Source: Verrucomicrobiota bacterium
GTDB lineage: Bacteria; Verrucomicrobiota; Verrucomicrobiia; Opitutales; Opitutaceae
Assembly (NCBI GenBank): GCA_025352985.1
Contig: JANXRL010000174.1
Span: forward strand, 1-37,789
DNA: 37,789 bases
Direction of reading: 5' to 3'
Shown here: piece by piece, positions 1 to 37,789 of the stretch
Numbering within the stretch: position 1 is the first letter of the stretch
How the letters are laid out: every line of letters begins with the position of its first letter
Notes under the pieces: generated by a model
Databases searched by the model: none
The model's input: the letters and a program-made list of their open reading frames with translations, nothing else
Told to the model about the DNA's origin: nothing
Translations under genes and position numbers: made by a program

Positions 1-1
1 C

Positions 2-475
2 AACCCAGCCTCTGTTGCACTTGACTTGGCAGCCCGCCTCTCCGTCAATGGGCAACAGACGGCAGTTGTCCCTGGCACCTATGCCGAGCTTAAACGGGAT
101 TGGTCCAAAGGAGATCAAATTGAACTGAATTTGGATATGCGATGCCGCTTGGTAAATGGTCCTCGTGGTAGTAATAGGGAGGGCGACCATCGGCAGGCGC
201 TTGTTAGGGGACCCATCGTGCTAGCACGTGACGAAAACATCGATCCCGATTATAACAAGCCCGTGAATGTCCTAGCCCAAGACGGCTATGTAGAATTAAC
301 TTCTGTTCCGCCAACAATACCCGGAACACGGATGCAATTCAATGTGCCCACACAGACCAACTTTATACAGATGGTGGATTACGCTTCAGTCAATAATTGG
401 AACAATAAACATATCTGCACTTGGTTCCCCATCTATTTCCCTGGAAATTCAATCAACAAAAGAACTTTACCATGA
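2..475 (+). CDS. GH127 (beta-L-arabinofuranosidase-like, DUF1680) protein, C-terminal part only
   Basis: The reading frame is open from base 2, so the gene begins outside the window; 157 C-terminal residues are visible. They align well by eye with the C-terminus of the next gene: both have a GTYA-x-L-x-RDW segment, then GD-x-I-x-x-x-LD, a conserved 'RGPIVLA' strand and a final region ending just after 'W-x-P'. This is the beta-sandwich end of the GH127/DUF1680 fold; the catalytic Glu and Cys cluster would lie upstream, off the window. Family members remove L-arabinofuranose from plant-type glycans. The stop codon overlaps the ATG of the next gene (ATGA at 472-475), so the two are translationally coupled paralogues. 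Family assignment depends on the similarity to the downstream copy; substrate is unknown. Confidence 0.8.
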   Translation, partial: NPASVALDLAARLSVNGQQTAVVPGTYAELKRDWSKGDQIELNLDMRCRLVNGPRGSNREGDHRQALVRGPIVLARDENIDPDYNKPVNVLAQDGYVELTSVPPTIPGTRMQFNVPTQTNFIQMVDYASVNNWNNKHICTWFPIYFPGNSINKRTLP

Positions 476-2418
476 CCGGTCCCTTCATGATTCGCATAGG
501 GTGTTTCTCATTCCTGTGCGCGATAAACGCTTACTCGGAAGCTATCGAACCCATTATCCACGATGCATTCACAATGGCTGCTCCGGGAACAGTGCAGATC
601 GATGGATGGGTCGGAGGCAAACTGGAAATGTGCCTGACGAATCGGGTAATGGTGCAGGATATCGAAAGCTTGGTGAAACCATTTCGTGATCGGACTGAGC
701 CGAGTGGGGGTTGGCGTTGCGAATATTGGGGGAAATGGTTCACCTCTGCTGCGCTCGGATATTCATACCAACCGACGCCCGAATATCGGGCTGTGCTCGA
801 TAAAGCGGTGCACGGATTAATCGCAACCCAGACTGCAGATGGTTATATTGGAACGTATGGACCTAAAATCCAACTCGGCCACTGGGATATATGGGGCCGC
901 AAATATGTATTACTCGGACTGCTCGCCGATTATGATCTGACCGGTGATCAAGCGGTATTGTCGTCCGCCGCTCGCTCAGCCGATTATTTGATGAAGGAAT
1001 TGACCGTGAGTCGTATAAACATCACTGAAACTGGATTAGATGTGTTGAAAGGCTTGGCGCCCAGCTCGATTCTAGAACCAATCGTCCTGCTCTATCAACG
1101 AACAGGTGAAAAAAGGTATCTCGAATTCGCTCAGTCTATTGTCGCCCAGTGGGGTGAAAAAAATAAGTTCTATCCACATGGACTGCAATTGATCACTAAG
1201 GCCATCGCTGGCGTTCCACCGCTGAAAATTGCCGTTCCTAAAGCCTACGAAATGATGTCGTGCTTCGAAGGCTTGTGTGAGTTGTATCGCATGACGGGTG
1301 ATCAGCGCTTCCGTGATGCTGCGGTGGCGTTCGCCAACAATATTCGCGTCCACGAGCGGATGGTGGTCGGTTCCGGTTCGAACCAAGAACTGTGGTGCGA
1401 TGGTGCCCGTTGCCAAACGGAAATCATTGAACAGCCGATCGAAACCTGCGTCACAGCTACCTGGATGAAGTTGTGCGCGCAAATGCTGCGGATTACAGGT
1501 GAGCCGGTGTGGGCCGATGAATTGGAAATTTCGCTCTATAATGCACTGCTGGGCGCGATGACACCAAAAGGGAATTGGTGGTCCTATTGGTCACCGTTGA
1601 ATGGTCAGCGTGTTCCGAGCACCTTTCAACAAACCGACATAGCCTTGAGCTGCTGCGTGGCGAGCGGTCCACGAGCTCTGCTGCTGACTCCACGTTGGGC
1701 TGTCATGGCGGCGCCTGAAGGACCAGTGATCAATCTTTATGCGCCAGGCACATCCACGGTGGCGTTAAGGGATGGAACTACTGTTAAAATTATTCAGGAG
1801 ACCGATTTTCCGCTGGGTGATCGCGTAGCCCTAAGTATATCACCAACGAAAAAGCTGCATTTTCCCCTGCGTTTACGCGTTCCCGAGTGGAGTAAGAAAA
1901 CCACTATAACAATCAATGATGAGCCGTCGGTTGCTGGTCGGCCTGGCACCTATGCGGTGCTTGAGCGCGACTGGTCGCCGGGTGATCACATCGCCATGAC
2001 GCTCGATCTGCGCGGACGATCAATCGCCGCGCCGAGCGGTGCACCACAGCTTGCACTAATGCGGGGACCGATTGTGTTGGCCCTCGATGATCGAATGGTG
2101 AAGGCCCAAGATACAGCAGTCCGCCTAGAAACTGATGCTGATGGGTATATTGAACTCAAACCAAGTGCGACCAAACCGAATGATATATGGATGTCATTCG
2201 ATGTGCCTTTCGCGGTGAATCCATCACACTTCTTTAATCATCATAAGATAACGTTGGCTATGTGTGATTTTTCTTCGGCTGGAAATCAATGGAGCGACAA
2301 AAATCTCTACCGAGTGTGGTTGCCGCAGCCGTTGTTCCTGCATGACGTCTATCCAGAGGATACTTGGAAACTGATGTATCCCGACGCGAAATCTCGACCT
2401 GTGATTCCCAGTTTATAG
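472..2418 (+). CDS. GH127 beta-L-arabinofuranosidase-like glycoside hydrolase (DUF1680), probably exported
   Basis: A 648-residue protein of typical GH127 length. The frame stays open upstream to 421, but the ATG at 472 fits better because it overlaps the upstream stop as ATGA. The first ~23 residues (Arg-Ile then a hydrophobic run and 'NAYSEA') look like a signal peptide; a second ATG at 487 is also possible. An (alpha/alpha)6-barrel region is followed by the family's Zn-thiolate centre: Glu324 and Cys326 in 'ETCVT' and adjacent Cys394-Cys395 in 'SCCVASGPR'. In the characterised enzyme HypBA1 the equivalent Glu338/Cys340/Cys417/Cys418 bind zinc and Cys417 is the nucleophile. A beta-sandwich C-terminus follows. 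The expected reaction is release of L-arabinofuranose (or a related furanose) from oligosaccharides. The gene is noticeably more AT-rich than genes after 2.7 kb, which may reflect transfer. The specific substrate cannot be read from sequence. Confidence 0.85.
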   Translation: MTGPFMIRIGCFSFLCAINAYSEAIEPIIHDAFTMAAPGTVQIDGWVGGKLEMCLTNRVMVQDIESLVKPFRDRTEPSGGWRCEYWGKWFTSAALGYSYQPTPEYRAVLDKAVHGLIATQTADGYIGTYGPKIQLGHWDIWGRKYVLLGLLADYDLTGDQAVLSSAARSADYLMKELTVSRINITETGLDVLKGLAPSSILEPIVLLYQRTGEKRYLEFAQSIVAQWGEKNKFYPHGLQLITKAIAGVPPLKIAVPKAYEMMSCFEGLCELYRMTGDQRFRDAAVAFANNIRVHERMVVGSGSNQELWCDGARCQTEIIEQPIETCVTATWMKLCAQMLRITGEPVWADELEISLYNALLGAMTPKGNWWSYWSPLNGQRVPSTFQQTDIALSCCVASGPRALLLTPRWAVMAAPEGPVINLYAPGTSTVALRDGTTVKIIQETDFPLGDRVALSISPTKKLHFPLRLRVPEWSKKTTITINDEPSVAGRPGTYAVLERDWSPGDHIAMTLDLRGRSIAAPSGAPQLALMRGPIVLALDDRMVKAQDTAVRLETDADGYIELKPSATKPNDIWMSFDVPFAVNPSHFFNHHKITLAMCDFSSAGNQWSDKNLYRVWLPQPLFLHDVYPEDTWKLMYPDAKSRPVIPSL

Positions 2419-2681
2419 AATAATATATCGATAAAATCGGCATTTCGCGGGAGTGGAAAAAATACCTTAGCCATTCGTGGATGAACCGAAGGGGGCGGGC
2501 CGCTCGATATGCAAGTAATGGCCGGACCTCATTTCTAAAAGAGGTCGGCAAAAGGGGTCGTCGGCGAAAAGGGTCAGGGCGAGTTTCATCAATTTTACGC
2601 GAGCTGTTGCGAGGCGTCTTTCGTAAACAACAAGATCGGCCGGAGGGCGTAACGCAGGGAGCTCCGAGAGGACCGGGGCGC
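2419..2681. other. Intergenic region between convergent GH127 and purU
   Basis: This 263-base stretch separates the + strand GH127 gene from the - strand purU gene. It begins AT-rich (2419-2460) and becomes GC-rich. A 6-bp inverted repeat (GACCTC...GAGGTC, 2525-2546) is present but has no T-run on either strand, so it is a poor terminator. On the - strand a 72-codon open frame (2685-2467) starts with TTG overlapping the purU stop; I do not recognise its product and treat it as unproven. Confidence 0.4.
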
Positions 2682-3533
2682 TCAATCAAACACCACGGTC
2701 TTGTTCCCATAGACGAGAACGCGGCTTTCCAGGTGCCAACGCACGGCTTGGGCGAGCACCATCTTCTCCAGATCGCGCCCCTTGCGGACAAGGTCTTCAA
2801 CGCCGTGGCGATGGGTGACGCGCGTGACATCTTGCTGAATGATGGGGCCGTCATCGAGCACGGCGGTGGCGTAGTGGGCGGTCGCGCCGATGAGCTTCAC
2901 TCCGCGTTCGGCGGCCTGATGGTAAGGTTTGCCACCGGCGAACGCCGGCAAAAACGAATGGTGAATGTTAATGACCGGCCGAGCGAATTTTTTAAAAAAA
3001 GTGTCGGACAGGACCTGCATGTAGCGGGCGAGAACAACGAGCTCGACGTCGAGATCGCGGAGCAGCGCGAGCTGGCGCGCCTCGCCGGCGGGCTTCGTGG
3101 CGGCGGTGACTGGAATGACGTGATACGGCAGGCCGTAGCCGCGCGCGGCGGTTTCGAGGTCAGTGTGGTTCGAGACGACGGCAACAAGATCGCAGGCGTA
3201 TTCTCCGGACTTCCAGCGGAGCGCGAGGTCGTGGAAGCAGTGGTCGAACTTGGAGACGAATATCGCCATGCGAGGGCGGTGCGCCGAGGCAGTCACCCGG
3301 GCCTGCATGCCGAGCGAGTCTGCAAAGGCGAGAAAGCCGGCGGTGTCGGTCGAAGACGCGCCCTGTGCAGGCACCCACTCAATGCGCTGGAAAAACACTC
3401 CCGCCTCCATGTCTCGATGTTGGTCGGCATGAAGGATGTTTCCACCGCGCTCGAAGATCCAGGCGGCCACGCGCGCCACGATTCCGGGCTGGTCGGGGCC
3501 GTGAAGGAGAGCGACAAGAGTGGAGGAAGACAT
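2682..3533 (-). CDS. purU: Formyltetrahydrofolate deformylase
   Basis: The protein hydrolyses 10-formyltetrahydrofolate to tetrahydrofolate and formate, supplying formate for PurT and balancing one-carbon pools in the cytoplasm. From ATG 3533 it is 283 residues, the normal PurU length; a GTG 11 codons upstream (3566) would add an unneeded extension. An N-terminal ACT domain (about residues 1-80, starting 'LVALLHGPDQPGIVARVA') is followed by a formyltransferase-type hydrolase domain. That domain carries 'INIHHSFLPAF' (the family's Asn-x-His catalytic segment), 'PYHQA', 'GATAHY' and 'LDDGPIIQQD'; the last Asp belongs to the catalytic set. It stands alone, downstream of the lipid operon on the same strand but separated from it by a hairpin. 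Identification is firm. Confidence 0.95.
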   Translation of the reverse strand: MSSSTLVALLHGPDQPGIVARVAAWIFERGGNILHADQHRDMEAGVFFQRIEWVPAQGASSTDTAGFLAFADSLGMQARVTASAHRPRMAIFVSKFDHCFHDLALRWKSGEYACDLVAVVSNHTDLETAARGYGLPYHVIPVTAATKPAGEARQLALLRDLDVELVVLARYMQVLSDTFFKKFARPVINIHHSFLPAFAGGKPYHQAAERGVKLIGATAHYATAVLDDGPIIQQDVTRVTHRHGVEDLVRKGRDLEKMVLAQAVRWHLESRVLVYGNKTVVFD

Positions 3534-3586
3534 TTGTTCACTGAGGCAAAACCCCGCGATGGTCACAAACAGAAATCCCCTTAAAC

Positions 3587-3609
3587 CGTCATTTCACCGG
3601 GAGATGACG
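3587..3609 (-). terminator. Stem-loop at the end of the lipid-remodelling operon
   Basis: A 9-bp stem (3587-3595 with 3601-3609, one G-T pair) and a 5-base loop lie just downstream of the PlcP-like gene on the - strand. On that strand only a weak T-tract (GTTTAAG) follows; on the + strand a stronger T6 run follows after five bases. It may separate the operon from purU, but efficiency is uncertain. Confidence 0.45.
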
Positions 3610-3617
3610 CGGATTTT

Positions 3618-4463
3618 TTAATTTCCAGGTTCCGTCAATTTAACGGCTGCGTCTAACCTTGGCGCCGCTTGGGGCGAATTATCCTCGTTTGAATACTCGT
3701 CTTCCGGAAGCGGGAACTGCCTGATGAATTGGCCGAAATCCAGCACCTCAAAGCGGCCGTCGTAGTGTTCGACGATCGCCGTAAGCGATTCCACCCAGTC
3801 GCCGGAATTCAGGTAATGCACGTTGCCCAGCATCTTGTCGCTGGCGGTGTGGATGTGGCCGCAGATGATGCCCACGCATTCACGGTCCTCGGCCAGCTTG
3901 GCGAGATGGTCTTCGAATTTGGAGATGTGATTAACCGCAGACTTCACGCGCGCCTTGATCGCCTTGCTCAGGGACCAGTATTCGAGTCCGCGCCATGCGC
4001 GCCATGCGTTGTAGCCGCGGTTCAGGGCGAGAAGCGTGCGATATCCCCAGTCGCCTAGGTGCGCCAGAAAGACAAAGTTGCGGGTGATCGTATCAAACAC
4101 GTCGCCGTGCAGCACAAGGTATCGGCCGCGCGAAGTCTCGTGAACATAATCCTCGACGATGTGGAGATTCTCAAACTGAAGAGGAAGAAATGAAGCCAGG
4201 ATATCGTCGTGATTTCCCCGCAGATAGATCACCTCGGTGTCGCGTTTTTCGATTTTTTTGAGGACGAGTCGAATGAAACGGGTGTGCGCCTTGGTCCAGC
4301 GGCCCGACCGACTGAGCTGCCAGCCATCGATGATATCTCCGTTAAGAATAAGTTTATCGCAACGCGTATGTTGGAGGAAATGATTCACCTCGCGGATCTT
4401 GCAATCCGCCGTGCCAAGGTGGACGTCGGAGATGATTACGGTGCGGACATTAAGTTTACTCAT
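3618..4463 (-). CDS. PlcP/LpxH-like metallophosphoesterase (probable phospholipase C; databases often say UDP-2,3-diacylglucosamine diphosphatase)
   Basis: This 281-residue cytoplasmic calcineurin-fold phosphoesterase has the full two-metal set: Asp13 and His15 (SDVHLG), Asp43 (NGDIIDGW), Asn84-His85 (GNHDD), His119 (LHGD), and His203 and His205 (GHIHTA). The segment 'EYWSLS...VKSAVNHISKFE' and the closing 'YLNSGDWVESLTAIVEHYDGRFE' resemble, as I recall the family, PlcP of Sinorhizobium meliloti more than classical LpxH. PlcP is a Mn-dependent phospholipase C that releases diacylglycerol from phospholipids under phosphate starvation. Its ATG overlaps the stop of the lipid kinase gene (ATGA, 4460-4463), making it the last gene of a three-gene operon with a glycolipid glycosyltransferase. 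That context favours a PlcP-type role over lipid A synthesis. The C-terminal ~30 residues are low complexity. Fold certain; substrate inferred. Confidence 0.8.
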   Translation of the reverse strand: MSKLNVRTVIISDVHLGTADCKIREVNHFLQHTRCDKLILNGDIIDGWQLSRSGRWTKAHTRFIRLVLKKIEKRDTEVIYLRGNHDDILASFLPLQFENLHIVEDYVHETSRGRYLVLHGDVFDTITRNFVFLAHLGDWGYRTLLALNRGYNAWRAWRGLEYWSLSKAIKARVKSAVNHISKFEDHLAKLAEDRECVGIICGHIHTASDKMLGNVHYLNSGDWVESLTAIVEHYDGRFEVLDFGQFIRQFPLPEDEYSNEDNSPQAAPRLDAAVKLTEPGN

Positions 4464-5416
4464 ACGGTCTCCATTTTCCGGTGCGAATTTTTATGAGCCA
4501 CAGAGCCTGAGGAACGATGCTTTCCGCCGAGGACCGGAGTTGGCACGCTCACGCGCAGGTTTGCGGAACGGACCACCACCTCAAGGCGCGCCGGGCCGTC
4601 GTGAGTTTCCCCGTCGGTGTGAAAAAGACCCGGCGCGTTGCGCTCAATGACGAAGCGTTCGCCAACTAGGCGCACTACGTTCTTGCTAAGATCAAAACCG
4701 CCGGAAAATAGACGCACCGCTAGGGAAGCCGCACCAATCAATCCCGTGGGACGCACCGCAACAAGATCCAAGCGGCCGTCGTCAACGCGCGCCCCCGGGG
4801 CGATACGGGCATTGTTTCCATACTGGTCGGAGTTGGTGACAGCCAGGAGAAAGGTTTCCATTTCAACCCGCCGGTCCCCGCTGATAATCGTGACCTGTTC
4901 GGTTTTGTGATCACGAAAAGCGGCGATGCCGGTGCGGAAATACGCAGGCAGGCCCCTGCTCGTAAGCTGATTGAAACGTCGGCTGATCTCGGCATCGAAA
5001 CCCAACCCCATGGCGTTGAAAAAAGACCGTCCGGCCACTTCGCCAGTATCGATGGTGCGGACATGACTGCGGCCATCGACCAGCAACTCGAGTGCGCGCA
5101 GAGGATTGACCGGGATGCCAAGATGGAGCGCGAGACCATTGCCGGAACCGCACGGCACAAGCGCGAAAACAGCGGGCGTGCCGGCGACGGCTTGGGCGAC
5201 TTCGTTCAAAGTGCCGTCGCCACCGACGGCGACAACCCGCTCGCAGCCTTCCTCAATGGCCAAGCGAGCCAGGGCCGTGGCGTGACCTGGCGCCTCCGTG
5301 AAGACGAGCGTCGCATCTAGGCGATGCTTGGCGATAAAGGCAGGAATGGCGGTGGCCAGCCAGGGATTGCGCCGGTTTTTCCCCGAGCACGGATTAAAAA
5401 TAAAACAGGTCTTCAT
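4460..5416 (-). CDS. Diacylglycerol kinase family lipid kinase (YegS/DgkB-like)
   Basis: The 318-residue protein has the DAGK catalytic domain: an N-terminal 'FIFNPCSGKNR', the nucleotide-binding 'GGDGTLNE' (residues 65-72), 'PCGSGNGLA' (88-96) and 'NAMGLGFDAE'. Near the C-terminus a 'GLFHTDGE' segment precedes the usual final strands. It should phosphorylate diacylglycerol (or a related lipid) to phosphatidic acid at the inner face of the cytoplasmic membrane. An upstream frame extension to 5527 lies inside the preceding gene; ATG 5416 is preferred because it overlaps that gene's stop as ATGA, and the stop of this gene overlaps the next start the same way. Between a glycolipid synthase and a PlcP-like enzyme, its likely task is returning surplus diacylglycerol to phospholipid synthesis. 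Lipid specificity is not visible from sequence. Confidence 0.85.
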   Translation of the reverse strand: MKTCFIFNPCSGKNRRNPWLATAIPAFIAKHRLDATLVFTEAPGHATALARLAIEEGCERVVAVGGDGTLNEVAQAVAGTPAVFALVPCGSGNGLALHLGIPVNPLRALELLVDGRSHVRTIDTGEVAGRSFFNAMGLGFDAEISRRFNQLTSRGLPAYFRTGIAAFRDHKTEQVTIISGDRRVEMETFLLAVTNSDQYGNNARIAPGARVDDGRLDLVAVRPTGLIGAASLAVRLFSGGFDLSKNVVRLVGERFVIERNAPGLFHTDGETHDGPARLEVVVRSANLRVSVPTPVLGGKHRSSGSVAHKNSHRKMETV

Positions 5417-7698
5417 TGAGTGAGTTCGGGAAGGGCGATGCCTGCTTCTTTTAAAACGCAGTCGGCGATAACGGCCGCCGCATGAGGGCGTGCGAGCGGC
5501 TTGAGCGCCGTGCGCCAAGCGGACCACACCGCTCCCTTGTCGGCAAAGGCGCGTCGGCAGACTTCCATCAATACGTCAGGCGTATCGGCAAACGCTCCTA
5601 TACCGTGACGGCGCAGCAGCTCGTAGTTGCCCTCCTCCTGTCCCGGCACGATCTGACTGACAATCATGGGACAGCGAGCAGCGATCGCCTCCTGCGTGGT
5701 CGCGCCACCTGCTTTGCTCACGACCACATGGTGCGTCATCATCAGATGAGGTATCTGGTCCGTCCAACCGAAGATTTTAACGGGCGCAACACGACCGGCG
5801 GCCGCGCACTCCAGATGGTGGCGCATGGCTTCATCACGGCCGACGGCGAACGTAAGCTCCCAATCGGAGTCTGCAATCAACCGTTCCGCCATACCGGCCA
5901 CCCCGCGCACGCCGGAATGTGCAATAAATAAAACCCGCGGACGCGCCCCTTCCGCAAGCGGCGGCGGCGCGAGTTGATCCTCGTTTTCAGCAAAAAACAC
6001 CGGGGTGGGAAACCCGCAGTCATGCACGCGCTGCGGCGAAACTCCGGCAGCGTGGAGCACGGCGGCCGATTCGACATTGGGCACAAACCAACCGGCGCAA
6101 GGCGCGCCCCACCACAGCGAATTGATGCTGATGGAATCCGTGACGACATTGTAGTGCGGCGGCGGGGTGAGCCCGTCCCGTTTCATCTGCTCTATCATGA
6201 AAGCATAAACCGGATAAGTGCTGCAGATGACAACCGGACGCTCACGGGCGATGAGTGCGGCCAAGCGGCGAATCTGGGGTTTCAGGAGATTTGGCAGCAG
6301 AGCCTGAAAGCGATGCGAACGGTCGAGCCAGCCGTAGAGCGCACTCCAGACTTTGGGCACCCGATTGATGATTGAAAGATAGGCGCCACGGCTAAAGGCG
6401 TCCAGACGAGGCGCCGTGAGTGAGAAAATATCGACCACGCGCGCGGTGCCCGGCCCTTGATCGGCATTGACGGCGATGGCAAGATTTCGGGCGGCGGCGT
6501 TGTGCCCCTCCCCGTAGCTGGCGGAGAGAATGAGCAAACGCGCGGGGGCGGGCGGGCGCGATTCGGCAACGGTGGCGGCGAGATCCGACTCGAAACGGGC
6601 GACCACATTTTCCCAGGATTGATGGGCGACGGAAACAGGCGCGGCGGTTCTGATTTTGCGCCTAAGTGCGGCATCGCTCACGAGCCGGACGGCGGCCGCT
6701 TCAAGCGCCGCAGGCTGATCGCACGGTGCGACGAGACCGTTCTCCTCGTGGCGCACAAACAGACGGGCGGCCGCGTAATCAAAGCCGGCGACCGCAAGGC
6801 CGCTGCCCATCGCCTCGGTCAGCACGTTGCCGAAAGTTTCGGAGAGGCTGGCGTGAATGTAGATATCGGCCGAGGCATAGTGTCGTGCAAGGTTCTCGCG
6901 CGACATGAAGCCCGTGAAAATGCACTCGGGATGATCGGTCTGAAGGCGCGCGCGCAAGGGACCGTCGCCTACCACGACGAACCGGGTGCGCGGGTTGGCC
7001 GCGCGCATGGCGGCGTAGCACTTGAAAAGATGCGGATAGTTTTTTTCGGTGGCCATGCGCCCCACATGCAGGACGACGGGATCATCCGGGGCGGCGCCCC
7101 ATTCGGCTCGCAGAGAGGCATCCCGCAGCGAGGGTGAAAACTGGCGCAGATCAATGCCGCGTGAAAGCGGGCGCAGGTTTTTGAAACCGAGCACGGCCAG
7201 TTCGACGGAAAGTTCCTTGGTGGGCACGAATGTCTGGCAGGTGCGGTTATGCACGCGGCGCAACCACGAGAGCGTGGCATGATGGAAGAGCGCAAAGCCG
7301 TAGCTCGAGGCGTATTGGTGAAAGTTGGTGTGAAAACTGGAAGTCACCGGAATTTTAAGCGCGCGGGCGGCGGAGACGGCGGTCGCGCCAAGCGGCCCCT
7401 CGGTGACCACATGGACGATATCCGGCGGATCCGCCCGCCAAAGTTTTTTGAGACGGTGAAAGGCGGGAAGACCTAGCCTCAGCAATGCGTAGCCGGGAAT
7501 CGGAATACCCGGCATGGAGACCTCCCGGAAATCGCGGCGCACGTTATCACCAGGAAGATCAGGACGATGCGGACGATACACCGTCACAGTGTGACCGCGG
7601 CGTCCGAGTTCTGCGGCGATGACGCCGAACGTCATCGAAACCCCGTTGATCTCCGGAGGGAACGTTTCGGTGACGATGGCGATTTTCAGATTCTCCAT
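5413..7698 (-). CDS. Two-domain glycosyltransferase: GT4 (MgtA/SqdX-like) fused to MGDG-synthase-type GT28
   Basis: The 761-residue protein carries two complete glycosyltransferases. Residues 1-375 are GT4: 'IVTETFPPEINGV' at the start, the sugar-nucleotide segment 'HVGRMATEKN' (211-220) and the E-x7-E motif Glu287...Glu295 in 'SETFGNVLTE'. A short Ala/Pro-rich linker (about 378-386) leads to an MGDG-synthase-like N-domain with 'SASYGEGHNAAA' (His399). The GT28-type C-domain has 'VVSKAGGATTQEA' and 'VPGQEEGN', as in plant MGD1 and Bacillus UgtP. Diacylglycerol is the expected acceptor of the second half, and the GT4 half could add another sugar, giving mono- and diglycosyl-diacylglycerol at the cytoplasmic membrane. 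It is the first gene of the operon, with an AGGTGA ribosome-binding site (7702-7707), and it overlaps the lipid kinase by ATGA. Sugar donors and reaction order are inference. Confidence 0.85.
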   Translation of the reverse strand: MENLKIAIVTETFPPEINGVSMTFGVIAAELGRRGHTVTVYRPHRPDLPGDNVRRDFREVSMPGIPIPGYALLRLGLPAFHRLKKLWRADPPDIVHVVTEGPLGATAVSAARALKIPVTSSFHTNFHQYASSYGFALFHHATLSWLRRVHNRTCQTFVPTKELSVELAVLGFKNLRPLSRGIDLRQFSPSLRDASLRAEWGAAPDDPVVLHVGRMATEKNYPHLFKCYAAMRAANPRTRFVVVGDGPLRARLQTDHPECIFTGFMSRENLARHYASADIYIHASLSETFGNVLTEAMGSGLAVAGFDYAAARLFVRHEENGLVAPCDQPAALEAAAVRLVSDAALRRKIRTAAPVSVAHQSWENVVARFESDLAATVAESRPPAPARLLILSASYGEGHNAAARNLAIAVNADQGPGTARVVDIFSLTAPRLDAFSRGAYLSIINRVPKVWSALYGWLDRSHRFQALLPNLLKPQIRRLAALIARERPVVICSTYPVYAFMIEQMKRDGLTPPPHYNVVTDSISINSLWWGAPCAGWFVPNVESAAVLHAAGVSPQRVHDCGFPTPVFFAENEDQLAPPPLAEGARPRVLFIAHSGVRGVAGMAERLIADSDWELTFAVGRDEAMRHHLECAAAGRVAPVKIFGWTDQIPHLMMTHHVVVSKAGGATTQEAIAARCPMIVSQIVPGQEEGNYELLRRHGIGAFADTPDVLMEVCRRAFADKGAVWSAWRTALKPLARPHAAAVIADCVLKEAGIALPELTQ

Positions 7699-7858
7699 GT
7701 GTCACCTATCTAATACCATCGGTGTTACAGTCTCGTATCGTTTGTGTGACGATGGCGGAAATTCATCTCTTCACGCATTTTAAGGTAATCACACAATCGC
7801 TGCACTCGGAGATACCGAGTGCAGAATGATCATCCGGACGAAAGCCCGCGACCAACAT
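7699..7858 (-). promoter_or_regulatory. Upstream region of the lipid operon with heptamer repeats and inverted repeat
   Basis: On the - strand, heptamers GTCACAC (7750-7744), GTAACAC (7728-7722) and GTGACAC (7705-7699) recur at 22 and 23 bases, two helical turns apart; the last overlaps the ribosome-binding site. The first is also half of a perfect 8-bp inverted repeat, TTGTGTGA (7742-7749) and TCACACAA (7789-7796). These could be regulator sites, but they do not match the canonical E. coli Pho box and no clear -35/-10 pair stands out. Confidence 0.3.
7801..7823 (-). terminator. Stem-loop downstream of carB
   Basis: A perfect 9-bp stem (TGCACTCGG with CCGAGTGCA) closes a 5-base loop, 36 bases past the carB stop. 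No long T-run follows on either strand, so it may be a weak or Rho-assisted terminator or an mRNA-stabilising structure. Confidence 0.5.
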
Positions 7859-11101
<3,243 letters not shown>

Positions 11102-11209
11102 GGACGTGAGTATCCGAGACGGTTGCGGCGCACCTGCGGCGGGGCAAGCGGAAAGGCGGACGAAAGCCCGAGGTTTAACGGTGCGAGAAAAGAAACCGAC
11201 CGAAATCTT

Positions 11210-12469
11210 TTACTTAAAAACCTTTGCCATGTCCACGCCCAGGACCTTGGCGGCGGCGATCTTGTCCCCACGACAAGCGTTGAGAACCATCTCGATATAC
11301 TGTCGCTCCTGCCCGGCAAGGTAGTCAGCGAGCTTCGGCCAGTCCTTGACCTCTTTGAGCCGGAGAGGAAGTTGCGCGGAAGTCACCACGCGGGTGTCGG
11401 TGGTGGCGGCGATCTTGGTCACGACCTGGCCCAGTTCGGAAAGATTTCCCGGCCAATGGTAGGCGCGCAGCGTATCAACCGCATCTGCGGTAAACTCAAT
11501 CAGGTTGGCGTCGAAGTTGGGATTGGTCGCTTTGCCAAGGAAATGCTTAACGAGCGCGGGAATGTCATCGGCGCGTTCGCGAAGGGCTGAAAGCGCCACC
11601 GGCAGAGAGGCCACGCGATAAAACAGTTCATCGTTAAAACGGCCCTCATCGGTGAGCTTCTCAAGATCCTCGGTCGTCGTGCAAATAAGGCGGAAACTAT
11701 GTGCGGTATTGCGCAACACGCCTACCAATTCCTGCTGCGTAGGCAACGCCAGGCAGTGCAAGTTTTGGAGCAGAAGGGTGCCGCCGCGAGCCTGCTGAAC
11801 CCAGGTGCCGCCGGCGCCGTTGTGCCCGAGCAGACCGGCATGAAAATCATCCGCAGAACTTTGTTCGCAGTCGATGCGCACCAAGGGGGCCTCCGCAGGC
11901 GCACTGCCGGCATGAAGAATCTCAGCCACGGTGGTCTTGCCGGTGCCGCTTTCCCCCTGCAGGAGCACAGGGGTGCGCACGGTGACAAGTTTCTTCACTT
12001 GCTGCGCGAGCTTTTTGTTTTGCGGGCTTTCTCCCACGAGGCGGCCTTCAACATCGGCCGCTTTGACCGCAGGCGCGGAAGTAGAGTTGGCCCTCTCGGT
12101 GTTGAAATGCTTGAACTCCATACCCCGCTTGAGCGTGGCGATCAACTCATCGACACGGAACGGTTTTTGAAGGTAGTCAAATGCTCCAAATTTCAGGGCC
12201 AGCACCGCACTCTCGGTGCTGGCGTAGGCGGTCATGATCACGATGATGGCGCTCGGATCATACACCTTGAGCTGCTTGAGTAACGTGATGCCGTCCATCG
12301 GCTTCATGTCGATATCGGCCAGCACCAGATCAAACTTGTCGGCCTTGTAGCGAATGAGCGCTTTCTCACCATCGGTCGCAAAAGCGGTGGTGAATCCGGT
12401 GGGCTGAATGACCGCGTCCAACATCTCATGGATGGAAAGCAAGTCGTCGACGATGAGAACGGAGGGCAT
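11210..12469 (-). CDS. NtrC-type response regulator with degenerate AAA+ domain
   Basis: The 419-residue protein has three modules. A receiver domain (1-115) has acidic Asp8-Asp9, phospho-acceptor Asp52, Thr80 and Lys102. A sigma-54-activator-like AAA+ domain (about 142-370) has an intact Walker A (GESGTGKT, 172-179). A C-terminal Fis-like helix-turn-helix follows ('QYIEMVLNACRGDKIAAAKVLGV'). The AAA+ domain is abnormal: the GAFTGA loop that contacts sigma-54 is absent (the region reads 'LLGHNGAGGTWVQQARGG') and the Walker B Asp-Glu is replaced by Gln-Asn ('GGTLLLQNL'). It probably does not remodel sigma-54 polymerase by ATP hydrolysis and may act as a phosphorylation-controlled DNA-binding protein. 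It lies 59 bases downstream of pilC on the same strand, so control of pilus or secretion genes is possible. No histidine kinase is encoded nearby. Confidence 0.85.
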   Translation of the reverse strand: MPSVLIVDDLLSIHEMLDAVIQPTGFTTAFATDGEKALIRYKADKFDLVLADIDMKPMDGITLLKQLKVYDPSAIIVIMTAYASTESAVLALKFGAFDYLQKPFRVDELIATLKRGMEFKHFNTERANSTSAPAVKAADVEGRLVGESPQNKKLAQQVKKLVTVRTPVLLQGESGTGKTTVAEILHAGSAPAEAPLVRIDCEQSSADDFHAGLLGHNGAGGTWVQQARGGTLLLQNLHCLALPTQQELVGVLRNTAHSFRLICTTTEDLEKLTDEGRFNDELFYRVASLPVALSALRERADDIPALVKHFLGKATNPNFDANLIEFTADAVDTLRAYHWPGNLSELGQVVTKIAATTDTRVVTSAQLPLRLKEVKDWPKLADYLAGQERQYIEMVLNACRGDKIAAAKVLGVDMAKVFK

Positions 12470-12528
12470 GTATCGAAAAAAGGGTTCACTCAGTGAGCTT
12501 AAACAGCAGGCGAAAGCAAGGGCTCTGA

Positions 12529-13710
12529 TTATTTCAATCCGCCCGCAACCGCGCCCAGTTGGAAGATCGGAAGGAACATCGCCATGACAATGCCACCCAC
12601 GATTACACCGAGGAAAACGATAAGCAAAGGTTCGATAAGCGAGGTGAGCGAAGCGACGGTCGCCTCGCTCTCAGTGTCGTAAAAATCGGCGATCTTGTTC
12701 ATCATGCCGTCAACGTTTCCGGTGGACTCTCCCGCCTTGACCATATGCTTCATCATCGGCGGGAAGAAGGGATTGGTCGCGAGCACATCAGAAACCTGAC
12801 CGCCCTGGCTTACATGCTTGGCGATCTCGACGCAGGCATCCTCGACCTGCACTTTGTTGCTCGCCGAGGCTACGATCTCAAGCGTGCGCAGGATCGGCAC
12901 ACCCGAGCGCATCAAGGTGGCATAAGTGCGGCAAAACCGGGACAGCGCGATCTTGTGAATCAAATTACCAAAAATCGGCGCCTTCACCAAACTGAGGTCC
13001 TTCAGTCGCCGTCCCCGGGGCGTGGCGATAAATTTACCGCCAAAATAATAAACTCCGTAGCAACTAAGACCAATCGCCCACCACCACGCCTTCATGAAGT
13101 TACTCAGATCGATAAGCATCTGGGTGGGCGCAGGCAGCTTGGCTCCGAAATCGGCGAACATCGCCGCAAACACCGGGATCACGAAAATCAGCAGCACGTT
13201 CACAAGGGCAGTTGCCAGGCCGATGACCGCGATCGGATAGGTCATGGCAGACTTCACTTTTTTGGAGAGCTTGACGCTCGATTCAAAGTAGGAGGCCACC
13301 TTCGATAGAATCTCCGCCAAGGCACCCGATGCCTCGCCCGCCTCGATCATGGAAATAAACAGCGAGTTAAATGACCGCGGGAATTTTTTGACGGAAGACG
13401 AGAACGAATTACCCGAAGAAATATCCACGCGCACATCGCGGATGATGATCCGAAACACGGGGTCCTCGGTCTGGTCCTGCAAAGCTTCGAGGCACTGGAC
13501 CAGTGGCAAACCTGCGTTCAGCAAAGAAGCCAGTTGCTGCGTGAATATAGCGAGTTCGCCTAGGGGAAGCTTATACTTACCAGCCTTTTTTTCGAGTGAC
13601 TTCTGCTTCGCGAGCGCTTGGGCCGCTTGAAAATTGGGACGGTTTTTAGCTGACGCCGCCTGCTTGAGTGTCCCCGTCTGCCCCGAAGGTGCCGATGTAA
13701 TGAAAGCCAT
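12529..13710 (-). CDS. pilC: Type IV pilus assembly / type II secretion inner-membrane protein PilC/GspF
   Basis: This 393-residue polytopic membrane protein has two T2SSF domains. The first contains 'FTQQLASLLNAGLPLVQCLEAL' and 'MIEAGEASGALAEIL'; the second contains 'FCRTYATLMRSGVPIL' and 'MVKAGESTGNVDGMM'. Hydrophobic segments lie after the first domain ('PIAVIGLATALVNVLLIFVI'), mid-protein and at the C-terminus ('LLIVFLGVIVGGIVMAMF'). It is the platform protein on which the assembly ATPase acts to polymerise pseudopilins. The frame extends to 13752, but ATG 13710 ('MAFITSAP') is the likelier start. No assembly ATPase gene is beside it in the window. A pseudopilin gene occurs at 27806. Whether the apparatus is a pilus or a secretion system cannot be told here. 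Confidence 0.93.
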   Translation of the reverse strand: MAFITSAPSGQTGTLKQAASAKNRPNFQAAQALAKQKSLEKKAGKYKLPLGELAIFTQQLASLLNAGLPLVQCLEALQDQTEDPVFRIIIRDVRVDISSGNSFSSSVKKFPRSFNSLFISMIEAGEASGALAEILSKVASYFESSVKLSKKVKSAMTYPIAVIGLATALVNVLLIFVIPVFAAMFADFGAKLPAPTQMLIDLSNFMKAWWWAIGLSCYGVYYFGGKFIATPRGRRLKDLSLVKAPIFGNLIHKIALSRFCRTYATLMRSGVPILRTLEIVASASNKVQVEDACVEIAKHVSQGGQVSDVLATNPFFPPMMKHMVKAGESTGNVDGMMNKIADFYDTESEATVASLTSLIEPLLIVFLGVIVGGIVMAMFLPIFQLGAVAGGLK

Positions 13711-13856
13711 TAAACTACAGTGTAAGCACCTGCGCGCCGGTCGCAATCCCATTCCCCCTGCTCAACAGCAAAAAACGATAGAGCACCAGCCCGATACACA
13801 CCCAGCCTAAGCTTGACCCGCTCGGGAGGCTGCTAAGACTCCTAAACGAAATGTTT

Positions 13857-13930
13857 GCGGTCGTAGTTTAGAGGTAAAACTCCTTCCTTCCAAGTAGGTG
13901 TCCCGGGTTCGATTCCCGGCGACCGCACCA
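13857..13930 (+). tRNA. tRNA-Gly (anticodon TCC), CCA encoded
   Basis: A 74-base cloverleaf can be drawn. The acceptor stem GCGGTCG pairs with CGACCGC (13920-13926), followed by discriminator A and an encoded CCA (13928-13930). The D-arm is GTTTAGAGGTAAAAC, the anticodon loop CTTCCAA gives anticodon TCC, and the T-arm is CCGGG-TTCGATT-CCCGG. The anticodon stem has one T-T mismatch (CCTTC against GTAGG). It reads glycine GGA/GGG codons. A 9-bp inverted repeat flanks the gene (13839-13847 and 13971-13979). Confidence 0.95.
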
Positions 13931-13995
13931 ATCCACGCCCCGCTGATAGGGCGGAGAAGCCCCACCCTCTGTTTAGGAGCCGCGCCTGCCCGCCC

Positions 13996-14982
13996 ATGTA
14001 TTCTCCCTCTCACACTCGTTACGATAAACCCTCGATCTACCGCCGCTGCGGTCGCTCAGGCATCCAACTTCCACTTATCTCGCTCGGCCTTTGGCATAAT
14101 TTCGGGGACGTCGATGTTTACGAAAATAGCAGCGCCATCGTGCGACGCGCCTTCGATCTCGGCATCACCCACTTCGATCTGGCCAACAACTACGGCCCGC
14201 CTCCCGGTTCTGCAGAAACTAATTTTGGAAAAATCTTCGCCGCCGATCTCGGCGCCCACCGAGACGAACTCATCATCTCGACCAAGGCAGGCTACCACAT
14301 GTGGGCCGGCCCCTACGGCGAGTGGGGTTCGCGCAAATACCTCCTCTCCTCCCTCGACCAGTCGCTCAAGCGCCTGCAACTCGAATACGTCGACATCTTC
14401 TACCATCACCGTCCCGACCCCAGCACCCCGCTCGAAGAATCGATGGGCGCGCTCACCCACGCCGTGCGCAGCGGCAAGGCCCTCTACGTCGGCCTCTCCA
14501 ACTACAAACCCGAGGAAACCGCCCGCGCCGCCAAAATCCTCCGCGACCTAGGCACGCCCGCGCTCATCCACCAACCCCGCTACAGCATGTTCGACCGCTG
14601 GATCGAACCCACGCTCCTAGATGTGCTCGCAGCCGAAGGCATGGGTTGCATTCCGTTTTCCCCCCTTGCACAGGGATTGCTCACCAACCGCTATCTTGCA
14701 GGCATTCCCGATGACGCCCGCGCCGCCAAAAACGGCTTTCTAAAAGCCGACCGCATCACGCCCGAGTTGCTCGCCAAGATCGCCCGGCTCAACACTCTCG
14801 CCCAGTCACGCGGCCAGTCCCTAGCTCAGATGGCCCTCGCTTGGACCGTGCGCGATCCCCGCGTGACAACCGCCCTCATCGGCGCCAGCAAAGTCTCCCA
14901 ACTCGAAGACAACTTCGCCGCCCTAAACACCCTCGATTTCACCTCCGACGAACTGGCGCAAATCGACTCGATCCTATCGTGA
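13996..14982 (+). CDS. yghZ: Aldo/keto reductase, YghZ-like (L-glyceraldehyde 3-phosphate reductase type)
   Basis: The 328-residue NADPH-dependent (beta/alpha)8-barrel reductase has the catalytic tetrad Asp61 and Tyr66 (in 'FDLANNYG'), Lys97 ('STKAG') and His138 ('YHHRPD'). The 'NYGPPPGSAE' segment and the opening 'YRRCGRSGIQLPLISLGLW' are typical of the YghZ/AKR14 subgroup, whose E. coli member reduces L-glyceraldehyde 3-phosphate and detoxifies methylglyoxal. Near the end 'TALIGASKVSQLEDN' matches the cofactor phosphate-binding region. ATG 13996 lies 66 bases after the tRNA. Its stop overlaps the GTG start of rsmE (GTGA), so the two are co-translated. Subgroup is likely, substrate inferred. 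Confidence 0.88.
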   Translation: MYSPSHTRYDKPSIYRRCGRSGIQLPLISLGLWHNFGDVDVYENSSAIVRRAFDLGITHFDLANNYGPPPGSAETNFGKIFAADLGAHRDELIISTKAGYHMWAGPYGEWGSRKYLLSSLDQSLKRLQLEYVDIFYHHRPDPSTPLEESMGALTHAVRSGKALYVGLSNYKPEETARAAKILRDLGTPALIHQPRYSMFDRWIEPTLLDVLAAEGMGCIPFSPLAQGLLTNRYLAGIPDDARAAKNGFLKADRITPELLAKIARLNTLAQSRGQSLAQMALAWTVRDPRVTTALIGASKVSQLEDNFAALNTLDFTSDELAQIDSILS

Positions 14983-15707
14983 ACCTGGTTCTCTTCGAAC
15001 CCTCGGAACTGACCACTGCGCTCCCGCGCACCGATCCACGCTCGCGGCACATCCTTGACGTTCTCCGCCGAGTCGAAGGCGACACCTTCGACGCAGGTTT
15101 GATCGACGGACCTCTCGGCAAAGCCACCGTCGCTTCTATCTCGCCCTCAGCGCTCACGCTGACGTTCGCCTGGGGGGCGCCGCCCCCGCCGCTTCCCGCG
15201 ACAATCCTGCTCGTCGGCCTGCCCCGCCCGCAGACCGCACGCGACATCCTGCGCGACGCCACCACACTGGGCGCGACCGTCATTCACTTCATCGCCACCG
15301 AGCGAAGCGACCCCAACTACGCGACCAGCACGCTCTGGACAATCGGCGAGTGGCGCCGCCACTGCCTGGCCGGCGCCGCGCAAGCCTTTGACACCCGCAT
15401 TCCCAAGGTAACATGGGCGCACACCCTCGCATCAGCCATCGCCACCCTGCCCGCCTCCGCCTCGCGCATGGCCCTCGACAACTACGAAGCCGCCACCCCT
15501 CTCGGTGCGGCGGTGAAGCCGGAGCATGGCATGATCATGGCCTTCGGACCGGAACGCGGCTGGGGCCAGAAGGATCGTGCAATCCTTAGGGCAAACAGCT
15601 TCACGCTCGCCCATCTGGGCGCACGCGTGCTTCGGATTGAAACCGCCATGGTCGCCGCGATCGCCATCGCCCACCGCGACGTCCCATCCGTCCTCCATTC
15701 ACCATGA
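14979..15707 (+). CDS. rsmE: 16S rRNA (uracil-1498-N3)-methyltransferase
   Basis: The enzyme methylates U1498 of 16S rRNA in the 30S subunit with S-adenosylmethionine. From the GTG at 14979 it is 242 residues, the usual RsmE length; earlier in-frame starts lie inside the aldo/keto reductase gene and would add a basic, non-homologous tail. It has an N-terminal PUA-like part ('SRHILDVLRRVEGDTFDAG') and a SPOUT methyltransferase domain with 'LVGLPRPQTARDILRDATTLGA', 'FGPERGW' and the knot signature 'LGARVLRIETA'. It overlaps the preceding gene by GTGA and the following gene by ATGA, forming a three-gene unit. Confident. Confidence 0.93.
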   Translation: MNLVLFEPSELTTALPRTDPRSRHILDVLRRVEGDTFDAGLIDGPLGKATVASISPSALTLTFAWGAPPPPLPATILLVGLPRPQTARDILRDATTLGATVIHFIATERSDPNYATSTLWTIGEWRRHCLAGAAQAFDTRIPKVTWAHTLASAIATLPASASRMALDNYEAATPLGAAVKPEHGMIMAFGPERGWGQKDRAILRANSFTLAHLGARVLRIETAMVAAIAIAHRDVPSVLHSP

Positions 15708-16588
15708 AATACCACGCCATCGTATTGTTCGCGTGCGCATTTTCCATCTTAGGCCCCGCCATGGCCAAAGCGGAAACTTTCGACTGCGAAATAAAACCGT
15801 CCGGCAAGGACAACTTCTCCAAGGCGGCTTTCCGCCTCTGGCTAGATGACGCCAAAAAACCCGCGCGCGCGATCCTCCTTCTGGCCCCGGGCTGGAATGG
15901 CGATGGACGCGGACTGGCCGGAGACAATGGTTGGCAGGATTTCGCGCGTGAACACCAGCTCGCCATCGTCGCCATACAATTTCAAAGCTCCGAGAAAACC
16001 ACGCCCTACCACGTCGTCGAGGCCGGCAGCGGACAGGCCCTGCTGAAAGCGATCAATACCCTGGCCTCCGACAGCAAACACCCCGAACTCGCCAATGCGC
16101 CGCTGCTCATGTGGGGACACTCGGCCGGCGGCCAGTTCAACTACGGCTTCGCCTGCTTTCGCCCGGGTCGCGTCATCGCCTTCGCCGCCATCAAGGGCGG
16201 TTACTACGAATCCAAGTTTAACCCGCTCGTCCGTCAGGTTCCCGCAGTCTTCATCATAGGCGAGAAAGACGAGCGCTACCGCATCGACAACATCACGAAA
16301 CTCTTCACCGAAAACCGCCGGGCAGGCGCACTTTGGTGCGTCGCCACGGAGCCCGGCCATGGCCACGATGTCGGAAAATCCAACGATCTGATCCGTCCGT
16401 TTTTGGCCGGCGTGCTCGCGAAACGCCTCGCCGGTTCCACTCTCTCCGCCGCGCCCGCCGAAACCGGCTGGTTTGGCGACCTCGGCACAAAGACCGTGAA
16501 ACCCGCCGCCGGCTCCCCCCGTGAACGCAGCGCCTGGCTGCCCGACGAGACGAGCGCCCAGGCATGGAAGTCCTTCGTCACATCCTGA
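15704..16588 (+). CDS. Secreted alpha/beta-hydrolase-fold protein, function unknown
   Basis: The 294-residue protein begins with a signal peptide (hydrophobic residues 5-19, probable cleavage after 'AKA', residue 23). The mature part is an alpha/beta hydrolase: 'ILLLAPGWNGDG' forms the early strand and oxyanion region, and Ser140 in 'WGHSAGG' is the probable nucleophile. 'FIIGEKDERY' may provide the acid, and a late 'EPGHGHDV' supplies candidate catalytic histidines. The arrangement recalls PHB-depolymerase/esterase-like or dienelactone-hydrolase-like families, but I cannot name one. Its ATG overlaps the rsmE stop (ATGA), so it is co-translated with an unrelated rRNA methyltransferase. It converges with rsmD, leaving 16 bases between the stops. 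An esterase or peptidase role in the periplasm is inferred only from fold. Confidence 0.8.
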   Translation: MKYHAIVLFACAFSILGPAMAKAETFDCEIKPSGKDNFSKAAFRLWLDDAKKPARAILLLAPGWNGDGRGLAGDNGWQDFAREHQLAIVAIQFQSSEKTTPYHVVEAGSGQALLKAINTLASDSKHPELANAPLLMWGHSAGGQFNYGFACFRPGRVIAFAAIKGGYYESKFNPLVRQVPAVFIIGEKDERYRIDNITKLFTENRRAGALWCVATEPGHGHDVGKSNDLIRPFLAGVLAKRLAGSTLSAAPAETGWFGDLGTKTVKPAAGSPRERSAWLPDETSAQAWKSFVTS

Positions 16589-16604
16589 TCAGACGCCTCG
16601 CCGT

Positions 16605-17171
16605 TCACTCCCTCCGGAAAAACGCCACCGTCGGCTGGCGCGCTCCCTTGCCAAGACGCTTCACGCACGTCCAGCCCGCCGGCGGCTCCATGGTCAGCTC
16701 GCCCGGCATCTCGAAAACGATCACCGGATCGGGCTTCGACACGAGCGCCTCAGCCAGCCGCGCGAGAAGCCGCGGCCCCACCTCGGCTATGATTTCATAA
16801 GGCGGATCTATAAACACCAGATCCGGCTCCTCTCCCGGCACCGGTGACCACGTCAGCACATCGACCGGCAACAGCCGCAACGCCTGCTCTGCACGACCCG
16901 TGCTCCTGCACACGCTGACGATGTTTTGCCGGATGCACGCGCTGGCCTTGACGCTTTTTTCGACAAACACCCCGCCCTCCGCACCCCGGCTGAAAGCCTC
17001 CAGCCCGTAGCCTCCGCTCCCCGCGAACAAGTCCGCAAAGCGCGCTCCGGCCAGCCTCGCCGCCAGGCTCGAAAAAACGGCCTGCCGCATCCCGTCCGTC
17101 GCCGGCCGCACCGCATCGCCCTTGGGCACTTGAAGCGGGACGCCCCGCGCTGCTCCGCCGCTGATTCGCAT
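16605..17171 (-). CDS. rsmD: 16S rRNA (guanine-966-N2)-methyltransferase
   Basis: The enzyme methylates G966 of 16S rRNA using S-adenosylmethionine. At 188 residues it has the expected RsmD length. It opens 'MRISGGAARG' and includes 'RPATDGMRQAVFSSL', the SAM-binding 'ADLFAGSGGYGLEAFSRGA', and the N2-guanine methyltransferase motif IV 'FIDPPY'. The frame could start four codons earlier (17183), but ATG 17171 gives the canonical N-terminus. It is transcribed alone, convergent with the hydrolase gene and divergent from the metallo-beta-lactamase-fold gene. Confident. Confidence 0.94.
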   Translation of the reverse strand: MRISGGAARGVPLQVPKGDAVRPATDGMRQAVFSSLAARLAGARFADLFAGSGGYGLEAFSRGAEGGVFVEKSVKASACIRQNIVSVCRSTGRAEQALRLLPVDVLTWSPVPGEEPDLVFIDPPYEIIAEVGPRLLARLAEALVSKPDPVIVFEMPGELTMEPPAGWTCVKRLGKGARQPTVAFFRRE

Positions 17172-17239
17172 GAACCGACACAAAATCCCCCGCGCCGGTT
17201 GGCAAACGTGAAACCTTCGCCCACCGTTCTCCCATCATC

Positions 17240-18211
17240 ATGGCCGCACCCGCGATTTATCCCGTTTCCGACCACTGTGACGGCGCGCGCTTCTTCAATC
17301 CGCGCCCGCCGCCCGATCTTGGACGTCACGCCGTTCTCCGATGGAAGCTCACCTCGCGCCCCGCCCGCTGGCCGGGCAACGTGCCCGTGTTTCCCGTCAA
17401 GCCGCCCGCCCACACCGGCGGCATCACGGCGACGTGGATCAATCACTCGACGTTTCTGCTTCAAACCGCTCGCGGCAACATCCTCACCGACCCCGTTTAC
17501 AGCGAGCGCACCAGTCCGGTCTCGTGGGCCGGCCCCAGACGCACGCACGCGCCGGGCATCGCGTTTTACGATCTTCCCCGCATCGACCTCGTGCTGCTCA
17601 GCCACGATCATTACGACCACTGCGACCTGCCGACCCTCGCGCGCATCTGGAAAACCCACGCGCCCGCCGCCATCACTCCGCTGGGCAACGGCCCCCTGCT
17701 TCGAGCCGCCGGCTGGGCTCCCGAAAAAATCACGGAGCTCGATTGGTGGGAGTCACAGCTCACGCCTTCCGACCTGCGCGTCACCGCCACGCCCGCGCAT
17801 CACTGGAGCAACCGCCTGCGCAGCGCTCGCAACCGCCGCCTGTGGAGCGGCTTTTTCCTGGAGACCGGCGAGGCCACAGCCCACTTCGTGGGCGACACCG
17901 GCTACGATCCTTCGATGTTCGTCTTCATCCGCACACGGCTCGGCGCGCCCGATCTCGCGATGATTCCCATCGGCGCCTACGAGCCGCGCTGGTTCATGGA
18001 GAACCACCACTGCAACCCCGAAGAAGCAGTGCGCATCCATCACGATCTCGGCTCGCGGCTCAGCCTCGCGATGCACTGGGGCACCTTTCAACTCACCGAC
18101 GAAGCCCGCGAAGCGCCGCCACAGGCGCTGACCGCCGCGCTCGCGCATTCAAACACGCCGACAAACGCTTTTCGCGTCCTCTCACCGGGTGAAAGCGCCC
18201 GGAGCGCGTAA
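17240..18211 (+). CDS. NAPE-PLD-like metallo-beta-lactamase-fold hydrolase (UlaG/COG2220 type)
   Basis: The 323-residue cytoplasmic protein has the metallo-beta-lactamase metal ligands in order: His122, His124, Asp126 and His127 ('SHDHYDH'), His187/His188 ('PAHHWS'), Asp219 ('VGDTGYD') and His279 ('MHWGTF'). The segment 'PIGAYEPRWFM...HCNPEEAV' is characteristic of the branch that includes mammalian N-acyl-phosphatidylethanolamine phospholipase D and its bacterial relatives. By family, the substrate could be a phosphodiester such as an N-acyl phospholipid, but bacterial members are poorly characterised. It has no signal peptide and no operon partner, and ends six bases before the convergent mlaA stop. 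Fold certain, activity unknown. Confidence 0.85.
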   Translation: MAAPAIYPVSDHCDGARFFNPRPPPDLGRHAVLRWKLTSRPARWPGNVPVFPVKPPAHTGGITATWINHSTFLLQTARGNILTDPVYSERTSPVSWAGPRRTHAPGIAFYDLPRIDLVLLSHDHYDHCDLPTLARIWKTHAPAAITPLGNGPLLRAAGWAPEKITELDWWESQLTPSDLRVTATPAHHWSNRLRSARNRRLWSGFFLETGEATAHFVGDTGYDPSMFVFIRTRLGAPDLAMIPIGAYEPRWFMENHHCNPEEAVRIHHDLGSRLSLAMHWGTFQLTDEAREAPPQALTAALAHSNTPTNAFRVLSPGESARSA

Positions 18212-18217
18212 CCCGTC

Positions 18218-18982
18218 CTATTGTTGCACCGCCGCATCCCGATATTGGATGTAGGCGCTGCGCACAGAAACGTAGGGATCGAGAGCGGCTTTCTTCTCGT
18301 CATCGTAAAGCTTGAGCAGCCCGGGTAGCGAGTTGATCGAGTCCGTGGCCTGTAACGCGGTGTCCCACCACCACCGGTGCCCATCCACATTCCGCAGTTG
18401 GTCCCAGTGGAGGGGATTCAGGAAATAATCGCCCACCAGACCCACCGTATCCCGCGCCGAACCCGGTCCGAAGACCGGCAGGACTAGATACGGCCCCTTG
18501 TGAATACCCCACACCCCCAACGTCTGCCCGAGGTCTTCGCTCGGCACATCAGTGAGGGCGGGAACGCCGTCGGAAGCCCGGATAAAGCCGCCCAAGCCGG
18601 CGAGCGTGTTAACGACAAATTTTTCCGTCTCAAGCCCAGCACGCTTCAATTTACCCTGCAGCAACGAATTCACAAACCGGATGGGGAAACGCAGATTGGA
18701 GAAAAAATTACCCAACCCCCGGCGCGCCGGCGCGGGCACCACCATGACGTAACCCGTGGACACCGGCCGAAACACATAATCATACAGGCCGTCGTTGAAC
18801 TTGAACATCGCCCGGTTAAACGACTCCAGAGGATCGTAGATTTTGGCGACGGCGTATTCGTCTTCATCCACCGCGTTCTTGGTCGCCGCGTCAGGCGGGG
18901 GATTTTGCTGCGCGCGCACCGGTGATGCCGCCAGAAGGGTCAGACTGATCCATAAGAAAAATTGAAACGGACGAATGTTCAT
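18218..18982 (-). CDS. mlaA: MlaA (VacJ) family outer-membrane phospholipid-removal protein
   Basis: MlaA sits in the outer membrane and extracts phospholipids from the outer leaflet, passing them to MlaC. The 254-residue protein has the MlaA signature: 'YDPLESFNRAMFKFND', 'PVSTGYVMVVPAPARRGLGNFFSNL', 'ETEKFVVNTLAG', 'DLGQTLGVWGIHKGPYLVLPVFGP', and a C-terminal 'WDTALQATDSIN'. A signal peptide is present (cleavage probably after 'VRA', residue 24). The usual lipobox Cys is missing: at the matching place the sequence is Leu17-Ala-Ala-Ser20, so the protein is probably not lipidated. It is the last gene of an mlaEFDCA operon, with its ATG overlapping the mlaC stop (ATGA). In E. coli mlaA lies apart from the other genes; here it is joined. 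Confidence 0.93.
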   Translation of the reverse strand: MNIRPFQFFLWISLTLLAASPVRAQQNPPPDAATKNAVDEDEYAVAKIYDPLESFNRAMFKFNDGLYDYVFRPVSTGYVMVVPAPARRGLGNFFSNLRFPIRFVNSLLQGKLKRAGLETEKFVVNTLAGLGGFIRASDGVPALTDVPSEDLGQTLGVWGIHKGPYLVLPVFGPGSARDTVGLVGDYFLNPLHWDQLRNVDGHRWWWDTALQATDSINSLPGLLKLYDDEKKAALDPYVSVRSAYIQYRDAAVQQ

Positions 18983-19581
18983 TTGGCGGTGGAAACCTGG
19001 GTTATTTTTTCCTCAAGCGAGCGCATGATCTCGGCGGCCCCGCCACGCTGGAACATCGGGTCGAACTGGGCCCGATAGTTGGAAATCATGCTAACGCCTT
19101 CGATGATGACGTCGCAGACACGCCATTGGTCCGCGACCAACTCCATGCGGTAGGCGACGGAGTATTTTTTGCCAGCGTAGTCGATGGTGGTCGGCAATTC
19201 GCGCTTGTTTCGAGAGAGCTCGACGGGGGCCGCGTAGGTGATGCCAGGCTGCGCACCGACCTCGAAACGGTCGGCATAGGTGTGGATCACGAGTTCGGTG
19301 AAAAGCGCGGTGGTCTTCGCCTGCTGCGCCGGGGTGAACTGGCGCCAGCCTGGTCCGACCGCACGGCGAGTGATCAGATCAAAACTGAAATTTTTCTCCA
19401 GCACAGGGCGGACCAGAACGGAAAAGGACTGGGTCTGGGTCTTGCCGCTGTAAACGATGCCGAGCACCTCGTCCACCGCGCCGCGCAGCACTTGCAACGG
19501 ATCGGCGGCCGGAGTGGCCGCAACTGCGGCAAAAGCCGTGAAACTCGCTATAAATATCAGGATGAGGCGAACGAAACGCAT
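18979..19581 (-). CDS. mlaC: MlaC family periplasmic phospholipid-binding protein
   Basis: MlaC ferries phospholipid across the periplasm between MlaA and the MlaFED complex. The 200-residue protein has a signal peptide (hydrophobic 5-18, 'AAVAATPA' cleavage region). The mature MlaC/Ttg2D domain includes 'PVLEKNFSFDLITRRAVGPGWRQFTPAQQ', 'YADRF', 'VAYRMELVADQWRVCDVIIEGVSMISNYRAQF' and a C-terminal helix. It lies 12 bases downstream of mlaD and overlaps mlaA by ATGA. Confident. Confidence 0.93.
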   Translation of the reverse strand: MRFVRLILIFIASFTAFAAVAATPAADPLQVLRGAVDEVLGIVYSGKTQTQSFSVLVRPVLEKNFSFDLITRRAVGPGWRQFTPAQQAKTTALFTELVIHTYADRFEVGAQPGITYAAPVELSRNKRELPTTIDYAGKKYSVAYRMELVADQWRVCDVIIEGVSMISNYRAQFDPMFQRGGAAEIMRSLEEKITQVSTAK

Positions 19582-19593
19582 GGTAGAGATAGA

Positions 19594-20058
19594 CTACTTA
19601 CTGTCTTTTTTCTCCACGTTGCCAAACGCAAAACGACTGATGAGCGACTCGATGTCGAGGGCCGCCTCGGTGTCCGTGATGGTCGCGCCCGGCGCGAGAA
19701 ACGCCGTGTCCGACCCTGGGGAGAGCCCCACATATTTGTCGCCGATCAGGCCGGAGGTCTTGATGGATGCGATGGTGTCGGTGGGCAGCTTGACGACCTT
19801 TTCGAGCTTAAGCTCTACCAGCGCGCTGAAATCGGCGGGATTGAGCGTGATGGCGCCCACCCGGCCGATGGGCACGCCGGCGACGAGGACGTTGCTGCCG
19901 CTGGTGAGTCCGCCGCTGTTGGTGAAGCGCGCGCGCACCGAGTAGGTTTCGGAACCCACGAGGGAGCCGGCGCCGATTTTCAGCGCGAGGTAGGCCACCG
20001 CGATCAGGCCGGCGAGGACAAAGATGCCAACCACCAGTTCAAGTTTGGGCTGTTTCAT
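19594..20058 (-). CDS. mlaD: MlaD family MCE-domain protein
   Basis: MlaD is a membrane-anchored MCE protein whose hexameric ring forms the lipid channel above the MlaE permease. The 154-residue protein is short but complete: one N-terminal transmembrane helix (about 8-27, 'LVVGIFVLAGLIAVAYLALK') and one MCE domain. The domain has 'VRARFTNSGGLTSGSNVLVAGVPIGRV' and 'IKTSGLIGDKYVGLSPG', a classical MCE signature. A charged C-terminal tail follows ('NVEKKDSK'). Its ATG overlaps the mlaF stop (ATGA). Confident. Confidence 0.94.
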   Translation of the reverse strand: MKQPKLELVVGIFVLAGLIAVAYLALKIGAGSLVGSETYSVRARFTNSGGLTSGSNVLVAGVPIGRVGAITLNPADFSALVELKLEKVVKLPTDTIASIKTSGLIGDKYVGLSPGSDTAFLAPGATITDTEAALDIESLISRFAFGNVEKKDSK

Positions 20059-20873
20059 AAATCATTTCGGTTTTCGATGGTTTCACCCCGGCGGAGCGCG
20101 GCAACAGTGTCACGCAGCTCGCCCGCGCTGTCGCGGAAGGAACGAACCGTCGGATCATCCGACGCGTTAAACTGGGCGGGGGTTCCCTGGAAACGCATGC
20201 GACCGCCATCCAGCAGCGCGACCTGGTCGCTCGAGACCAGCGCTTCCGGCAGGTCATGCGTGACCAAGACCGCCGTGAAACCAAACTGGCGCTGGTATTT
20301 CACGATCATCTGGAACACGGCGTTGCGGCGCAGCGGATCGAGGCCGGCGGTGGGCTCATCGAACAAAACAAGCTCGGGGCGGGTTACGATCGCCCGCGCC
20401 AAGGCGAGACGTTTCTGCATGCCGCCTGACAACTGCCCGGGATGGCGATCCCAGTGCTTTTCAAGATCAAGCTGGCGAAGCGCCTCCAGAGCACGCTCGC
20501 GAATCTCTCGATTGGGAATCTGCGTGGTGGATTCGAGCGGCAGCGCGACGTTTTCCAACACGGTGAGCGAATCCAGCAGCGCGTTGCTTTGAAAAAGATA
20601 ACTACAGCGGCTACGGAATTCCGCCCGGCATTCGGCGTCACCCGCGTTCAACGGGCGCCCGTCAAAACGAATCTCCCCCGCATCCGGCCTGACGATGCCG
20701 GCGAGACACTTCAAGAAGACCGATTTGCCCGTGCCGCTCTTACCAAGCACCGTGACCACGCTGCCGCGAGGCACGGCCAGATCCACACCCACCAGCACGA
20801 CGTTTTCGCCGAAGCGCTTGGCGATGCCACGGACGTCGAGGAAAAGATCACCCATTGGAGTTGAAGATGCCAT
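20055..20873 (-). CDS. mlaF: MlaF ATP-binding subunit of the phospholipid ABC transporter
   Basis: This is the cytoplasmic ATPase that powers MlaE. The 272-residue protein has Walker A 'GKSGTGKS' (44-51), a Q-loop 'LFQSNALLDSLTVLENVALPL' typical of MlaF, the signature 'LSGGMQKRLALARAI', Walker B 'LVLFDEPTAGLDP' and switch 'VTHD'. The C-terminus extends about 30 residues past the nucleotide-binding core, as in MlaF. It starts three bases after the mlaE stop and overlaps mlaD by ATGA. No mlaB (STAS-domain partner) follows in the operon. Confident. Confidence 0.94.
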   Translation of the reverse strand: MASSTPMGDLFLDVRGIAKRFGENVVLVGVDLAVPRGSVVTVLGKSGTGKSVFLKCLAGIVRPDAGEIRFDGRPLNAGDAECRAEFRSRCSYLFQSNALLDSLTVLENVALPLESTTQIPNREIRERALEALRQLDLEKHWDRHPGQLSGGMQKRLALARAIVTRPELVLFDEPTAGLDPLRRNAVFQMIVKYQRQFGFTAVLVTHDLPEALVSSDQVALLDGGRMRFQGTPAQFNASDDPTVRSFRDSAGELRDTVAALRRGETIENRNDL

Positions 20874-20876
20874 GGG

Positions 20877-21653
20877 TCAGACGAGGAAAGAGGTGATGAC
20901 GTAGTCGGCGGCGAGCACCGTGATGCTTGAAATGACGACGGCACGCGTGGTCGAGGCGCTCACGGCGCGCGCTCCGGAAGCGGACGTGCGACGGTGGGCG
21001 TTGAAGCCGTTGTAGGCGCAGATCGCAATGGTCAGCAGGCCGAAGATCGCGGCCTTGATCATGCACTCGCGCACATCCACGGGATGCACCGCGTGGAAAA
21101 CCGCCGACCAATACACGCCGGGCTGGAGCGCCAGCACGACCGATCCCGACAAATATCCGCCCAAAAGACCGATGAGACAGAAAAACGCGGTCTGGATGGG
21201 AAACACCAGCACGGCGGCGATTAAGCGCGGCGAAATCAGGTAGGCGTGCACATCGGCCCCCATGGTTTCGAGCGCATCGATTTGCTCGCTGTTGCGCTGG
21301 ATGCCGAGTTCGGCGGCGAGCGCGGATCCGGCCTGCCCGACAAGCATCAGGGCGGCGAGAACCGGCGCGAGTTCACGCACCAAGGTCAGCGACACTAGCG
21401 TCCCGAGCAGTCCGGAAGAGCCAAACTTGTTGAGCACGTAGTAGCCCTGCAGCCCCAGCACGAGCCCGGTGAAAAGCCCCACGATCATGATCACCGGCAC
21501 ACATCGCACGCCTTGTTCATAAATCGAGCGGACCACGCGTCGTCCCAGCTTGCGCGAACCCACCGCCGCAGCCAGCGACCGGCTCGTGAACAGGCCGAAG
21601 TCGCCGAGTTCACGGACTATGCGGAGGGTGTATTTACCAAGGACGCGGGTCAT
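20877..21653 (-). CDS. mlaE: MlaE permease subunit of the phospholipid ABC transporter
   Basis: MlaE is the integral inner-membrane subunit through which phospholipid moves. The 258-residue protein has an amphipathic N-terminal helix and about five or six hydrophobic segments. It carries the family motif region 'LVRELAPVLAALMLVGQAGSALAAELG...EQIDALETMG', followed by 'PRLIAAVLVFPI' and the C-terminal 'VLAADYVITSFL'. It heads the operon mlaE-F-D-C-A, and the upstream 93 bases separate it from uxaC on the same strand. Confident. Confidence 0.94.
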   Translation of the reverse strand: MTRVLGKYTLRIVRELGDFGLFTSRSLAAAVGSRKLGRRVVRSIYEQGVRCVPVIMIVGLFTGLVLGLQGYYVLNKFGSSGLLGTLVSLTLVRELAPVLAALMLVGQAGSALAAELGIQRNSEQIDALETMGADVHAYLISPRLIAAVLVFPIQTAFFCLIGLLGGYLSGSVVLALQPGVYWSAVFHAVHPVDVRECMIKAAIFGLLTIAICAYNGFNAHRRTSASGARAVSASTTRAVVISSITVLAADYVITSFLV

Positions 21654-21736
21654 GCAAAAATGAGATTATTGTGCATTCCAAGCGGTCAGGCAAGGACGCT
21701 CGATAAGTCATTTTATGTTTATGCAAAACGCAAAAG

Positions 21737-21766
21737 AACCGGCCCTTCAAACAAAGCGACCGGCTT
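21737..21766 (-). terminator. Possible stem-loop overlapping the end of uxaC
   Basis: On the - strand, AAGCCGG at the 3' end of uxaC can pair with CCGGTT, with one bulged G, and is followed by a T-rich TTCTTTT. It could reduce read-through from the sugar operon into mlaE. The stem is short and includes the stop-codon region in its loop, so this is tentative. Confidence 0.3.
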
Positions 21767-23177
21767 GAAGTCCGAAATAATTCTCGGCGTTGCGATAGCA
21801 GATATCCTCGATCAACACATTCAACGCGACCTGGTCGGCAGGGATGAGTCCCGCCTCCACATCGGACCCGATCAAGCCGCAAAGTATACGGCGGAAATAT
21901 TCGTGCCGGGGATAGCTCAAGAAGCTGCGTGAGTCCGTAAGCATGCCGACGAATTTAGACAGCAGCCCGAGTTGCGAGAGCGCGTTGAGCTGCATCTCCA
22001 TACCTTCTTTCTGGTCTAGGAACCACCAGCCGGAACCAAACTGGATCTTGCCCGCAATGGAGCCGTCTTGAAAATTGCCGATCATCGTCGCGAAGACGTA
22101 GTTGTCGGCGGGGTTAAGATTGTAGAGGACGACCTTGGGCAGCTGGTTGTCGCGGTCGAGCGTGTCGAGGTAGCGCGAAAGCGCGCGAGCCTGCGGGAAG
22201 TCGCCGATCGAATCAACGCCAGCGTCGGCGCCAAGGCGCTTGAGCAGGCGGCTGTTGTTATTGCGCAGGGCACCGAGGTGGAGCTGCTTCGTCCAGCCGC
22301 GCTTCGCGTCAAGGCGGCCGAGATAAACCATGACATACCAGACCCATTTGGCGGTCTGCTCCGAAGTCGCGGCGCGACCGGAGCGCGTCTGCGTGAAAAT
22401 GGCGATGGCTTCAGCCTCGGTGCAATCAGCATCGGGCAGGTTTTCAAGGCCGTGGTCGGAAAGACGGCCGCCCAGCGAATGAAAAAACGCATGGCGGTTG
22501 TCGAGAGCATCGAGGAAGGCAGACAGTGAATTAACCTCCAAGTCGGCGCGGGCGGCGAGTTGATCGCACCAACCGTTAAAGACGGCGGGCGCGGCGACGG
22601 CCATGAGCTTGTCCGCGCGGAAGGTGGGATAAACACGCGTCGTCAGCCCGCTCTTGGCGATGGCGACGTGGTGTTCGAGCGAATCGGCGGGATCGTCGGT
22701 GGTGCAGACGACGGCGACCTTGTTGGAAGTGAGAATGCCGTGGGTCGTGAGCGCGGCGGTCGTGAGCCTGGCGTTGGCGAGCTCCCAGATTTTCGGCGCG
22801 TTGGCCTCGTTGATCAGGAGATCGATGCCAAAGTAACGGCGGAGTTCGAGATGCGACCAGTGATGAAGCGGGTTGCGCACGAGCTGTGGGACGATGCGGC
22901 AGTAGGCAAGAAACTTGTCGTAGTCGCTGGTGGTCGCACCCGTGATGAGATCCTCGTTTACGCCGGCGTAACGCAGGGCGCGCCACTTGTAGTGGTCGCC
23001 GGCGAGCCAGATTTGAGTGAGGTTTTCAAACTGCCGGTTGGCCGCGATCTGATCGGGCGGCAGGTGGCAATGATAGTCGTAGATCGGCTGCGCCTTGGCG
23101 CAGGTATGGTAGAGCAGGCGCGACCATTCCGTAGTGAGGAGAAAATCGTCGTTCAGGAATGGAGCGGCGTGGGGCAT
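21747..23177 (-). CDS. uxaC: Glucuronate (uronate) isomerase
   Basis: The enzyme converts D-glucuronate to D-fructuronate (and D-galacturonate to D-tagaturonate), the first step of hexuronate catabolism in the cytoplasm. The 476-residue amidohydrolase-fold protein has the metal-binding His36-x-His38 in 'YDYHCHLPP', 'FENLTQIWLAGDHYKWRALRYAGV', 'HWSHLELRRYFGI', 'DDPADSLEHH', 'KWVWYVMVYLGRLDAKRGW' and 'GMLTDSRSFLSYPRHEYFRR'. All are conserved UxaC blocks. It is the last gene of a three-gene catabolic operon, six bases after the TIM-barrel isomerase. The other classical hexuronate genes (uxuA, uxuB, kdgK) are not in the window. Confident. Confidence 0.96.
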   Translation of the reverse strand: MPHAAPFLNDDFLLTTEWSRLLYHTCAKAQPIYDYHCHLPPDQIAANRQFENLTQIWLAGDHYKWRALRYAGVNEDLITGATTSDYDKFLAYCRIVPQLVRNPLHHWSHLELRRYFGIDLLINEANAPKIWELANARLTTAALTTHGILTSNKVAVVCTTDDPADSLEHHVAIAKSGLTTRVYPTFRADKLMAVAAPAVFNGWCDQLAARADLEVNSLSAFLDALDNRHAFFHSLGGRLSDHGLENLPDADCTEAEAIAIFTQTRSGRAATSEQTAKWVWYVMVYLGRLDAKRGWTKQLHLGALRNNNSRLLKRLGADAGVDSIGDFPQARALSRYLDTLDRDNQLPKVVLYNLNPADNYVFATMIGNFQDGSIAGKIQFGSGWWFLDQKEGMEMQLNALSQLGLLSKFVGMLTDSRSFLSYPRHEYFRRILCGLIGSDVEAGLIPADQVALNVLIEDICYRNAENYFGLQAGRFV

Positions 23178-23183
23178 GGGGAA

Positions 23184-23957
23184 TTAAGAAACGAGGTTCG
23201 CCTTTATATAATCAAGACTCTGCTTGATAGAAACAAACGGATCGCTGGGACAAGTGTCCTGTTCGACGATGAACCATTCGCAACCGCCGGCCTCGGCCTC
23301 GGCGATGATGCGCTTGAACGGCAGCGTGCCCGCACCGATTTCGCAGAAATTGATGTCGCCGTTGGGCGCAACTTTGAAGTCTTTGAGGTGAATGGAGGGC
23401 GTGCGGCCCTTCAATCGGCGCACCCAATCGACGACGTCGCCGCCGCCGCGCTGCACCCAGAAGGTGTCGAGTTCGGCGACGATGTTCTCGGGGGAGATTT
23501 CAGCGTAAACACGCTCCAGAAAGGTCGGACCACCGGCGGCACGGTAGAACTCGTTCGCATGATTGTGGTAGCCAAGCTTCATGCCAGCGGCGCGGAATTT
23601 GGCACCGGCGATATCCAGTTTCTTAATAAGCGTGTTGAGGTGATCGGGGTTGTCGAAATCGATGCCGGCCGGATAGGGATAGGCCGTGAGTTTTGTGCCA
23701 AGCGCCCGCAGACGGGCGATGACTTTTTCGGTCTCATCGAGGATAGCCGCACCGTTCTCATGCGTGGCGCAGATGACAAGACCTTCGGCTTTACAAATGG
23801 CTACTATTTCAGTCTCGGGGATGGGGCCGACGCCGCTGATCTGAACGGCGGTGTAGCCGATTTCCCGCACCTTCTTCATCGTGACGGCAAAATCGGCGGC
23901 GGTTTTGCAAAAATCGCGGAGGGTGTAGAGCTGGATGGCGACTTGGGAAAATTTCAC
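23184..23957 (-). CDS. Sugar phosphate isomerase/epimerase-like TIM-barrel protein
   Basis: The 257-residue protein belongs to the xylose-isomerase-like TIM-barrel superfamily (AP endonuclease family 2). It opens 'VAIQLYTLRDFC', and has 'CATHENGAAI', 'GYHNHANEFY' and 'VAELDTFWVQRGGGDVVDWVRRLKGRTPSIHLKDFK'. The late 'GAGTLPFKRIIAEAEAGGCEWFIVEQD' supplies the Glu and His metal ligands expected at the barrel mouth. The likely start is GTG at 23957. It lies 24 bases after the oxidoreductase gene and six before uxaC. In such operons these proteins usually epimerise or isomerise an oxidised sugar, often the product of the adjacent Gfo/Idh/MocA dehydrogenase. The actual sugar is unknown. Confidence 0.85.
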   Translation of the reverse strand: MKFSQVAIQLYTLRDFCKTAADFAVTMKKVREIGYTAVQISGVGPIPETEIVAICKAEGLVICATHENGAAILDETEKVIARLRALGTKLTAYPYPAGIDFDNPDHLNTLIKKLDIAGAKFRAAGMKLGYHNHANEFYRAAGGPTFLERVYAEISPENIVAELDTFWVQRGGGDVVDWVRRLKGRTPSIHLKDFKVAPNGDINFCEIGAGTLPFKRIIAEAEAGGCEWFIVEQDTCPSDPFVSIKQSLDYIKANLVS

Positions 23958-23981
23958 GGCGATGAACGGTTAAGAATCAGT

Positions 23982-25148
23982 TTATTTGGCAAAGGACTTG
24001 GAGAAATCCACAGGGGTCGCCTCGACGACTTTCTTCTTTTTACCCTTCTTGGCGGACTCGGCGATCTTGGCCTTGAGCAGGCGCTCGTATTTTTTGCCAT
24101 CGATCGGGAGCGTGACGGGCTTTTGGGTCCACGCGGAGAGCAACATCGAGTTGGCAAGCTCGACGGAGTGGATGCCCTCGGGGGCGGGTGCAAGGAGCTT
24201 GGCGCCGTCGAGAATGGCATCGGCGAAATTTTGAAGCACCTCGTTGTGTTGACCGCCGTGGCCGGCAACGGGGATGGACACGTCCCACGTGCCGGGCGTC
24301 GCAAAGGTGTGAGTCGTGGTGCGCGAGAACTCACCCATGGCGACTTCGTTTCGGGTGAAGCTGATCTTGTCGTTTTCGTAAACGAGCTTGCCGCGTTCGC
24401 CGGTGACTTCGAGCCGGTTGGTGCCGGGGGCCTCGCCGGTGGACGTGATGAACACGCCGGTCGCGCCGTTGGCAAACTTCATGGTGGCGGTAACGTCATC
24501 CTCGACCTCGATGTCGTGGTATCTGCCGAAGGCGCAGTCGGCGGAGATGGTCGCCGGCATTCCGAACATCCATTGGAAAAGATCGAGATTGTGCGGACAC
24601 TGGTTAAGCAACACGCCGCCGCCCTCGCCGGCCCAAGTGGCGCGCCAGCCGCCGGAGGCGTAGTAGGCGTGGGTGCGGAACCAGGTTGTGATAATCCAAT
24701 TCACGCGGCGGATTTCACCCAGTTCGCCGCCCTGGATGAGTTCACGTATCTTTTGATAGTAACGGTCGGTGCGCTGGTTGAACATCGCGGCGAAGACCTG
24801 CTTTTTCTCGCGGCCCTTGTAGGCGGCGATGAGACGTTCGCAATCGGCGCGATGCACCGAGATGGGTTTCTCAACCATGACGTGCAAACCAGCTTTGAGC
24901 GCGGCGATGCCGATGATGGTGTGATCGTAGTGAGGCGTCGCGATGAGCATGGCGTCGATCAGACCGGAGGCCATCATTTCGGCGGAAGTGGCGAAGCCCT
25001 TAACCTGCGGGACACGGGCAAGTTTGGCCGGATTCAAATCAGCAACCGCACCGAGCTCGAGACGGTTGATCTTGCCCGCGAAAATTTGCTGGGCATGGGC
25101 GTAACCCATATTGCCCAAGCCTACGATGCCGATGCGGACATTTTTCAT
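23982..25148 (-). CDS. Gfo/Idh/MocA family NAD(P)-dependent oxidoreductase
   Basis: The 388-residue protein starts at ATG 25148. The open frame upstream to 25241 would put 31 residues before the Rossmann fold 'VRIGIVGLGNMGYAHAQQI' and is unlikely. The N-terminal NAD(P)-binding domain includes 'IATPHYDHTIIGIAALKAGLHVMVEKPISV'; the 'EKP' Lys is the conserved catalytic lysine. A C-terminal alpha/beta domain follows, with 'GGGVLLNQCPHNLDLFQWMFG', whose His is the usual catalytic residue. The last ~25 residues are Lys-rich. It probably oxidises or reduces a sugar or inositol-like substrate. It is the first gene of the operon with the TIM-barrel protein and uxaC, and is divergent from a LacI-type regulator, so it is probably inducible by the substrate. 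Confidence 0.88.
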   Translation of the reverse strand: MKNVRIGIVGLGNMGYAHAQQIFAGKINRLELGAVADLNPAKLARVPQVKGFATSAEMMASGLIDAMLIATPHYDHTIIGIAALKAGLHVMVEKPISVHRADCERLIAAYKGREKKQVFAAMFNQRTDRYYQKIRELIQGGELGEIRRVNWIITTWFRTHAYYASGGWRATWAGEGGGVLLNQCPHNLDLFQWMFGMPATISADCAFGRYHDIEVEDDVTATMKFANGATGVFITSTGEAPGTNRLEVTGERGKLVYENDKISFTRNEVAMGEFSRTTTHTFATPGTWDVSIPVAGHGGQHNEVLQNFADAILDGAKLLAPAPEGIHSVELANSMLLSAWTQKPVTLPIDGKKYERLLKAKIAESAKKGKKKKVVEATPVDFSKSFAK

Positions 25149-25249
25149 AAACAATACAATGGGTTGATAAAGCACCAGCGGGTAAGGCTGACCACCAATC
25201 GAAAATCTTGCCTTGGCGAGCGCGATGGAGAATATCTGCAAACTATTTC
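25149..25249. promoter_or_regulatory. Divergent regulatory region of the sugar operon with candidate LacI-family operator
   Basis: The 101-base gap between the oxidoreductase gene (-) and the regulator gene (+) must hold both promoters. A near-perfect 14-bp palindrome, CTTGCC-TT-GGCGAG (25207-25220, one G-T mismatch), is the best candidate for the regulator's operator. LacI-family sites are usually palindromes of this length, often with a central CG, which this lacks. I see no convincing -35/-10 pair. Confidence 0.35.
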
Positions 25250-26344
25250 ATGCCGGACCTTGCGAACCCCGCCCGCATCACCCTGAAACAAGTTGCCGCC
25301 GAGGCTGGCGTTCACGTGTCCACCGCCTGGCGCGCGCTCAAAAACGACACTTACGTCGATCCGGCAAAGCGAACGCACATCCGAGCGATCGCCAAGAAAC
25401 TGGCCTATGTGCCGGACCCGATGCTCACGGCTCTCAGTCATTATCGTCGCAAACAGCATACGCCGGCCTACCGCTCAACATTCGCCTGGGTGAATACCCA
25501 CAGCGAACGCAACGCCTGGCAAAACGCGGAAAATATCCGGGCCTACTTTGAAGGAGCCACCGCCTTTGCGGCCTCGATGGGCTACAAGCTTGAGGAATTC
25601 TGGCTGACCGAGCCGGGCCTTAACGCCAGACGCGCCCGCGGCGTCCTGCTCGCCCGCAACATCCGCGGCCTTATTTTCTCCCCGCAACCAGACGCGAAAA
25701 TGGAACTCAAGCTCCAGATGGACGCGCTCGCTGGCGTGAGTATCGGCTACTCGTTGCTTTCGCCGCGGCTGCACATCGTGGCCAACCACCAGCACAGCTC
25801 AACCCTCACCTGCCTGCGCGAACTCTGCCGGGCCGGCCACAGCCGCATCGGCATGGTCAGCGCCTCGGAAACACTGCGACGCGCCGAACATAACTTCGAG
25901 GCGCCCTACTTTCTGTTTCAGGATGCGCAGCTGGAAAGCAGGAAAATCCCCATGTTCACTATCGACGGCAGGGATGAACCCGACGTGGTCAACCCATGGC
26001 GCGAACGTTTTCTATCGTGGTTTGAGCGCCATCGCCCGTCGGCCATCATCTCCACCATCTCAGAGATAAAAATGTGGCTGGAAGGCGCAGGCTTGGAAAT
26101 CCCCGGCGAAGTGAGCATTGCCACGCTTTCGCGGATTTTCGATCCTAGCTGGTCCGGCATCGATCAGCAGGAAAAGGAAATCGGCGCGCGCGCCGTGGAG
26201 TTGTTGATCAGTCTTTTTCAATCAGGCGAGCGCGGCATTCCGGTGACGCCGCTGCGGTTGCTCGTCGAGGGACGCTGGATCGATGCCGGCACGGTGAAAA
26301 AGATCGGCCCGCCCGTAGCTGCCATGCTGAAGCGGCTTTCCTGA
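25250..26344 (+). CDS. LacI family transcriptional regulator
   Basis: The 364-residue protein has an N-terminal helix-turn-helix (about residues 10-32, 'ITLKQVAAEAGVHVSTAWRAL') and hinge region ('LAYVPDPMLTALSHYRRKQ'). A periplasmic-binding-protein-like ligand domain follows ('RGLIFSPQP', 'GHSRIGMVSASE', 'GEVSIATLSR', 'IGARAVELLISLF'). ATG 25250 is the first ATG in frame; the open frame upstream to 25208 has no sensible start. It is divergent from the oxidoreductase/TIM-barrel/uxaC operon and is presumably its sugar-responsive regulator, usually a repressor. The ligand is probably an intermediate of the sugar handled by that operon; this is inference. Confidence 0.92.
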   Translation: MPDLANPARITLKQVAAEAGVHVSTAWRALKNDTYVDPAKRTHIRAIAKKLAYVPDPMLTALSHYRRKQHTPAYRSTFAWVNTHSERNAWQNAENIRAYFEGATAFAASMGYKLEEFWLTEPGLNARRARGVLLARNIRGLIFSPQPDAKMELKLQMDALAGVSIGYSLLSPRLHIVANHQHSSTLTCLRELCRAGHSRIGMVSASETLRRAEHNFEAPYFLFQDAQLESRKIPMFTIDGRDEPDVVNPWRERFLSWFERHRPSAIISTISEIKMWLEGAGLEIPGEVSIATLSRIFDPSWSGIDQQEKEIGARAVELLISLFQSGERGIPVTPLRLLVEGRWIDAGTVKKIGPPVAAMLKRLS

Positions 26345-26350
26345 GTCCAC

Positions 26351-26381
26351 AAAAAAGGCGCGTCCGCATCGAACGCGCCTT
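26351..26381 (-). terminator. Rho-independent terminator of argG
   Basis: A perfect 9-bp stem (AAGGCGCGT with ACGCGCCTT) and 9-base loop are followed on the - strand by a T6 tract (the A-run 26351-26356). It lies 24 bases past the argG stop. It also follows the + strand regulator gene by only a few bases, but has no T-tract on that strand. Confidence 0.85.
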
Positions 26382-26404
26382 GAGGAAAAAATGCAGCGGT
26401 TCGT

Positions 26405-27631
26405 TTAGGGCTTCGGGCCGCCTTGCGAGAGCTTGCGGGCGCGGAGACGGAGGCCGTTGAGGCGGATGAAACCGGTCGCGTCACTTTGATTATACCAGCT
26501 CTTCACGCCTTCCATCGACGCAATCTTATCGTCGTAGAGCGAATACTTCGACTTGCGGCCAGTGGTGATGATGTTGCCCTTGTAGAGCTTCAGGCGGACG
26601 GTGCCGGTGACGAATTTCTGGCTCTCGTCCACGAGGGCCTGCAGGGCTTCGCGCTCGGGGGCGAACCAGAAGCCGTTGTAGACGAGCTCGGCGTATTTCG
26701 GGATGAGGCTGTCACGCAGATGCTCGACCTCGCGGTCCATCGTCAGGCTCTCGATCTGCTTGTGGGCCTGCATGAGGATGGTGCCGCCCGGAGTCTCGTA
26801 AACGCCGCGGCTCTTCATGCCGACGAAGCGGTTCTCAACGAGGTCCACGCGGCCGATGCCGTGCTTGCCGCCGAGTTTGTTGAGAGTCTTGAGGACTTGG
26901 CCGGGGGTGAGCTTCTTGCCGTTTACGGCGACGGCGTTTCCCTTGACGAACTCGATCTCGACATACTCCGGCTTGTCGGGAGCGTCTTCCGGGGACACAG
27001 AGAGCTTGAACATGGCCTTGTTCTCCTTGGTTGTCGGGTCGAACCACGGATCCTCGAGAATGCCGGCCTCGTAGGAGATATGGAGGAGGTTGCGGTCCAT
27101 CGAATAGGGCTTCTTAAGCGAGGCCTCGACCGGGATCTTATGGGTGGCGCAGTAGGCGATCATCTCGGCACGGCCGGGGAACTCGGCACGGTAATTTTCC
27201 ATTTTCCACGGAGCGATGATCGTGAGCTGAGGAGCGAGCGCCATGTAGGTGAGTTCAAAACGGCACTGGTCGTTACCCTTGCCAGTGGCGCCGTGGGCGA
27301 CCGTATCGGCCTTTTCCTTGAGGGCGATTTCCACCTGGGCCTTGGCGATGAGCGGGCGCGCGATGGAGGTGCCGAGATAATACTGGCCCTCGTAAACCGC
27401 GTTGGCGCGGATCATCGGGTAGATGTAGTCCTTCGCGAACTCCTCGACGAGATCGAGGGTGTAGTGCTTGGAGGCACCGGTAGCCTTGGCCTTCTTGTCG
27501 AGGCCCTTGAGTTCCTCCTCTTGGCCGACGTCGGCCGCGAAGGTGATAATCTCAGCGTCGTAGGTTTCTTTGAGCCATTTGACGATGACGGAGGTGTCGA
27601 GACCACCGGAGTATGCGAGGACTATTTTCAT
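26405..27631 (-). CDS. argG: Argininosuccinate synthase
   Basis: The enzyme condenses citrulline and aspartate with ATP to argininosuccinate, the penultimate step of arginine synthesis. From ATG 27631 it is 408 residues, the normal length; the 16-codon upstream extension does not fit the family. The N-terminal ATP-pyrophosphatase P-loop '[11 protein letters not shown]' is at residues 4-14. '[15 protein letters not shown]' binds citrulline/aspartate, and further conserved blocks are '[19 protein letters not shown]', '[13 protein letters not shown]' and '[24 protein letters not shown]'. It is transcribed alone, ends at a clear terminator, and is divergent from a pseudopilin gene. Confident. Confidence 0.98.
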
Positions 27632-27692
27632 GGATAAAAAAAGGTGTTGTGAGCCAGCAAACGCGGTGGAGCAAAACAAAATACCTCGACTC

Positions 27693-27706
27693 TACATTTC
27701 GATGTA
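27693..27706. promoter_or_regulatory. Palindrome upstream of argG
   Basis: A perfect 5+5 inverted repeat with a 4-base centre (TACAT-TTCG-ATGTA) lies 62 bases upstream of the argG start, in the gap shared with the divergent pseudopilin gene. Size and place suit a repressor site, but it does not match the E. coli ARG box and was not found at the other arg promoters by eye. Confidence 0.3.
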
Positions 27707-27805
27707 ACTGGCCAAAGCAGAGTCGGCGCACATTCGCATGAATTAGTTAAATGTAAAAACGGCGTAAAAGATGCTCATTTATTTTGAATCCGATTTTTAG
27801 ACCCC

Positions 27806-28279
27806 ATGGCTAAACAATATCTCCTTCCACGCCTCTCGACGGGATTTTCGCTCTTAGAAATCATGGTGGTCGTCACCGTGCTTGGTATTATTTGCTCACT
27901 CGCGATCCCAGCCTATAAAAAACTGATCCGGCATACAACTAATTCACTTATGAGCAATGAATTGCGCGTGGCATCAGGGGCGTTGGAGTATTATTCCGTG
28001 GACAAAGGCACCTGGCCTCCCGACGGCAATGGCGGTTGGCCATCGGAATTGTCAGGGTATTTGCCTCCGCCTGATTGCTGGAACCAACCGACTCCGATCG
28101 GTGGCACATGGTCTTGGGCCCTCAACACCGACAACGCCTTGGCATCACTACGAATCAACAACTACACCATTCCAGAAGATCAAGTGGCCGACATCGACAA
28201 ACTGATTGATGATGGCGATCCCGCCAGCGGCAACCTGTTCAAATCGGGCCGGTCTCTAGTTTACGTCTTGCAGCGCTGA
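27806..28279 (+). CDS. Type II secretion/type IV pilus-like pseudopilin
   Basis: The 157-residue protein starts with a class III signal: a short 13-residue leader ending in Gly13, then 'FSLLEIMVVVTVLGIICSLAIPAY', with Glu at +5 (Glu18). It would be cleaved by a prepilin peptidase after Gly13 and N-methylated at Phe14. The hydrophobic helix is followed by 'SNELRVASGALEYYSVDKGTWPPDGNGGWPSELSGYLP', a form common in GspG-like and Verrucomicrobia/Planctomycetes pseudopilins. No other pilin or secretion gene lies next to it; pilC is 14 kb away. Its 3' end overlaps the convergent argF 3' end by 19 bases. It is less GC-rich than its neighbours. Whether it serves a pilus or secretion system is unknown. 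Confidence 0.88.
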   Translation: MAKQYLLPRLSTGFSLLEIMVVVTVLGIICSLAIPAYKKLIRHTTNSLMSNELRVASGALEYYSVDKGTWPPDGNGGWPSELSGYLPPPDCWNQPTPIGGTWSWALNTDNALASLRINNYTIPEDQVADIDKLIDDGDPASGNLFKSGRSLVYVLQR

Positions 28280-29244
28280 CTGAAACCAGAGGATCCAGTC
28301 CCGAATTTGTCAGCGACTAAGGCCGACATAATGGCCTTCTGAACATGCAGGCGATTTTCCGCCTGATCAAAGATGATCGACCGAGGGTTATCCAAAACCT
28401 CTTGGCCAACCTCCTCCCCCGGATGCGCGGGGAGACAGTGCATGAAATAGGCATCCGGTTTCGCGACGGCAAAAATCTTTCCAGTGACCGCGTAAGGCGA
28501 CATCTGCGCGATACGTTGCCTGGTTTCCTCCTCCTTGCCCATGCTTACCCACACGTCGGTATAGACGACATCCGCGTCCTTCACGGCCTCGAAGGGATCG
28601 GCGGTAAACTGGTAATTCTTCACGAAGCCTTCCCGTTTGAGCAGCGCGTCGATCTCTGGACCGGGCTCGAAACCCTTGGGGCCGGCGAGTGAGATCTTCA
28701 TGCCAAAGAGCGCCGCACCGAGAATCCACGAGTTGGCCATGTTGCAGGCGGTGTCGCCGAGAAACGCGATCTTACGGCCCTTGAGGGAAGCGAACAGGTC
28801 GCCGCCTGCGGGTGCCCAGCGCTCGGCGAGCGTAAAGGCGTCGGTGTAAATTTGGCAGGGGTGCAGGAAATCCGTGAGCGCGTTGATCACTGGAATCGTG
28901 CCGGCCGCCGCTAACCGCTCAACTTCAGCGTGTTCGTAAGTGCGCACAATGAGACCGTGCACGAAACGCGAAAGGACCCGCGAAGTGTCTTCCACCGACT
29001 CGCCTCGACCGAGTTGAATGTCGTTTTTGTTGAGAAAAAGCGGATTGCCGCCGAGTTCGTGCACGCCGACCTCGAACGACACGCGCGTGCGCGTGCTAGA
29101 TTTGGAGAAAATCAACGCCCACGTCTGGTGTTGCAGCACAGAGGAGGGTTGCCGACCGCGCTTTTGCTTGAGATCCCGGGCCAGCGCGAAAACTTCGGCC
29201 ACTTCATGGGGCTTGAAGTCCGTCTCTTTGAGGAAGTGCTTCAT
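28261..29244 (-). CDS. argF: Ornithine carbamoyltransferase
   Basis: The enzyme transfers the carbamoyl group of carbamoyl phosphate to ornithine, giving citrulline. The 327-residue protein has the carbamoyl-phosphate motif 'SSTRTR' (49-54), 'HPCQ' (128-131), an ornithine-binding 'VWVSMGKEEE' block and the catalytic 'HCLPA' near the C-terminus. It lies 68 bases downstream of argD on the same strand, in the order argB-argD-argF. Its end overlaps the convergent pseudopilin gene by 19 bases. The substrate comes from CarB (7859-11101). Confident. Confidence 0.97.
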   Translation of the reverse strand: MKHFLKETDFKPHEVAEVFALARDLKQKRGRQPSSVLQHQTWALIFSKSSTRTRVSFEVGVHELGGNPLFLNKNDIQLGRGESVEDTSRVLSRFVHGLIVRTYEHAEVERLAAAGTIPVINALTDFLHPCQIYTDAFTLAERWAPAGGDLFASLKGRKIAFLGDTACNMANSWILGAALFGMKISLAGPKGFEPGPEIDALLKREGFVKNYQFTADPFEAVKDADVVYTDVWVSMGKEEETRQRIAQMSPYAVTGKIFAVAKPDAYFMHCLPAHPGEEVGQEVLDNPRSIIFDQAENRLHVQKAIMSALVADKFGTGSSGFSQRCKT

Positions 29245-29312
29245 GGAAAAAGAAACAACTATATATAGGCAATCGGCCGCACTCCTACGAGAGCAAAATC
29301 CACGCCCGAACG

Positions 29313-30536
29313 TTACGCTTTCGCGGCCAAAACCGAGCGAATGATCTCAACCGATTGCGCGAGCTCCGCAGGCGTGACCGTGAGCGGGGGCAGCAGCCGG
29401 ATGACGTTGCCTCCAGCCGATGGCACCAGCAAGCCCGCCTCGCGCAGCGCGGCAACGTAAGCGGTCGGATCACTCGCGAGCTGCAGACCAACCATGTAAC
29501 CACGGCCGCGCACCGCCAGAACCTGCGCAGGAAAATCCATCGCCAATTGGGCAAGAGCGGTGAGCCAAGGCGCGCTGTTGAGCACTACCTTTTCCATGAG
29601 GCGCTCTTTTTCGATCACATCGAGCACCGCGAGCGCCGCAGCGCACGCGAGCGGGGTGCCGCCGAAGGTGGTGCCATGCATGCCGGGCTGAAAAAGATCG
29701 GTGGCCTTTTCACCGATCCAGATCGCACCGATGGGAAATCCTCCGCCGAGACCTTTGGCCATGCCGATGGCGTCCGGCCGAACACCGGCATGCTCGTAGG
29801 CGAAAAACTTACCCGTCCGACCAACGCCGCACTGCACCTCGTCGATCATCAGAAGCAGATCATGGCGGTTACACAGTTCGCGAAGGCCCAGCAGAAACTC
29901 CGGCGTCGCGGGATTCACTCCGCCCTCGCCCTGGATGGTCTCGACGAAAATCGCCGCCGTCGTGCCGTCGATCAACGCCTCGAAAGAGGCAACGTTGTTC
30001 AACTCGCCAAACGCGAAGCCCGGAACCAGTGGACGAAAGCCCTTCTGGATTTTTTCCTGTGGCGTCGCGCTCATGCCGCCAAACGTGCGGCCGTGAAACG
30101 CGCTCTTCGCACAGATGACCTTGTAGATTTTTCCCTCCTCCCCGCCGGCTCTCTTCATGCCGTGCAGACGCGCGAGCTTGAGCAGGCCCTCGTTGGCCTC
30201 GGCCCCACTGTTGCAGAAAAATACGCGCCCCGGACCGGCGTAGCCGACGAGACGGCGCGCAAGTTCACCCTGGTTGGGATTGCGGAAAAGATTACTGACA
30301 TGAATAAGTTCGCCGGCCTGGCGTTGCACCGCCGCCACCCAGTGCGGATGACAATGGCCGAGCGCGCTCACCGCAATGCCCGAAGTAAAATCAAGGAACT
30401 GACGGCCGGTGTCATCCCACACCAGCGCGCCACGCCCGCGGACGAGCGTCAGCGCGGGACGACCGTAGTTTTTCAACACATGCGCGTCGTAGAGATCGGC
30501 GGTGCTGGGGCGAACGACTTCGGGCCGGTTGCTCAT
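29313..30536 (-). CDS. argD: Acetylornithine aminotransferase
   Basis: This PLP-dependent class III aminotransferase converts N-acetylglutamate semialdehyde to N-acetylornithine. From ATG 30536 it is 407 residues. The frame extends upstream into argB, but only this start gives the usual 'ADLYDAHVLKNYGRPALTLVRGRG' N-terminus. It has 'FCNSGAEANE' (phosphate-binding), 'FHGRTFGGMSAT', 'IQGEGGV', 'IDEVQCGVGRTG' and the PLP lysine Lys261 in 'MAKGLGGGFPIG'. It follows argB by 7 bases and precedes argF. Confident. Confidence 0.96.
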   Translation of the reverse strand: MSNRPEVVRPSTADLYDAHVLKNYGRPALTLVRGRGALVWDDTGRQFLDFTSGIAVSALGHCHPHWVAAVQRQAGELIHVSNLFRNPNQGELARRLVGYAGPGRVFFCNSGAEANEGLLKLARLHGMKRAGGEEGKIYKVICAKSAFHGRTFGGMSATPQEKIQKGFRPLVPGFAFGELNNVASFEALIDGTTAAIFVETIQGEGGVNPATPEFLLGLRELCNRHDLLLMIDEVQCGVGRTGKFFAYEHAGVRPDAIGMAKGLGGGFPIGAIWIGEKATDLFQPGMHGTTFGGTPLACAAALAVLDVIEKERLMEKVVLNSAPWLTALAQLAMDFPAQVLAVRGRGYMVGLQLASDPTAYVAALREAGLLVPSAGGNVIRLLPPLTVTPAELAQSVEIIRSVLAAKA

Positions 30537-30543
30537 GGCACTA

Positions 30544-31428
30544 TCACCCGTGCACAATTTCTGTGCCGATACCAGTGTCGGTGAAAATTTCCATAAGGAG
30601 CGAATGCGGCAGGCGTCCGTCAATGAAGTGCACGCGCTGCACGCCTTCCTGAAGCGCACGGACGGCGCTCATAACTTTCGGACGCATACCCTTGTCGATG
30701 ACGCCCTTTTTTTTGAGGTCGTCCACCTGGGAGATTTTGAGCGTGGAAATGAGCGTGCTCTGATCGGCCGGGTTCGAAAGCAGACCGGGCACATCGCTCA
30801 TGTAAACAAGACGGCGGGCGCGCAGCGCGCTGGCCACGCGGCCGGCGACGAGGTCGGCGTTCACGTTGTAGGGTTTGCCGTCGAGTCCTTCGGCGACCGG
30901 CGAAATCACGGGGACGTATCCGTCGGCGATTTCCTTCTTGATGAGCTTCACCTTCACCTCGGTGACTTCGCCAACGTAACCGAGATCGACCGCGTCGCCG
31001 TTATCGTCAACGAGAAGCTTTTCACAGACGAGCACACTGTCACCAGCGAGGCCCTTGGGCTTGGCATTGGCGAGGGAGATGGCGTCGCACACGTCCTTGT
31101 TCACGATCTCGTCGAGCGTCTTCTTAACGATGGCGACGGTGGCCTCGTCGGTGATACGCATGCCGTTAGGCGCAAACTGCGACTTCAGGCCGGATAGCTC
31201 CATCGCCTTGGTGATCGCCTTGCCTCCGCCGTGCACGACGACGACGTTGATGCCGACGGCCGCGAGGAACGCGATGTCGTAGGCTACGCGGTTGCGCACC
31301 GCCGGGGCGGGATCGTCCATGAAACTTCCGCCATATTTCACGACGAAGGTCGAACCGCGAAAATCTTGGATGTAAGGCAGGGCTTCGAGCAGCACCTTGG
31401 CCTTGGTGGTAATTTCTGTGACGTTCAC
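30544..31428 (-). CDS. argB: Acetylglutamate kinase
   Basis: The enzyme phosphorylates N-acetylglutamate, the usual arginine feedback point in organisms with ArgJ. The 294-residue amino-acid kinase has 'VVKYGGSFM', '[11 protein letters not shown]' (glycine-rich loop), '[10 protein letters not shown]', '[15 protein letters not shown]', 'YMSDVPGLL' and 'KGMRPKV'. The N-terminal helix ('[14 protein letters not shown]') is of the kind found in arginine-inhibited hexameric enzymes; inhibition is inferred. The start is GTG at 31428. It is the first gene of argB-argD-argF and divergent from argJ, with 145 bases between. Confident. Confidence 0.97.
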
Positions 31429-31573
31429 TGGGCGATATTGATAACAAGGGGTAAATCACGCCGCGTCCGCATTTCCATCTTATTTCGCGGCACGGCTAAG
31501 AATTCGCGCAACCGTCACCCAACACTCAAAGAATCAGCTTCACTCCACGCCGCGCTTCTTCACTTGTGAATCT

Positions 31574-32890
31574 GTGCCCAGCACCGCTCTTACGTTTTCT
31601 TCCCACGCGGAACACCGCGCATGGCTCGCTTCACAGGCCGCGCTTCCGCGTGGCTTCCGCGTCGGCACGACGCGTTTCGAATTCATGCCCAAGGAGGCGC
31701 CCAAGCCCGCCAGGATGACGCTCACGCTCATCGCGCTCGACAAGCCGACGGCGGATTTCGCCGCGATGTTCACGAAAAACGCATTCCCCGGCGCGCCCGT
31801 GATCGTAGGCCGCCAGCGTCTCGGCGAACCGTCTCTCGGCGCGATCATCATCAACAACAAGATTTCCAACGTCTGCGCGCCCGGCGGCGTCGAAGCCTCC
31901 GAAAAAATCTGCGAGGAGACCGCACGCCTGCTCAACCTGCCGGCAACCGCAGTGCTGCCCAGCTCTACCGGTGTGATCGGCTGGAGCCTACCTGTTGATT
32001 CCATCGTCGCCGGCTTGCCCGCAGCGGTGGCGTCGCTGGCCGCAGGCTCCGTGCTGCCCGCCGCCGAGGGCATCGTGACGACTGATCTTTATCCGAAAGT
32101 TCGCAGCGTCGCCGTCGGCGGCGGCCGCATCGTGGGCATCGCGAAGGGCGCGGGCATGATCGAGCCGAACATGGCCACGATGCTGGTCTATATTCTCACC
32201 GACCTTGTGGTGCCGCGCGACACGTTGCGCGCGCTGCTTACGAAGACGGTCAACGCCAGTTTCAACCGCATCAGCATCGACAGCGACACGAGCACGTCCG
32301 ACACGGTCGCACTCGTCTCTTCAAGCCTGGTGCCGTGCGACGATCTCGCCGCTTTTGAGAGCGGACTTGCGCTTGTATGCCGTGATCTCGCCGAGGATGT
32401 CGTGCGCAACGGCGAAGGCGTGCGCCACGTCATCCGCGTCGAGGTGAAAAACGCCGCGACCCCATCGCTCGCCTGTGCGCTCGGCAAGGCGATCGTTAAC
32501 GCGCCTCTATTCAAGTGCGCCATCGCCGGCAACGACCCGAACGTCGGCCGCCTCATCCAGGCCATCGGCAAGCACGTGGGCGCGCATGCGCCGGAGACGG
32601 ATCTTTCCAAACTCTGCGCGAGCATCGGCGGAGTCGAGATTTTCGCGAACGGCGCGTTTCGCCTGAATCCCGAAAAGGAAAACGCGCTCGTCGTCCACCT
32701 CAAAGGCGCGGAGCTCTACACGAGCAAACCGAACGCGGACGGCATGTTTGCCCCCCCGGTGGATTATCCGCTGCACGAGCGCTGCGTGGAAATCGAAGTC
32801 GATCTCGGCTCGGGCCACGCGGCGGCGACGATTTTCGGCGGCGATCTCACCCACGAATACGTAAGCGAAAATGCCGACTACCGGAGCTGA
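31574..32890 (+). CDS. argJ: Bifunctional glutamate N-acetyltransferase / ornithine acetyltransferase
   Basis: ArgJ recycles the acetyl group from N-acetylornithine to glutamate. The 438-residue proprotein is cleaved autocatalytically before the nucleophile Thr202 in 'MIEPNMATMLVY'; Thr132-Gly133 in 'SSTGVIG' forms the oxyanion hole. Other family blocks are 'TTDLYPK', 'SFNRISIDSDTSTSDTV', 'GEGVRHVIRVEV', 'AIAGNDPNVGRLIQAIG' and a final 'ATIFGGDLTHEYVSENADYRS'. The start is GTG at 31574, since the first ATG in frame would remove the conserved 'LPRGFRVG' region. The usual 'NSGNANAxTG' segment is altered here to 'INNKISNVCAPGG'. The gene is divergent from argBDF. Identity confident; mono- or bifunctionality unknown. 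Confidence 0.95.
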   Translation: MPSTALTFSSHAEHRAWLASQAALPRGFRVGTTRFEFMPKEAPKPARMTLTLIALDKPTADFAAMFTKNAFPGAPVIVGRQRLGEPSLGAIIINNKISNVCAPGGVEASEKICEETARLLNLPATAVLPSSTGVIGWSLPVDSIVAGLPAAVASLAAGSVLPAAEGIVTTDLYPKVRSVAVGGGRIVGIAKGAGMIEPNMATMLVYILTDLVVPRDTLRALLTKTVNASFNRISIDSDTSTSDTVALVSSSLVPCDDLAAFESGLALVCRDLAEDVVRNGEGVRHVIRVEVKNAATPSLACALGKAIVNAPLFKCAIAGNDPNVGRLIQAIGKHVGAHAPETDLSKLCASIGGVEIFANGAFRLNPEKENALVVHLKGAELYTSKPNADGMFAPPVDYPLHERCVEIEVDLGSGHAAATIFGGDLTHEYVSENADYRS

Positions 32891-32921
32891 TATCAGGCTG
32901 GCTTGGCGTTAATAATGTGGA

Positions 32922-32999
32922 AGCCCGTTTACGGACGATGAGCGGCGGGCGAACGTCTATTGGCATTCGGATAAATCTATCATCGTCCGTAACCGGGCT
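32922..32999. repeat. Long imperfect inverted repeat (possible REP/MITE-like element)
   Basis: Two 20-base arms (32922-32941 and 32980-32999) are complementary at 19 of 20 positions and enclose a 38-base loop, in the gap between argJ and the convergent rpsI. The arms begin AGCCCG and end with CGGGCT. No T-run follows, so it is not an ordinary terminator. A repeated extragenic element or small non-autonomous transposon is possible; a second copy is not visible in this window. Confidence 0.6.
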
Positions 33000-33032
33000 C
33001 CTATAAGAAAACCATTCTCTTGCGGGCACAAA

Positions 33033-33059
33033 AAAGCCGCCCTTTGCAGGGGCGGCTTT
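33033..33059 (-). terminator. Rho-independent terminator of rplM-rpsI
   Basis: A 10-bp stem (AAAGCCGCCC with GGGCGGCTTT) and 7-base loop lie 22 bases past the rpsI stop. On the - strand the stem ends in a T-run formed by the A-tract 33030-33035, the classical intrinsic terminator form. Confidence 0.85.
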
Positions 33060-33081
33060 AAGCAAAAACCTTCGGACAGGC

Positions 33082-33480
33082 TTAGCGCTTCGAGAACTGG
33101 AAACGCTTGCGGGCGCCGGGCTGGCCGGGCTTCTTGCGCTCTTTTTCGCGGGGATCGCGCATAAGATGACCAGCCTTCTTGAGGGCGGCGCGAAGCTCAG
33201 GGTTGAGCTTCTGGAGGGCGCGGGCGATGCCGTGGGCGGTCGCTCCGGCTTGGCCGGACACGCCACCGCCGGAAACGTTTACGTCCACATCGATCTTGTC
33301 GCGGAGTTCCACGGTAAGCAGAGGGCGGAAGGCAATCTTGGCGAAGTTCTCGTGGGAGAAGTAGCTCTCGAAGTCGCTGCCGTTGGCAACGAGCTTGCCC
33401 GTGCCTTCGGAGAGGCGGACGCGGGCGGTGGAGGACTTGCGGCGGCCGGTGCCGAGGAAAATAACTTTTTCGACGCTCAT
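33082..33480 (-). CDS. rpsI: 30S ribosomal protein S9 (uS9)
   Basis: The 132-residue ribosomal protein has the S9 signature: 'GTGRRKSSTARVRLSEGTGKL', 'NVSGGGVSGQAGATAHGIARAL', 'MRDPREKERKKPGQPGARKRFQFSKR'. The C-terminal Lys-Arg tail reaches the decoding-site tRNA. The open frame continues upstream in another gene's region; ATG 33480 gives the standard start. It follows rplM by 5 bases, the near-universal rplM-rpsI operon order. Confident. Confidence 0.98.
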   Translation of the reverse strand: MSVEKVIFLGTGRRKSSTARVRLSEGTGKLVANGSDFESYFSHENFAKIAFRPLLTVELRDKIDVDVNVSGGGVSGQAGATAHGIARALQKLNPELRAALKKAGHLMRDPREKERKKPGQPGARKRFQFSKR

Positions 33481-33485
33481 GGTGA

Positions 33486-33914
33486 TCAGACGGTGGTCTT
33501 GACGGGGCTTTGGGCCTCGTGGGTGTGGGTCGGGCCGGCAAACACGCGGAGCTTGGTCAGCATGTCGCGGGCGATGCGGTTCTTGGGAAGCATTCCTTTG
33601 ACGGCGTGCTCGATGATGAACGCGGGGTTCTTCGCGCGCATCTGCTCCATCGTCTTGTAGCTCTCGCCACCGACGAAACCGGAGAAGAACATGAACTTGT
33701 TCTGCTCTTCTTTCTTGCCGGTGAGGACGACCTTCTCGGCGTTGATGACGACAACGAAGTCGCCGGTATCGACGCTCGGGGTGTAGGTGGCCTTGTGGCG
33801 ACCGCGGATAAGGTTGGCTGCTTTGACGGCGAGACGGCCAAGGACCACGCCTTCGGCATCGATGAGATGCCATTTGGCTTGCACGGTCTCTTTTTTGGCG
33901 AGGAACGTTTTCAT
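33486..33914 (-). CDS. rplM: 50S ribosomal protein L13 (uL13)
   Basis: This 142-residue large-subunit protein binds 23S rRNA early in assembly. It has 'KWHLIDAEGVVLGRLAVKAANLIRGRHKATYTPSVDTGDFVVVINAEKV' and the 'VKGMLPKNRIARDMLTKLRVFAGPTHTHEAQ' C-terminal block typical of L13. It is the first gene of the rplM-rpsI operon. Confident. Confidence 0.98.
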   Translation of the reverse strand: MKTFLAKKETVQAKWHLIDAEGVVLGRLAVKAANLIRGRHKATYTPSVDTGDFVVVINAEKVVLTGKKEEQNKFMFFSGFVGGESYKTMEQMRAKNPAFIIEHAVKGMLPKNRIARDMLTKLRVFAGPTHTHEAQSPVKTTV

Positions 33915-33929
33915 GGGAAAAGGGGTCGA

Positions 33930-33958
33930 ATTGCTAGGGTTTGACCCGTGGCTGTCAA
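33930..33958 (-). promoter_or_regulatory. Candidate sigma-70-type promoter for rplM-rpsI
   Basis: On the - strand a perfect -35 hexamer TTGACA (33958-33953) is followed after 16 bases by TAGCAA (33936-33931), a weak -10. The predicted start leaves only about ten bases before the rplM ATG. The interval also forms an imperfect palindrome (GGGTTTGAC, 33938-33946, with GTCAACCC, 33954-33961). Confidence 0.4.
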
Positions 33959-33980
33959 CCCCTGTTTTAGCTTTGTGAAT

Positions 33981-34017
33981 AAAAAACCCACCCCGCTGTC
34001 CAAGCGGAGGTGGGTTT
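33981..34017 (-). terminator. Rho-independent terminator of the TorF-like gene
   Basis: A stem of about 14 bp (AAACCCACC with GGTGGGTTT, then CCGCT with AGCGG, one bulged A) and a 5-base loop are followed on the - strand by a T6 tract (A-run 33981-33986). It lies 33 bases past the stop of the outer-membrane protein gene. Confidence 0.85.
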
Positions 34018-34049
34018 GAGGTTTTCAGACCGGATTGTGTGAACTCGGC

Positions 34050-34796
34050 TTAGAAGCCGAACGTCAGGCCAATCGTGTAGTAGAGCGTGCTCTTCACGGC
34101 AAAACCAGCTTGGGTGGCGTTGGCGCCGTCGGCATCCGCATACTGCAGGCCACCAGTGAGAGTGGCGTTGGGAGCCAGCTTGAAGGGAACGGTCACGCCC
34201 GCGCCCCAGTAGGAGTTGTTGGCAGCACCCGTGTTAAAACGGCCGGTGTTAGGGCTGAAACCGTAGGTGACAGCAAAGTCGAGCGAGGTGCCGATCTGCT
34301 TGATCGGGAGGCTGTAGCCAATCGAACCCTGCACGGTCACGTCGTCATACTTGAAATCGTAATAGGCGTAGAGAGAGGGCGTGAAGCCGTCGAAGTTGCC
34401 ACCGGTCAGACCGACGTAACCCTCGTAGGTCGCGAATCCAGTGCTGCCGCTGCCGTTAACAAACTCAGGGAAGCTGTAGGAGGTGAGTCCGGTATCGATT
34501 TTCCAATCATTCTGGAGAGGGAAACCATAACCGAGGTAGAAATCGATTTCGTCGCCTTCGCTGCTGCGGATTGGCTGGTTGGTCCAAACACCGGCGTAGA
34601 TTGCCTTGTAGCCCACTTCAGCCGAAGCTTGAAACGCGGCGTTGCTCTGTTTTTGGCCGCGAAACACGTATTCGCTGGCATATGTGAAGTCGGTCGTGAC
34701 GGTGTAGGTAGGCTTGGAAGCGGCGACAGTAGCGTCAGCAGCCTGAGCCGAATAGCCCGCCGCGATAACGGCGAGAATGGTAGCGATCTTTTTCAT
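34050..34796 (-). CDS. TorF family putative porin / outer-membrane beta-barrel protein
   Basis: The 248-residue protein has a clear signal peptide (cleavage after 'AQA', residue 19), then alternating aromatic/polar beta strands and a C-terminal Phe ('YYTIGLTFGF'), the signal for beta-barrel insertion. 'TTDFTYASEYVFRGQKQSNAAFQASAEVGYKAIYAGVW' and 'EIDFYLGYGFPL' match the TorF-type (TIGR02001) family found in many Gram-negative bacteria. About a dozen strands are plausible. It is a single-gene unit with its own terminator and a 194-base upstream gap. The transported substrate is unknown. Confidence 0.85.
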   Translation of the reverse strand: MKKIATILAVIAAGYSAQAADATVAASKPTYTVTTDFTYASEYVFRGQKQSNAAFQASAEVGYKAIYAGVWTNQPIRSSEGDEIDFYLGYGFPLQNDWKIDTGLTSYSFPEFVNGSGSTGFATYEGYVGLTGGNFDGFTPSLYAYYDFKYDDVTVQGSIGYSLPIKQIGTSLDFAVTYGFSPNTGRFNTGAANNSYWGAGVTVPFKLAPNATLTGGLQYADADGANATQAGFAVKSTLYYTIGLTFGF

Positions 34797-34832
34797 GGTG
34801 TAGTCGTTTTGGTAGTTACGCAGTTCTTTTTT

Positions 34833-34847
34833 GCCGATTAAATCGGC
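34833..34847 (-). promoter_or_regulatory. Short hairpin in the leader of the TorF-like gene
   Basis: A perfect 6-bp inverted repeat (GCCGAT-TAA-ATCGGC) lies 37 bases upstream of the start codon. On the gene's strand it is followed by an A6 run, so it is not a terminator for that gene; it could stabilise or tune the mRNA leader. Confidence 0.3.
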
Positions 34848-34927
34848 GGGGAAATGAATGGAAAGACTTACCGAGGTGGGTTCAAGCCTTTACTCGGACG
34901 CTACACCCCGAGCAGCCTTTCCTATCT

Positions 34928-34950
34928 AGAGTTGCCGACTCTGATATAAT
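34928..34950 (+). promoter_or_regulatory. Extended -10 promoter with overlapping palindrome, upstream of the DUF423 gene
   Basis: A perfect TATAAT (34945-34950) is preceded by TGA, giving an extended -10 (TGnTATAAT); the -35 position is poor. A 5-bp inverted repeat AGAGT-TGCCG-ACTCT (34928-34942) abuts it, as an operator would. The start codon follows 40 bases after the -10. Confidence 0.5.
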
Positions 34951-34990
34951 ATAAATTACCGTCAAAAAACGGATCCTATCGGGACATAAA

Positions 34991-35386
34991 ATGAAAAAAT
35001 GGCTTTTATCTGCAGGATTGTTGGGGCTGGTAGGCGTGGCACTTGGTGCTTTCGGGGCGCATGCCCTGAAAGGAATGTTGATCGCTCAAAATTCAGTTCC
35101 TACGTGGCAAACGGCTGTTTTTTATCATGTTAGCCACGCCATAGCCATGCTTTCAGTCGGACTGCATGCGAGAAACTACCCAACCATGCACAGAAAATGG
35201 TTATCAAGAACCTGCGCATGCTGGTTGCTCGGCATTTTTTTCTTTTCAGGGTCACTCTACTGGCTCGCTTTGGGTGGTCCCAAATGGCTTGGGCCGGTCA
35301 CTCCTCTAGGCGGGATCTTGTTACTGGCGGGCTGGAGTGGTGTGCTCGTGTATGCAATGGAGCCCACTAAACCGACACCCCGATAA
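34991..35386 (+). CDS. DUF423 family small membrane protein
   Basis: The 131-residue integral membrane protein has about four hydrophobic segments: residues 4-26, about 42-58, 75-95 and 100-123. It carries the DUF423 (YwdK-like) signature 'GLVGVALGAFGAHALKG', 'WQTAVFYHVSHAIAML' and 'GVLLF-like FSGSLYWLAL...PLGGILLLAGW'. The family's function is unknown. Its TAA stop is directly followed by the ATG of the nucleotidyltransferase gene, so the two are probably co-transcribed from the extended -10 promoter upstream. Confidence 0.9.
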   Translation: MKKWLLSAGLLGLVGVALGAFGAHALKGMLIAQNSVPTWQTAVFYHVSHAIAMLSVGLHARNYPTMHRKWLSRTCACWLLGIFFFSGSLYWLALGGPKWLGPVTPLGGILLLAGWSGVLVYAMEPTKPTPR

Positions 35387-36796
35387 ATGTCCGTCGATAT
35401 ACCGAGCGACTTGCTGACTGTATTGACCGCCATACAGGGGACGGCCCGCCCGAGATTGGCGGGCGGCTGCGTCCGTGACGCTCTCCTAGGCCTCAAACCC
35501 AAGGACTTCGATATCGAGGTGCAGGGGATTTCTTTTGAAAAGCTGCGCGCCATCTTGGCCCCTTTTGGAGCAACGGATATGGTCGGGCAAAGCTTTGGGG
35601 TTATCAAACTCCGCCTCGGCTCCTCGGACTACGATTTCAGTCTCCCCCGCCGAGAATCGAAAACCGGTGACGGACATCGCGGGTTCGCCGTCGCCCCCGA
35701 TCCTGACCTGAACGATGCAGACGCAGCTTCGCGTCGGGATTTCACCATCAACGCCATGACTTGCGACCCGTTCACGGGCGAGGTATTCGATCCCCATGGC
35801 GGTCAACGCGACCTGAACGCGCGCCTCCTCAGGCATACGAGCCCCGCCTTCGTCGAAGACCCGCTGCGCGTGCTGCGAGCGTTTCAATTCGCCGCCCGCT
35901 TCGACTTCACTCTCTCCCCCGAGACCGCCGCACTCTGCAGCAGCATGAGCGGCACCTTCGCCGAACTTCCCGTCGAACGCATCTGGGGCGAGTGGGACAA
36001 GTGGGCGACGCAGTCCGTCAAACCCTCGCGCGGACTCGCCGTCCTCGAAGAAACCGGCTGGCTCGTGCATTTCCCGGAACTAGCCGCCCTGCGCGGCACA
36101 CCCCAAGACACCGAGTGGCACCCCGAAGGCGACGCGTTCACCCATACCGCCCACTGCTGCGACGCTCTCGTCAACCTGCTGGCTTGGCGCGAGGCCGACC
36201 CCGCCCGACGCCGCGCATTGCTTCTCGCCGTGCTCGCCCATGACTTCGGCAAACCCGCCACCACTCACCAAGCCGAGAAACACGGTCGTCCCCGCTGGGT
36301 CAGCCCCGGCCACGAATCGGCGGGCGGACCGCTCGCGGAGACTTTTCTCAAACGCATCGGCGCCCCCAAAACCCTCGTCGATACCGTCTGCCCGCTCGTC
36401 GCCTTCCACATGGTTCATCACAGCGGCCACGGCGAATTCAGCGACTCCACCGTCCGCCGCCTCGCCCGCAAACTCCACCCCGGCACCATCGACGACCTCT
36501 GCGCCGTGATGATGGCCGACAGCCTTGGCCGCCCGCCCCTGCACTCTCCGGAAACCCATGCGCTGATCGAAAAGCTCCGCGCCTGCTCCCACGCCCTCGA
36601 CCTGCAGACCTCCGCCCCTCGTCCCATTCTCCTCGGTCGCCACCTGCTCGCTGCGGGCCTCACCGCCGGTCCGTCGTTCAAGCCCGTTATCGACGCCGCT
36701 TTCGAAGCCCAGCTCGACGGCGCGTTTCACAATGAAGCAACCGCGCTCATCTGGTTGGAAAATTATTTGAAAGCCCATAATCAGACAAAGCCGTGA
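35387..36796 (+). CDS. CCA-adding tRNA nucleotidyltransferase / poly(A) polymerase family protein with HD domain
   Basis: The 469-residue class II nucleotidyltransferase begins with the PolA_pol head: '[23 protein letters not shown]' with Gly26-Gly27, Arg30-Asp31 and catalytic Asp40-x-Asp42. Then come 'RRDFTINAM', '[40 protein letters not shown]' (the tRNA/nucleotide-selecting neck motifs) and an HD phosphohydrolase domain ('[11 protein letters not shown]'). It should add or repair the 3' CCA of tRNAs, or add A residues. Because the tRNA-Gly gene here encodes CCA, a repair role is enough. It overlaps a GTG candidate start for the next gene. Family firm; CCA versus poly(A) specificity cannot be settled by eye. 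Confidence 0.88.
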
Positions 36797-36843
36797 CAAA
36801 ACCGCCCCATCTTCGCCACTATCTCCCTAAACCTAACTCCTCT

Positions 36844-37788
36844 ATGTCCACCCAACTCGACCAACTCAAACAGTTCACCGTCGTCGTCGCCGATACCGGC
36901 GACTTCGCCTCCATGAAGGAATTCGCCCCTCGCGACGCGACCACCAATCCTTCCCTCATCCTTAAGGCCGCCGGCATGCCCGCCTACACCCCGCTTCTCG
37001 ACGAAGCCATCAAAGCCGCCGGCCCCACCGCCACGCTCCCCCAAGTCATCGACCGCCTGCTCGTCGTCTTCGGCCTCGAAATCCTAAAAATCGTCCCCGG
37101 CCGCGTCTCCTCCGAAGTGGACGCACGCCTCTCCTTCGACACCGCCGCCACCGTCGCCAAGGCCCACGAGATCATCGCCCTCTACGAAAAGGCCGGCATC
37201 AGCCGCAACCGCGTCCTCATCAAAATCGCCTCCACCTGGGAAGGCATCAAGGCCGCCGAGATCCTCGAAAAGGAAGGCATTCACTGCAACCTCACCCTGC
37301 TCTTCTCCTTCGCCCAAGCCGTCGCCTGCGCCGAGGCCGGCATCACCCTCATCTCGCCCTTCGTCGGCCGCATCCTCGACTGGCACAAGAAGACCTCCGG
37401 CAAAGACTTCGTAGGCGCCGCCGATCCCGGTGTGATCTCCGTCACGCAGATCTACACCTACTACAAAAAATTCGGCTACAAGACCGAGGTCATGGGCGCC
37501 TCCTTCCGCAACACCGGTGAGATCACCGAGCTCGCCGGCTGCGACCTCCTCACCATCGCGCCCCCGCTTCTCGCCGAGCTCAAGGCCTCCACCGCCCCCC
37601 TCGTGCGCAAACTCGACCCCGCCGCAGCCACCTCCGCCGACCTCACTCAGGTCACGTTCAACGAAGCCGCCTTCCGTTTTGCCCTGAACGAAGACGCCAT
37701 GGCCACCGAAAAGACCGCCGAAGGCATCCGCCTCTTCTCGGCCGACATCGTGAAACTCGAGCACCTCATCGCCCAAAAACGCGGCTGA
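36844..37788 (+). CDS. tal: Transaldolase (TalB-type)
   Basis: Transaldolase moves a dihydroxyacetone unit between sedoheptulose 7-phosphate and glyceraldehyde 3-phosphate in the non-oxidative pentose phosphate pathway. From ATG 36844 the protein is 314 residues, the length of TalB. The open frame back to 36793 adds a non-conserved leader. The first catalytic Asp is Asp17 ('VVADTGDF'), followed by '[13 protein letters not shown]' and the Schiff-base lysine Lys127 in '[15 protein letters not shown]'. '[19 protein letters not shown]', '[14 protein letters not shown]' and '[25 protein letters not shown]' complete the family blocks. It is complete, ending one base before the window edge. Confident. 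Confidence 0.97.
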
Positions 37789-37789
37789 G

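Follow-up and report, generated by a model that had tools for sequence, protein, structure and literature searches.

A probable Pho-regulated lipid-remodeling operon with fused glycosyltransferases in a Verrucomicrobiota bacterium

We analyzed a stretch of 37,789 nt (hereafter, the window; contig JANXRL010000174.1, positions 1–37,789, of assembly GCA_025352985.1) from a Verrucomicrobiota bacterium of the family Opitutaceae. Its minus strand carries an operon of three genes, encoding a glycosyltransferase fusion, a lipid kinase, and a phosphoesterase. The features of the locus are:

3618..4463, minus strand: PlcP-type metallophosphoesterase P0001, 281 aa, last gene of the operon (Pfam, sequence identity, and conserved residues)
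4460..5416, minus strand: lipid kinase P0002 of the DgkB/YegS/BmrU family, 318 aa counted from ATG (Pfam and TIGR00147)
5413..7698, minus strand: P0003, a fusion of two glycosyltransferases, 761 aa (Pfam, profile, and structure matches)
7723..7751, minus strand: Pho-box-like operator, three repeats of 7 bp with an 11-bp period (matrix built from the pst promoters of relatives)
7800..7824, strand unassigned: perfect 10-bp inverted repeat with a 5-base loop (read from the sequence)

Both gene junctions are ATGA overlaps (minus-strand positions 5416–5413 and 4463–4460), confirming the layout described in an earlier, sequence-only reading of this DNA. The inverted repeat sits between the carB stop codon and the Pho box and forms a terminator-like stem that lacks a T run; it is absent from the terminator-like sites listed by a terminator scan. 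A scan of positions 3400–8100 for the sigma-70 consensus returned one site (shuffle mean 1.6), located elsewhere than at the operon promoter.

P0001 is a Metallophos-domain protein (Pfam, 54 bits) that shares 48% identity with Pseudomonas aeruginosa PlcP, 42% with Sinorhizobium meliloti PlcP, and 21.6% with Escherichia coli LpxH (alignment scores of 213, 196, and 32 bits, respectively). The sequence-only reading had likened its C-terminal half to PlcP; the likeness stood, but the restriction to one half was too narrow, as the match spans about residues 2–246. Conserved residues comprise D13, H15, D43, N84, H119, H203, and H205, together with the LpxH-excluding H85; the metal-ligand set D-H-D-N-H-H-H and the GNHD histidine were kept in all 85 non-LpxH rows of the alignment, P0001 included. 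His85 occupies the position of the LpxH arginine in the GN(R)D motif; it is the arginine that passages of PMC5016852 describe as LpxH-only. The tree placed P0001 in a group of 63 rows that also contains P. aeruginosa PlcP (SH-aLRT 86); this tree represented LpxH by a single very long row and left 31 of its 83 inner branches open.

Relatives of P0001 are named UDP-2,3-diacylglucosamine diphosphatase in databases, a label that, as anticipated by the sequence-only reading, hides the nature of the gene. Taken at face value, the name would make P0001 the LpxH of this genome, acting on lipid A, and assign the glycosyltransferases to lipopolysaccharide or capsule. P0001 does match LpxH models weakly (37.3 and 17.2 bits), yet its 17.2 bits on TIGR01854 fall short of the cutoff of 190.35 and below the two PlcP controls (44.5 and 38.9 bits; a true LpxH scored 388.9). 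The genome moreover encodes a separate LpxI, with LpxI_C (137.8 bits) and LpxI_N (91.6 bits) both well above their cutoffs, and the LpxH model had no match in it at E ≤ 10. An LpxH could have been missed, because this LpxI scores 117.4 bits on the NCBIfam equivalog model (cutoff 400) and the genome is 92% complete. Given the low LpxH-model score, His85, the identity to PlcP, and the LpxI in the genome, we rejected the LpxH assignment, which we consider extremely improbable. A phosphoesterase grouping with LpxH in a genome with no other lpxH or lpxI, named beforehand as one outcome that would overturn the sequence-only reading, did not occur. By these sequence criteria P0001 is PlcP-like and not LpxH, and its homology to tested PlcP enzymes suggests that it hydrolyzes phospholipid to diacylglycerol.

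P0003 has the domain composition previously proposed for it, with Glyco_transf_4 and Glycos_transf_1 at residues 17–353 and MGDG_synth at residues 399–564 (Pfam). Its GT4 half, resembling Agt and MGlcDAG synthase, extends from residue 1 to about 385, and the MGDG/UgtP-type half covers about residues 386–761. The MGDG_synth domain (PF06925) scored 49.2 bits against a gathering score of 25, and residues 387–754 cover positions 6–371 of 388 of the diglucosyl-DAG synthase model at 131.8 bits, below the equivalog cutoff of 500. Solved structures 9wde (74 bits) and 4wyi (51 bits) were also matched. The donor motifs GRMATEKN and HASLSETFG fit the GRVAXEKN-type and FPSXTDTFG-type patterns given for Agt-type GT4 DAG glycosyltransferases in parts of PMC8231724. 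P0003 stayed under the cutoffs of two GT4 lipid-enzyme models, GlcN-PG synthase (127.1 bits; cutoff 480) and MGlcDAG synthase (97.8 bits; cutoff 400), as did the P. aeruginosa Agt1 control (59.9 and 50.7 bits, respectively).

The GT4–MGDG fusion was found free of stops in four of 250 family genomes, and in six more the two genes are in frame with one stop between them. A scan of named genomes with P0003 yielded five loci, one of which (L161) is a close relative. We rejected an assembly error as the origin of the fusion, because three other genomes carry it stop-free (92%, 72%, and 72% identity to P0003); the stop region that loci L125–L130 have at the corresponding position is missing from the fused forms.

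The assignment of P0002 to the diacylglycerol-kinase family was borne out by DAGK_cat (94 bits) and YegS_C (67 bits) domains and by a score of 130.3 bits on the YegS/Rv2252/BmrU subfamily model TIGR00147 (cutoff 118.65). Residues 2–279 align to a solved diacylglycerol kinase (3s40), and the protein carries GGDGT and C-terminal DGE motifs, which have a catalytic role in DgkB/YegS/BmrU kinases. Members of the YegS/BmrU family vary in substrate, and P0002 has a weak match to sphingosine kinase 1 (22 bits); it might thus phosphorylate another lipid, such as a sphingoid base, a glycolipid, or a polyprenol, and the operon would then make some other surface lipid or a phosphorylated glycolipid. We regard this as unlikely, though deserving of some weight: The top-scoring matches (77 bits), which run nearly full length, carry the name diacylglycerol kinase or BmrU, and diacylglycerol is the lipid that the operon itself would make and use. 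The genome had no match to E. coli-type DgkA. It encodes a second DAGK_cat protein, and P0002 is therefore not the sole candidate diacylglycerol kinase.

The gene-neighborhood search proposed with the sequence-only reading found a GT4 gene or domain in the same gene run as plcP at 55 of 80 loci, including three (L038, L041, and L043) that were placed in this group by eye and have two genes between GT4 and plcP. Five further loci had an MGDG-type gene without GT4, one had the kinase alone, and 19 had no partner gene. GT4 and PlcP form a single chain at 18 of the 80 loci, all in a sister family that, we presume, may include Akkermansia, perhaps Akkermansia muciniphila. The gene set is widespread in the family, and the GT4–MGDG fusion is restricted. 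The pathway had been seen as condensed here into one operon; such condensation is not special to this organism, since its genes recur in relatives, in part of them with unchanged order, and only the GT4–MGDG fusion is confined to a few.

The operon also lies close to the phosphate importer genes in relatives. Across 61 family genomes, 43 of them bearing PstS, at least 11 had less than 10 kb between the operon and the pst cluster, with gaps of 0.4–8.1 kb. The kinase gene was present in six of these 11 operons and absent in five. In one case (L167), the order is GT4-MGD-DAGK-PlcP-porin-PstS-PstC-PstA-PstB-PhoU-PhoB-PhoR. In the window's own genome, pst is on a different contig from the operon.

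The putative operator reads CGTCACA-N4-CGATACG-N4-TGTAACA, with its first base 53 nt before the glycosyltransferase start codon. Under a matrix built from the pst promoters of 11 relatives, the operon promoter ranked first of 75,514 window positions (27.4; next best 9.5), and the genome's own pst promoter ranked first in its 15.5-kb stretch (30.9; next best 9.4). The motif was present in all 12 family pst promoters, own genome included, in which a clear-match porin heads the operon (p < 0.01 each), and in none of nine stretches before PstS without such a porin, where the starts may be internal to the pst operon. A pattern written from the window's own site found, in this genome, the exact site plus two one-mismatch places (one intragenic, one intergenic), neither adjoining a phosphate gene as far as the ORFs could be read; the backward control of the triple-repeat pattern gave zero matches. 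The best match to the PhoB model in the genome scored 247.8 bits, below the cutoff of 296.2. The operon and the phosphate importer appear, from their promoter sequences, to share the same kind of phosphate-starvation switch, a motif in common that also speaks against a lipid A role for P0001.

Control through this motif is not universal, because only 11 of 55 loci tested across the phylum had it at p < 0.01, as did none of six family loci with GT4-DAGK-PlcP and no MGDG gene (ranks 10–173 within their own loci). A locus near pst, L176, also had no site (p = 0.35). Seventeen of the 18 GT4–PlcP fusion promoters were tested, with no site at p < 0.05, by a scorer that does not pick up the P. aeruginosa operon either (L008, p = 0.93); the Pho box of these fusions may be of another form. 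The MGDG-less operons and the fusions would suit a constitutive pathway, in which a permanent membrane glycolipid is made, the kinase recycles diacylglycerol, and regulation by phosphate either plays a secondary part or has disappeared. For the operon studied here we find this improbable: Its promoter holds by far the top Pho-box score of the window, the window and nine close relatives all retain the repeat block (which was defined from these same sequences), and L170 has the site despite having no MGDG gene.

Because of the Pho-box promoter match and the closeness to pst in relatives, we consider it very likely that this is a PhoB-controlled, Pho-regulated lipid-remodeling operon. Under low phosphate, a PhoB-type regulator would bind the triple 11-bp-spaced repeat before the operon. 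By homology, PlcP would then cleave phospholipid head groups, leaving diacylglycerol and releasing phosphate; the Agt-like GT4 domain would put a first sugar on diacylglycerol; and the MGDG/UgtP-type domain would glycosylate either diacylglycerol or the monoglycosyl product, the sugars and the order of these steps being conjectural. The kinase, in what is the weakest step of the scheme, may convert surplus diacylglycerol to phosphatidic acid and so set the return to phospholipid. The switch from phospholipid to glycolipid under phosphate limitation that the sequence-only reading envisaged is thus supported by gene context, promoter, and pst proximity in relatives. More speculatively, and with rather less than even confidence, we suggest that Verrucomicrobiota repeatedly made the PlcP–Agt pathway single-chain or tightly coupled (GT4–PlcP in one family, GT4–MGDG in the window's genus), such that diacylglycerol hardly leaves the complex, with the co-transcribed kinase as a valve between glycolipid and phospholipid.

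These results would extend Pho-controlled lipid remodeling, so far mainly from Proteobacteria, to Verrucomicrobiota, whose members are common in soils, waters, and the gut. What is new is a variant of the known PlcP pathway, along with a Pho-box matrix usable on other genomes of the family and a correction to the database label UDP-2,3-diacylglucosamine diphosphatase, which is misleading. The natural GT4–PlcP fusion argues independently for successive action of the two enzymes, and it offers one protein in which to test diacylglycerol channeling.

PlcP–Agt remodeling is described, in the portions of the literature drawn on here, from S. meliloti, Phaeobacter MED193, SAR11, P. aeruginosa, and Methylosinus trichosporium (PMC4796936, PMC8528852, PMC9239053). 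As in those systems, where plcP often adjoins a GT4 lipid glycosyltransferase behind putative Pho boxes, the window has a PlcP-type metallophosphoesterase; it differs in the MGDG/UgtP-type transferase fused to GT4 and the lipid kinase in between. The word kinase is absent from the main text of the two plcP gene-neighborhood papers searched for it. In Methylobacter and Crenothrix, plcP has in its vicinity a DAG glycosyltransferase of the Bacillus type, to which the C-terminal half of P0003 is similar; the relevant passages describe no GT4 fusion or kinase (PMC9239053). A verrucomicrobial PlcP homologue is mentioned in PMC4796936 and again in sections of PMC13086504; verrucomicrobial methanotrophs have no PlcP according to a passage of PMC9239053, and parts of PMC9981464 report ornithine lipids, not glycosyl-diacylglycerols, from A. 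muciniphila. Our literature search returned no paper combining plcP, diacylglycerol kinase, glycosyltransferase, and phospholipase C, and none combining Akkermansia, glycosyltransferase, and PlcP.

At the protein level, the C-terminal part of P0003 is like the UgtP/YpfP diglucosyl-DAG synthases and plant MGD1 by model and structure matches; it differs in being fused behind GT4 and in scoring far under the equivalog cutoff. P0002 is like DgkB/YegS/BmrU kinases in its near full-length match and motifs, and is set apart from them by its place inside a plcP operon. P0001 shares its metallophosphoesterase family and metal ligands with E. coli LpxH and P. aeruginosa LpxH2, and departs from LpxH in the missing arginine and the model score. 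According to parts of PMC5016852, LpxH2 shares 28% identity with E. coli LpxH, contains an insertion rich in aromatic residues, and acts on a different substrate. Across an alignment of 121 residues, the P. aeruginosa PlcP of our comparisons and E. coli LpxH share 28.1% identity, and because the two values agree, LpxH2 is probably PlcP itself.

The sequence-only reading had described a three-gene operon joined by two ATGA overlaps, and coordinates, overlaps and Pfam domains confirm this arrangement, with an ATGA at each of the two junctions.

2682-3566, minus strand: purU-like formyl-transferase protein, the next gene after the 281-aa gene
3618-4463, minus strand: 281-aa protein (gene 3, product P0001), Pfam Metallophos
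4460-5416, minus strand: 318-aa protein, Pfam DAGK_cat and YegS_C
5413-7698, minus strand: 761-aa protein, Pfam GT4 and MGDG_synth
7859-11101, minus strand: upstream neighbour of the operon, which we take to be carB

On the minus strand, 160 bp of intergenic DNA separate carB from the 761-aa gene. A perfect 10-bp inverted repeat lies at 7800-7824, between carB and the Pho box.

Two PlcP yardsticks were used for gene 3. The first, from an S. meliloti record (L005), is a phosphoesterase whose gene adjoins an acyl-homoserine-lactone synthase gene and a LuxR gene; because of these neighbours, which match the sinI/sinR region, we take it for the original S. meliloti PlcP. The second, from a P. aeruginosa plasmid record (L008), lies directly upstream of a glycosyltransferase gene, the arrangement given for PA3219 and PA3218 in the available part of PMC8528852, where PA3219 is 46% identical to S. 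meliloti PlcP; our yardsticks share 48.1% identity. P0001 has 48.0% identity with the L008 protein, 42.0% with the L005 protein and 21.6% with E. coli LpxH. Against the LpxH model (cut-off 190.35 bits) it scored 17.2 bits, the yardsticks 44.5 and 38.9, and E. coli LpxH 388.9. Seven conserved active-site positions were identical in all 86 rows of the alignment, and position 85 was His in 85/85 non-LpxH rows and Arg in LpxH, a change stated to be confined to LpxH (PMC5016852, in the part available). The tree points the same way, but it has a single, very long row for LpxH and many of its forks are open, so the call leans on the scores and residue 85. The genome carries a separate LpxI (LpxI_C 137.8 bits, LpxI_N 91.6 bits; 117.4 bits vs 400 on the stricter NCBIfam model), and no LpxH-model match was found in it at E<=10 (92% complete). 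By these sequence measures the predicted product of gene 3 is PlcP-like and not LpxH: its LpxH score, low identity, His85 and the separate LpxI argue against the latter, and the suspicion that the database name misleads is borne out.

Searched with the complete GT4-MGDG fusion, 196 of 250 family genomes gave matches. Among the matches listed, a stop-free full-length fusion was present in four genomes (the window's own and three at 92%, 72% and 72% identity) and a full-length form with one in-frame stop in six, the two halves being split in the remainder; fusions of the window type are thus restricted in distribution. One relative (92%) is the metagenome-assembled 'Verrucomicrobia bacterium isolate GL140_3_metabinner_49' (L161). 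At the junction, L125 and L126 have a TAA with the second gene's ATG immediately after it, and in L127-L130 two to six codons lie between stop and ATG; this stretch is absent from the fused forms. The fusion was probably created when a deletion removed a stop from between two genes that were in frame beforehand.

Relatives of P0001 (E<=1e-20) occurred in 87 of 288 phylum genomes, at 89 places. Wide stretches around plcP were compared for 80 of these, leaving aside the window's own, two half-genes of G160, and G027, G033, G161, G205, G229 and G238. Loci were annotated on the plcP strand with the window's own domains, at limits of 50 bits for GT4, 60 for MGDG type and 100 for the kinase.

Partner genes of plcP at the 80 loci
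GT4 near plcP: 22/80
GT4 and kinase: 6/80
GT4 and MGDG type: 6/80
GT4 fused to plcP: 18/80
Four separate genes, order GT4-MGD-DAGK-PlcP: 3/80 (L038, L041, L043; GT4 assigned by reading the loci, the automatic distance limit having missed it)
MGDG type only: 5/80
Kinase only: 1/80
No partner gene: 19/80

A lipid-type glycosyltransferase stood in the plcP gene run at 60/80 loci. A similar pair is present in Bacteroidota: in a plasmid-labelled Parabacteroides distasonis record (L007, 4977-6898), a P0001 relative (54%) overlaps a Glyco_trans_1_3 glycosyltransferase gene.

GT4 and PlcP share one chain of 640-760 aa at 18 loci in 18 genomes of the sister family f7 (L069, L072, L073, L075, L076, L080, L081, L083, L085-L094). 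Both donor motifs were present in 17 of 19 f7 chains of this length checked. L094 is without the EKN motif and its Pfam GT match is sub-threshold (23.5 vs 26.4 bits); L095, outside the 18, had no recognisable GT domain. The f7 fusion amounts to a single-chain PlcP-Agt.

In the window operon and nine close relatives, the aligned upstream DNA shares a single conserved block made up of three 7-bp repeats, whose 11-bp spacing matches that of the Pho box CTGTCATNNNNCTGTCAT (PMC8528852, in the part available). A simple scorer was set by eye from these ten sequences, with p values taken from 6000 stretches drawn at random from the loci being scored. Its top score in the 15.5-kb pst stretch of the window's own genome fell just upstream of porin-pstS-pstC-pstA-pstB-phoU, names that come from reading ORFs, PhoU alone being otherwise supported. 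Hits at p<0.01 were found in 12/12 pst promoters headed by a clear-match porin, own genome included; this scorer also hit 10/11 operon promoters near pst and 11/55 loci phylum-wide (several stretches are shared by these two sets), nine of the 11 loci hit phylum-wide being the family's MGDG-bearing operons. A second test used a matrix from 11 relatives' pst sites, own genome excluded; the register of these sites had been picked by means of the first scorer, which makes the test slightly circular. Across 75,514 positions of the window the matrix scored 27.4 at 7753 minus, with a runner-up of 9.5. The matrix site ranked among the top three positions of the locus in 9/9 family operons with an MGDG gene (weakest L040, 4.6) and in 0/6 family GT4-DAGK-PlcP operons without one. 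One operon of the latter layout, L170, has a site by the first scorer (p=0.0045). The six family operons without an MGDG gene that lack the Pho box (L039, L042, L044, L045, L048 and L049) are perhaps a constitutive version.

The operon lies 0.4 to 8.1 kb from a pst cluster in at least 11 of 43 PstS-bearing genomes (61 searched), counts that are not independent given kinship among these genomes. Four of five operon-pst intervals read hold a helicase-like gene, presumably of SNF2 type, which also adjoins pst in the window's own genome, where pst and operon are on different contigs. No PhoB reached the model cut-off in that genome (best 247.8 vs 296.2 bits). At L167 the plcP operon continues straight into porin-pstSCAB-phoU-phoB-phoR on one strand.

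Sequence-level support covers domain content, active-site residues, gene overlaps and the promoter motif. In the proposed pathway, PlcP would act on phospholipid to release diacylglycerol, the two halves of the fusion (GT4 and MGDG) would glycosylate it, and the kinase would send a share back to phosphatidic acid. This kinase is DgkB-type by match to solved structures (77 bits); it is not the sole DAGK_cat protein in the genome, and DgkA had no match there. Elsewhere in the window, the product of 17240-18211 (plus strand) is a bacterial NAPE-PLD-like enzyme, with 194 bits to the solved N-acyl-phosphatidylethanolamine-hydrolyzing phospholipase D (4qn9, residues 54-319), and 18218-21653 (minus strand) holds a five-gene Mla-type phospholipid-transport cluster in the order MlaE, ABC ATPase, MlaD, MlaC, MlaA.

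A kinase within the operon, a double transferase and a GT4-PlcP chain were not found in the literature searched, as far as the available parts of these papers extend. Their available text already describes PlcP-Agt with a Pho box and glycosyltransferase neighbours (PMC4796936, PMC8528852, PMC9239053), as well as a verrucomicrobial PlcP homologue (PMC4796936).
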